A DNA stretch of 40,430 nucleotides from Kribbia dieselivorans NBRC 106261 (GTDB lineage Bacteria; Actinomycetota; Actinomycetes; Actinomycetales; Dermatophilaceae): positions 1 through 40,430 of the forward strand of contig NZ_BCRE01000047.1 of assembly GCF_001552435.1 (NCBI RefSeq). Direction: 5' to 3'. This document shows positions 1 to 40,430 of this stretch, in pieces. How positions within the stretch are numbered: the stretch's first letter is position 1; each line of letters begins with the position of its first letter. The notes beneath the pieces were generated by a model. It was given only the letters and a program-made list of their open reading frames with translations, was not told the origin of the DNA and made no database searches. The position numbers and the translations under genes are program-made.

Positions 1-30
1 GCGAGGGGGTTCGAGCCGGAGGGGTGCAAG

Positions 31-837
31 ATGGGGCCCATGAGTCTTGAGGACATGACCGGCGCCGCGTTCGCCGGGCCCGATGTGGTCGTCGAAGAGG
101 GCTGGGGCCAGGGGCGCGCCACGTTCGGCGGCGTCGTCGCCGGTCTCCTGGTGGCCCGCATGCGCGGAGAACTGGCCGACCCGACCACGCCCCTGCGCAC
201 GATCTCGGTTGTGTTCGTCGCTCCGGTCGCGCCCGGCCCCGCCCGCATCGAGGTCGACGTGCTGCGCACGGGCAAGTCGGCCACCCTGCTGCGCGGCTCG
301 CTCATCCAGAACGATGTCGTCGCCGCCACGGCCCAGGCGGCGTTCGCGTCGAACCGCACCAGTGCGGTCCGACTCGATGCGGGAGCCCGGACCCCGCACC
401 CCGAAGCACCCGCGGTCGAGTCCGTCATGCGGTTGCCGTACATGCCCGGCGCGACCCCGGACTTCTTCGCCAAGGTGGCGCTGCACCCCACCCAGGGCGG
501 TTTCCCGTATTCCGGGTCGGCCGAGCCCGACTTCTCCGGATGGATGCGCCTGGACGAGACCGTCGCCGAGTTCGAGGTCGAACACCTCGTCGCGCTCATC
601 GACGCCTGGCCTCCGGCGATCACGCCGATGCTCACCGAGCGCGTGCCGGCGAGCACGCTGGCGTGGACGGTCGACCTGCTCGAGACCCCGGCGCCCACGG
701 CCGGCGGCGACCACTGGTTCTACCAGGTGCGCACCGACGGGGCCCACGACGGGTACGGCCACACCCGGGCCCTGGTCTGGGACACCGACGGTCGGTTGGT
801 CGCCACGAGCCAGCAGACGGTCACCGTCTTCGGATGA
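31..837 (+). CDS. Acyl-CoA thioesterase-like double-hotdog protein
   Basis: 268 residues. The N-terminal part (W25, then GRATFGGVVAGLLVARM) matches the start of double-hotdog thioesterase-like proteins (4HBT_3/TesB-like). A second hotdog half lies at about 150-268 and ends in the usual 'DTDGRLVATSQQTVTVFG' type strand. Such proteins hydrolyse acyl-CoA thioesters in the cytoplasm; the substrate cannot be read from the sequence. The start at 31 is preceded by GGAGGGG (18-24) at good spacing; an in-frame ATG at 40 is an alternative. Its TGA overlaps the next start (ATGA at 834-837), so it is probably translationally coupled to lysX. A metabolic link to lysX is not obvious. Confidence 0.8.
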   Translation: MGPMSLEDMTGAAFAGPDVVVEEGWGQGRATFGGVVAGLLVARMRGELADPTTPLRTISVVFVAPVAPGPARIEVDVLRTGKSATLLRGSLIQNDVVAATAQAAFASNRTSAVRLDAGARTPHPEAPAVESVMRLPYMPGATPDFFAKVALHPTQGGFPYSGSAEPDFSGWMRLDETVAEFEVEHLVALIDAWPPAITPMLTERVPASTLAWTVDLLETPAPTAGGDHWFYQVRTDGAHDGYGHTRALVWDTDGRLVATSQQTVTVFG

Positions 838-3800
838 CCGCCTCGCGGCCGAGGACCGCTCGCGCCCTGTCGACGATCTACGCGGTGGCCACGGCCGTCG
901 CGCTGATCCTGACCCTGCTGTCGTCCGGGTTGCACGGCACGACGTGGGCCGAGCGCGCCTTCGGGTTGCTCAACGTGCCGGTCGCGCAGTCGCTGCTCTC
1001 CGTGGTCGTGCTCGCGCTGACCTCGCGCGCGCTGATCGCCCGGAAGCGGGTCGGGTTGGTGCTCGTGGCCGCCTTCCAGGTGATCGGCATCGTGCTCGGG
1101 CTGGCGGCGCTGTTGCCACGCGGCAGCACCGGGTGGTTCGAGGTGTGGCAGTCGCGCACCGGGTTCGGGCGCGCGCTGGATGTGGCCGCTGTCGTCACGG
1201 GTCTGTTCGCGCTGTGGATGCTGTGGCGCGTGCGTGGGGAGTTCCGCGGCCGGCTGCGGATCCGGCGAGCCGGTCCGGCGTTGATGATCCTCGTCGTCGG
1301 GTCGTTGGCCACCGTGGCCGTGACGATGGCGCTGATGGAGATCGCCCGGACCGAGGGACCGACCGTCGAGGACGTCGCCCGGGCCGTGCTGGCAGCGCTC
1401 GGCGGGGAGACGATGTCCGAGCACCTCGGCATCCCGGGGTGGTTGATCCACGTCACCGCGGCGATGGCCGCTCTGACGATCCTGGCGGCCGCCATCGTGC
1501 TGCTCGGACCCACTCGCCCGACCCGCACGTGGACCCAGGACCGCGAGATCGCCATCCGCGCGCTGCTGCAGCGGTACGGCGCGGCCGATTCGCTCGGCTA
1601 CCTCGCGACCCGGCGTGACAAGAACGCCGTCTTTGCGCCCGACGGTCGTGCGGCCGTGACGTACCGCGTCGTTGCCGGAGTCTCGATCGCCTCGGCCGAC
1701 CCGATCGGCGAGCCCACCTCGTGGGACGCCGCGGTGCGCGCCTGGCTGACCGACGCGCGTGTCCACGGTTGGGTGCCCGCCGTCATCTCGGCGAGCGAGG
1801 CGGGGGCGCAGGCCTACGCCGCGGCGGGGCTGCGGGTGGGGCGCATGGGCGACGAGGCGGTCCTGACGCCCTCCACCTGGGACCTGGGCAAGGCCTCGAT
1901 GCAACCGGTCGTGCGCGCGATCCGGCACGCACGGCGCTCCGGTCTGGTCGTGTCGTTCGCCCGTCAGGAGGAACTGTCGCCAGACGAGCTGACCGAGGTG
2001 ACGCGCAGCGCCGACGCGTGGCGCGGGACCGAACCCGACCGCGGGTTCTCGATGGCGCTCAACCGCGCCGGTGACGCCGCCGACGGGCGCATCCTGCACG
2101 TGCTCACCCGTGACACCCACGGCACCCTCATGGGGCTGCTCTCGTTCGTGCCGTGGGGCCACAGCGCAGTCTCGCTCGACGTCATGCGCCGCAACCCCGA
2201 CGCGCCCAACGGGGTCACCGAGTTGATGATCGGCGATCTGATGACCCACGCCCGCACCCTGGGGGTCCAACGCGTCTCGCTGAACTTCTGCATGTTCCGC
2301 GACACGTTCGAGGCCGCCGGGCAGGTCGGGGCCGGGTCATTCGTCAATGGCCTCGCGGTCGTGCTCGGGCAACTCGACCGCTTCTGGCAACTGGAGCGGC
2401 TCTACGAGTTCAACCGGCGCTTCGACCCCGCGTGGGTCACGCGGTTCTATGCGTACGACGATCCGGCGTCATTGCCGCAGGCAGCGTGGGCCGCCGGGGT
2501 GGCCGAGGGGTTTCTGCCGAGCCTGACCGCGCCGGTGAGCAGCGGTGAACTCGACGCGCCCCACGTGGCCCAGGCGCGGGCGCTCGATGACCTGCCGGCG
2601 CTCGACTCCGTCGTGACACGCGCGGCGACGCAGCAGGAGCGGGAGCGTCGTCGCCGGTGGCAGGCGATGGGGCAGGCCGGGCTCGACCCGAATCCGGTCG
2701 GTGGGGGCGAGCCGGCCGACACGCTCGCCGACCTGGCGCGGGTGTGGGCGGCGGGGCGGAGCGTCGAGGTGGTCGCCCGGGTGCGATGGATCCGCGATCA
2801 CGGCGGCGTCGTCTTCGTCACGCTGACCGACGCCGGGGTCGAGGTGCAGGCGCTGCTTGAGTCCGGCAGTGGCGCGCAGCCGCTCGACCGGGTCCGCCGG
2901 TTCGTCGACTCCGGTGACCTCGTGCGCGTGGCGGGGGTCTTGGGGGAGTCTCGCAACGGGACTCCGAGCATCATCGTCACCGGGTGGCGGATGGAGGCCA
3001 AGGCGCTGCGGCCCGTGCCGTTCACCGGGCTCGAATCGGCGCAGGCGCGGCTGCGGGATCGTTCGGCCGACCTGCTGGTGCACCCCGATCAGGCCGCGCT
3101 GCTGCGGCAACGGTCGGCCGTGGTGGCGGCGGTGCGACAGGTGCTGCTCGAGGACGGGTATCTCGAGGTCGACACTCCCGTGCTGCAGGCGGTGCACGGT
3201 GGGGCGACCGCGCGCCCGTTCCAGACGTGGAGCAACGCGTACGGGTTGGAGTTGTCGCTGCGCATCGCGCCGGAGTTGTACCTCAAGCGTCTGCTCGTCG
3301 GGGGGCTCGGGCCTGTGTTCGAGATGGGCCGCAACTTCCGCAACGAGGGGGCCGACGCCACCCACAACCCGGAATTCACCGCGCTGGAGGCCTACCACCC
3401 CAACGCGGATTACATGGCCATGGCCGCGGTGACCGAACGACTCGTCAAGGCGGCCGCGCAGGCCGTGCACGGCGCTCCGGTACTGCCGTTGCCGACCGCC
3501 GCGCAGGCCCGGGTCGGGCTCGTGGGCGTGGAGTTGCGTGATGTCAGCGCGCCGTGGCCGGTCGTGCGGGTGCTCGACGCCGTCGGCGAGGCGCTCGGCG
3601 CTGCGGTGACGATCGACATGGCACCGGCGGAGTTGCGTGGTCTCGCCGCCGCGAGTGGAGTCCGGTTGCACCCGCGCTGGGGGACCGGCGAGATGATCGA
3701 GGAGTTGTACTCCGAACTCGTCGAACCGGCGACGACCTATCCGACGTTCTTTGTGGACTTTCCACAAGCGACGTCTCCGTTGACGCGCCCGCATCGGTCG

Positions 3801-4133
3801 GTTCCGGGGCTGGTCGAGCGTTGGGACCTTGTCGCGGCGGGGATGGAGGTGGCCACGGCGTACAGCGAACTCACCGACCCGGTCGACCAGCGGGCGCGCC
3901 TCATGGAGCAATCCCACAAGGCGGCCGCCGGCGACCCGGAGGCGATGGAGGTCGATGAGGACTTCCTGCGCGCGCTCGAACTGGGCATGCCGCCCAGCGG
4001 TGGCCTGGGGATGGGCATCGACCGGCTCGTCATGCTGGTGACGAACACGCCGATCCGGTCGGTGCTGGCGTTCCCGTTCGTGCGCCCCACGGGTCAGGAG
4101 ACCTCGGTCAGCGACCCATTCGAGACGTCGTAG
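834..4133 (+). CDS. lysX: Bifunctional lysylphosphatidylglycerol synthetase / lysyl-tRNA synthetase LysX
   Basis: 1099 residues from the ATG that overlaps the upstream stop; the open frame extends further upstream, but only inside the thioesterase gene. The N-terminus has several membrane segments (about residues 10-250). A DUF2156/MprF-like lysyl-transferase domain follows, from near residue 260 (AVFAPDGRAAVTYR) through GVTELMIGDLMTHAR at about 460. An OB-fold lies at about 644-680 (VEVVARVRWIRDHGG). The class II lysyl-tRNA synthetase core carries motif 2 (FEMGRNFRNEG, about 830) and motif 3 (GGLGMGIDRLV, about 1057). In mycobacteria LysX charges tRNA-Lys and transfers lysine to phosphatidylglycerol in the membrane, lowering surface negative charge and sensitivity to cationic peptides. 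Domain order and size match that family. A housekeeping lysS is expected elsewhere. The 3' end overlaps the convergent carbonic anhydrase gene by 40 bp. Confidence 0.95.
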   Translation: MTASRPRTARALSTIYAVATAVALILTLLSSGLHGTTWAERAFGLLNVPVAQSLLSVVVLALTSRALIARKRVGLVLVAAFQVIGIVLGLAALLPRGSTGWFEVWQSRTGFGRALDVAAVVTGLFALWMLWRVRGEFRGRLRIRRAGPALMILVVGSLATVAVTMALMEIARTEGPTVEDVARAVLAALGGETMSEHLGIPGWLIHVTAAMAALTILAAAIVLLGPTRPTRTWTQDREIAIRALLQRYGAADSLGYLATRRDKNAVFAPDGRAAVTYRVVAGVSIASADPIGEPTSWDAAVRAWLTDARVHGWVPAVISASEAGAQAYAAAGLRVGRMGDEAVLTPSTWDLGKASMQPVVRAIRHARRSGLVVSFARQEELSPDELTEVTRSADAWRGTEPDRGFSMALNRAGDAADGRILHVLTRDTHGTLMGLLSFVPWGHSAVSLDVMRRNPDAPNGVTELMIGDLMTHARTLGVQRVSLNFCMFRDTFEAAGQVGAGSFVNGLAVVLGQLDRFWQLERLYEFNRRFDPAWVTRFYAYDDPASLPQAAWAAGVAEGFLPSLTAPVSSGELDAPHVAQARALDDLPALDSVVTRAATQQERERRRRWQAMGQAGLDPNPVGGGEPADTLADLARVWAAGRSVEVVARVRWIRDHGGVVFVTLTDAGVEVQALLESGSGAQPLDRVRRFVDSGDLVRVAGVLGESRNGTPSIIVTGWRMEAKALRPVPFTGLESAQARLRDRSADLLVHPDQAALLRQRSAVVAAVRQVLLEDGYLEVDTPVLQAVHGGATARPFQTWSNAYGLELSLRIAPELYLKRLLVGGLGPVFEMGRNFRNEGADATHNPEFTALEAYHPNADYMAMAAVTERLVKAAAQAVHGAPVLPLPTAAQARVGLVGVELRDVSAPWPVVRVLDAVGEALGAAVTIDMAPAELRGLAAASGVRLHPRWGTGEMIEELYSELVEPATTYPTFFVDFPQATSPLTRPHRSVPGLVERWDLVAAGMEVATAYSELTDPVDQRARLMEQSHKAAAGDPEAMEVDEDFLRALELGMPPSGGLGMGIDRLVMLVTNTPIRSVLAFPFVRPTGQETSVSDPFETS

Positions 4134-4585
4134 ACGAACCCGCGCACGACGTCCTTGTGCGGGACGAAGGGGTTGGCGGCGATGCGGGCCAGGGACTGGC
4201 GCACGTCGGCGGCCGGGTCACGGAACGACTCGGGAGCCCACGGCGGGCGGATGCCGGTGTCGGACTCGATCTGCGCCTTGAACTCGTCGTCGGTGAACGT
4301 GAGCATGCCGCAGTCGGTGTGGTGGATGAGCATGATCTCGCGGGTGCCGAGCAGGCGCTGGCTGATCGCCAGGGAGCGGATCTCGTCCTCGGTGATGACA
4401 CCGCCGGCGTTGCGGATGACGTGCGCCTCACCCTCGGACAGGCCGAGCAGGCCGTAGGGGTTCAGGCGCGCATCCATGCAGGCGACGATGGCGACGTGCC
4501 GGCCGGGAGGCATGGGCAGGTCGCCCTTGTCGAAGGAGGCGGCGTACGCGCGGGCGCTGTCGAGCAGTTCGTCGATGACGGTCAT
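4094..4585 (-). CDS. Beta-class carbonic anhydrase
   Basis: 163 residues, the same length as mycobacterial Rv1284-type enzymes, with closely similar wording throughout (HVIRNAGG, RSLAISQRLLGTREI, HHTDCGMLTF). Predicted zinc ligands are C36 (in CMDAR), H89 and C92; the D38/R40 dyad is present. It interconverts CO2 and bicarbonate in the cytoplasm, supplying bicarbonate to carboxylases and buffering pH. The start at 4585 (ATG) has AAAGGCACCCGAC-type sequence upstream, giving a modest ribosome site. Its last 40 bp lie antisense to the end of lysX. A strong palindrome separates it from the acyl-CoA ligase gene upstream, so it probably has its own promoter in 4586-4636, although no clear box is seen there. 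Confidence 0.93.
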   Translation of the reverse strand: MTVIDELLDSARAYAASFDKGDLPMPPGRHVAIVACMDARLNPYGLLGLSEGEAHVIRNAGGVITEDEIRSLAISQRLLGTREIMLIHHTDCGMLTFTDDEFKAQIESDTGIRPPWAPESFRDPAADVRQSLARIAANPFVPHKDVVRGFVYDVSNGSLTEVS

Positions 4586-4636
4586 GTCGGGTGCCTTTCG
4601 TCGTGCTGGGGAGGGAGTCTCACGCTACTCCCACCC

Positions 4637-4697
4637 GCCGAGTGATGGTTTCGGGCCGCCCCACGCGTCGGGAAGCGGCCCGAAACCATCACTCGGC
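4637..4697 (-). terminator. Perfect 23-bp inverted repeat after the acyl-CoA ligase gene
   Basis: Arms at 4637-4659 and 4675-4697 are exact reverse complements around a 15-nt loop. Outer bases extend the pairing (CCCACC/GGTGGG, with a 2-nt bulge on one side). It starts about 11 bp past the ligase stop and lies upstream of the carbonic anhydrase gene. There is no T-tract, so this is either an actinobacterial hairpin terminator without U-tail or a REP-like dispersed palindrome. The arm sequence has lower GC than its surroundings. Confidence 0.65.
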
Positions 4698-4708
4698 GAG
4701 GGTGGGCA

Positions 4709-6412
4709 TCACTCGAGGCGCTGGCGCAGCTCGGCCTTGAGGATCTTGCCCGCCGCGTTGCTCGGCAGCGCCTCGACGACGTGCACCTGCCGCACCTTCT
4801 GATAGGGCAACACGCGGGCGGCGACGTGCGCCATGAGGCCGTCAGGGTCGATCGTGGCACCGGGCACCCCCACGACGAAAGCGACCGGCTCCTGCCCGAC
4901 GGCACCGGCGGGGCGACCGACCACCGCCGCGGCGTCGACGTCCGCGTGCTCCAGCAGCACGGCCTCGAGTTCCCGGGGGTACACGTTGTAGCCCTTGTAG
5001 ATGAGCATGTCCTTCGAGCGGTCGGAGATGTGAACGAAGCCCTCGTCGTCGACGTACCCGATGTCGCCCGTGTTGACCCAGCCGTCGACGTACTGCTCCG
5101 CGGTCTCCGCCGGTCGGTTGAGGTATCCATCCGTCACCTGGGGGCCGCGCACCCAGAGTTCGCCGCGCTCACCCGGCGCCACGGCGATCCCCCCGACGCG
5201 TGCCTCCACCTCCGTGTCGCACACCGGCAGCCCGGCGCTACCAGGTTGATTCCGCCCGCCGCGCACGACGACACCCGCACTCACCAGGCACGTGCATTCG
5301 GTGAGCCCGCAACTCTCCACCGTCACGGCACGTGGAAACAGTTTCGCCAGCGCGGCGAGCGTGGGTGCGTCGGTCGGGGCCGCGCCCGTCGCCACCACCC
5401 GCAGCGATCCGAAGTCGTGGTCGCGCCCGGCGGCCGCCGCGACGAGGCCGTGCCACATCGTGGGGCTGCCCGTGACGTAGGTGGTCTGGTGTCGATCCAT
5501 GAGGTCGAGCATGAGCGGAGCGTCGAAGCGCCCGAGGAGCACGTGCGTTGCGCCGCACAGGTGCAGCCACGTCATGTTGACGAGCGCATGCGTGTGGAAC
5601 AGCGGTGAGACCACGACCGTCGAACACGCGCCCGGGGCCACCGGCGGGTCGTCGACACCCGGCAGTGGGGTGAGCGCCACCTGCCCGCCTCGGCCACCGA
5701 GCGTGTGCCCTGACCGCCACGCCACCATCTGGGCGACGTTCGCGACGATGTTGCGATGCAACATCCGCACGGCCTTCGGCACTCCTGTGGTGCCGCCGGT
5801 GAAGGCCAGGTGGGCAATGTCGCCGTCGGTGGTGGGTACCTGCGGGCGGGTGACGGGTTGACCCTCGATGAGGTCGTCGATCGAGATCACGCCGTCCGGT
5901 AGGTCGGCCCTCCCGGGTGCCGCCGTGGTTGCGGGGACCACAGCGAGGGTGCCGATCGAGGTGCCCACGGCCGTCTCCGCCAGCGCGTGGGCGTGCGCCG
6001 GGTGGGAGATCGCAGCGGTGGCACCGGTCAGGGCGATCTGATGACGCAGGACGGCCTCGGGCTGGAGCGGGTTGGTCGGCACCACGATCGCGCCGGCCAG
6101 GTGGATCCCGAAGTATGTGGGCAGGAACCACATCGAGTTGGGCTGGTGGAGGAGCACGGCATCGCCCGGCTGCACGCCCTGTCCACGCAGCCCGTGGGCG
6201 ATCCGGCAGGCCAAGGCGTGGAGCTGCGCAAAGGTGAGCGACTGCGCTCCGTCAACCACGGCGAGCCGATCGCCATACCGGGCCGAGGCCCAGGTGTGCA
6301 GGTCAGCGACCGTGTGGTCGGGGTATTCGAGGTGGCGCGGGACCCCCGTGGGCCAGTACCCCGTGGTGTGCTCGGGGCCGTGTGCAAGGTCATCGCTGAT
6401 CATGGTGGGCAT
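4709..6412 (-). CDS. AMP-forming acyl-CoA synthetase (FadD-like)
   Basis: 567 residues, usual for the ANL superfamily. Visible motifs are the phosphate loop AFTGGTTGVPKA (lysine at 213), VESCGLTECT, WVNTGDIGYVDDEGF, the hinge-region SDRSKDMLIYKGYNVYPREL, and the C-terminal catalytic lysine K556 in SNAAGKILK. It activates a carboxylic acid to its acyl-AMP and then acyl-CoA. The hinge and C-terminus resemble medium/long-chain fatty-acid and aromatic-acid ligases; the true substrate is unknown. The start at 6412 is preceded by GGAGAGA; an in-frame ATG at 6403 is possible. Only 20 bp separate it from the MFS transporter gene upstream, so the two form an operon: import, then CoA activation. Confidence 0.88.
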   Translation of the reverse strand: MPTMISDDLAHGPEHTTGYWPTGVPRHLEYPDHTVADLHTWASARYGDRLAVVDGAQSLTFAQLHALACRIAHGLRGQGVQPGDAVLLHQPNSMWFLPTYFGIHLAGAIVVPTNPLQPEAVLRHQIALTGATAAISHPAHAHALAETAVGTSIGTLAVVPATTAAPGRADLPDGVISIDDLIEGQPVTRPQVPTTDGDIAHLAFTGGTTGVPKAVRMLHRNIVANVAQMVAWRSGHTLGGRGGQVALTPLPGVDDPPVAPGACSTVVVSPLFHTHALVNMTWLHLCGATHVLLGRFDAPLMLDLMDRHQTTYVTGSPTMWHGLVAAAAGRDHDFGSLRVVATGAAPTDAPTLAALAKLFPRAVTVESCGLTECTCLVSAGVVVRGGRNQPGSAGLPVCDTEVEARVGGIAVAPGERGELWVRGPQVTDGYLNRPAETAEQYVDGWVNTGDIGYVDDEGFVHISDRSKDMLIYKGYNVYPRELEAVLLEHADVDAAAVVGRPAGAVGQEPVAFVVGVPGATIDPDGLMAHVAARVLPYQKVRQVHVVEALPSNAAGKILKAELRQRLE

Positions 6413-6432
6413 CGCTCTCTCCGGAATCGAGG

Positions 6433-7749
6433 TCAGTGCGTGGCGCCGAGCAGGCGGGTGCGGTCACGGTCGGGGTCGATCAGCGCCATGGCGGCCACGG
6501 CGCCGAGCACGGCCAGCACCCCGAACAGCTGGAAGGACCGCCCGTACCCCTCCGCGGCACTGGCGGAGGCGGCGACGATCAGGCCCGTCACGTAGGGCGA
6601 CACGAGACCTCCGATCGACTGAATCGCCAGGAAGATCCCCAGCGTGCCGGCGAGTTGACGCGGCCCGACGATCTGGGAGAGCCCGGCGTTGATGAGCGGG
6701 AAGATACTGGCCCCGAACCCATAGCCGATCGTGATGACGGCGACCGCGATGACCGGGGTCGAGATGTAGGGCAACAAAGCCATGGCGAGGCCACACACCA
6801 GCAGCAAGACGCCCGGCACGACGCCCCGGACCAATCGCGCAGACGTGCCGCGCCCGATCAGCCGGTCAGCCACCGGGGTGAGCAGCGCCATCACGACCAG
6901 CGCCGCGATGCTGGGGAAACCGAAGATGACCCCGGCCCGCACCCGGCTGTAGCCCAGCCCGAGTTCCAGGTACGACGGCAGCCACGTGAGGATGACCGAC
7001 ACCAGCGCGTACATGGGCATGACGGCCAGGGACGCCGCGACGAACGTCTTCGACGTGAGCACCTTGACCCACGGCACCTGGGGCTGGTCGACCTCGCTGC
7101 CGACGCTGGTTGCGGTCGACTTGTCGGACCCGTACGGGCCCACCCGCCAGGTGGGCAGCCACACGAGGGTCCACAGCAGACCCACCGCGGCGAGCAGAAC
7201 GAAGGCCGACTGCCAGCCGTGACGAACCATCAGCAGCGCCAGCAACGGGGCGATCGCGAACTTGGAGACCGAGGCGCAGGCGGTGATGCAGGCGGAGGGG
7301 ACGGCTCGCTTGGCCGGCGGGTGCCACGAATAGACGGCGGTGTGGACCAACGCGCTCGAGGGCCCCTCGAGGAAGCCGAGCAGCATCCGCGAGAGCAGGA
7401 GCACGGTGAAGGTGCCGGAGATCACGAGCGGGAACATGGCCACCGCCCATCCGATGGCGAGGAGGGCCAGGGACCAGCGCAACGCGAACCAACGGTTGAG
7501 CAGCCCGGCCAGGAATCCGCCGATGGTGAAGGCGAGGAAGAAGGCGCTCCCCACCAACCCGATCTGCGAGGCGCTCAAGCCCAGATCCTCGGCCAGCGGT
7601 TGCGCGGCCAATCCGAAGACCGCCTTGTCGGCCCAGTTGATGACGTAGAGGCCGACCAGAAGTCCGGTGAAACCCCACGCGGTGACCCGCGAGGAGTCCC
7701 GTGGGGCGTGCGGTGTGACGTCGGGCGGCGCGGTGGTGGTGAGAGCCAT
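6433..7749 (-). CDS. MFS transporter, anion:cation symporter (ACS)-like
   Basis: 438 residues with about 12 hydrophobic segments. The N-terminus (VINWADKAVFGLAAQPLAED, then a G-rich loop GGFLAGLLNRW) and LLLSRMLLGFLEGPSSAL are typical of major facilitator proteins, closest by eye to the ACS family that carries organic anions such as sugar acids and carboxylates. The start at 7749 is chosen because AAGGAGG sits immediately upstream at ideal distance; the frame stays open further upstream but that stretch is not protein-like. It precedes the acyl-CoA ligase gene by 20 bp. A likely role is uptake of the acid that the ligase activates. Confidence 0.85.
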   Translation of the reverse strand: MALTTTAPPDVTPHAPRDSSRVTAWGFTGLLVGLYVINWADKAVFGLAAQPLAEDLGLSASQIGLVGSAFFLAFTIGGFLAGLLNRWFALRWSLALLAIGWAVAMFPLVISGTFTVLLLSRMLLGFLEGPSSALVHTAVYSWHPPAKRAVPSACITACASVSKFAIAPLLALLMVRHGWQSAFVLLAAVGLLWTLVWLPTWRVGPYGSDKSTATSVGSEVDQPQVPWVKVLTSKTFVAASLAVMPMYALVSVILTWLPSYLELGLGYSRVRAGVIFGFPSIAALVVMALLTPVADRLIGRGTSARLVRGVVPGVLLLVCGLAMALLPYISTPVIAVAVITIGYGFGASIFPLINAGLSQIVGPRQLAGTLGIFLAIQSIGGLVSPYVTGLIVAASASAAEGYGRSFQLFGVLAVLGAVAAMALIDPDRDRTRLLGATH

Positions 7750-7807
7750 GTTTGCCTCCTTGCAAACTCGGTGCCTGGCTCGGCGGGCACGGCGCCCGGC
7801 GGTGGCA

Positions 7808-7827
7808 GATCCACTCTGGGGTGGATC
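7808..7827. promoter_or_regulatory. Possible operator upstream of the MFS-ligase operon
   Basis: GATCCAC-TCTGGG-GTGGATC is a perfect 7-bp inverted repeat with a 6-nt spacer, about 60 bp upstream of the MFS start and inside the 115-bp gap after the thioesterase gene. The position fits a regulator site for MFS-ligase transcription; it could equally be a small hairpin. Confidence 0.35.
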
Positions 7828-7864
7828 GGCGGGGTAGGACAAAGACCCGTCGGCGCACGCGCCG

Positions 7865-8776
7865 TTAGGCAGAGGGCATGGCCCCCAGCCGCACCAGTGC
7901 GAGCTGAGATGCCGAGGCCACGTGCCGACCGTCACCATCGAAGAGCTCGCCGGTCCCGTGTGCACGTCCGTGGGCGACCGTGGCGACACGGCAGTCGTAC
8001 TGGTGCCACGCGTCGAGGTGCACGTCCGCGTGGAAGGTCAGGGCATGGGTGAGGCTGAGAATGCGCGAGCCGGGCGCATGCCGGATCGCCTTCGCCGTCG
8101 TAAACGCCGGCTCGATCAGACACATGTCGCTGACGTAGGCGACGACGGCGGCCCGAAGCACGCGGTCGTCGGGAAGTGGCCCCTTCGTGCGCAGGTGTGC
8201 GGTGACGCGGTCCGTCCGGGGACCGAGCTCCGTGTAGGGCGGGGTCACCGCGTGCCGCACCCGCACCGGCCTGGACATGCGCCACCACAACGGCACGCGA
8301 ATATCCCCCGGGAAGCGATCCTCGAGGTCGAGCAGGTCCTCGGGCGGCGGGCTGGGCCAATGCTGCGCGCTGGACGACGAGGGCAGGTCGTCGCGCACTT
8401 CTCCCCACAGGGTCATGGCGGAGAAGAGTTCACGTCCGTCGTCGTCGAGAAGCCGGGCTCGGCGGGTCGAGAGTGAGGTGGCGTCGGAGACGTGAGTCAC
8501 CTCCCACCGCAGTGGCCGTTCGGGCGGCACGGCCCGCACGAAGTCGGCCTGCAGGCTCAGCGCCTGCTGTCCGACGGGGACCGTCCGTCCGCCGGCCACG
8601 ATCGCCTGGGCGAGCAGCAGCCCCCCGAACATGCGGTCGGACGGGTGCGGTTGCGGTCGACCCTCCCACCGACTCGTGGGCGCTGCTGGGTCGCCCACAC
8701 AGGCCAGGTCCAGACAGTCCAGGAGCTCGGGCATGGTCATCTCGGGGGTGTGCGTGCGTAGGTCCACCACGCCCAT
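7865..8776 (-). CDS. Acyl-CoA thioesterase II (TesB-like)
   Basis: 303 residues, near the usual TesB length. MFGGLLLAQAIVAGGRTVP is the N-terminal hotdog helix. The C-terminal hotdog carries VAYVSDMCLIEPAF, with D217 in the position of the TesB catalytic aspartate, then SLTHALTFHADVHLDAW and GRAHGTGELFDGDGRHVASASQ. These match TesB, which hydrolyses medium/long or branched acyl-CoAs to free acids and CoA in the cytoplasm. The start at 8776 gives a plausible N-terminus; an in-frame ATG lies 12 codons in. It is divergent from the LysR gene at 8918 across 141 bp, the classic arrangement for a LysR regulator and its target. The MFS-ligase pair follows 115 bp downstream. Confidence 0.85.
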   Translation of the reverse strand: MGVVDLRTHTPEMTMPELLDCLDLACVGDPAAPTSRWEGRPQPHPSDRMFGGLLLAQAIVAGGRTVPVGQQALSLQADFVRAVPPERPLRWEVTHVSDATSLSTRRARLLDDDGRELFSAMTLWGEVRDDLPSSSSAQHWPSPPPEDLLDLEDRFPGDIRVPLWWRMSRPVRVRHAVTPPYTELGPRTDRVTAHLRTKGPLPDDRVLRAAVVAYVSDMCLIEPAFTTAKAIRHAPGSRILSLTHALTFHADVHLDAWHQYDCRVATVAHGRAHGTGELFDGDGRHVASASQLALVRLGAMPSA

Positions 8777-8807
8777 GGTGCCGCTGTCGGAGCGCCGTGG
8801 GCAGTCT

Positions 8808-8821
8808 TGGATTGATATCCA
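8808..8821. promoter_or_regulatory. Candidate LysR-type operator in a divergent gap
   Basis: TGGAT-TGAT-ATCCA is a perfect interrupted palindrome in the 141-bp gap between the divergent thioesterase and LysR genes. It contains the T-N11-A pattern usual for LysR boxes and is locally AT-rich. This is the most likely site for the product of the gene at 8918. Confidence 0.45.
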
Positions 8822-8917
8822 TCCACACAGAGCGACTACGGTGATCGGTATTGGCCATGACCGTGAGCGGTGCGCGAGGCTGGGTTCCTTCCCCAGAATC
8901 TGTGACCCGGAGGCCAC

Positions 8918-9871
8918 GTGGACATCCACCACCTGCGCTACTTCTTGGCCGTTGCCGATCACGGCGGGGTGTCCGGGGCCGCGGCGGCGCTCGACGCCGC
9001 GATTCCCACCGTCTCGGGCGCGCTGCGGAGTCTCGAGCGTCAACTTGGCCAGCCACTCTTCGAACGTCTCGGCGGTGGGATGGTGCTCACCGCTGCCGGG
9101 CATGCGTTGGTCCCGGCAGCGCGGCGAACGCTGCGGGCCGTGGACGCTGCCGCGGTGACCGTGCCCAGCGCCGACGGTTCGCTGCACGGGCGACTCGAGA
9201 TCCATGTGTTGCCGGCGCTCGCCATGGGTGCCGTGCCTGAACTCGTCGCCCGCTTCCGGCGGCGCCACCCGCACGTCCAAGTGGACCTCGCACGTCTGGC
9301 GGACGAGCGGAAGACGCGCTCTCTGCTCATGGACGGCCGAGCCGAACTCGTCGTCGCCCCGTTGCCCTTCGTGGACGGTCACCGCAGGACCCCGACCGAC
9401 CGCCAACTCGACACCGTCACCGTTGGCACCCAGGAGTTCTGGCTGGCCTACCCGGGGGACACACCCCTGCCGGCGCATGATCCGATCGGGTGGGAGGAGG
9501 TTCCCGACGTGCCCCTGGTGGTCGTGCCGGCCGGTGACACCCTCGCCAACGAGGTGACCAGGACCCTGGCCGCGGCGGGGCGGACACCCCCGACCTCGGC
9601 CGTGCTGACCAACCGCGAGGCTCGGCTGTCCTTCGTCCTGGGTGGAGTGGGCGGCACGTTCCTCGAGCGTGGGCTGGCCGGTTTGGCGCGGGCTCGGGGC
9701 GCGCAGGTCCGGGCACTCACGCCACCGCTGCTGCGTCCCTTCGGCCTGGTCCTCGACCCGGCCAGGCTCTCCCCGGCGGCAGCCGCCTTCGTCGCTCTTG
9801 CTCGGGAGGCGGGTCAGTCGGCCTCGGCCAGCGCGAGCCTGGTGAACGCGGAGGCCGCCGGCGAGAGCTGA
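8918..9871 (+). CDS. LysR-family transcriptional regulator (first of three)
   Basis: 317 residues. Residues 1-60 form the winged HTH typical of the family (MDIHHLRYFLAVADHGGVSG, then RQLGQPLFERLGGGMVLTAAG). The rest is the effector-binding domain (residues about 90-300). It has a GTG start with CCGGAGG upstream. As a LysR protein it probably controls the divergent thioesterase gene and perhaps the MFS-ligase pair; the ligand is unknown. Its 3' end overlaps the convergent LysR gene by 58 bp. Confidence 0.88.
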   Translation: MDIHHLRYFLAVADHGGVSGAAAALDAAIPTVSGALRSLERQLGQPLFERLGGGMVLTAAGHALVPAARRTLRAVDAAAVTVPSADGSLHGRLEIHVLPALAMGAVPELVARFRRRHPHVQVDLARLADERKTRSLLMDGRAELVVAPLPFVDGHRRTPTDRQLDTVTVGTQEFWLAYPGDTPLPAHDPIGWEEVPDVPLVVVPAGDTLANEVTRTLAAAGRTPPTSAVLTNREARLSFVLGGVGGTFLERGLAGLARARGAQVRALTPPLLRPFGLVLDPARLSPAAAAFVALAREAGQSASASASLVNAEAAGES

Positions 9872-10683
9872 CCGGGTCGGTGAATGACCCCGACCGGGTA
9901 CGTGGGGTCGGGGTCGAGCCGCCGGTGCGGGACGTGCGTCAACAGCCGCTGTGCGAGCCGCTCGGGGACCAGGGTCGCACCCGCTCCTCGGCCCACGAGA
10001 TCCCAGACCGCGGCTCGGTGGACACAACGCACGGCGACCTCACCGATGGCCGTGGTCAGGACGGGGTCGGACACGACCGGGGCGAGGTGGTCATCGACCT
10101 CGAGCACGAGTGGGAGGGCCCGCACCGCTTCGATGGGAATCGGGTCGGGCAGGTCCGTGGCAATGGCCTCGGGGACCACGAGGACGGTCCGCTCGGTCCA
10201 CAGTCGGTGTTGCACCAGACGTCCGGTATCGGCGGTCAGCGGGAGCAGACCCACCTCCGCGTGGCCCCTGAGCACGGCGTCGACGACGCCGCCGGCGCCG
10301 CCGGGGTCCTCGACCGACAGGGTCACCCCGGGGTGGCGGGAGCGCAGCGCCCCGGCCTGTTCGGGAAGCCTGGTCACCGTCAGGGTCGGATCCGCCGCGA
10401 TGGTGAGCCGACCGCGCTCCAGCCGTTGTACCTCGTCCACGGCTCGGCGGGCACCCTCCGCCTCGCGGAGCGCGGTACGAGCCGGCCCCAGCAGGGCCTC
10501 ACCGGCGGCGGTGAGCTGGACTCCTCGAGGGGTTCGCTCGAACAGGTCGGCGCCCACCTCCGCCTCAAGGCCGTGGATGGCCCGGGAGAGGGACGGCTGC
10601 GCGATGAACAGTGCCTTGGCCGCCCGGGTGACCCCACCGTGCTCCGCCACGGCGACGAAGTACGACAGGGTTCGCAGGTCCAT
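9814..10683 (-). CDS. LysR-family transcriptional regulator (second)
   Basis: 289 residues. The N-terminal HTH is well preserved (AKALFIAQPSLSRAIHGLEA, then DLFERTPRGVQLTAAGEALL), followed by a substrate-binding-like domain. It starts 6 bp after the CoA-transferase stop, so it is the last gene of the MHS transporter / dehydrogenase / CoA-transferase operon and probably an autoregulated pathway regulator. It is not close in sequence to the two other LysR proteins here beyond the shared HTH. The tail overlaps the convergent LysR gene. Confidence 0.88.
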   Translation of the reverse strand: MDLRTLSYFVAVAEHGGVTRAAKALFIAQPSLSRAIHGLEAEVGADLFERTPRGVQLTAAGEALLGPARTALREAEGARRAVDEVQRLERGRLTIAADPTLTVTRLPEQAGALRSRHPGVTLSVEDPGGAGGVVDAVLRGHAEVGLLPLTADTGRLVQHRLWTERTVLVVPEAIATDLPDPIPIEAVRALPLVLEVDDHLAPVVSDPVLTTAIGEVAVRCVHRAAVWDLVGRGAGATLVPERLAQRLLTHVPHRRLDPDPTYPVGVIHRPGQLSPAASAFTRLALAEAD

Positions 10684-10689
10684 GAACCC

Positions 10690-11925
10690 TCACTGGGGGG
10701 CGAGGAGCGCGTCGATCTCGGCGTCGTCGTACCCGATCTCGGCGAGGATCTCCCGGCTGTGCTGCCCCAGGGTCGGCGGGGCAGTGCGCAGTTCCGGCCG
10801 CTCACCGCGGAACATCACCGGGAAACGAATCTGCTCCAGATCGCCGGCCTGCGGGTGCTCGACCGTCCCGATCATCCCCAGGGCTGCGGTCTGCTCGGAG
10901 GCGTAGATCTCGTCCAACGACCGAATCGGTGTGGTCGGCACCGACGCCTCACCCAGCACCCGACACCAGTGCTCGACGGTCTGCGTCGCGAGCGTGGCCT
11001 CGAGCTCGGCATTGAGGGCCTTGCGGTTGACGACCCGGTCGGCGTTGCGCGTGAAGCGGGGGTCCTCGAGCAGGTCGGCCCGGTCGATGGTCGTGCACAG
11101 ACTGCGCCACATGACCTCGTTGCCCACGGCGATGACGAAGTAGCCATCGGAGGCCGGATAGGCCTGGTACGGCACGAGATTGGGGTGTCCGGAGCCCAGT
11201 CGACGCGGCCGTTCGCGGGTCGCGAAGTAGCCCGTGCCCCAGTTGATGTGCAACGCGAGCTGCGTCTCGTACAACGAGGTCGTCACGTACTGACCGCGAC
11301 CGGTACGCCCCCGCTCGACGAGGGCGGCGAGCAGGCCGATGGTGCCGAACAGCGCCGCGCTGAGGTCGGCCATGGCGAACCCGGCCTTGAGCGGCGGGCC
11401 GTCCGGCTCACCGGTCAACGACATCAGCCCGGCCGAGGCCTGGGCGACCATGTCGTACCCCGGCTCGAGCCGCATCGGGCCCGACTCTCCGAAGGCGGAG
11501 ATGTGCAGCACGACCAGCGAGGGGTACTGCTCGGAGAGCTTCTCGAAGCTGTAGTCGCGGTGCAGCGAGCTCCCGGGCCGGAAGTTCTCGACGACGACGT
11601 CGGCCTGGGCGATGAGCCGGTGCACGGCCTCCTTGCCCTCGGGCGACTTCAGATCGAGGGTCACCGACCGCTTGTTCCGGTTCGTCGACAGGTAGTACGT
11701 CGCATCCGGGCCGTTGAACGGCGGACCCCATTGGCGGGTCGGGTCGCCGCCGTCGGGGTGCTCGACCTTGATGACATCGGCGCCCATGTCGGCCAGCGAC
11801 ATGGTCACGTACGGCCCGGCGAGGATCTTCGAGAGGTCGACGACCCGGATCCCCGCCAGCGGGCCGACAGGCTGGTCGGCCGACGGTGACGGAGCCGTCG
11901 TGTGAGGACTCGTCTGCTCAGACAC
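10690..11925 (-). CDS. CaiB/BaiF-type class III CoA-transferase
   Basis: 411 residues. Family signs are IRVVDLSKILAGPYVTMSLA, DVIKVEHPDGGDPTRQWGPP, YYLSTNRNKRSVTLDL, VVVENFRPGS, and the catalytic aspartate D187 in GFAMADLSAALF. Class III enzymes move CoA from one acyl-CoA to a free acid through an aspartyl anhydride. The wording near the N-terminus resembles glutarate/succinate-type CoA-transferases, but the substrate pair is not proven. The start overlaps the end of the acyl-CoA dehydrogenase gene by 8 bp, so the two are made together. With the transporter, a reasonable reading is import of a carboxylic acid, CoA transfer, then dehydrogenation. Confidence 0.92.
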   Translation of the reverse strand: MSEQTSPHTTAPSPSADQPVGPLAGIRVVDLSKILAGPYVTMSLADMGADVIKVEHPDGGDPTRQWGPPFNGPDATYYLSTNRNKRSVTLDLKSPEGKEAVHRLIAQADVVVENFRPGSSLHRDYSFEKLSEQYPSLVVLHISAFGESGPMRLEPGYDMVAQASAGLMSLTGEPDGPPLKAGFAMADLSAALFGTIGLLAALVERGRTGRGQYVTTSLYETQLALHINWGTGYFATRERPRRLGSGHPNLVPYQAYPASDGYFVIAVGNEVMWRSLCTTIDRADLLEDPRFTRNADRVVNRKALNAELEATLATQTVEHWCRVLGEASVPTTPIRSLDEIYASEQTAALGMIGTVEHPQAGDLEQIRFPVMFRGERPELRTAPPTLGQHSREILAEIGYDDAEIDALLAPQ

Positions 11926-13639
11926 CCGCGCTCACCTCCGCCCGAGTGGCGAAGGCGAAGGCCTCCGCGGCGGTGTCGGCGTCCACCGACCCGCCGTCGG
12001 CGACCACCTCGAGGTGGTGCAGGGCCGGAGCGCCGAGGAGGGTGCCGGTGAGGAGTCGCTGCAGGTACGTGTGGGCGACGAGCAGCTTGCGGTGCCCTAG
12101 GCCCGCGGCGATCTCGCGCTGCGCCTGCTCGAGCAGCAGGGTGGCCATGACGGTGTGGCTCAGGTCGTCGGTGTGCGCCCCGGCCGCTGCCTCCTGGTCG
12201 AAGGCGGACGCCGCGAGGATCTCCTGGCTGCGCTCCAGCAGGTCCTCCCACCGGCGCCGCAGGACGTCGGCCGCGGGTCGCACGGCCGGGTCGGTGAGCG
12301 CGTCGAGTCGGGTCACGAACGTGTCGACGAGGGTGACGTGCGCCTGCTTGCGGTTCATGGAGCGCAGCACGTCGAGGGCGATGACGTTGGATGACCCCTC
12401 CCAGATCGAACCCAGGTGGGAGTCGCGGACCAGACGGGCATTGACCCAGTCCTCGATGTAGCCGTTGCCGCCCCGGACCTCCATCGCCTCACCGGTCACG
12501 GTCCGGGCACGCTTGCAGATCGTGTGCTTGGCCATGGGGGTCAGGATACGGATGAGCGTGCGGGCGGTCTCGTCGCCGGCGTCGGAGGCCTCCAACTGGA
12601 GCGCTGCCTCGAAGACCATGCCGAGCGCGGCCTCCGCGTCCACCATGAGCGGCAGCAGCGTGGCTCGCATCAGCGGCTGGTCGAACAGCGGTTTGCCGAA
12701 CACGACGCGCTCGCGGGTGTGGTCGATCGATTCGCGCACCGCGCGGCGCATGAGCCCGCTCGCGCGCATCGCGTTGGACAGGCGCGAGACGTTGAGCATC
12801 TCGGCCATCTGGAGGAACCCGCGGGTCAGGTCGCCGACCGGGCGAGCCCAGGCGCCCTCGAGGGTCACCTCACCGCTGGCCATCGACTTCGTGCCGAGCT
12901 TCTCCTTGAGTCGGTTGATCCGGTAGGCGTTGCGGCTGCCGTCGGGGCGGTGCTTGGGCACGAGGAACATGCCCAGGCCGCGGGTGCCCTCGCCCTGCCC
13001 GGGAACGCGAGCCAGGGTGAGGATGACGTCGGCCGAGACGTTGGAGCAGAACCACTTGTCACCGGCGAGGGTCCAGTGGTCGCCGTGGTCGGTGGCGATG
13101 GTGTCGGTCAGGCCGACGTCGGTGCCGCCCTGCCGCTCGGTCATGAACATCGCTCCGGTGGCCAGGGTGTCCATGTCGGTGCTGCTCAGCGCGGCGATCT
13201 CGTCGGGGAAGTTCTCCGGGTCGAACAGGCGCAGCACGCGGGCGGCGGAGTCGGTCATCGAGACCGGGCACATGAGGCCGAACTCCGACTGGACGAACAG
13301 GTACGACAGGGCGTACTTGATGATGGCCGGCGTCTTGGTCTCCCAGCCGTGCACGCCTCCGTGGTGGGACATCGCGGCCAGACCGTAGCGACCGTAGGCC
13401 AGGTCGCACATGCGCTCGTACGAGGGGTGGTAGTCGATCTCGTCGATGCGCTGACCGTCACGGTCGAATTGGCGGAGCTGCGGTTGGTTGCGGTCGGCGG
13501 TCGCGGCCAGGGCGTCGATCTCGTCGGCAGCCACCGCGCCCAGTTCAGCGATGACGGGCTCGATGCGGGCACGGTCGGCTGGTGAGAGGAGGGAGTCGAG
13601 CAGGGGACGCAGGGCGGGGTCGCGGTCGGCGAAGTTCAT
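11918..13639 (-). CDS. Acyl-CoA dehydrogenase, AidB-like long form
   Basis: 573 residues, longer than classical acyl-CoA dehydrogenases (about 380) and near AidB/long-form members. FAD/substrate motifs are present: GAMFMTERQGGTDVG, WTLAGDKWFCSNVSADV, EVRGGNGYIEDW, and SIWEGSSNVIALDVL with E414 in the catalytic-base position. An extra C-terminal helical region follows (about 430-573). It would oxidise an acyl-CoA at the alpha-beta bond with FAD; an AidB-like role is less likely given the operon. ATG at 13639 is preceded by AAAGGAC. There are 11 bp to the transporter gene upstream and an 8-bp overlap with the CoA-transferase. Confidence 0.88.
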   Translation of the reverse strand: MNFADRDPALRPLLDSLLSPADRARIEPVIAELGAVAADEIDALAATADRNQPQLRQFDRDGQRIDEIDYHPSYERMCDLAYGRYGLAAMSHHGGVHGWETKTPAIIKYALSYLFVQSEFGLMCPVSMTDSAARVLRLFDPENFPDEIAALSSTDMDTLATGAMFMTERQGGTDVGLTDTIATDHGDHWTLAGDKWFCSNVSADVILTLARVPGQGEGTRGLGMFLVPKHRPDGSRNAYRINRLKEKLGTKSMASGEVTLEGAWARPVGDLTRGFLQMAEMLNVSRLSNAMRASGLMRRAVRESIDHTRERVVFGKPLFDQPLMRATLLPLMVDAEAALGMVFEAALQLEASDAGDETARTLIRILTPMAKHTICKRARTVTGEAMEVRGGNGYIEDWVNARLVRDSHLGSIWEGSSNVIALDVLRSMNRKQAHVTLVDTFVTRLDALTDPAVRPAADVLRRRWEDLLERSQEILAASAFDQEAAAGAHTDDLSHTVMATLLLEQAQREIAAGLGHRKLLVAHTYLQRLLTGTLLGAPALHHLEVVADGGSVDADTAAEAFAFATRAEVSAGV

Positions 13640-13650
13640 GGTGGGTCCTT

Positions 13651-15048
13651 TCAGAGGGCGGTGCTGGTGGTGGGCGGAATGACATTGGCCGTGCTGGCGG
13701 TGGTGCTGTCGCTGACCTCGGCGGGCTGCCCGTGGCGGGCCCGTCCGGAGGTGCGGGCGATGAGCGCGAGCACGCTGACGATGGAGATGAGCACGTAGGC
13801 GAGGCCGAGGATGACGACGCTGACGATCGAGCCGGTCTGGGTGAGGAGGAACTGCGAGACCAGCGGCGCGGTGCCGGCGAAGATCGTCGTGCTGAGCTGG
13901 TAGCTGAGCGAGATGCCGGTGTAGCGCACGTCGGGCGGGAACACCTGGGAGAGGATCCCGGCGACGGCGGAGTAGCACATCGCGTGGGGGAAGGTGGCCA
14001 GGCCCATTCCGACGATGGCCCAGAACATCGATCCGGTGTTGATGAGCACGAACATCAGCGGCAGGAGGATGAGCTCGGGCAGCAGCATGAGCAGAACGGC
14101 CTTGCGCAGGTCGACCTTGGTGGCGAGCACTGCGCCGAAGGGCTGGACGATGACCTGGATGACCAGCGCGATGGAGATCACGGCGAGGAAGTCGGATCGC
14201 CCGAAGTCGAGTTCCGTGGTTGCCCAGGACAGCGCGAACGTCGTCTTGACGTACGTGACGGCGACACCGGCCGTGACCGCGCCGCAGCCCAGCAGAACGA
14301 TCGTGCGGTGGTTCTTGAGGATCTCGGTGATCGGCAGGGCGGCGGTGCGCTTGCTTTCGAGCAACTGGGTCATCTCCGGGGTCTCCTTGAGACGCAACCG
14401 GATGAACAGGCCGACGAGGATCAGCAGCGCCGAGGCGAGGAAGGGCAGGCGCCAGCCCCAGGAACCGAACGCGGCGTCGGAGAGCTGGGTGACGGCGAGG
14501 AACGAGAGCGTGGCGAGGAGGTTGCCGACCGGCGATCCCTGCTGGGCGAACGCGCCGTAGAGGATCTTCTTGCCGGGCGGGGCGTACTCGGTGGCGATGA
14601 GCACCGCTCCGCCCCATTCGCCGCCGACGGCGACGCCCTGGAGCATGCGCAACAGGATGAGCAGGATGGGTGCGGCGGCACCGATCGTGGCGTAGCTGGG
14701 AAGGAGTCCGATGCCGATCGTCGAGACACCCATGATGAGCAGGGTCGCGACGAGGGACTTCTTGCGCCCGTACTTGTCGCCGAAGTGGCCGAAGATGATG
14801 CCGCCCAACGGCCGGGCCAGGAAACCGACCCAGAAGGTGCCGAAGGCGGCGAGGGTGCCGATGGCGGCGTTGTCGGTGGGGAAGAAGACCTTGCCCAGCA
14901 CGAGTGCGGCGGCGGAGCCGTAGATGTAGAAGTCGAACCATTCGACGGTCGTGCCGACGAACGCGGTGATGCCGGCCTTGCGCGCCTCCGCCGGGGACGG
15001 CGTTGGCGGATCGTCGAGGGGAGCCGGTGAGGTGTTGCTGCTGGACAT
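13651..15048 (-). CDS. MFS transporter of the metabolite:H+ symporter (MHS) family
   Basis: 465 residues and 12 predicted membrane segments. MHS signs are FVGTTVEWFDFYIYGSAAAL at the N-terminus, FLARPLGGIIFGHFGDKYGRKKSL in the first cytoplasmic loop, and LRMLQGVAVGGEWGGAVLIA. Relatives import alpha-ketoglutarate, citrate, shikimate, betaine or aromatic acids with protons. It is the first gene of the operon and probably brings in the acid processed by the CoA-transferase and dehydrogenase. GGAGCTCC lies near the start. The C-terminal 30 residues are polar, rich in T/S, and probably disordered. Confidence 0.92.
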   Translation of the reverse strand: MSSSNTSPAPLDDPPTPSPAEARKAGITAFVGTTVEWFDFYIYGSAAALVLGKVFFPTDNAAIGTLAAFGTFWVGFLARPLGGIIFGHFGDKYGRKKSLVATLLIMGVSTIGIGLLPSYATIGAAAPILLILLRMLQGVAVGGEWGGAVLIATEYAPPGKKILYGAFAQQGSPVGNLLATLSFLAVTQLSDAAFGSWGWRLPFLASALLILVGLFIRLRLKETPEMTQLLESKRTAALPITEILKNHRTIVLLGCGAVTAGVAVTYVKTTFALSWATTELDFGRSDFLAVISIALVIQVIVQPFGAVLATKVDLRKAVLLMLLPELILLPLMFVLINTGSMFWAIVGMGLATFPHAMCYSAVAGILSQVFPPDVRYTGISLSYQLSTTIFAGTAPLVSQFLLTQTGSIVSVVILGLAYVLISIVSVLALIARTSGRARHGQPAEVSDSTTASTANVIPPTTSTAL

Positions 15049-15087
15049 GATGGGGGAGCTCCTTTGCTCTGGTCGAAGATCCCCGAC

Positions 15088-15103
15088 GTGATCGGACGAT
15101 CAC
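15088..15103. promoter_or_regulatory. FadR/GntR-like palindrome upstream of the MHS operon
   Basis: GTGATC-GGAC-GATCAC is a perfect palindrome 40 bp upstream of the MHS transporter start. The half-site and 4-nt spacing look like GntR/FadR-type operators rather than a LysR box. No GntR gene is in this window. The nearby stretch 15140-15185 is the most AT-rich part of the gap and is where the promoter and any LysR site should lie. Confidence 0.45.
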
Positions 15104-15190
15104 CGTCGTTCGGGAACATGCACCACCATGGCCGCCGTCATTGATTCCTGTCCAACACTAAATGTCGTGGTCGGAATGACGGATATAGTC

Positions 15191-16081
15191 TCAATCTGGA
15201 GTGGGGAGCACCTCTTCGGCCACCTCGAGGACGCGCTGCAGGGCCGTTGATGCCGCGTTGGCTCGCCAGGCCAAGGCGATGGGCAGGATGATGGCGGGGC
15301 CGTGCAGCCGACGAAAGGCGACGTGTTCGAGTTGGATGTGGCGCGCGGAGTCGACCACGAGGGCGACACCGACACCCGCGCCGACGAGGGTGAGCAGGTT
15401 GTAGGCATCGGGTGCCTCCTGCGCGACGCGTGGGGCGAAGCCGGCGGTCAGGCAATGGCGCAGCGTCGCCTCGTGGATCGCGGAGCCATGCGCGGCGGGG
15501 AACGTCACGAACGGTTCTCCGGCCAGTTCGGCGAGGTCGATGGTTTCGTGGAGCGCCAGGCGATGGCTGCTGGGCAGCGCGACGACCAACTCCTCCCGAC
15601 TGATGACGCGCATCGAGACGTCCGGGCGTTCGACGTACGAGACGAATCCAAGGTCGAGATCACCAGAGGCGATCTGGCCGAGGGCCTCGCCGGAATAGGT
15701 CTGGCTCCGCAGGACCAGGTCGATGCCCGGCAGTTGGGCCGTGATCTCTCGGGTCAGCCGGGGGAGGGCGTCGTAACTGCTCGCGCCGGCGAAGCCGATG
15801 GTCACGCGACCGACCTCGCCGGCCACCGCGGCGCGCACCGACCGACGCGCGACCCCGGCCGCGGCGAGGACGTCACGGGCCGGGCCGAGCAGCGCCTCAC
15901 CGGCCGGAGTGAGCCGGACCGAGCGGGTGCTCCGCTCGAAGAGCACCGCGCCGAGGTCGCGTTCGAGCAACTTGATCTGCTGGCTCAGCGGCGGTTGGGC
16001 CATGTGCAGGCGAGCCGCGGCGCGACCGAAGTGCAGTTCCTCGGCGACGGCGATGAACCCCTCGAGATGACGAAGCTCCAT
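15191..16081 (-). CDS. LysR-family regulator, CatM/BenM-like (third)
   Basis: 296 residues. The ATG at 16081 begins MELRHLEGFIAVAEELHFGR, followed by AQPPLSQQIKLLERDLGAVL and SVRLTPAGEALLGPAR, close in style to BenM/CatM-type LysR proteins of aromatic and dicarboxylic acid pathways. The effector domain (about 90-290) has GFAGASSYDALPRL and DLDLGFVSYVERPDVSM. The frame is open upstream of this start, but that stretch is antisense to arsR. It lies 142 bp upstream of the MHS operon in the same direction, so it may control, or partly read into, that operon. Confidence 0.9.
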   Translation of the reverse strand: MELRHLEGFIAVAEELHFGRAAARLHMAQPPLSQQIKLLERDLGAVLFERSTRSVRLTPAGEALLGPARDVLAAAGVARRSVRAAVAGEVGRVTIGFAGASSYDALPRLTREITAQLPGIDLVLRSQTYSGEALGQIASGDLDLGFVSYVERPDVSMRVISREELVVALPSSHRLALHETIDLAELAGEPFVTFPAAHGSAIHEATLRHCLTAGFAPRVAQEAPDAYNLLTLVGAGVGVALVVDSARHIQLEHVAFRRLHGPAIILPIALAWRANAASTALQRVLEVAEEVLPTPD

Positions 16082-16135
16082 GGGGTCAGCGTGGCATGGC
16101 TGGTGCGGGATGGGGCGCGGCCCGTTCCACGGGTG

Positions 16136-16161
16136 TAGTATCTGCGTATGGATGCAGATAC
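16136..16161 (+). promoter_or_regulatory. Leaderless promoter with overlapping ArsR/SmtB-type operator
   Basis: TAGTAT (16136-16141) lies exactly 6 nt before the arsR ATG (16148), the spacing of a -10 box for a leaderless mRNA; no ribosome site is present. An inverted repeat GTATCTGC-N8-GCAGATAC (16138-16161) covers both the -10 box and the start codon. A protein bound here would block transcription directly. The shape resembles sites of ArsR/SmtB metal sensors. It should be the autoregulatory site controlling arsR and the CDF gene. Confidence 0.75.
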
Positions 16162-16501
16162 GCAATCGATCACCCCGCCACCGGAGCAGGTCGAGTTTGC
16201 GGTCGAGGTCTTTCGCATGCTCGCCGACGGCACGCGTATCCGGCTGCTGTGGGCCCTGCGTGATGACGAGCTGCCCGTGAACGAACTCGCGGAGCGAGTA
16301 GGGAAGCCCGGTCCGGCGGTGTCGCAGCATCTGGCCAAGCTGCGCATGGCGCGCATGGTGCGTACGCGGCGCCAGGGCAACCAGGTGTTCTACCGCGTCG
16401 AGAACGATCACGTCGCCCGGCTCGTGGCCGACGCGATCCAGAACGCCGAGCATGCCGCCGATGAGGTGCCCGCGCACCACCGCCAGCAGGGGGAGCGATG
16501 A
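16148..16501 (+). CDS. ArsR/SmtB-family metal-responsive repressor
   Basis: 117 residues. It has the winged-helix core of the family: VEVFRMLADGTRIRLLWALR, ELPVNELAERVGKPGPAVSQ, then HLAKLRMARMVRTRRQGNQV and FYRVENDHVARLV. There are no cysteines; the histidine-rich C-terminal end (H387-style positions are absent, but HVARLV and AEHAADEVPAHHR are there) suggests an alpha5-type Zn/Co/Ni site rather than an arsenic site. Its stop overlaps the start of the CDF gene (ATGA), so repressor and exporter are coupled. Expected behaviour: bound to its operator without metal, released when metal is in excess. Confidence 0.93.
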   Translation: MDADTQSITPPPEQVEFAVEVFRMLADGTRIRLLWALRDDELPVNELAERVGKPGPAVSQHLAKLRMARMVRTRRQGNQVFYRVENDHVARLVADAIQNAEHAADEVPAHHRQQGER

Positions 16502-17559
16502 GCACCGACCAGCACGACGTCCACCACCACCACGATCACGAGCCTGACCACGGCGATCCCCATGACCACGGAGACGCGCACGATCACCCGCACGAGCACG
16601 CCTCCGGTCTGTGGGGTCGATTGACCCACGCGCTGCGCCCGCACTCCCACGACGCCGCCGACTCGATCGACGACGCCCTCACCTCGAGCGAGCGCGGCAT
16701 TCGAGCTGTCAAGATCTCGCTCGTCATGCTGGGCATCACCGCACTGGTGCAGCTCGTCATCGTGTACTTCTCCGGGTCGGTCTCGCTGCTGGCGGACACG
16801 ATCCACAACTTCTCCGACGCGTTGACCGCGATCCCGCTGTGGATCGCCTTCGTCCTCGGCCGGCGCGCCGCGACGAAGCGCTACACCTACGGATTCGGCC
16901 GGGCCGAGGACCTGGCGGGGCTGTTCGTCATCGCGATGATCGCCCTCTCCGCGGTGTTGGCCGGGTGGCAGGCGATCGACCGGTTGCTCCACCCGGCGCC
17001 CATGGACCACGTCGGTTGGGTGGCGCTCGCCGGCCTGTTCGGATTCCTCGGCAACGAGGCGGTGGCGTTGTTCCGGATCCGTGAGGGCAAGGCGATCGGG
17101 TCGGCGGCGCTCGTGGCCGATGGCTACCACGCGCGCACCGACGGGTTCACCTCACTCGCGGTGTTGGTCAGCGCGGGCGGAGTCGCGATCGGCTGGGATT
17201 GGGCGGACCCGGCGATTGGTCTGGTCATCACCGCAGCGATTCTCATGGTGCTGCGGACGGCGGCGCGCGAGGTGTTCCGGCGACTGATGGACGGCGTTGA
17301 GCCGAGTCTGCTGGAGACGGCCGAGACCACGCTGGCGGCGGTGCCGGGAGTCAGCGAGGTGCGCCGCGTGCGGATGCGCTGGATCGGTCACGAGCTGCAC
17401 GCCGATGCCGAGCTCGACGTCGATCCGGCGATGCCGTTGCAGGAGGCGCATGAGTTGGCGCACCGCGCGGAGGATGACCTGCGCGGGGCCGTGCCCAACC
17501 TCGTCGCCGCGACCGTGCACGCCTATCCGATCCACGAGCCCGGGAGCCACGGCTCCTAG
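16498..17559 (+). CDS. Cation diffusion facilitator metal exporter (CDF)
   Basis: 353 residues. The N-terminus (residues 8-38) is extremely rich in His/Asp (HHHHDHEPDHGDPHDHGD) and is a likely metal-binding cytoplasmic tail. Six membrane segments follow. The transport-site residues are present twice as D..H...D: D100/H103/D107 (DTIHNFSDA) and D208/H211/D215 (DGYHARTDG), the pattern of Zn/Co/Fe-type CDFs with His in the site. A cytoplasmic ferredoxin-like C-terminal domain occupies about residues 270-345. It exports divalent metal by proton antiport. The start overlaps the arsR stop and the pair is controlled by the operator at 16138-16161. Confidence 0.93.
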   Translation: MSTDQHDVHHHHDHEPDHGDPHDHGDAHDHPHEHASGLWGRLTHALRPHSHDAADSIDDALTSSERGIRAVKISLVMLGITALVQLVIVYFSGSVSLLADTIHNFSDALTAIPLWIAFVLGRRAATKRYTYGFGRAEDLAGLFVIAMIALSAVLAGWQAIDRLLHPAPMDHVGWVALAGLFGFLGNEAVALFRIREGKAIGSAALVADGYHARTDGFTSLAVLVSAGGVAIGWDWADPAIGLVITAAILMVLRTAAREVFRRLMDGVEPSLLETAETTLAAVPGVSEVRRVRMRWIGHELHADAELDVDPAMPLQEAHELAHRAEDDLRGAVPNLVAATVHAYPIHEPGSHGS

Positions 17560-17580
17560 TCGGCAGTTCAGGATGGTTTC

Positions 17581-18393
17581 ATGACGCTGCGCGACCGGAC
17601 ATGGGGGAAGGGCGCGCCACCGGTCGTCCAGCGTGCCCTGACCCTGCTGCGGCAAGTCGGTCGGGTGGCGTTGCAGATCCTTCTCGCCGTGGCGGTGATC
17701 GCGCTGATCGGCGTCGGCGTCGATATGTGGCTGTCCCGCGCGGACGGCCCGGGCGAGGGCAAGACCCCACTTCCAGCCGAAGCCCTCTGGGTTCCCTGGG
17801 CGGCGGCCGTGGGCGCGGCCGTGTTCCTGTGGTGGAAGCGACGTCAGTGGCGACGCGAGCGTGACGACCGCGACTCGAACCCCACCGCCAGGCCCACGGC
17901 AACGGCCTCGGGTCGGGTGACCTTCTTCATCATCACAGGACTGCTGTTCGCGTGGTTCGCCGGCAACGGGGTCGTCTTCTGGGTGCAGCGCGACGCTCCA
18001 GTGGTCTGGGGAACCTTCACCCAGACGTCGTCCATGTGCGGCACGGTCGGCCGCGCTGCCCTGCCTCGACGATGCGGGCCCGGCCCCACCGGGCGATGGG
18101 TCAGCGATGACCGGAGCGTCGTGCGCAACGGCATCCGACTCGGTGGCCTCGTCGAACCGTGGAGCGCGGTGGGTGAGGGTTCGACGGTGCGCGCCGGGTG
18201 GCGGCCTCAGCCGCTGTCGCTGCCGGCCTCCGAGGACTCGGTGGCGACCAGTCTGTGGATTCACACCAGGGTGTGGCAGGCGTGGGCGGCGGCCGGGGCG
18301 GTCGTCGCGCTCGCCTGCGTTGGCACATGGCGGGCCATGAAGGGCTCACGCGCGGGCTATCGAGGGAGACACGGCCCCGCCTCCGATGTGTGA
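17581..18393 (+). CDS. Membrane protein of unknown function
   Basis: 270 residues, not recognised with certainty. Hydrophobic segments lie near residues 24-47, 66-83, 113-133 and 232-250. A polar loop of about 95 residues between the last two, with two cysteines (SSMCGTVGRAALPRRCGP), is probably extracytoplasmic; the topology faintly resembles DUF3592-type proteins. It starts 21 bp after the CDF stop, so it may be read through from that operon. Codon use is typical for the window (strong GC at third positions), which supports a real gene. Confidence 0.65.
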   Translation: MTLRDRTWGKGAPPVVQRALTLLRQVGRVALQILLAVAVIALIGVGVDMWLSRADGPGEGKTPLPAEALWVPWAAAVGAAVFLWWKRRQWRRERDDRDSNPTARPTATASGRVTFFIITGLLFAWFAGNGVVFWVQRDAPVVWGTFTQTSSMCGTVGRAALPRRCGPGPTGRWVSDDRSVVRNGIRLGGLVEPWSAVGEGSTVRAGWRPQPLSLPASEDSVATSLWIHTRVWQAWAAAGAVVALACVGTWRAMKGSRAGYRGRHGPASDV

Positions 18394-18402
18394 GTTCGGT
18401 CG

Positions 18403-18450
18403 AGCGTCACAGGAAGCGGGCCAAGGTGGCACGTAATAACCTGTGACGCT
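18403..18450. repeat. Inverted repeat plus 13-bp direct repeat in an intergenic gap
   Basis: AGCGTCACAGG (18403-18413) pairs exactly with CCTGTGACGCT (18440-18450) across a 26-nt loop, just past the stop at 18393; it may end transcription of that gene. TGTGACGCTGCCG occurs at 18442-18454 and again at 18462-18474, a 20-bp-spaced direct repeat. No gene is seen in 18394-18505. Confidence 0.45.
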
Positions 18451-18505
18451 GCCGCCTTAGGTGTGACGCTGCCGTTCTCGCGGGGCGCAGGAGGCCCGGA
18501 TCGGC

Positions 18506-18835
18506 CTACTTCGGCGGCAACGACGACGCGTACGTCACGCCGACGCCGACCCAGCGGGCCAACTCGTCGTCGCCGGCGACGGCCGCGGGCGCGATGTCCA
18601 GCCAGCCGTCCATCGCTCGACCGCGCATGACCATCTTCTCGACGCCCGGTGCCTCTACCAAGGCATCACTCCGAGCGGGATCGACGCGCAGCATCATCCC
18701 GCCGTTCGACCCGGCCGCCACCGCCATGTTGCCGCCGACCATGAACCCGAGCCCGCCGAACATCCTCTTCTCGGTGTACTCCACCTCGGAAAGCGCGGTC
18801 CGAATCCGATTGGCCAGTTCCTCGTCGTACGCCAC
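18506..18835 (-). CDS. TfoX/Sxy N-terminal domain protein
   Basis: 109 residues. [17 protein letters not shown] and [20 protein letters not shown] are the hallmark of the small stand-alone TfoX N-terminal domain proteins common in actinobacteria, as is the later [15 protein letters not shown]. Full-length TfoX/Sxy activates competence genes in gamma-proteobacteria; the role of the single-domain form is not known and competence should not be inferred. It is divergent from the YnfA-like gene, with a gap of 39 bp to the preferred start there. Confidence 0.88.
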
Positions 18836-18874
18836 GAACTCAGTATGCCGACGTCACTGCCAGAATCGACGTCC

Positions 18875-19210
18875 ATGGACATCCTGCGCTCCGTGCCGCT
18901 CTTCATCCTCGCCGCCATCGCGGAGATCGGTGGGGCCTGGCTGGTCTGGCAGGGCGTGCGCGAACACCGCGGCTGGCTGTGGATCGGCGCCGGCGTGATC
19001 GCCCTGGGCCTGTACGGCTTCGTCGCCACCCTCCAGCCGGACGCCAACTTCGGGCGGATCCTCGCGGCCTACGGCGGCGTCTTCGTCGCCGGATCGCTGC
19101 TGTGGGGCATGGTCGTCGACGGCTTCCGCCCGGACCGGTGGGACGTCACCGGCGCGCTCATCTGCCTCGTCGGGGTGGCCCTGATCATGTACGCCCCGCG
19201 CAGCGCGTGA
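18875..19210 (+). CDS. YnfA-family (UPF0060) small membrane protein
   Basis: 111 residues from the ATG at 18875, matching the usual 108-112; an in-frame ATG at 18845 would add ten residues. Four hydrophobic segments and the family wording are seen ([70 protein letters not shown]). Family members are SMR-like inner-membrane proteins with a proposed but poorly established export role. The stop overlaps the start of the acetyltransferase gene (TGATG), so the two are coupled. Confidence 0.92.
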
Positions 19211-20646
19211 TGCGACTCAACGACCTCGGCCAGCCCATCGGCGATCCGGTCGCGTGGTTGGGCGCGCGGACCCCCGAGGGCGAGACCCTCGAGGGCCGCT
19301 TCGTGCGCCTCGAGCCGCTGGCCGCCGAGCATGCCTCGGCGCTGCTCGACCTCGCTCGCCACCGCGAGTTGTGGACCTACCTCGGCGACGACGCTCCGAC
19401 CACGTTCGACGAGGCGCTCGCCAAGACCGGCCCGCGCGACGGCTGGATCACGTACGCGATCATCGATCGGACCACCGGGCGGTTCCTCGGCCGTGCCGGG
19501 TACCTGCGCATCCAGCCCCAGGTCGGGTCGATCGAGGTCGGCGGCATCGTCTACGACCCGGCTCTGCAGCGGACCCGCGCCTCCACCGAGGTGCAGTACC
19601 TCCTGGCCAGGCACGTCTTCGAGGACCTCGGCTACCGCCGCTACGAGTGGCGCTGCGACGCCCTCAACGCGCCGTCGCGCCGCGCGGCCGAGCGGCTGGG
19701 CTTCGTCGACGAGGGCACGTTCCGCAACGGGCTGGTGAACAAGGGGCACAGCCGTGACACGGTCTGGTTCTCCATCACCGACCTCGAGTGGCCGCGGATC
19801 GCGGCCGCGTTCAGGGCGTGGCTCGACGACGCCAACGTCGACGCGCGCGGTCGTCAACGACACAGACTGGCGGAGCTTCGTGCGGCCGGGTCTCGCATGG
19901 ATGCCGAGGTGGGGCAGCACACCACACCCGCGCCCACGGCGCTCCGTCAAGCGACGCGGGTCATCGAGACGAACGCCCTCGGCCAACCCGTCGGCCCCAG
20001 CGTGGACTGGCACGGTGCCCGCGCCCCGACCGGCGACCCGCTCCAGGGGCGATTCGTGCGCCTGGAGCCACTGCGCTCCGCCCATGCCCCGGCGCTGCTC
20101 GAGTTGGGTCGCGAGCGGGCGGTGTGGACCTACCTCGGTGACGAACCACCCGCCGATCTTGCCGCCGCGACCGCCCTGACGCAGCCCGCGCCCGGCACCG
20201 TTGCCTACGCGATCCTCGATGTCGCGAGCGGGGAGTTTCTCGGCCGGGTGAGCTACCTGCGCATCCAGCCCGAACTCGGCTCCCTCGAGGTGGGCTATGT
20301 GCTCTATTCGCCCCGGCTGCAGCGCACCTGTGCGGCGACCGAGGTGCAGTATCTGCTGGCCCGGCACGCGTTCGACCTCGGCTACCGCCGGTACGAGTGG
20401 AAGTGCGACAGTCTCAACGCCCCGTCACGTCGGGCGGCGCTGCGCCTCGGGTTCGTCGAGGAGTGCACGATGCGGCAGGCGCTCGTCACCAAGGGGCGTA
20501 ACCGGGACACGACCTGGTTCTCGATCACCGATGCCGAGTGGCCACGGGTCGCGGGTGCCCTGGAGGAATGGCTCGACGATGCCAACATCGACGCCACCGG
20601 CAGGCAGGTCCGCTCGCTGGTCCAGGTACGCGCCGAGCTGCGTTGA
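19210..20646 (+). CDS. Fused tandem GNAT acetyltransferase (RimJ/RimL-type, two copies)
   Basis: 478 residues made of two copies of the same GNAT domain, about 1-228 and 250-478, joined by a short linker. Both begin ..LGQP(I/V)G....W.GAR.P.G..L.GRFVRLEPL and share GRFVRLEPL, LWTYLGD or VWTYLGD, YLRIQP, TEVQYLLARH, GYRRYEW, LNAPSRRAA and WLDDAN. RimJ/RimL-like enzymes transfer acetyl from acetyl-CoA to N-terminal or other amino groups. Family members are normally single-domain (about 200-230 residues), so this looks like a tandem duplication that lost the stop between copies. Both copies keep the core motifs, so neither is obviously dead. The ATG at 19210 overlaps the ynfA-like stop. Confidence 0.88.
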   Translation: MRLNDLGQPIGDPVAWLGARTPEGETLEGRFVRLEPLAAEHASALLDLARHRELWTYLGDDAPTTFDEALAKTGPRDGWITYAIIDRTTGRFLGRAGYLRIQPQVGSIEVGGIVYDPALQRTRASTEVQYLLARHVFEDLGYRRYEWRCDALNAPSRRAAERLGFVDEGTFRNGLVNKGHSRDTVWFSITDLEWPRIAAAFRAWLDDANVDARGRQRHRLAELRAAGSRMDAEVGQHTTPAPTALRQATRVIETNALGQPVGPSVDWHGARAPTGDPLQGRFVRLEPLRSAHAPALLELGRERAVWTYLGDEPPADLAAATALTQPAPGTVAYAILDVASGEFLGRVSYLRIQPELGSLEVGYVLYSPRLQRTCAATEVQYLLARHAFDLGYRRYEWKCDSLNAPSRRAALRLGFVEECTMRQALVTKGRNRDTTWFSITDAEWPRVAGALEEWLDDANIDATGRQVRSLVQVRAELR

Positions 20647-20652
20647 ACCCGG

Positions 20653-20808
20653 TCAGGTCCGAACGGCGCGGATGATCGCCGACGAGGCCGACGCGTGCAC
20701 CCGGTGCGTGGGGCGGGCCTCGAGGTCGGCCGGCAACTGCTTGAGGTAGCCCTTGCGGAACTCGACGTTCTCGACGCACGCCGTCGCCCACTTATCGATG
20801 AGTGTCAA
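20653..20808 (-). pseudogene. Possible 51-codon ORF or 3' remnant of a lost gene
   Basis: Reading the minus strand from a TTG at 20808 to TGA at 20653 gives 51 codons. The last 43 codons use G or C at almost every third position and read as natural protein (ACVENVEFRKGYLKQLPADL, then EARPTHRVHASASSAIIRAV). The frame continues upstream but stops looking protein-like. I do not recognise the product. It is either a small gene with a TTG start and no clear ribosome site, or the C-terminal remnant of a gene cut off by rearrangement. Confidence 0.4.
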
Positions 20809-20966
20809 TGTACGGAGGCGGAAGCTCAAGCGCCCGAGAGTTGCCCGGAAAGTCGGGCTGTCCGCCCTGTTGCCCGGGACGCCGGGCGCAGCACTGTCGT
20901 GGTTGTCGGGAAACACCCCTTCAGGACGGGCCGGAGACACCGGTCCCCGAACCCAAGGACACCACC
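20809..20966. other. Non-coding stretch before the membrane protein / two-component genes
   Basis: This is the remaining part of the 320-bp gap between the acetyltransferase stop and the next gene. I see no RNA gene or clear promoter boxes. AAGGAC (20955-20960) is the ribosome site of the gene starting at 20967. A TTGACA on the minus strand (near 20803-20808) overlaps the proposed TTG start of the remnant ORF but has no matching -10 box. Confidence 0.4.
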
Positions 20967-21677
20967 ATGACCAACACACTCGACCACACGCAGTCCGGCT
21001 ACTCTCGGATCGCCGACGATGCTCCGCGCCAGCCGCGTGGACGGGCCTGGGCCCTGACCGGGGCGGTCGCCGGGGTCGCTGGTGCCATCGGCATCATCGC
21101 CTCGATGAGCATCGACGCGGTGTATTCCCCGAGTTCTCAGGGCGACCCCGCCGCGATCGTGACGCGACTGGGCGAGCTCACGACGAACATGCTCGTCTTC
21201 CACACGGCCATGATGGTTGCGACCGTGCTGCTGATTGTGTTCGCGGCCGGGTTGCGACACCGGCTGTCCACGTCCTCAGCCCCGGGCAGCCTCTTGCCCG
21301 ACGTCGCGGCCGGCGGTCTCATGCTGACCGCCGTGGCCGGACTCATGGGCACCGGCCTGAACACCGAGTTCATCTTTGCGGTCGCCGACCCGGGCACCGC
21401 GCTCGTTCCCGAGGCCGCGGTGATGTACGGCCACTGGGTCGGCACCATCCCGTGGCTCTGGGTCGGTTCCGGGATCACCGGCGTGGCCCTGGCCTTCGCC
21501 GGGCTGCGGCAGGGCGCCGTTCCCCTGTGGCTCGGGTGGGTCGGAGCCGTGCTCGGTGGGCTGACCCTGCTGTTCGGCCTCTCCCCGCTGCAGTACATGG
21601 CCGGGTTCACCGGTCCGGTGCTGGTGGCCGTCGTCGGGCTGGGATTCCTGTTCGGTGACCGCGTCGTCCGTGCCTGA
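20967..21677 (+). CDS. Multi-spanning membrane protein of unknown function
   Basis: 236 residues with about six hydrophobic segments (first near 28-48, GAVAGVAGAIGIIASMSI; last near 205-230, GPVLVAVVGLGFLFGDRVV). It is not firmly recognised; the layout resembles DUF4386-like four/six-TM proteins. ATG at 20967 with AAGGAC upstream; an upstream in-frame ATG gives a non-protein-like extension. It lies 55 bp before the sensor kinase in the same direction, so it may be co-transcribed and related to the signal sensed, but nothing in the sequence proves this. Confidence 0.72.
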   Translation: MTNTLDHTQSGYSRIADDAPRQPRGRAWALTGAVAGVAGAIGIIASMSIDAVYSPSSQGDPAAIVTRLGELTTNMLVFHTAMMVATVLLIVFAAGLRHRLSTSSAPGSLLPDVAAGGLMLTAVAGLMGTGLNTEFIFAVADPGTALVPEAAVMYGHWVGTIPWLWVGSGITGVALAFAGLRQGAVPLWLGWVGAVLGGLTLLFGLSPLQYMAGFTGPVLVAVVGLGFLFGDRVVRA

Positions 21678-21732
21678 GCGACCTTCCTGCGCGAGGTGCC
21701 CACCCAGATCCGGCAATCGGAGGGACAACCAG

Positions 21733-23718
21733 ATGTCCGAGTCCTACGCTGCCCCGAGGATGGACACGACACTGACGCCGCACCCGGCCACCGGGCTGCC
21801 CCGAGCGGCGACCGCCATCGCGGTCGCCGCTTGGGCGTTGGCGGTCGTCGCGACCGGTTTGGTCGTGACCGCTCGCGCACCGATCGACCTCGGCACGTGG
21901 TTCTTCGCCGTGGACGTCACGGTGGCCGCGGTGTACGGGACGGTCGCCGCGGTGACGTTGTCGCGACGCCGACACCCCGTGCCGTGGCTGCTCGCGCTGG
22001 CCGCGATCGGTGGCGGGCTGGCTGCCCTGGGCTACGCCTGGATGGTGTTCACGAGTCGCCACCCCGGGCTGCCGGAACTGCCGCTCGTCGTCCAGTTGCA
22101 GAACACCGCGTGGGTGCCGGGCACCCTCGCGCTGTTCCTCGTCGTGCCGTGGCTCGTCCGCGACCACGTGCTCCGCTGGGAGGCCATCGGGTTGGTCGCC
22201 GGCGTCGGACTCGTGGTCGCCATGGAGGCGCAGCGCATCCTCCTCGGCGGCCGGTGGGATCCGCAGTTGTACATCGCCGTCTGTGTCTTCGGTGTCATCA
22301 CGGCCGCCGTCGTCGCCTGGCGCCACCGCTACGGTCCGGTCGAGGAACGCAACGGGCTGGCCTGGCTGGCCCTCGGCACGCTGATCCTCGCCGTGTCCTT
22401 CCTGCCGCTGGCCGTGCCACCCGGTGTCTGGTCCGTGCCGATCGCGACCATGCCCGCCCTGCATCTCGCCTCGCAGGCGGTATTCCCCGCGGCCGTTCTC
22501 GTGGCGGTTCTGCGCGGGCGCATGTGGGGGCTGGGCCTGGTCGTCAGCCGGGCCACCCTCTCGGCGCTGCTGGCGGTGGGTCTGCTCGTGCTGTACCTCG
22601 TCGTGACCCTGGTGCTGGCCACGATCCTGCCCGGCCAGGGCGCGGCTCACCTCATCGGCGCCGGCATCGTCGTCATCGCCGTTCAGCCGGCACGTATCTG
22701 GCTCGGTGGGCGCGTGCACCGACTCGTCTACGGGGCCGCGGCCAGCGACCCATCGGGGCTGGTGCAGCGGTGGGGTAACCGCATGGGCGGGGCCGGCAGC
22801 GCCGACGACCTGTTCACCGGGCTGGCCCGCGATCTGGGGACGGGATTGCGGCTCGAATCGGTCACGCTCCGCGCCCCCAAAGTGGCCCCGGCCCGTTGGG
22901 GCGAACCCACCTCGACACCGACCTCGGTGCCGTTGATCCACCGCGGCGAACGCGTCGGCACCCTCGAGGTCACCGCCCCCGCCGGTGAGTCCCTGGGATC
23001 GCGTGGGGAACGGATGCTCGCCGAGTTCGGCGCGGTCGCGGCGGCGGCGTTGGCGGTGCGGCAGCAGGCCCGCCAGGTCGAGCAGGCTCGCGCCAGACTG
23101 ACGCGGGCACGACTCGAGGAGCGTCGTGTCATCCGCCGGGAGATCCACGATGGGCTCGGGCCGTCGCTGGCCGGACTCCGACTCGGTCTTCAGGGCGCAC
23201 GGAACCTGCTTGGTCGCGACGATGCCACCGCCGGCGAACTCCTGACCGCCTTGCAGACCCAACTGGACGATCTGGTTCAGCAGACCCGCGAACTGTCCCA
23301 CCACCTGCTACCGCCGGTGCTCGACGAGCTCGGCCTCGCCGCAGCCCTGCATGAACTGGCCGCGCGGCACGACGAGACGGAGCTGACCGTCGAGGTCGTC
23401 ACCGAGCTTCCGCCGGAACTGGACGCAGCTCTCGCGGCGGCGCTCTACGGCATCGCCAGCGAGGCGTTGACGAACGTCCACCGCCACAGCGGCGCGCGGC
23501 ATGCCTGGATCGAGGGTCGTCTGGAAGCCGGCGGCAGCCTCGTATTGGAGGTGCGCGACGATGGTTGCGGCATCCCGTCCACCGCGGTGCCCGGTGTCGG
23601 CACCCGCTCGATGCGTGAGCGGGCCCAGGAGCAGCGTGGCACCCTGACCGTCTCGCCAAGGGCCGGTGGCGGCACGGTGGTGCGTGCCGTGATCCCGGAC
23701 AGGAGCAGCGATGAGTGA
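21733..23718 (+). CDS. Sensor histidine kinase, NarL/DesK-type (HisKA_3)
   Basis: 661 residues. The N-terminal half (about 30-340) has roughly eight to ten membrane segments and no large extracellular domain, so the sensor is membrane-embedded. A linker with GAF-like character (about 350-440) follows, then a coiled stretch and the dimerisation box RRVIRREIHDGLGPSLAGLR with phospho-acceptor H472. The ATPase domain has SEALTNVHRHSGA (N box), VLEVRDDGCGIPS and GTRSMRERAQEQRGTL. ATG at 21733 follows CGGAGGGAC. The stop overlaps the response-regulator gene by 8 bp; they form one system. The stimulus is unknown. Confidence 0.93.
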   Translation: MSESYAAPRMDTTLTPHPATGLPRAATAIAVAAWALAVVATGLVVTARAPIDLGTWFFAVDVTVAAVYGTVAAVTLSRRRHPVPWLLALAAIGGGLAALGYAWMVFTSRHPGLPELPLVVQLQNTAWVPGTLALFLVVPWLVRDHVLRWEAIGLVAGVGLVVAMEAQRILLGGRWDPQLYIAVCVFGVITAAVVAWRHRYGPVEERNGLAWLALGTLILAVSFLPLAVPPGVWSVPIATMPALHLASQAVFPAAVLVAVLRGRMWGLGLVVSRATLSALLAVGLLVLYLVVTLVLATILPGQGAAHLIGAGIVVIAVQPARIWLGGRVHRLVYGAAASDPSGLVQRWGNRMGGAGSADDLFTGLARDLGTGLRLESVTLRAPKVAPARWGEPTSTPTSVPLIHRGERVGTLEVTAPAGESLGSRGERMLAEFGAVAAAALAVRQQARQVEQARARLTRARLEERRVIRREIHDGLGPSLAGLRLGLQGARNLLGRDDATAGELLTALQTQLDDLVQQTRELSHHLLPPVLDELGLAAALHELAARHDETELTVEVVTELPPELDAALAAALYGIASEALTNVHRHSGARHAWIEGRLEAGGSLVLEVRDDGCGIPSTAVPGVGTRSMRERAQEQRGTLTVSPRAGGGTVVRAVIPDRSSDE

Positions 23719-24391
23719 GGATTCCAGCGTCACCCGCGCCACGGCGATCCGGGTGGTCGTGGTCGACGATCACCCTGTCTTTCGGCTGGGCATGGCCGCG
23801 CTGCTCGGCTCCCTGCCCGGTGTAGAGGTGGTCGGTCAGGCGGCTGATGAGGCAGAAGCAGTCGCGGTCGTGGCCGGTGCCGCCGTCGACGTCGTGCTCA
23901 TGGACCTCCATCTCGGCGAGGACTCGGGCATCGAGGCGACCCGCCGCATCGTCCACGACGATCCCGCGGTACGCGTGCTCGTCATCACGATGCAGGAGGA
24001 TGACGAGTCGGTGGTCGCGGCCTTGCGGGCGGGTGCTCGCGGCTACTTGCTGAAAGGGGCGTCGCCGGAGGAGATCGAGCGGGCCTTGCGCGCGGTGGCC
24101 AATGACGAGGTCATTCTCGGGCCCAAGATCGCGGCCCGGGCGCTGTCGACGGTCACGGCGGGTCGGAGCGCCGTTCGCGTCCCATTCCCCGATCTCACCG
24201 CTCGTGAGCGTGAAGTGCTCGACCTCGTGGCGCGCGGCTACGACAACCCGACCATCGCGCGGCGGCTCGTGCTCAGCCCGAAGACGGTGCGCAATGTCGT
24301 GGCCAACGTCCTGACCAAGATCGGGGCTGCGGACCGCTCGGCTGCGATCGTCGCGGCTCGCGACCAGGGCCTCGGCTGTGCCCCGGAGTGA
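23711..24391 (+). CDS. NarL/LuxR-family response regulator
   Basis: 226 residues. The receiver domain (about 12-130) has the acidic pair near VVVDDHPVFRLGMAALLGSL, the phospho-accepting D65 in VVLMDLHLGEDSG and the lysine in GYLLKGASPEEIERAL. The C-terminal LuxR-type HTH is at about 160-222 (PDLTAREREVLDLVARGYDN, LVLSPKTVRNVVANVLTKIG). It is the partner of the kinase with which it overlaps and acts as a DNA-binding dimer when phosphorylated. No repeat that would serve as its binding site is evident before the operon. Confidence 0.95.
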   Translation: MSEDSSVTRATAIRVVVVDDHPVFRLGMAALLGSLPGVEVVGQAADEAEAVAVVAGAAVDVVLMDLHLGEDSGIEATRRIVHDDPAVRVLVITMQEDDESVVAALRAGARGYLLKGASPEEIERALRAVANDEVILGPKIAARALSTVTAGRSAVRVPFPDLTAREREVLDLVARGYDNPTIARRLVLSPKTVRNVVANVLTKIGAADRSAAIVAARDQGLGCAPE

Positions 24392-24412
24392 CTCGTCGTC
24401 GGCTGAACCCGG

Positions 24413-25642
24413 TCAGGCCTTGCCCACCTCCGCAGCCGCCTGCCACAGCCGCTCGCGCTCGCGCGGGTGAGCAGCCTGCTCGATGAGGTTGTGCGCCTGC
24501 TCGCGCTCGTCGTGACCCCACATCCGAGCCACACCCTGCTCCGTGATGACCGCGGAGTGTTGGTAACTCGTGACCGGAGCGGGGATGAGCGGCACGATCG
24601 TCGAGACGTCGGCGCGGGGGTGCCAGGAGCGCAGCGCCATGAGCGCCTGCCCACCCCTGGAGTGGATCGCGCCGACGGTGAAGTCGGTCTGCCCGCCGAA
24701 CCCGGAGTAGATCCGGCCGTGGACGCGGCTGGCGTTGGCCTGATCGAACAGGTCGACCTGGAGCGCGGTGTTGATGCTCGTCATCCGTGGCTGCTTGGCG
24801 ATCTCGGCCGGTGCGTTGGTCGTCTCGGTGCGCGTCATCCGCACCCGGGGATTGTCGTTGAGCCAGTCGTAGAGTCGCTGGCTGCCGAAGACGAATGACG
24901 TCACCAGCGGGTGGTCGCGGTCGAGTGCTCCGGCCTCCTCGAGCGCGATGGCGCCGTCGCTGAACATCTCGGTCCAGAGGCGTAGGCCGCGGCGATCGGC
25001 GAGTCCGGCCAGGGAGGCGTCGGGGATCTCGCCGATGCCGGCCTGCAACGTCGCTCCGTCACCGACGAGTGAGGCGACCGAGTCACCGATCTCCGCGGCG
25101 TCGGCGCCCGGGGGCGTGGGGTCGTGCGTGGTCAGCGGTGAGTCGACCTCGACGGCGACGTCGATGAGTTCGGTCGAGATCTCGGCGTCGCCGAAGGTCC
25201 ACGGCATGCGCGGGTTCATCATGGCGATGACGAGGCCACCACGCTCGCGGCACGCCTCGATCGCGCCGGGCAGGATGTTGACCTCCAGCCCGAGGCTGAC
25301 GTGGCCGTGGCTGGGCGTGGTCGTGTGGATGAGCACGATGTCCGGCGGCAACTGTTCGGTGAACAGGTGAGGCACCTGCGACAGGCGGCAGGGCACGTAG
25401 GACAGTCTCGGGTGACGTCGGAAGCCCGGCCCCACGAAGGTCGTCTCCGGGATGACACCGTCATGCAGGTCCATGCCCGGTTGGGCGTTGAGCGCGTGCA
25501 GGTGGCAGTTCGGCAGCGCCGAGACGACCGCGTCGACGAGCTCGACGGGGCTCGCGAAGTTGCCGCTGACGACGATCCGGGGTGTGGTGTCGGCGAACCG
25601 CGCAGCCTCGCGGGCCGCGCCGTCCAAGGTGGTGATCCGCAT
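24413..25642 (-). CDS. Acetyl-CoA hydrolase / CoA-transferase family protein
   Basis: 409 residues. Family signs are HTTTPSHGHVSLGLEVNI, TLQAGIGEIPDASLAGL, LWTEMFSDGAIALEEAG with E225 in the position of the glutamate that forms the CoA thioester, YSGFGGQTDFTVGAIHSRGG and YQHSAVITEQGVARMWGHDE. Related enzymes include 4-hydroxybutyrate and acetate:succinyl-CoA transferases and so-called acetyl-CoA hydrolases; which acid is used cannot be told. It acts in the cytoplasm and could connect to other CoA genes in the window (prpE, CaiB-type transferase). GAGAGGC lies before the ATG at 25642. It converges on the response regulator with a 21-bp gap. Confidence 0.9.
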   Translation of the reverse strand: MRITTLDGAAREAARFADTTPRIVVSGNFASPVELVDAVVSALPNCHLHALNAQPGMDLHDGVIPETTFVGPGFRRHPRLSYVPCRLSQVPHLFTEQLPPDIVLIHTTTPSHGHVSLGLEVNILPGAIEACRERGGLVIAMMNPRMPWTFGDAEISTELIDVAVEVDSPLTTHDPTPPGADAAEIGDSVASLVGDGATLQAGIGEIPDASLAGLADRRGLRLWTEMFSDGAIALEEAGALDRDHPLVTSFVFGSQRLYDWLNDNPRVRMTRTETTNAPAEIAKQPRMTSINTALQVDLFDQANASRVHGRIYSGFGGQTDFTVGAIHSRGGQALMALRSWHPRADVSTIVPLIPAPVTSYQHSAVITEQGVARMWGHDEREQAHNLIEQAAHPRERERLWQAAAEVGKA

Positions 25643-25748
25643 GCCGAAAGCCTCTCAAACCTCGGTCTCCTACGCGCCAGTGGCCCCAGCGAGTCCGAGC
25701 GGTTGAAATCTCTCCATGTTGACGACTCGCGACTGCAACACGAGGGGA

Positions 25749-26066
25749 TCAGCGGTCGAGCCGATGCTGCCAATAGCCGGGTTTCCGGCGTTCATGCGCG
25801 TACGCGAGGATGACGAAATCCGACTCGGTGAGGTAATAGAGCAGACGGTAGGGGAACACCCCGACCGCCATGCTCCGCACGGTCGGAGTGTCCGCCCAGC
25901 CGGCGAACACGGGCGCTGAGCGGGGCCAATCGCGTATGCGGGCTATCGCGTCGTCAATCGCGTCGTAGAAACTGTCGCCCAACCCTGGCTCTCGGTCGTC
26001 GTACCAGAACGCGGCTTCGCGGAGTTCATCGCGAGCTTCAGGGTGCTCTCGCTTTTCCAGCCTCAC
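25749..26066 (-). CDS. ParE/RelE-superfamily toxin
   Basis: 105 residues. It has the compact ParE layout: HPEARDELREAAFWYDDREP, GLGDSFYDAIDDAIARIRDWP, then VRSMAVGVFPYRLLYYL, FVILAYAHERRKPGYWQHR. The C-terminal strand and HERRKPGYW are typical of plasmid-stabilisation/ParE proteins; ParE poisons gyrase and RelE-like members cut mRNA, and which applies here is not known. A GTG start overlaps the antitoxin stop (GTGA, 26063-26066), giving the standard antitoxin-first coupled pair. The 106-bp stretch 25643-25748 downstream holds nothing I can identify. Confidence 0.9.
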   Translation of the reverse strand: MRLEKREHPEARDELREAAFWYDDREPGLGDSFYDAIDDAIARIRDWPRSAPVFAGWADTPTVRSMAVGVFPYRLLYYLTESDFVILAYAHERRKPGYWQHRLDR

Positions 26067-26317
26067 GCGCGGCGAGCTGCCAACTCGGCTCGCAACTGCG
26101 CGTGGGACTCATCAACATCCAGCAACTCGGACTTGCCGCTTTCGATGTCGGCGATGCGACGGCGAAGTTCGGCCCGCCATGACGCATCGACCTCAGCCTG
26201 ATCGGTACTCGCATCGCCCGCGTCGAGGCTCCGCAGGCCGCGATGGATCACCGCAGCGCGATCCTGCTCTCCGAGAGCGAGGAGCGCCTGCTCGACCTCC
26301 GAAACGGTCATGGACAT
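26063..26317 (-). CDS. Addiction-module antitoxin (TIGR02574-like)
   Basis: 84 residues from the ATG at 26317; an ATG at 26311 would remove two. MTVSEVEQALLALGEQDRAA and the later VDASWRAELRRRIADIESGK match the 'addiction module component' antitoxins that pair with ParE/RelE toxins. The C-terminal half should wrap the toxin and the N-terminal half should bind DNA. TACACT lies 6 nt before the ATG, so the mRNA is probably leaderless, which supports 26317 as the start. Confidence 0.88.
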   Translation of the reverse strand: MSMTVSEVEQALLALGEQDRAAVIHRGLRSLDAGDASTDQAEVDASWRAELRRRIADIESGKSELLDVDESHAQLRAELAARRA

Positions 26318-26329
26318 GACGTCAGTGTA
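26318..26329 (-). promoter_or_regulatory. Leaderless promoter (-10 box) of the ParE-type module
   Basis: On the minus strand TACACT-GACGTC-ATG places a TANNNT box exactly 6 nt from the antitoxin start with no ribosome site, the same spacing as at arsR and vapB. GACGTC is itself a palindrome and could be part of an autoregulatory operator. Confidence 0.5.
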
Positions 26330-26398
26330 GGCCGACGCACGGACACAAGCCGTGAGTTCCTGGCCCGCCGCCACGAGGGACGGTGCCTCGCTGCGTGA

Positions 26399-27304
26399 TC
26401 AGCGCCGGCAGTCGGCGGCGAACGTGATGTCCGTGTTGACGACCTTCTGACCCTGGTCCTTGAAGGTGTGATCCATATCCAGCTCGAAGGTGTTCAGCAG
26501 CTTGTTGGAGTTGAGGTCGATCTGGAGACGCTGAATGTCGGTGGTGAAACTGAAGTTGCCATAGCGCCCATCGGCGACCTGCACCTCGCGCACGTCGTTG
26601 ATGTACTCACGGCCGGTGCGCGAGGCCATCGTGTAGCTCCGGTCGAGCACGGTCCCGTCAGCGGTGCTGATCACCACGTCGGTGCGGGGATCCTTCGACG
26701 GCATGATGTAGTGCAGGCCCGAGGTCTTCGCACGTAGCCGACCGTCATCCATGGTGAACAGCGCGTCCATGAAGAATGGCTCGGAGCCACCGCCTGGCTT
26801 GAGGATCTCGTACGAACCGCCCGACATACGCACCCGCAGCCCGTCGCGGCGTGCCGCGACGATGACGTCCTCGATCTGGTGCTCGGCCGGGTCGAGGATC
26901 GGGTACAACAAGGGCACCAACGAGCCCCAGAACTCGCCTTCCATGACACCGCAGCCTGTGTCAGGTGCGATACCGGGGAAACGCCGGTCGTCGAGTTGGT
27001 CGTCGTAGTCGATGTGCAACGCGGCACCGGCCTCGTGGCGCGCAATCATGCTGTTGCTCTTGCGGTCGATCTCGATCTTCCACGGTGAACGCGCCTCGCG
27101 CGAGTAGGTCAACGTTGCGGGGTCGGTGTCGAGCGTGACCGGGTGGGGCACGACCGCGGTCGGCGGGACCGCCACGCGGTTGCCCGGCTCGGCGTCGGCG
27201 GTCGGCGCAGCAGCGAGCATGAAGGCGCTGGCCATCAGCCCGAATGTTGACGCAACAGCGACTCGGGATACGTGGCGGTGGGACATGAGGGTTCGAGGAG
27301 GCAT
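26399..27304 (-). CDS. Secreted protein of unknown function
   Basis: 301 residues. The N-terminus is a signal peptide (VASTFGLMASAFMLAAAP, probable cleavage after TADA near residue 39) with no lipobox, so the product should be released or cell-wall-associated. The mature part has two cysteines (DTGCGVMEGEFWG and the terminal AADCRR) that may form a disulphide, and recurrent beta-like strands (SYEILKPGGG, RLRAKTSGLHYIMPSKD, YGNFSFTTDIQRLQIDLN). I do not recognise the family. ATG at 27304 follows GGAG at 7 nt; a second ATG lies 6 codons in. It stands alone between the toxin-antitoxin pair and the repeat array. Confidence 0.75.
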   Translation of the reverse strand: MPPRTLMSHRHVSRVAVASTFGLMASAFMLAAAPTADAEPGNRVAVPPTAVVPHPVTLDTDPATLTYSREARSPWKIEIDRKSNSMIARHEAGAALHIDYDDQLDDRRFPGIAPDTGCGVMEGEFWGSLVPLLYPILDPAEHQIEDVIVAARRDGLRVRMSGGSYEILKPGGGSEPFFMDALFTMDDGRLRAKTSGLHYIMPSKDPRTDVVISTADGTVLDRSYTMASRTGREYINDVREVQVADGRYGNFSFTTDIQRLQIDLNSNKLLNTFELDMDHTFKDQGQKVVNTDITFAADCRR

Positions 27305-27308
27305 GGGA

Positions 27309-27337
27309 AGACTCCAGTTCGAGAATGTGCGGAGTCT
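27309..27337 (-). promoter_or_regulatory. Hairpin overlapping the ribosome site of the secreted-protein gene
   Basis: AGACTCC (27309-27315) and GGAGTCT (27331-27337) are perfect inverted 7-mers with a 15-nt loop. On the mRNA (minus strand) the downstream arm contains the GGAG ribosome site, so folding would hide it. This could be translational control or chance. Confidence 0.3.
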
Positions 27338-27460
27338 CCAACGTAGGGGCGGAGATCAGCCTCCAAGTGGTCGCCGGGTGAACCCTTGGTGAAACCTCAC
27401 ACCGTGCGGGTCAACCACCAGCGCCCCGCAGAGCCGGCGATCGTCGCAGGACGCCCTGCC

Positions 27461-27597
27461 GTGGCGTCGTTATGTACGGGTGGCGTCGTTATGCAGGCGT
27501 GGCCCACGACCCCGGTCGCCGGCCAGGCGGGAACAACGACGCCAGGCGGAAACAATGACGCCAAGCCGGAACAACCACGCCGGGCTGAAACAATGAC
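27461..27597. repeat. Array of 19-bp repeats in both orientations upstream of lhgO
   Basis: Four head-to-tail 19-bp units at 27522-27540, 27541-27559, 27560-27578 and 27579-27597 (for example GCCAGGCGGAAACAATGAC) end 3 bp before the lhgO ATG. Two units in the opposite orientation, also 19 bp apart, lie at 27461-27479 and 27480-27498 (GTGGCGTCGTTATGCAGGC). The shared core read toward the gene is about AACAAYGACGCC or ATAACGACGCC. A period of 19 is not a multiple of 3, so it is not coding. Likely repeated protein-binding sites or a slippage-prone minisatellite. Confidence 0.85.
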
Positions 27598-27600
27598 GCC

Positions 27601-28797
27601 ATGCGCCACCTCATCATCGGAGCCGGGATCGTGGGCCTGGCGATCGCCCGTGAACTGCAGCGCACCCGCCCCGGCAGCGAGGTCGTCGTGCTCGACAAGG
27701 AGCCGCGCGTCGCCGCCCACCAGACCGGCCACAACTCCGGGGTCGTCCACGCCGGCGTCTACTACCCACCCGGCTCGCTCAAGGCGACGCTGTGCCGCCG
27801 CGGCGTCGGACTCCTGCGCGACTACACCGCCCAGAAGAACCTGCCCTACGACGAGGTCGGCAAGGTCGTCGTCGCCGTCGACGCGCCGGACCAGGACCGC
27901 CTGGTCGAGGTCCACCGCCGCGCCGTGGCCAACGGCGTCCCGGGCGCGCGACTCATTGGCCCATCCGAGCTCCGTGAGCTTGAGCCCCACGTCGTCGGCG
28001 TCGCGGCGCTGCACTCACCGACCACGGCGATCGTCGACTTCGTCGCGGTGACCCAGGCGCTCGCCGACGATGTGACCACCGGCGGGGGACAGGTCCTGCT
28101 GGCCCACGAGGTCGTCGGTGTGCGCCGCACCCACGACCGTGTCGAGGCGCTGGTCGACACACCCGACGAACAGATCCGGATCGGCGCAGATCGCCTCATC
28201 ATCGCCGGCGGTCTGTACGTCGATCGGCTGGCCCGGATGGTCGGCGGCTCGCCGGACCCGCAGATCGTCCCGTTCCGCGGGGAGTACCACCTGCTCGCCC
28301 CGAACCGCGCCCACCTCGTGCGCGGACTCGTCTACCCCGTGCCGGACCCGCGCTACCCCTTCCTCGGCGTGCACCTGACCCGCCGCATCGACGGCACCGT
28401 CGACGTCGGCCCGAACGCGGTGTTCGCCACCGCTCGCGAGGGCTACACGCACTGGGACGTCAACGCGCGCGACCTCGGCGAGGCGATCGCGTGGCCGGGC
28501 ATGCGATCGCTGGCCCGGCAGCATTGGCGCACGGGGATCGCCGAAATGGCCGGATCGCTGTCCCCTCGCCGATTCGCCGACGCGGCCCGGCGCTATGTTC
28601 CCGAGCTGTCCGACGACGACCTGCGCCCGGGCAGCGCGGGCGTGCGCGCGCAGGCCGTCGGGCGCGACGGGAGTCTCGTGGACGACTTCGTCATCGAACA
28701 GATCGGTCCGGTCACGGCGATCCGGAATGCCCCGTCACCGGCCGCGACGTCGAGCCTGGCGATCGCCGAACACGTGGTGGCGCACCTGCCCGCGTGA
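27601..28797 (+). CDS. lhgO: L-2-hydroxyglutarate oxidase
   Basis: 398 residues, the normal size. The N-terminal FAD site is HLIIGAGIVGLAIARELQRT, followed by HQTGHNSGVVHAGVYYPPGS, the signature of LhgO/L2HGDH proteins. Later PFRGEYHLL, VYPVPDPRYPFLGVHLTRR and GPNAVFATAREGY also match. It oxidises L-2-hydroxyglutarate to 2-oxoglutarate with FAD, passing electrons to oxygen or quinone at the membrane. The start immediately follows the 19-bp repeats; there is no normal ribosome site, so the repeats form or flank the leader. The last 86 bp overlap the convergent cydB-like gene. Confidence 0.92.
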   Translation: MRHLIIGAGIVGLAIARELQRTRPGSEVVVLDKEPRVAAHQTGHNSGVVHAGVYYPPGSLKATLCRRGVGLLRDYTAQKNLPYDEVGKVVVAVDAPDQDRLVEVHRRAVANGVPGARLIGPSELRELEPHVVGVAALHSPTTAIVDFVAVTQALADDVTTGGGQVLLAHEVVGVRRTHDRVEALVDTPDEQIRIGADRLIIAGGLYVDRLARMVGGSPDPQIVPFRGEYHLLAPNRAHLVRGLVYPVPDPRYPFLGVHLTRRIDGTVDVGPNAVFATAREGYTHWDVNARDLGEAIAWPGMRSLARQHWRTGIAEMAGSLSPRRFADAARRYVPELSDDDLRPGSAGVRAQAVGRDGSLVDDFVIEQIGPVTAIRNAPSPAATSSLAIAEHVVAHLPA

Positions 28798-29314
28798 GTC
28801 GCCACCCGGCGATCTGTAGCGCGCCGACGCAGGCGGTGCACACCGGAGCGACGATGGCCAGGACTCCTGCCGTGGTGGCAGACATCTGGCCCGGGTCGGG
28901 TGGGGTGGCGGCCCCGGCGGCGGTCGCGACGACCAGCGCGTCGATCAGCGCCAGGGCTTGGGCGCCGGCCCCGACGGCCGCCACCGCACGCCACGGCCGG
29001 TCGACGCCGCGCAGCGCCAGCTGCCACAGACCCCAATCCCGCAGCATCCACGCGAGCCCGAACACCGTCAGGGGCAGCCACGCGGCCGCGAACACCCCAT
29101 GCACCGTGGCCGGCAGGGCCGCGTGGACCAGGCCGAGCAGGGCGACGACCCACACCTCGGAGAGCAGGAAGGTCCAGCCGACGGGGGTGGTGACCCGGTT
29201 CGGCAGTGCCCCGGCGACCACCGATCGCGTGATGGTTCGGCCCTCGAGCCACGTCGCTCCGAGGGTCAGCACGACAACGGTCGCCAGCACGATGCCGGAG
29301 CTCAGAGCGGCCAT
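28712..29314 (-). CDS. Shortened CydB-like subunit of a bd-type oxidase
   Basis: 200 residues with about five membrane segments; CydB is normally about 330-380 with eight or nine. The stretch from GATWLEGRT to TPVGWTFLLSEVWVVALLGL and HAALPATVHGVFAAAWLPL aligns by eye with the first part of CydB (the region around its conserved W..NQVWLI segment). Nothing corresponds to the second half. The last 28 residues are polar and lie antisense to lhgO, so the stop is shared space rather than an obvious frameshift. It overlaps cydA by 13 bp. It should sit in the cytoplasmic membrane as partner of the CydA-like subunit. Confidence 0.65.
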   Translation of the reverse strand: MAALSSGIVLATVVVLTLGATWLEGRTITRSVVAGALPNRVTTPVGWTFLLSEVWVVALLGLVHAALPATVHGVFAAAWLPLTVFGLAWMLRDWGLWQLALRGVDRPWRAVAAVGAGAQALALIDALVVATAAGAATPPDPGQMSATTAGVLAIVAPVCTACVGALQIAGWRLTRAGAPPRVRRSPGSTSRPVTGHSGSP

Positions 29315-30528
29315 GTGCCCACCTCCGAGGCCCGCGGTGCAGCGACCATCGGTGGCCCCGACACCACCGCCGCCGGCCGCCCCAACTCGCGCACCATCAG
29401 TCGCCACGCGAACACCACGACGGCGGCGCCGAGCGCGACGAAGGCGGTGCTCGTCACCACGAGGGCCGGCGCGCTCGTCGCGGACAGTGCCTCGGTCACC
29501 CGAACCTCACCGACGATGAACCACGGCTGGCGAGCCTCCTCGCGGTAGACCCAACCCAGGATCGTCGTCGCCAGCGGGAACCACGGCGCGATCACCAGGA
29601 GCCAGAGCACCGGCGGCACCCGAGGCAGCGCCCGCCCCAGCAGCAGGGGCACCAACACGACCCAGGCCAGCAGCAGGAACAGCAGCCCGTTGAGCATCAT
29701 CAACGCCAGGGCAATGCCCTCGGGCCCGTTGCGGGTGAACGCCTGATCACGCACGACGGCGAACTGGGCGAAACCCGTGCCGAGGGTCCAGACACTGGCG
29801 ATGGCGACGAGCCACACGCCGATCCGCAGCAACACCGTGGCCGGCGCCGGCGACCCCGCCGACGGTCGCAGCGTGAGCCGCGCTCCCGCCGCCAGCAGCC
29901 ACGACCCGGCGACCAGACCCGCCGCGCCGAGGATGTGCATGAGCGGCACCACCGCGGCCGGTTGGGTGAGGACGACCCAGAAGTCGGTGAACCGCGCTCC
30001 GGCCGTGCCGATGCCCTCGACACCGATCGGGTGGTGGAGGAACGCGTTGGCCGCGACCACCACCCAGGCCGAGATCCACGCGGTCAGGGCCACACCCCAC
30101 AGCATGACTGCGCGCCACCCCTCGCCCACTCGCCCGGGCGTGAGCAGGTACAGGCCCAACAGTGTCGACTCGAGGAAGAACGCGCCGAGGGTCTCCACGG
30201 CCAGCGCCGTCGCGATCGGGTCGTACAGCGCGGACGCGTGCCCGGACCAGTTCAGGCCCATCTGCACCTCCATGACGATGCCGGTGATGATCCCGGCTCC
30301 GTAGTTGATGAGGTACAGGCGGATGACCCGATCGCGGGCCTCGACCAGGGCAGCCGAAGGGCTGAGGCCGCCAGGTCTGCGGGTGCGACGCGCGCGTCGC
30401 CACACCGCGGTCTGCAAGGCCGCGGCGATCGGCGCCAGGCCCAACGTCGTGGCGACCACGACGAAGTGCAGGCTCGCCGTGAGCGCGAACTCCCAGCGCG
30501 CCAAGGTCAGCACGACATCTCCAGTCAT
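29302..30528 (-). CDS. CydA-like bd oxidase subunit I lacking the Q-loop
   Basis: 408 residues against about 450-520 for ordinary CydA. Conserved functional residues are seen: H21 (LTASLHFVVV, haem b595 ligand position), E87 (GIVMEVQMGLNWS), E112 and E120 (VETLGAFFLEST), H198 (PLMHILGAAGLVAG) and M277/M278 (ALALMMLNGLLFLL), the haem b558 ligand positions. The C-terminal ARQPWFIVGEV corresponds to GRQPW. Between H198 and M277 there are only about 78 residues where E. coli has about 206, so the periplasmic quinol-binding loop is essentially absent. The upstream extension of the frame is not protein-like; the ATG at 30528 gives the natural N-terminus MTGDVVLTLARWEFAL. It is followed by the cydB-like gene and preceded by the prpE terminator. 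Confidence 0.8.
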   Translation of the reverse strand: MTGDVVLTLARWEFALTASLHFVVVATTLGLAPIAAALQTAVWRRARRTRRPGGLSPSAALVEARDRVIRLYLINYGAGIITGIVMEVQMGLNWSGHASALYDPIATALAVETLGAFFLESTLLGLYLLTPGRVGEGWRAVMLWGVALTAWISAWVVVAANAFLHHPIGVEGIGTAGARFTDFWVVLTQPAAVVPLMHILGAAGLVAGSWLLAAGARLTLRPSAGSPAPATVLLRIGVWLVAIASVWTLGTGFAQFAVVRDQAFTRNGPEGIALALMMLNGLLFLLLAWVVLVPLLLGRALPRVPPVLWLLVIAPWFPLATTILGWVYREEARQPWFIVGEVRVTEALSATSAPALVVTSTAFVALGAAVVVFAWRLMVRELGRPAAVVSGPPMVAAPRASEVGTWPL

Positions 30529-30552
30529 GCCGTTGACGCTAGGCAAACGCGA

Positions 30553-30592
30553 GGTGGGGGCACATCGGGCAGATCCCCGACGTGCCCCCACC
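30553..30592 (-). terminator. Hairpin terminator after prpE
   Basis: GGTGGGGGCAC (30553-30563) pairs with GTGCCCCCACC (30582-30592). After one mismatch the stem continues as TCGGG/CCCGA around a 6-nt loop. It lies 23 bp past the prpE stop on the minus strand and 24 bp before the cydA start, so it separates the two transcription units. The trailing GTTTGCC is only weakly T-rich. Confidence 0.75.
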
Positions 30593-30615
30593 GGGCCCCT
30601 GAAAGCCCTCGGGGA

Positions 30616-32517
30616 TCAGCCCATCTTGTGGCCGCGCAGCACCGGGCTCAGGTCGTCGAGCACCGAGGCGTCCTCGATGGTGCCCGGCACGGTGAACGGC
30701 TTGCCGTCGGCGATCTCGCGCATCGTCTTGCGCAGGATCTTGCCCGAACGCGTCTTCGGCAGGGCCGTGACGATGTCAACGCGCTTGAGCGAGGCGACCG
30801 CGCCAACCTCGTTGCGCACGCGCTGCACGAGCTCCTTGGTGATGCGCTCACCGTCGGCGAACGGATCCACGCCGGCCTTGAGCACGACGAACCCGCGCGG
30901 CTCCTGACCCTTGAAGTCGTCGTGCACGCCGATGACGCAGCACTCGGCCACGTCCGGGTGGCCGGCGAGCGCCGCCTCGATCGCGCCGGTCGAGAGGCGG
31001 TGACCGGCGACGTTGAGGACGTCGTCGGTGCGGCCCATGACGTAGATGTAGCCGTCCTCGTCGATCATCCCGCCGTCGCCGGTGAGGTAGTAGCCCTCGA
31101 ACGCCGACAGGTACGACTCGACGTAACGCTCGTCGTCGCCCCACAGGGTCGGCAACGTGCCCGGCGGCATCGGCAGCTTGATGACGATGGCACCCTCGTT
31201 GCCGGGGTCGCACTGGTTGCCGACCTCGTCGACGACCTGGACGTCGAACCCGGGGACGGCCACCGACGGCGATCCGGCCTTGATCGGCATGGGCTCCAGG
31301 CCGCGCAGGTTCGCCGCGATCGGCCAGCCGGTCTCGGTCTGCCACCAGTTGTCGACGACCGGGATCCCCAGGATCGAGCTGGCCCACTCGTAGGTGTCGG
31401 GATCGAGGCGCTCGCCGGCGAGGAAGAGGTTGCGCAGCGAGGAGACGTCGTGCTCCGCGAGCAGCTCGGCGTTCGCGTCCTCCTTCTTGATCGCGCGGAA
31501 GGCCGTCGGTGCGGTGAACAGGGCGACCGCCTGATACTCGTCGACGATGCGCCAGAACGCCCCGGCGTCCGGAGTCCCGACGGGCTTGCCCTCGTAGAGC
31601 ACCGTCGTCGCGCCGGTGAGCAGGGGCGCGTACACGATGTACGAGTGGCCGACGACCCAGCCCACGTCGGAGGCGGTGAACATGACCTCACCGGGCTTGA
31701 CGTCGTAGATGTTCTCCATCGACCAGCGCAGCGCGACGGCGTAGCCACCGTTGTCGCGCACGATGCCCTTGGGTCGGCCGGTCGTGCCGGAGGTGTAGAG
31801 CACGTACAGCGGGTCGGTCGCGGCGACCTCGACACAGTCGGCCGGCTGCGAGGCGGCGACGAACTCGGCCCAGTCGAGGTCGCGGCCCTGCGTGAGCTCG
31901 GCGGGTGCCTGCTCGCGTTGGAGGATCACGACCTTCTCCGGCGTGTGGGAGGAGCGTTCGATCCCGGCGTCGAGGAACGGCTTGTACTCGATGACGCGGG
32001 TGGGTTCGATGCCGCACGACGCCGACAGGATGACCTTGGGGGCGGCGTCCTCGATGCGCGCGGAGAGTTCGGCCGGGGCGAAGCCGCCGAACACGACCGA
32101 GTGCACGGCACCGATGCGGGCGCAGGCGAGCATGCCGATGACCGCCTCGGGGATCATCGGCATGTAGATGACGACGCGGTCGCCCTTGGTCACGCCGAGG
32201 TCGGTCAGGCCGCCGGCCAGCCGGGCGACCTGGTCCTGCAGTTCGGCGTAGGTGATCCGGCGCTTGGTGCCGGTGACGGGGGAGTCGTAGAGGATCGCGT
32301 CCTGGTCGCCGCGGCCGTCGCGCACGTGCCGGTCGACGGCGTTGAAGCAGGTGTTCAGCGTGCCGTCGGTGAACCACCGGTAGAACGGGACGTGGCTGTC
32401 GTCGAGCACCGTCGTCGGAGGCGTGATCCACTCGATCGCGTGGGCGGCGTTGCCCCAGAAGGTGGTCGGGTCGGTGATGGACTGCTCGTACTGGTCGCGA
32501 TAAACCCCGTTGTTCAT
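30616..32517 (-). CDS. prpE: Propionyl-CoA / short-chain acyl-CoA synthetase
   Basis: 633 residues, the size of PrpE/ACSS3-type ligases. Motifs include SVVFGGFAPAELSARIEDA, VLYTSGTTGRPKGIVRDNGG (loop lysine K250), VDNWWQTETGWPIAANLRGL, YLTGDGGMIDEDGYIYVMGR and the catalytic, acetylation-prone K593 in TRSGKILRKTMREIADG. The 'VRDNGGYAVAL' wording and 'GWPIAAN' favour propionyl-CoA over acetyl-CoA synthetase. It activates propionate (or acetate) with ATP and CoA. The start overlaps the histidine-kinase stop (ATGA). The only GGAGG is 1 nt from the ATG, so initiation depends on coupling or an alternative start. It is the third gene of a response regulator / kinase / ligase operon. Confidence 0.9.
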   Translation of the reverse strand: MNNGVYRDQYEQSITDPTTFWGNAAHAIEWITPPTTVLDDSHVPFYRWFTDGTLNTCFNAVDRHVRDGRGDQDAILYDSPVTGTKRRITYAELQDQVARLAGGLTDLGVTKGDRVVIYMPMIPEAVIGMLACARIGAVHSVVFGGFAPAELSARIEDAAPKVILSASCGIEPTRVIEYKPFLDAGIERSSHTPEKVVILQREQAPAELTQGRDLDWAEFVAASQPADCVEVAATDPLYVLYTSGTTGRPKGIVRDNGGYAVALRWSMENIYDVKPGEVMFTASDVGWVVGHSYIVYAPLLTGATTVLYEGKPVGTPDAGAFWRIVDEYQAVALFTAPTAFRAIKKEDANAELLAEHDVSSLRNLFLAGERLDPDTYEWASSILGIPVVDNWWQTETGWPIAANLRGLEPMPIKAGSPSVAVPGFDVQVVDEVGNQCDPGNEGAIVIKLPMPPGTLPTLWGDDERYVESYLSAFEGYYLTGDGGMIDEDGYIYVMGRTDDVLNVAGHRLSTGAIEAALAGHPDVAECCVIGVHDDFKGQEPRGFVVLKAGVDPFADGERITKELVQRVRNEVGAVASLKRVDIVTALPKTRSGKILRKTMREIADGKPFTVPGTIEDASVLDDLSPVLRGHKMG

Positions 32518-33899
32518 TCCTCCATGGTGTCGCCTCGGTCCGGCTCACTGCCACCGGGGGTGTCATTGCCTGCGGTCAACGGAGGGCGGGCGTCGATGAG
32601 CGGCAACCAGATGGTCGCGCGGGTGCCGGTCGGCGGTTCGGCGGCACCCGTCAGGTCGAGCCGACCCCCGCACCCGGCCAGGGCTCGCTCGGTGATCGCC
32701 AGACCCAGACCGGAGCCCGGTACGGACTGGTCGGCCTCCCGGTGGAACGGCGCGAGCACGGCGTGCGGGTCGGTGATGCCCGGCCCGTCGTCCACGACAT
32801 CGACGCGCACCTCCTGCTCGTCGGCGGTGGCCGTGACGCGGATGTGCCCACCGGCCGGCGTGTAGCGGACCGCGTTGGTCAGCACGTTGCGCAGCGCCAG
32901 GGTCGCCGGCAGCTCGGGCACCCGCAGGTCCCGGTCGATGGCCAGATCCACGTCGAGGTCGAGGTGCTTGGCGCTGATGGCCGGCTCGAGGTCGACGCAC
33001 AGGCCACTGATGGTGTCCCACGCCGACGCCACGCGGGTGTCGGTGCCCTCGCTGCGGGCCAGGTCGATGAGCTGCTCGCACAGGTGCCGCACCCTGGCCA
33101 GACCGTGTTGCAGCGTGGCCAGCCGGTGGAGGCGTTCCTCGTCGGTGCGCGCCAGTTCCAGGTGCTCGGCCTGGAGGCTGACCGCGGCGATGGGGGTGCG
33201 CAGCTCGTGCGCGGCCTCGGCGGCGAACCGTCGCTGACCGTCGAGCACGTCCGCGCTCCGGCTCAACAGACGATTCAGGGCGGTGAGGAAACCGACCAAC
33301 TCCGACGGGACTCCCGCGGTGGCGACCGGACGAAGATCCGCATCGCCGCGCCCGGCCAGCTCGGCGGCCAACCGCTGGATCGGGGAGAGGAGCACGCCCG
33401 TGATGAGGACGATGACGATCAGCAGCACCGGCAGCAGCGCCAGCAGCGGCACCACGGCCGACAGCGCCGCGTCGCGGGCGATCTCGTCGCGGGCGGCCAC
33501 CGACTGTGACGCCACGATGCGCTGACCCGACGGCAGCGTGCGCACCGCCACCCGCGCCTGTGCGTCGTCGACGGTGATCGTGTGCAGACCGTCGGTGAGG
33601 TCGGCGGGGAAGTCGGCGGCGTGGTCCGCATCGTCGCGCGCCCCGACGGTCTGGATGACGATGTCCGCCGCCGGGTCGGTGCTCGACCCACCCGCCAGGT
33701 CGATGGCTCCGTGGGGCGCGACCCGCACGAGGGTCGCGACCTGCTGCAGTGTGCCGTCCTGGGTCTGGTGCGCCTCGTGCAGCGCGCGTCGGAACGCGAC
33801 GGTGCCCGCAACGGCGGTCCAGACGACGACGGTCAGGCAGATCAGCACGGCCAGCCGCACCGTCAGCGACCGGCTCACCCGCGCCGTGGGACGAACCAT
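32514..33899 (-). CDS. Sensor histidine kinase, EnvZ/QseC-type
   Basis: 461 residues. Membrane segments near 13-36 and 148-172 enclose an extracytoplasmic domain of about 110 residues. A HAMP-like region (LSPIQRLAAELAGRGDADLR) precedes the phospho-acceptor H231 in FAAEAAHELRTPIAAVSLQA. The ATPase domain has LRNVLTNAVRYTP (N box), VDVVDDGPGITD and SVPGSGLGLAITERAL. It is the partner of the OmpR-type regulator, with which it overlaps by 25 bp. Its stop overlaps prpE, suggesting the signal relates to propionate/acetate use or respiration; that link is inference. Confidence 0.93.
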   Translation of the reverse strand: MVRPTARVSRSLTVRLAVLICLTVVVWTAVAGTVAFRRALHEAHQTQDGTLQQVATLVRVAPHGAIDLAGGSSTDPAADIVIQTVGARDDADHAADFPADLTDGLHTITVDDAQARVAVRTLPSGQRIVASQSVAARDEIARDAALSAVVPLLALLPVLLIVIVLITGVLLSPIQRLAAELAGRGDADLRPVATAGVPSELVGFLTALNRLLSRSADVLDGQRRFAAEAAHELRTPIAAVSLQAEHLELARTDEERLHRLATLQHGLARVRHLCEQLIDLARSEGTDTRVASAWDTISGLCVDLEPAISAKHLDLDVDLAIDRDLRVPELPATLALRNVLTNAVRYTPAGGHIRVTATADEQEVRVDVVDDGPGITDPHAVLAPFHREADQSVPGSGLGLAITERALAGCGGRLDLTGAAEPPTGTRATIWLPLIDARPPLTAGNDTPGGSEPDRGDTMEE

Positions 33900-34537
33900 C
33901 CGACACCCCTGACGTTCTTGATCGTGTCCGCGCCCAGTTTGCTGCGCAGTTTGTGGATGACGAACTCGACGGCGTTGCTCTCGACCTGATCGTCCGGGCC
34001 GTAGACCTGCGCCTCGAGGTCACTGCGGGAGCGGATCGTGCCGGGCCGGGTCAGCAGCGCACGCAACACGGCGAACTCGCGGCGGGTCAGCGCGACGCCC
34101 TCGTGGTCGGGCGCGCTCGCCTCGTGGGTCTCCTGATCGAGCACGATGATCCCGTTGCTCAGGGTGGCGGAGGTCTGATCGGTGCCTCGGCGCATCACCG
34201 CACGCAGGCGCGCCAACAGTTCGTCGAAGGCGAACGGCTTGACGAGGTAGTCGTCCGCGCCCAAGTCGAGTCCGGCGATCCGATCATCGATCTCGGAACG
34301 TGCCGTGATGACGACGACCGGCACGGCGGAGTCTCGTCGGATCGCCGCGAGGACCTCGAGCCCGTCACGGCCGGGCAGGCCGAGGTCGAGCAGGATCGCG
34401 CCGTACTCCTCGGTGAACGTGTACCCCAGCGCGGTCGTGCCGTCGCGCGCCCAGTCCACGGCGTAGGCCGCGTCGGTGAGTTGCTGGACCAGGACGTCCC
34501 CGATCATCGGGTCGTCCTCGACAACAAGGATGCGCAC
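33875..34537 (-). CDS. OmpR/PmrA-type response regulator
   Basis: 220 residues. The receiver domain begins MRILVVEDDPMIGDVLVQQL, with phospho-acceptor D51 in AILLDLGLPGRDGL and K101-region DDYLVKPFAFDELLARLRAV. The winged-helix DNA-binding domain (about 125-218) has VALTRREFAVLRALLTRPG and SNAVEFVIHKLRSKLGADTI. The style is that of PmrA/QseB proteins, which bind direct hexamer repeats spaced by 5 nt. Exactly such a repeat lies before the DUF347 gene at 35899. It heads the operon with the kinase and prpE; the gap 34538-34637 holds a palindrome but no clear promoter. Confidence 0.95.
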   Translation of the reverse strand: MRILVVEDDPMIGDVLVQQLTDAAYAVDWARDGTTALGYTFTEEYGAILLDLGLPGRDGLEVLAAIRRDSAVPVVVITARSEIDDRIAGLDLGADDYLVKPFAFDELLARLRAVMRRGTDQTSATLSNGIIVLDQETHEASAPDHEGVALTRREFAVLRALLTRPGTIRSRSDLEAQVYGPDDQVESNAVEFVIHKLRSKLGADTIKNVRGVGWFVPRRG

Positions 34538-34559
34538 GAGGTGAATCCTGTCGTGTTTT

Positions 34560-34613
34560 CACGGTTCGAGGTGCCAGGGGCCCAGGTCGGGCCCGCCGAC
34601 ACCTCGAACCGTG
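34560..34613 (-). terminator. Perfect 14-bp inverted repeat after the DUF347 gene
   Basis: CACGGTTCGAGGTG (34560-34573) and CACCTCGAACCGTG (34600-34613) are exact inverse copies around a 26-nt GC-rich spacer that can itself pair (GGGGCCC/GGGCCC). It lies 24 bp past the DUF347 stop. On the minus strand the left arm is followed by AAAACACGA, a short A-rich rather than T-rich tail, so termination on that strand is not certain. Confidence 0.55.
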
Positions 34614-34637
34614 GTGTTGAGCAGTGTGGGGGAGGGG

Positions 34638-35831
34638 TTACCTGTGCTGCAGCGACGCGATCACGTGTTGCAGGGTGGCGATCGAGTGGGCGCTGTCGGC
34701 CTGGGTCGGGGTGGGCGCCCGCAGGCTGGTCAGCACACCGTCGATGGCGACGTCCATGGTGTGCCAGTCGTGGGGCGACTTCGGCTTGAGCCCGGCCTCG
34801 GAGCTGTCCCAGGCGACCTCGAGGTCCTTGACCCGGGTCGTGGCGCCGGCCAGGTCACCGGCCTTCACCTTGGTGCCCAGGTCGTTGACGATCGTGCTGT
34901 ACGAGGTCAGGTCGCCCAGAGGGCCCTGCGCCGCGCTCGCGCTCGCGGCCACCGAGGCGGTCGGAGCCGCGACGGCGGTCGCACCGACGACGGCCGCGGC
35001 GGCCAGGGCCGCCCACGAGAAGTCCCGCGCCCGACCGCCGTGGGGGCCCGAACCCTTCTCCGCCACGCCGTACTGGTTGACCAGCCACTGCTCGCGAACG
35101 ACGAGCACGACGATGACGGCGAAGAAGATCAGGCTCGTCAGCTGCGCTCCGAGGCCGAAGCCACCGAGGGACCGCTCCTGCGTGAGGAGGTCACCGATCG
35201 ACGCGCCCAGCGGGCGGGTGAGGATGTAGGCGACCCAGAAGGTGAGCACCAGGCTCGCGCCGGCCTTGCGGGCCACCCAGCACGCGAGGATGAGCCCGCC
35301 GAAGATCAGGGCGCCGTTGCGGAAGCCGAGCCCGAGCGCCTCGGTGGCGAGGTCGCCGGCGGCCGTGCCCAGCGCGAACGTCGTCAGGATCGCGCCCCAG
35401 TAGAACGCCTCCCGGCGCGGGGTGTTGATCGACGTGATCGCCAGGGTCCGCTCCTCGCGGTACCAGAGCGTGAAGACGAGGGCGAGGATGACGCTGAAGA
35501 CGCCGGTGCTGACCCAGAGGCTGATGCCCAGGGTGTCGGTGAGGAAGTCGGTGATCTGCGTGCCGACGATGCTCACGCACACGACGGTGAACCAATAGAT
35601 GACTGGCGTGACCTGGCGCGTGCGGAACTGCAACGTCAGCGCCACGGCCAGCACGCCGAGCATGACGAGGTCCGTCACCTGCTGGCCCAGGCCCACGTTG
35701 ACGGTCAGGTAGTCGGCGAAGGTCTCACCGATCGTCGTGGAAAGGATCTTGATGACCCAGAAGGTTGCCGTGATCGCCGGCACCTTGTTGAGCCACGCAC
35801 GAGTCGTGGGGGTGGCGATGGCTGTGCTCAT
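34638..35831 (-). CDS. DUF347/COG4705-type membrane protein with extracytoplasmic C-terminal domain
   Basis: 397 residues. Residues 17-265 hold four related membrane-hairpin repeats (VPAITATFWVIKILSTTIGE; WFTVVCVSIVGTQITDFLTD; FYWGAILTTFALGTAAGDLA; FWVAYILTRPLGASIGDLLT), each with a TT/T-x-x-G-[E/x]-x-x-D/G-D pattern typical of DUF347 repeats. A further hydrophobic segment near 280-300 leads to a soluble tail of about 95 residues (VKDLEVAWDSSEAGLKPKSP, then ADSAHSIATLQHVIASLQHR), probably helical and outside the membrane. The family is uncharacterised; a transport role is a guess. AGGAGG precedes the ATG at 35831. The PmrA-like direct repeat upstream suggests control by the adjacent two-component system. 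Confidence 0.8.
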   Translation of the reverse strand: MSTAIATPTTRAWLNKVPAITATFWVIKILSTTIGETFADYLTVNVGLGQQVTDLVMLGVLAVALTLQFRTRQVTPVIYWFTVVCVSIVGTQITDFLTDTLGISLWVSTGVFSVILALVFTLWYREERTLAITSINTPRREAFYWGAILTTFALGTAAGDLATEALGLGFRNGALIFGGLILACWVARKAGASLVLTFWVAYILTRPLGASIGDLLTQERSLGGFGLGAQLTSLIFFAVIVVLVVREQWLVNQYGVAEKGSGPHGGRARDFSWAALAAAAVVGATAVAAPTASVAASASAAQGPLGDLTSYSTIVNDLGTKVKAGDLAGATTRVKDLEVAWDSSEAGLKPKSPHDWHTMDVAIDGVLTSLRAPTPTQADSAHSIATLQHVIASLQHR

Positions 35832-35849
35832 TCTGCCTCCTGTCGGGGT

Positions 35850-35878
35850 GCGTACCGGTGCGGCGAGCGTCGGTACGC
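35850..35878. repeat. Inverted repeat in the DUF347 leader
   Basis: GCGTACCG (35850-35857) and CGGTACGC (35871-35878) are perfect inverted copies with a 13-nt loop, between the start codon (35831) and the direct repeat at 35899. It could be a 5' UTR hairpin or a second protein site. Confidence 0.4.
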
Positions 35879-35898
35879 GAGCAGAAGACCACGGCTGA

Positions 35899-35915
35899 CT
35901 TAGCCCAGGCTTAGC
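35899..35915 (-). promoter_or_regulatory. PmrA/QseB-like direct-repeat operator
   Basis: CTTAGC-CCAGG-CTTAGC: two identical hexamers separated by 5 nt (11-bp period), about 70 bp upstream of the DUF347 start and just past the stop of the alcohol dehydrogenase. PmrA-type regulators bind CTTAAT-N5-CTTAAT-like repeats, so this is the expected form of the site for the regulator encoded at 33875-34537. Confidence 0.6.
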
Positions 35916-35922
35916 GTGCCCC

Positions 35923-37092
35923 TCACGCGTGCAACGGGTCTCGGCGGAGGACGAGTTTGGTCGTCTCAGCGGCATAGGCCGCCGGAGCGTCGTCGAAGTC
36001 GGCCAGCGTCGTGGTGACCCGCTCGGCGGGGAAGTCGTGCGTGGCCATCCAGTCGAGCAGTTCGGGCAGTACGGCGCGCGGGTGGGTGACGCCCAGGTGC
36101 AGCGTGATGTCGGTGGCGTACATGTGCATCAGCGGCACCGGCGTGGTCGTGCCCACGTAGTAGCCCACGGCCGTGCACTCGCCGCCCGGCGCGGTGCAGC
36201 GGATCACGTGGCGCAGCCCCGCGCCCGAACTCGTGGCCTCGACGACGATGTCGTACCCCTCGCGCACCGGTCGCGGGTAGCCCAGTCCGGGCAGCGACAC
36301 CCGGGTCGAGCGCACGACCTGGACGCGGGCGCCGAACGACTCGGCGATGGCGGCTCGGTCGGCGTCGGTGTCGATGTAGTCGACCTGGCTGGCGCCGTGG
36401 GCCACGGCCAACCCGGCGGCGTAGAGGGCGATGCTCTTCGCTCCTCCGGCCATGATGAGCACGCGACCGCCGGGTCGGGCACGCAGGCCCGGCACGACCG
36501 CGCGCCACCCGTCGGCGAGGTTGTCCGAGGCGGCGGCGACACGCAGTGGGTCGAGCCCGTCGGGGAGCTTGACGAGCATGTGGTCGGCGTGCGGCACGCG
36601 AAGGAGGTCGGTGACCATGCCGCCATACGGGCCGCTCGCCGCTCCGAAACCGTAGGCGGAGAGGTAACGCAGACCGTCAGGGGCGGCCGGGTCGCGGCGG
36701 GTGGTCAGGCACTTCGACGTCAGGCCGCGCCGGCAGTTCTGGCAGGTGCCGCACGAGACCGACCACGGCACGACGACCTGGTCGCCGATGGCCAGGTGGG
36801 TCACGTCGGAGCCCAGTGCGATGACCTCGGCGATCGCCTCGTGACCGATGGGGGCCGGGCCCTGGAACGGGGGGTGCCCGGCGATGTGGCCGACGGAGGG
36901 GTCGATGACGCCGGTGCGCAGGCCCGCGGCCAGCATCGTGGTCACGCCCTTCCAGTGGATGGGGAGGGTGTCGCCGTCACAGCGGCTGACGACGAAGGGG
37001 CGCACGATCGCGTCGGTCGGGCCGTGGAGCTCGGGCTCGGGGCGGTCGAACCACTCCAGCCGGCCGGTGCTTACGTAGTTGAGTTCGCGCAT
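35923..37092 (-). CDS. Zinc-dependent alcohol dehydrogenase (MDR superfamily)
   Basis: 389 residues. The catalytic zinc cysteine is in VVSRCDGDTL; GHEAIAEVIALGSDV supplies the His/Glu pair; the structural-zinc cysteines are in SCGTCQNCRRGLTSKC. A Rossmann fold follows (GGRVLIMAGGAKSIALYAAG, YIDTDADRAAIAESFGARV), although the usual GxGxxG reads GGAKSI. It oxidises or reduces an alcohol/aldehyde with NAD(P); the substrate is unknown. Relatives with the long insertion 'WKGVTTMLAAGLRTG' are found among glutathione-independent and threonine-type dehydrogenases. It is transcribed alone, divergent from vapB. Confidence 0.88.
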   Translation of the reverse strand: MRELNYVSTGRLEWFDRPEPELHGPTDAIVRPFVVSRCDGDTLPIHWKGVTTMLAAGLRTGVIDPSVGHIAGHPPFQGPAPIGHEAIAEVIALGSDVTHLAIGDQVVVPWSVSCGTCQNCRRGLTSKCLTTRRDPAAPDGLRYLSAYGFGAASGPYGGMVTDLLRVPHADHMLVKLPDGLDPLRVAAASDNLADGWRAVVPGLRARPGGRVLIMAGGAKSIALYAAGLAVAHGASQVDYIDTDADRAAIAESFGARVQVVRSTRVSLPGLGYPRPVREGYDIVVEATSSGAGLRHVIRCTAPGGECTAVGYYVGTTTPVPLMHMYATDITLHLGVTHPRAVLPELLDWMATHDFPAERVTTTLADFDDAPAAYAAETTKLVLRRDPLHA

Positions 37093-37181
37093 GGTCTGCC
37101 TGCTTTCGTCCGGTCGGCCACTCTCGGACCCAAGCCAATCACGGCACAGTCGTCAACAGCCGAGCGCTAGCGTGCGTCAGT

Positions 37182-37214
37182 GATGCACCGAGAACGCATC
37201 CGTGATGCTACCTT
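37182..37214 (+). promoter_or_regulatory. vapBC leaderless promoter and candidate operator
   Basis: TACCTT (37209-37214) is 6 nt before the vapB ATG with no ribosome site. Three GATGC-type half-sites precede it: GATGC 37182-37186, GCATC (inverted) 37196-37200 and GATGC 37204-37208. They are spaced as an inverted plus a direct pair and probably form the VapB autoregulatory site. Confidence 0.5.
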
Positions 37215-37220
37215 GGTCTC

Positions 37221-37463
37221 ATGAGGACCACGGTTCGGCTTGATCCAGAGGTTGCCGTTGCGGCTGAACGGCTGCGGCGGGAGCGCCACATCGGCTTGGG
37301 TGAGGCCGTGAACGAGTTGGCCCGGGCAGGCTTGGCCCGCCAGGTGGTTCCGACGCCACCTTTTCAGCAGCGCACGGCCAGTGTTGGCCTGAAGGTTGAC
37401 GTCACCGACGTGGCCGAGGTGTTGGAGTTCCTCGACGCACAAGATGCCGAGGGTGCCCGGTGA
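37221..37463 (+). CDS. vapB: Ribbon-helix-helix antitoxin, VapB-like
   Basis: 80 residues. The N-terminus MRTTVRLDPEVAVAAERLRR is a classic RHH strand and helix, followed by GLGEAVNELARAGLA. The C-terminal part (VDVTDVAEVLEFLDAQDAEG) should bind and inhibit the toxin. Its stop overlaps the toxin start (GTGA at 37460-37463). It binds its own promoter as a dimer and, as usual, is expected to be unstable compared with the toxin. Confidence 0.9.
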   Translation: MRTTVRLDPEVAVAAERLRRERHIGLGEAVNELARAGLARQVVPTPPFQQRTASVGLKVDVTDVAEVLEFLDAQDAEGAR

Positions 37464-37894
37464 TCGTCGACGCCAACGTGCTGCTGTATGCGGTCGACGA
37501 CACATCGCACTTCCATGCACCCGCGCGGTCCTGGCTGGAAGGTGCGCTGAACGGGGTCGAACGCGTCGGTGTGCCGTGGGTGTCGCTGATGGCCTTCCAG
37601 CGCATCATCACGCACCCGCGCGTGACGGCGAGGCCATTGGCTGCCTCGGATGCCTGGGGCTACGTCACAGATTGGCTGGACGCCGACCAGGTGTGGGTCC
37701 CCACGCCTGGACCGCGCCACCGTGACGTTCTCGGTCGACTTCTGGTCGACGGGGACCTGCGCGGCAACCTGGTGCCCGACGCGCATCTGGCCGCCCTGGC
37801 CATCGAGCACGGGACCGGTGTGTGCTCCTTCGACAGTGACTTCGCCCGCTTCCCGGGCCTCCTCTGGATCCATCCCGAACATGGGTCGAGCTAG
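37460..37894 (+). CDS. vapC: PIN-domain ribonuclease toxin, VapC-like
   Basis: 144 residues with a GTG start. It has the PIN acidic set: D4 in MIVDANVLLYAVDD, the acidic/Asn region VPWVSLMAFQRIITHP, D113-region NLVPDAHLAALAIEHG and SFDSDFARFPGL near the C-terminus. VapC proteins cut specific RNAs, in mycobacteria often tRNAs or 23S rRNA. The wording TRSWLEGAL.. LMAFQRI.THPRV is common in actinobacterial VapC. It lies close to a tRNA-Ser gene, though there is no evidence the toxin acts on it. Confidence 0.93.
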   Translation: MIVDANVLLYAVDDTSHFHAPARSWLEGALNGVERVGVPWVSLMAFQRIITHPRVTARPLAASDAWGYVTDWLDADQVWVPTPGPRHRDVLGRLLVDGDLRGNLVPDAHLAALAIEHGTGVCSFDSDFARFPGLLWIHPEHGSS

Positions 37895-37931
37895 GGCGGC
37901 AGGATCGGCTCGCGCGGCGGGACGCGCGGGG

Positions 37932-38023
37932 ATTTGAGGCAGTGAATGTCGGTTGGCGCTGCGGGTGGACCGCGAGAATCCGGGGCAGTCGCCGTGGGCT
38001 GATGCACTTTCACTACCTCAAAT
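37932..38023. repeat. Widely spaced 15-bp inverted repeat between vapC and the tRNA
   Basis: ATTTGAGGCAGTGAA (37932-37946) and TTCACTACCTCAAAT (38009-38023) pair along 15 bp with a single G-T wobble, across a 62-nt GC-rich spacer. The arms are AT-rich compared with the surroundings. No ORF fits 37895-38061. It may be a small structured RNA, a terminator for vapBC, or a scar of an inserted element. Confidence 0.45.
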
Positions 38024-38061
38024 GCACACGCCGACGGTGGGCGAAGGTCTCGGTGAACGAC

Positions 38062-38093
38062 AACAGGGCGAGCCCGGTGGGGCTCGCCCTGTT
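38062..38093 (-). terminator. Strong hairpin terminator after tRNA-Ser
   Basis: AACAGGGCGAGCCC (38062-38075) and GGGCTCGCCCTGTT (38080-38093) form a perfect 14-bp stem with a 4-nt loop, 20 bp past the encoded CCA of tRNA-Ser on the minus strand. The stem ends in TT and is followed by GTCG, so it may also work from the + strand. Confidence 0.85.
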
Positions 38094-38113
38094 CGATGTC
38101 GGCAGACACCACG

Positions 38114-38201
38114 TGGCGGAGGATGGGGGATTTGAACCCCCGAGGGTTTTATCCCAACACGATTTCCAATCGTGCGCACTAGGCCACTATGCGAATCCTC
38201 C
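38114..38201 (-). tRNA. tRNA-Ser(GGA)
   Basis: The minus strand reads GGAGGAT...ATCCTCC for the acceptor stem, with discriminator G and an encoded CCA (38114-38116). The anticodon arm CACGATTGGAAATCGTG shows anticodon GGA (serine, codon UCC). A long variable arm, typical of tRNA-Ser, and the T arm GGGGGTTCAAATCCCCC follow. In actinobacteria this tRNA commonly neighbours the SRP RNA gene and dnaX. Confidence 0.97.
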
Positions 38202-38202
38202 A

Positions 38203-38233
38203 ACGGAGGACCCTACAACACTCAGTGCGCCGA
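38203..38233 (-). promoter_or_regulatory. Probable tRNA-Ser promoter
   Basis: On the minus strand TAGGGT (38210-38215) sits about 9 bp before the tRNA 5' end, and a TTCAGG is about 18 bp further upstream. Spacing fits -10 and -35 boxes of a stable-RNA promoter. Confidence 0.45.
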
Positions 38234-38261
38234 CCTGAAATCAGGGCACCCGCGGCGTCGT

Positions 38262-38292
38262 TTGGCGGTGAGGTGGGCTGGTGGCTTATGGT
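38262..38292 (+). promoter_or_regulatory. Probable SRP RNA promoter
   Basis: TTGGCG (38262-38267) and TATGGT (38287-38292) with a 19-bp spacer lie immediately before the SRP RNA. This gap is shared back-to-back with the tRNA-Ser promoter. Confidence 0.4.
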
Positions 38293-38297
38293 TGGGG

Positions 38298-38394
38298 GCA
38301 GACCCCTCGTGTGGTGGTACCTCACCCAACTCCCCCAGGGCAGGAATGCAGCAAGGGTAAGTGAGCTCTTCCAGGTGCGCGAGGGGTCCTCTGC
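38298..38394 (+). ncRNA. ffs: Signal recognition particle RNA, small bacterial type (4.5S)
   Basis: The conserved domain IV is plain: CCAGGGCA-GGAA-TGCAGCAAGGG (38336-38357 region), with the GGAA tetraloop, the AGG/AGCA asymmetric internal loop and flanking pairs. The outer stem pairs GCAGA..CCCTCG (38298-38309) with CGAGGGG..TCTGC (38380-38394), giving a 97-nt hairpin. It binds Ffh (SRP54) to target membrane and secreted proteins co-translationally. The exact ends may differ by a few bases (a wider pairing to about 38400 is possible). Confidence 0.92.
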
Positions 38395-38418
38395 TGCCCG
38401 GGCGGAGGCGCGCGGGGT

Positions 38419-39177
38419 TCAGACCGCGCAGGCCTCACCGTCGGTCTCGGGGAGCCCGGCCGCCTCGGGCGCCGTGCCGCCGCAGTTGCAGGACCCGCAG
38501 TCGCCACCGCAGCCACCGCCGGTGCGCGGGGTCGGAGCCACGTCGCGCTGCTCCCACATCTGCTCCAGCGCCCCGACCATGACGTCGACCGGCTGCGCAC
38601 CCCGCAGCGCGGCCTTCTGGTCGAAGACGAACATCGGCACGGCCTCGACGCCGATCATCTTGGCGGTCGCCTCGTCGGTGCGCACGTTGATCCCGTAGTC
38701 CTCGGAACCGAGCATCTCGCGCACGGCGTCGGCGTCCAGACCGCCCTCGCCGGCCAGTCGCACGAGGGTGTCGTGGTCACCGAGCGCCTCGCCCTCGGTG
38801 TACCAGCCGCGCATGAGCCGCTGCGTGACGGGCTCCTCGACGCCGAACTCGCGGGCCATGTGGATGACCCGGTGGGCGTCGAAGGAGTTGCCGGAGCGCA
38901 GCTTCTCCCACTGGAAGTCGAGCCCGACGGCAGCGGCGTCCGCGGCCATGCTCCGGTGCTGGGCCTCGATCGCCTCGCGGCTCGTGCCGTACTTCTCGGC
39001 GACGAGGTCGACGAGCGATTCCGGCTGGACGGCCGGCGCATTGCGGTCGAGCAGGTAGCTGTGCCACGTCACGGTGACCTCGTCACCGTGCTCGAACCGC
39101 TCCAGGGCGAGTTCGAGGTGGCGGCGACCCAGGTGGCAGAAGGGGCAGTGGAGATCGGACCAGACATCGATGTGCAC
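38419..39177 (-). CDS. DsbA/FrnE-family oxidoreductase with cysteine-rich tail
   Basis: 252 residues with a GTG start and no signal peptide, so cytoplasmic. The thioredoxin-like active site is in MHIDVWSDLHCPFCHLGRRH (CPFC, residues 11-14). The FrnE wording follows (SFDAHRVIHMAREFGVEE, GVEAVPMFVFDQKAALRGAQ with the cis-proline loop VPMF). FrnE-like proteins are dithiol isomerases or glutathione/mycothiol S-transferase relatives. The unusual part is the C-terminal tail, with cysteines at 223, 227, 230, 232 and 250 (GGGCGGDCGSCNCGG), which could bind a metal or carry a redox relay. It is divergent from dnaX by 54 bp; TACCCT lies 6 nt before the GTG, so the mRNA may be leaderless. Confidence 0.9.
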   Translation of the reverse strand: MHIDVWSDLHCPFCHLGRRHLELALERFEHGDEVTVTWHSYLLDRNAPAVQPESLVDLVAEKYGTSREAIEAQHRSMAADAAAVGLDFQWEKLRSGNSFDAHRVIHMAREFGVEEPVTQRLMRGWYTEGEALGDHDTLVRLAGEGGLDADAVREMLGSEDYGINVRTDEATAKMIGVEAVPMFVFDQKAALRGAQPVDVMVGALEQMWEQRDVAPTPRTGGGCGGDCGSCNCGGTAPEAAGLPETDGEACAV

Positions 39178-39231
39178 AGGTGAAGGGTACGCGCGGTCCG
39201 TTGTCGGTGATCGCGTCTAGGGTTGGGGACC

Positions 39232-40430
39232 GTGAGCACCGCCCTCTATCGCCGCTACCGCCCGGAGCGCTTCGCCGACGTCATCGGGCAGGAGCATGTC
39301 ACCGAGCCGCTGATGCAGGCGCTGCGCACCGGCCGGGTCAATCACGCCTACCTCTTCTCCGGCCCACGCGGCTGCGGCAAGACGACCTCGGCCCGCATCC
39401 TGGCGCGCTGCCTCAACTGCGAACAGGGCCCGACGGATGACCCGTGCGGCGAGTGTGACTCGTGCGTCGCGTTGTCGCGTGGCGGGGCCGGCACGGTCGA
39501 CGTCATCGAGATCGACGCGGCCAGCCACGGCGGTGTCAACGACGCCCGAGACCTGCGCGAGAAGGCCAGCTTCGGCCCGGCGCAGAGCCGGTACAAGGTC
39601 TACATCATCGATGAGGCCCACATGGTCACCAAGGAGGGCTTCAACGCCCTCCTGAAGATCGTCGAGGAACCGCCCGAGCACGTGAAGTTCATCTTCGCGA
39701 CCACCGAGCCGGAGAAGGTCATCGGCACGATCCGCTCGCGCACCCACCACTATCCGTTCCGGCTGGTGCCGCCGGCCCGACTGACCGAGTACCTCGAGCA
39801 GTTGTGCACCAGCGAGGGTGTGACCGTCGAGCCGGGCGTGTTGTCATTCGTCGTGCGCGCCGGTGGGGGATCGGTGCGTGATTCTCTCTCCGTGCTCGAT
39901 CAGCTCATCGCCGGCTCCGGCGATGAGGGCTTGACCTACGAGAATGCGGCTGCGCTGCTGGGCTTCACTGACTCCGAGTTGCTCGACGCGGTCGTGACCG
40001 CCTTCGCGGCGCGCGACTCCGCGGGGGTGTTCACCCAGATCGACCGCGTCGTCGAGACCGGCCTGGACCCGCGCCGCTTCGTCGAGGATCTGCTCGACCG
40101 GTTCCGCGACCTCATCGTCGTGGCCGCCCTGCCGGAGGGGGCCTCCTCGATCCTGCGCGGTGTCCCGGCGGATCAGTTGGACCGGATGCGGGTTCAGGCG
40201 AGCCAGTTCGGGCCGGGGGCGTTGTCGCGAGCGGCCGACGTCCTCGCGCAGGGCATGGCCGAGATGACCGGCGCCACCGCGCCGCGTCTGCAGTTGGAGC
40301 TCATGGCCGCCCGCGTGCTATTGCCCGAGGCGGCCGGCGAAGCGGGGTACGCGGCGCGGCTCGATCGACTTGAGCGCCGGGTCGAGGTGGGCGGAGTGCC
40401 GTCCGCGGCCCAGCCCCCGGCGGCTCCGGC
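39232..40430 (+). CDS. dnaX: DNA polymerase III subunits gamma and tau (partial, 3' end beyond window)
   Basis: About 399 residues are present and the frame is still open at 40430. GTG at 39232 gives MSTALYRRYRPERFADVIGQ, the standard start. The Walker A is SGPRGCGKTTSARIL (K50); the zinc cysteines are C63, C72, C75 and C78 (CLNC...CGECDSC); Walker B/DExx is YIIDEAHMV (D127, E128); the sensor region is FATTEPEKVIGTIRSRTHHY. Domains I-III of the clamp loader are complete to about residue 370, after which a proline/alanine-rich linker begins (VPSAAQPPAAPA). It loads the beta clamp at the replication fork. There is only a weak GGGGA ribosome site; TAGGGT (39218-39223) is 8 nt before the GTG. Confidence 0.97.
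   Translation, partial: MSTALYRRYRPERFADVIGQEHVTEPLMQALRTGRVNHAYLFSGPRGCGKTTSARILARCLNCEQGPTDDPCGECDSCVALSRGGAGTVDVIEIDAASHGGVNDARDLREKASFGPAQSRYKVYIIDEAHMVTKEGFNALLKIVEEPPEHVKFIFATTEPEKVIGTIRSRTHHYPFRLVPPARLTEYLEQLCTSEGVTVEPGVLSFVVRAGGGSVRDSLSVLDQLIAGSGDEGLTYENAAALLGFTDSELLDAVVTAFAARDSAGVFTQIDRVVETGLDPRRFVEDLLDRFRDLIVVAALPEGASSILRGVPADQLDRMRVQASQFGPGALSRAADVLAQGMAEMTGATAPRLQLELMAARVLLPEAAGEAGYAARLDRLERRVEVGGVPSAAQPPAAP

Follow-up and report, generated by a model that had tools for sequence, protein, structure and literature searches.

The window analysed here, a 40,430-nt stretch of DNA from Kribbia dieselivorans NBRC 106261 (NZ_BCRE01000047.1, positions 1-40,430), carries on its minus strand two genes whose products resemble the subunits of cytochrome bd. 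Both reading frames are open where the initial annotation placed them (408 aa, CydA-like; 200 aa, CydB-like), and third-position GC is of the coding type in both (0.91 and 0.86). The start of the CydB-like frame overlaps the end of the CydA-like gene, and its 3' end overlaps a convergent gene (27601-28797, plus strand) by 86 bases. Directly upstream of the cydA-like gene, on the same strand and after a gap of 87 nt, lies an acetyl-CoA synthetase-like (acs-like) gene. The features are:

30616-32517, minus strand: acetyl-CoA synthetase-like gene (PF00501, PF16177, PF13193)
30553-30592, minus strand: hairpin with a 17-bp stem and without a T tract, between the acs-like and cydA-like genes (by folding)
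29305-30528, stop codon 29302-29304, minus strand: Q-loop-less CydA-like subunit I, 408 aa, ATG at 30528 (PF01654)
30466-30468, minus strand: H21, equivalent to E. coli H19, axial haem ligand position (141-row alignment)
29935-29937, minus strand: H198, equivalent to E. coli H186, haem b558 ligand position (141-row alignment)
29725-29754, minus strand: linker residues 259-268 between the TM6 and TM7 helices, at the place of the canonical Q-loop (AF2 model, alignment gap)
29698-29700, minus strand: M277, equivalent to E. coli M393, haem b558 ligand position (141-row alignment)
29539-29544, minus strand: R329-E330, an Arg and the haem b595 ligand position (E. coli E445; alignment)
28715-29314, stop codon 28712-28714, minus strand: short CydB-like subunit II, 200 aa, ATG at 29314

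Folding of 30526-30622, which contains the intergenic hairpin, gave -57.1 kcal/mol (z -3.36), and a scan found no terminator-like site at the hairpin.

The two subunits

Subunit I matches the CydA family (PF01654, E 1.7e-58, 198.6 bits against a curated cut-off of 26.2), and Pfam gives no extra domain on either protein. Its AF2 model (pTM 0.81; helices 228-258 and 269-297) aligned by VIA-align to ten solved CydA entries with Z of 34.6-39.7, the next family reaching 18.4. We compared its residues with E. coli K-12 CydA, the reference of an alignment of 141 rows, of which 103 are Q-loop-less (window included) and 38 full-length; L037 (in two pieces), L013 and L065 were left out beforehand, and L044 and L029 end at locus edges. 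The initial annotation listed H21, E87, E112, E120, H198 and M277 as retained, and each aligns with its E. coli counterpart (H19, E74, E99, E107, H186 and M393, respectively). E330, absent from that list, aligns with E445 and is kept as well, and the b558, b595 and d ligand-position residues that characterize the CydA superfamily (H21, E112, H198, M277 and E330) are all present. We take the assignment of residues to haems to be that of the E. coli enzyme. A conserved ligand position is by itself no proof of haem.

The spacing from H198 to M277 is 79, against 207 in E. coli (about 78 and about 206 by the earlier estimate) and 169 in the normal CydA of the same genome, with which subunit I shares 27.9% identity over 383 columns. 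Spacings run from 139 to 207 in the 38 full-length rows and from 76 to 119 in the 103 Q-loop-less rows, with no row of intermediate kind in the alignment. At the Q-loop region the window protein has 21 residues versus 146 in E. coli and, as aligned, no counterpart of K252, E257, E280, R298 or R391. The Q-loop has thus gone together with its lysine and glutamate (K252 and E257), as first proposed, and none of the residues of the qOR1 Q-loop quinol site (K252 and E257; in the long form Y243 and R298) is kept. Relocated quinol residues, which the initial annotation had named as grounds for abandoning the idea, were not seen in the 141-row alignment. A Lys is aligned to K252 in 84 of the 103 Q-loop-less rows, including all 80 from Streptosporangiaceae; R391 falls in a gap in 97 of the 103, which is an alignment choice. 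Of 94 columns conserved in relatives, subunit I retains 66 and has lost 28, compared with 75 retained of 282 variable ones, a difference that points to constraint.

The window partner has no Pfam match at E up to 1. Alone, it gave a weak match to a profile of canonical CydB (HHalign probability 57%, E 1e-4); a profile of the partner and 31 relatives matched the same CydB profile at E 7e-38 (99.9%). Hydropathy indicates five helices in the window partner, seven in a 255-aa relative, nine in another relative and eight in E. coli CydB. The AF2 model of the partner was weak (pTM 0.54), with no fold match under E 0.001, and matches to a PTS profile and an aldolase were probably due to chance. The partner is 242-276 aa long in the 80 Streptosporangiaceae relatives and up to 363 in others. 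The window copy keeps 20 of 56 conserved columns, its missing end accounting for part of the loss. The initial annotation described half of a CydB. The protein is probably a short CydB relative, but the comparison of lengths suggests that the reduction is mostly a trait of the family, with further truncation in the window copy.

Q-loop-less CydA proteins in actinobacteria

The 103 Q-loop-less rows are all actinobacterial and carry two signature residues. An Arg stands just before the haem b595 ligand (E445) in 103/103, where the 38 other rows all have T, S, G or A, and a Thr follows E99 in 102/102, window included, and in 0/38 full-length rows. With gaps set aside, the residues at the ligand positions are kept throughout: H19 in 101/101, E99 and E107 in 102/102, and H186, M393 and E445 in 103/103. 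In a tree made without the Q-loop columns, the 31 Q-loop-less rows used (of 103) formed one clade (99/99.8), as did 22 such rows in a second tree with the two signature columns also masked (98/91). The clade sits beside the canonical qOR1 rows and apart from the qOR2-like rows, of which one alone (L165) was matched to 9r2g, and the solved chains nearest in sequence to window subunit I are qOR1-type CydA. The window protein belongs to this clade by its H186-M393 spacing below 125, its Thr at 100 and Arg at 444, and its place in the tree. That placement is weaker than for the clade as a whole (AU p 0.045 against grouping the window with canonical rows), and its branch is very long (2.06-2.43 in the two trees).

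A phylum search with subunit I matched 124 of 396 genomes, short and full-length forms together, and the best identity to the window protein besides itself was 43% among the matches listed. Another short-loop form with the Arg came from this search (L190 in genome G211) and lies outside the 141-row alignment. Wherever a genome with a Q-loop-less cydA was examined (17/17), a full-length CydA was present too, as it is in the window's genome. The partner matched 19 genomes of the class; the match in G140 lies in a full-length-class pair (L045), and G137 has a partner-like gene without a CydA match beside it (L060) and a Q-loop-less cydA elsewhere (L174). Among the titles and abstracts listed in literature searches, none describes a Q-loop-less CydA with a short CydB; Murali 2021, which defined the superfamily, may describe the clade.

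In 80/80 Streptosporangiaceae loci the two genes are 2-56 nt apart and cydD follows within 2.5 kb on the same strand; cydC is also present in all 72 loci with 4.5 kb of room, and a divergent PadR-type gene lies upstream in 79/80. These loci are not independent, because they are the top 80 from 527 matching stretches, in which one locus can match twice, and all come from Streptosporangiaceae. Among 24 other relatives' loci, cydD is downstream in 7, and in 11 the pair is directly preceded, on its own strand, by genes for a histidine kinase and a response regulator. L172, cut at the locus end, has PadR only; L057 has the kinase and regulator further upstream and L061 has them downstream on the other strand; L060 has no subunit I match; and L049 and L176 have no cydDC, PadR or kinase-regulator genes. 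Judged from gene order, the presence of cydDC in the relatives speaks for an assembled bd cytochrome.

The window copy and its host genome

The window pair has neither set of clade-type neighbours (cydDC with a divergent PadR gene, or an upstream kinase-regulator pair). Neither cydD, PadR nor the kinase has a match anywhere in the window, and the regulator is matched once, weakly, some 5 kb from the pair. A kinase-regulator pair at 21655-24391 was rejected as the cognate of the relatives' kinase-regulator group: its regulator scored 102 bits, its kinase gave no match, and its domain make-up differs. A normal cydA-cydB-cydD-cydC run, for which the initial annotation advised a search, is present in the same genome (contig C87, 212-6070), and its cydDC could serve the window pair.

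The window pair is an outlier in its branch length, in having the shortest partner, and in having no cydDC alongside. It is also the only convincing pair in its family: the partner matched 6 of 186 family genomes, five of them only at E 3e-4 to 9.4e-4, and four of these five weak matches adjoin normal CydA genes. In the order search 4 of 396 genomes matched, the window's among them; of the other three, one was a normal CydB and two had no CydA match in short flanks. The partner had no match in a plasmid collection, and a plasmid origin was set aside. The contig fits its genome in composition (10-kb pieces with GC 0.69-0.71 and tetranucleotide r 0.93-0.96, versus r of 0.94-0.97 for the genome's own contigs and 0.81-0.89 for other genomes), and an origin of the contig in another organism was rejected on this basis; the pair alone (1.8 kb) has r 0.82.

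Relaxed selection on the window copy is the main rival explanation: the pair could have been transferred and orphaned and be on its way to being lost, irrespective of its relatives. We consider this possible but somewhat unlikely. The scarcity of partner matches in family and order, the long branch, the few conserved columns in a partner that ends inside the convergent gene, and the absence of cydD and PadR matches from the window are as expected of a decaying copy. However, both frames are open with coding-type third positions, no ligand position or signature residue has been lost, and conserved columns of subunit I are kept far more often than variable ones.

Proposed role and electron entry

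We favour, with moderate confidence, the reading that the pair is an auxiliary bd-type oxygen reductase of the Q-loop-less clade, into which electrons pass without a Q-loop. The findings support a haem protein of the bd family in which the canonical quinol site is missing. Subunit I of this divergent pair, which belongs to an actinobacterial clade of cytochrome bd paralogues, would take the CydA fold and probably hold three haems at the usual positions: b558 at H198 and M277, b595 at E330, and d at H21 with E112 and E120 close by. The CydB-like partner may serve as a reduced scaffold. Its most likely role would be that of a membrane haem enzyme that reduces oxygen (or removes peroxide or NO) beside the normal CydABDC. 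Haem b558 would face the extracytoplasmic side with the short linker as its only cover, and because there is no Q-loop lid over it, electrons would have to be supplied by menaquinol at an exposed site with no lid, or else by a different donor.

The pair resembles canonical actinobacterial qOR1 enzymes (M. tuberculosis 7nkz/9fka, M. smegmatis 7d5i and C. glutamicum 8b4o) in its CydA fold and haem-ligand positions; they are its nearest solved sequences (phmmer) and strong fold matches, and cydDC adjoins the pair in many Q-loop-less relatives. Unlike them, it lacks the Q-loop, has the signature Arg and Thr, and has a reduced CydB. The qOR-2 type bd of M. smegmatis (9r2g) is a further actinobacterial type; it matches the fold at Z 35.4, but the qOR-2-like row L165 keeps its Q-loop (spacing 139), and such rows fall outside the clade. 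M. smegmatis AppCB is likewise a second bd-like pair beside a normal one, and the study describing it reported no compelling evidence of oxidase function for this putative second bd under its conditions (PMC9498996). We do not regard AppCB as the same thing: the numbering given there (His197-Met417) means that it is full-length, and it is therefore no direct test of a Q-loop-less pair.

Alternatively, a bd core that lost its quinol site could have become a non-respiratory haem protein, either a sensor of oxygen, NO or redox state or a haem store. The kinase and regulator upstream in 11 of the 24 other loci would suit a sensor, although they are equally compatible with regulation of the operon. 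We think this unlikely, given cydD in all 80 Streptosporangiaceae relatives, the invariant b558 ligands (103/103), which serve electron transfer and not gas binding, and the lack of any extra domain.

Less probable still is a cytochrome c-fed oxygen reductase of the OR-N type. OR-N families (from Nitrospira and Nitrospinota) are described as lacking the quinol route and as probably drawing electrons from cytochrome c, not quinol (PMC10839748), and the window protein, as aligned, is like that description in having no canonical quinol-binding residues. The initial annotation had pointed to bd relatives without a quinol site, and the site is indeed absent, but the clade sits beside qOR1 and apart from qOR2-like rows. 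The window partner is CydB-like, whereas OR-N1 and OR-N2 are thought to pair two CydA-type subunits as CydAA' (PMC10839748). A search for PF13442 cytochrome c domains gave two matches in the genome, a short distance apart on contig C53, where its one COX1 is also found.

A sequencing, assembly or binning artefact is very improbable: the draft assembly has 310 contigs and the pair is the only convincing one in its family, but the contig fits its genome in composition, the other frames downstream of the pair hold no CydB remnant, and the sequencing error that the initial annotation allowed for cannot explain the Q-loop loss because 102 other rows share it in frame. The observation is real, since the same kind of enzyme occurs in many related soil bacteria.

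Electron entry in actinobacterial bd enzymes is disputed in published reports, between the Q-loop site 1 and a pocket at b595 (PMC8413341, PMC11786768, PMC9846854). A natural Q-loop-less paralogue with all haem-ligand positions and cydDC offers a test of electron entry without engineering the loop, for which the pairs of Streptosporangiaceae strains are suitable material, and could help reveal how electrons enter bd oxidases. The clade would also complement the uncharacterised OR-N enzymes with a form that has a CydB-type partner.

We think it unlikely that the clade represents a natural re-wiring in which site 1 is gone and electrons from menaquinol or some other donor reach the haem chain elsewhere, with a candidate position beside b595. 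The Arg next to the b595 ligand in every clade row is in favour; the invariance of the b558 ligands is against, and the site-2 menaquinone of the M. tuberculosis enzyme is argued in a later study to be structural (PMC11786768). Also against it, among 101 ungapped Q-loop-less rows the Trp of an Arg-Trp pair is missing from 100; that the window alone has it is in favour. The window keeps R11-W12, and E331 stands one place after the b595 ligand, compared with R8 and W9 of TM1 and M397 on TM9 at site 2 in M. tuberculosis, where we read M397 as the place after that ligand. In the M. tuberculosis enzyme, the Arg-Trp pair holds menaquinone.

Loss of the Q-loop in subunit I

The pair and its immediate surroundings in the window comprise:

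28715-29314, minus strand: partner (subunit II, CydB-like), open reading frame of 200 aa; its start overlaps the end of the cydA-like gene
29305-30528, minus strand: CydA-like subunit I, open reading frame of 408 aa (PF01654, E 1.7e-58)
30553-30592, minus strand: strong hairpin with a 17-bp stem and no T tract, between the acs-like and cydA-like genes
directly before the pair, minus strand: acetyl-CoA synthetase-like gene (domain matches)

In a 141-row CydA alignment numbered after E. coli K-12 CydA, subunit I retains all of the positions H19, E99, E107, H186, M393 and E445, and of the haem-ligand and proton-path residues listed in the initial annotation, H21, E112, E120, H198 and M277 align to E. 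coli positions as claimed. The window has an H186-M393 spacing of 79; E. coli has 207, and the normal CydA encoded elsewhere in the window's genome has 169. As aligned, subunit I has no counterpart to K252, E257, E280, R298 or R391. The Q-loop and, in this alignment, its lysine and glutamate are gone, as that annotation held. No row of the 141 is intermediate: spacing is either 76-119 (103 rows, Q-loop-less) or 139-207 (38 rows), and the Q-loop stretch (E. coli 240-386) does not exceed 57 residues in the short-spacing class and never falls below 78 in the other. A lysine aligns to K252 in 84 of the 103 Q-loop-less rows, including all those from the 80 Streptosporangiaceae loci described below, but not in the window.

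The nearest solved chains in a sequence search were actinobacterial CydA. Subunit I was modelled with AlphaFold2 from the window protein and 35 relatives (mean pLDDT 79.6, pTM 0.81). Structural alignment of the model gave Z scores of 34.6-39.7 for ten CydA entries; alternative complex III, the next-best family, scored 18.4. A bd-type enzyme that is predicted to be haem-loaded is supported by this fold, by the retained ligand positions and by the cydDC genes of relatives.

A clade adjoining canonical CydA

The bd superfamily, including members described as not using the quinol route, is already known (PMC10839748, PMC12342949, PMC13189123). We found no description of a Q-loop-less, CydB-partnered clade beside the qOR1 type in the literature searched, whose coverage was partial. 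In a tree of 58 rows with Q-loop columns removed, the 31 Q-loop-less rows included form one side of a branch (99/99.8). They adjoin canonical CydA, and a third type, represented by six rows, is separate from them; one of these six is closest to 9r2g, a qOR-2 type chain of M. smegmatis. With two signature columns masked as well, 22 Q-loop-less rows in a 43-row tree were supported at 98/91. Placing the window among the canonical rows of this set cost 6.7 log units (AU p 0.045), which makes its place in the clade likely but not certain; its branch is long in both trees (2.06-2.43). The signature residues are evidence that does not depend on the trees. All 102 ungapped Q-loop-less rows have Thr immediately after E99 (A/G/V in the 38 others), and all 103 have Arg immediately before E445 (T/S/G/A in the 38 others); both residues are present in the window.

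Distribution and operons

When genome contigs were scanned with an alignment of partner sequences, 527 stretches matched, and the 80 top-ranking loci are all from Streptosporangiaceae. At each of these 80, a CydA-like ORF of 383-451 aa ends 2-56 nt before a partner of 242-276 aa, and cydD lies at most 2.5 kb downstream on the same strand. A divergent PadR-type gene lies upstream in 79, cydC is present in all 72 with 4.5 kb of room, and none has the upstream histidine kinase of the other locus group. Among 24 further loci, 7 have cydD downstream and 6 have neither arrangement or part of one; in the remaining 11, the gene pair comes directly after genes for a histidine kinase and a response regulator, and the flanks contain no cydD match. 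Within the 40,430-nt window there is no cydD, PadR or matching kinase. About 5 kb from the pair (21655-24391, plus strand) lie a LuxR-type response regulator and a histidine kinase whose GAF match is weak; this kinase differs in type from that adjoining the relatives' pairs.

The window partner matched 19 of 394 genomes of the class. We examined 17, excluding the window's own and one (G140) whose hit is a full-length type pair. All 17 hold both a Q-loop-less and a full-length cydA; therefore the Q-loop-less pair is a paralogue and no replacement of the normal bd oxidase. The search for a second, normal cydABDC proposed in the initial annotation found a cydA-cydB-cydD-cydC run in the window's genome (contig C87:212-6070), which also has one COX1, with two adjoining cytochrome c matches on the same contig. 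In the window's family the partner matched 6 of 186 genomes. Apart from the window's own, these matches reach only E 3e-4 to 9.4e-4, and four of the five adjoin normal CydA genes. The composition of the window contig is consistent with the rest of its genome.

Four actinobacterial genomes carry two Q-loop-less cydA copies each (G329, G373, G240, G206) and G457 carries three. Locus L037, in a one-contig genome (G240:C1, about 2979348-2980468), has a Q-loop-less cydA over two frames, by frameshift or error. At L060 (G137:C6), a kinase-regulator pair and a large gene resembling a transporter precede a partner-like gene that has no CydA match next to it.

Electron entry and the state of the window copy

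In E. coli bd, the Q-loop covers a menaquinone that is 6.7 A away from the iron of haem b558 (PMC13189123). For M. tuberculosis bd, a pocket close to haem b595 (R8, W9, M397) that holds menaquinone was proposed as a second entry (PMC8413341, PMC9846854); a later study argued for a structural role (PMC11786768). Loss of the Q-loop would leave haem b558 more exposed to the outside, and quinol binding would have to be altered or substituted. The b558 ligand positions are invariant in 103/103 Q-loop-less rows, which speaks for b558 as a probable electron carrier still. The clade Arg adjoins the b595 ligand position, and the Trp of the menaquinone pocket occurs, among 101 ungapped Q-loop-less rows, in the window only; electron entry at b595 is thus testable. 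On balance, we lean slightly towards the pair being an auxiliary oxygen-reducing enzyme with unusual electron entry.

Relaxed selection on the window copy is the main alternative, which we consider less likely. Of the columns with conservation of 97% or more in relatives, subunit I retains 66 of 94 and the partner 20 of 56; of variable columns, subunit I retains 75 of 282. The partner, which the initial annotation took to be half of a CydB, is clearly homologous to CydB when relatives are in the profile (HHalign E 7e-38) and matches it weakly alone (57%). It has five hydropathy helices against seven in a 255-aa relative; the partners at the 80 Streptosporangiaceae loci have 242-276 aa. The missing part was not found in other reading frames at the locus, which argues against a sequencing error hiding a full CydB.

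Elsewhere in the window, a protein with four DUF347 repeats (34638-35975, minus strand) adjoins a kinase-regulator pair of the HisKA and Trans_reg_C types, two small overlapping genes (25749-26374, minus strand) resemble by eye a ParE/RelE-type toxin-antitoxin pair, and a tRNA-Ser (gga) lies at 38114-38201 (minus strand).
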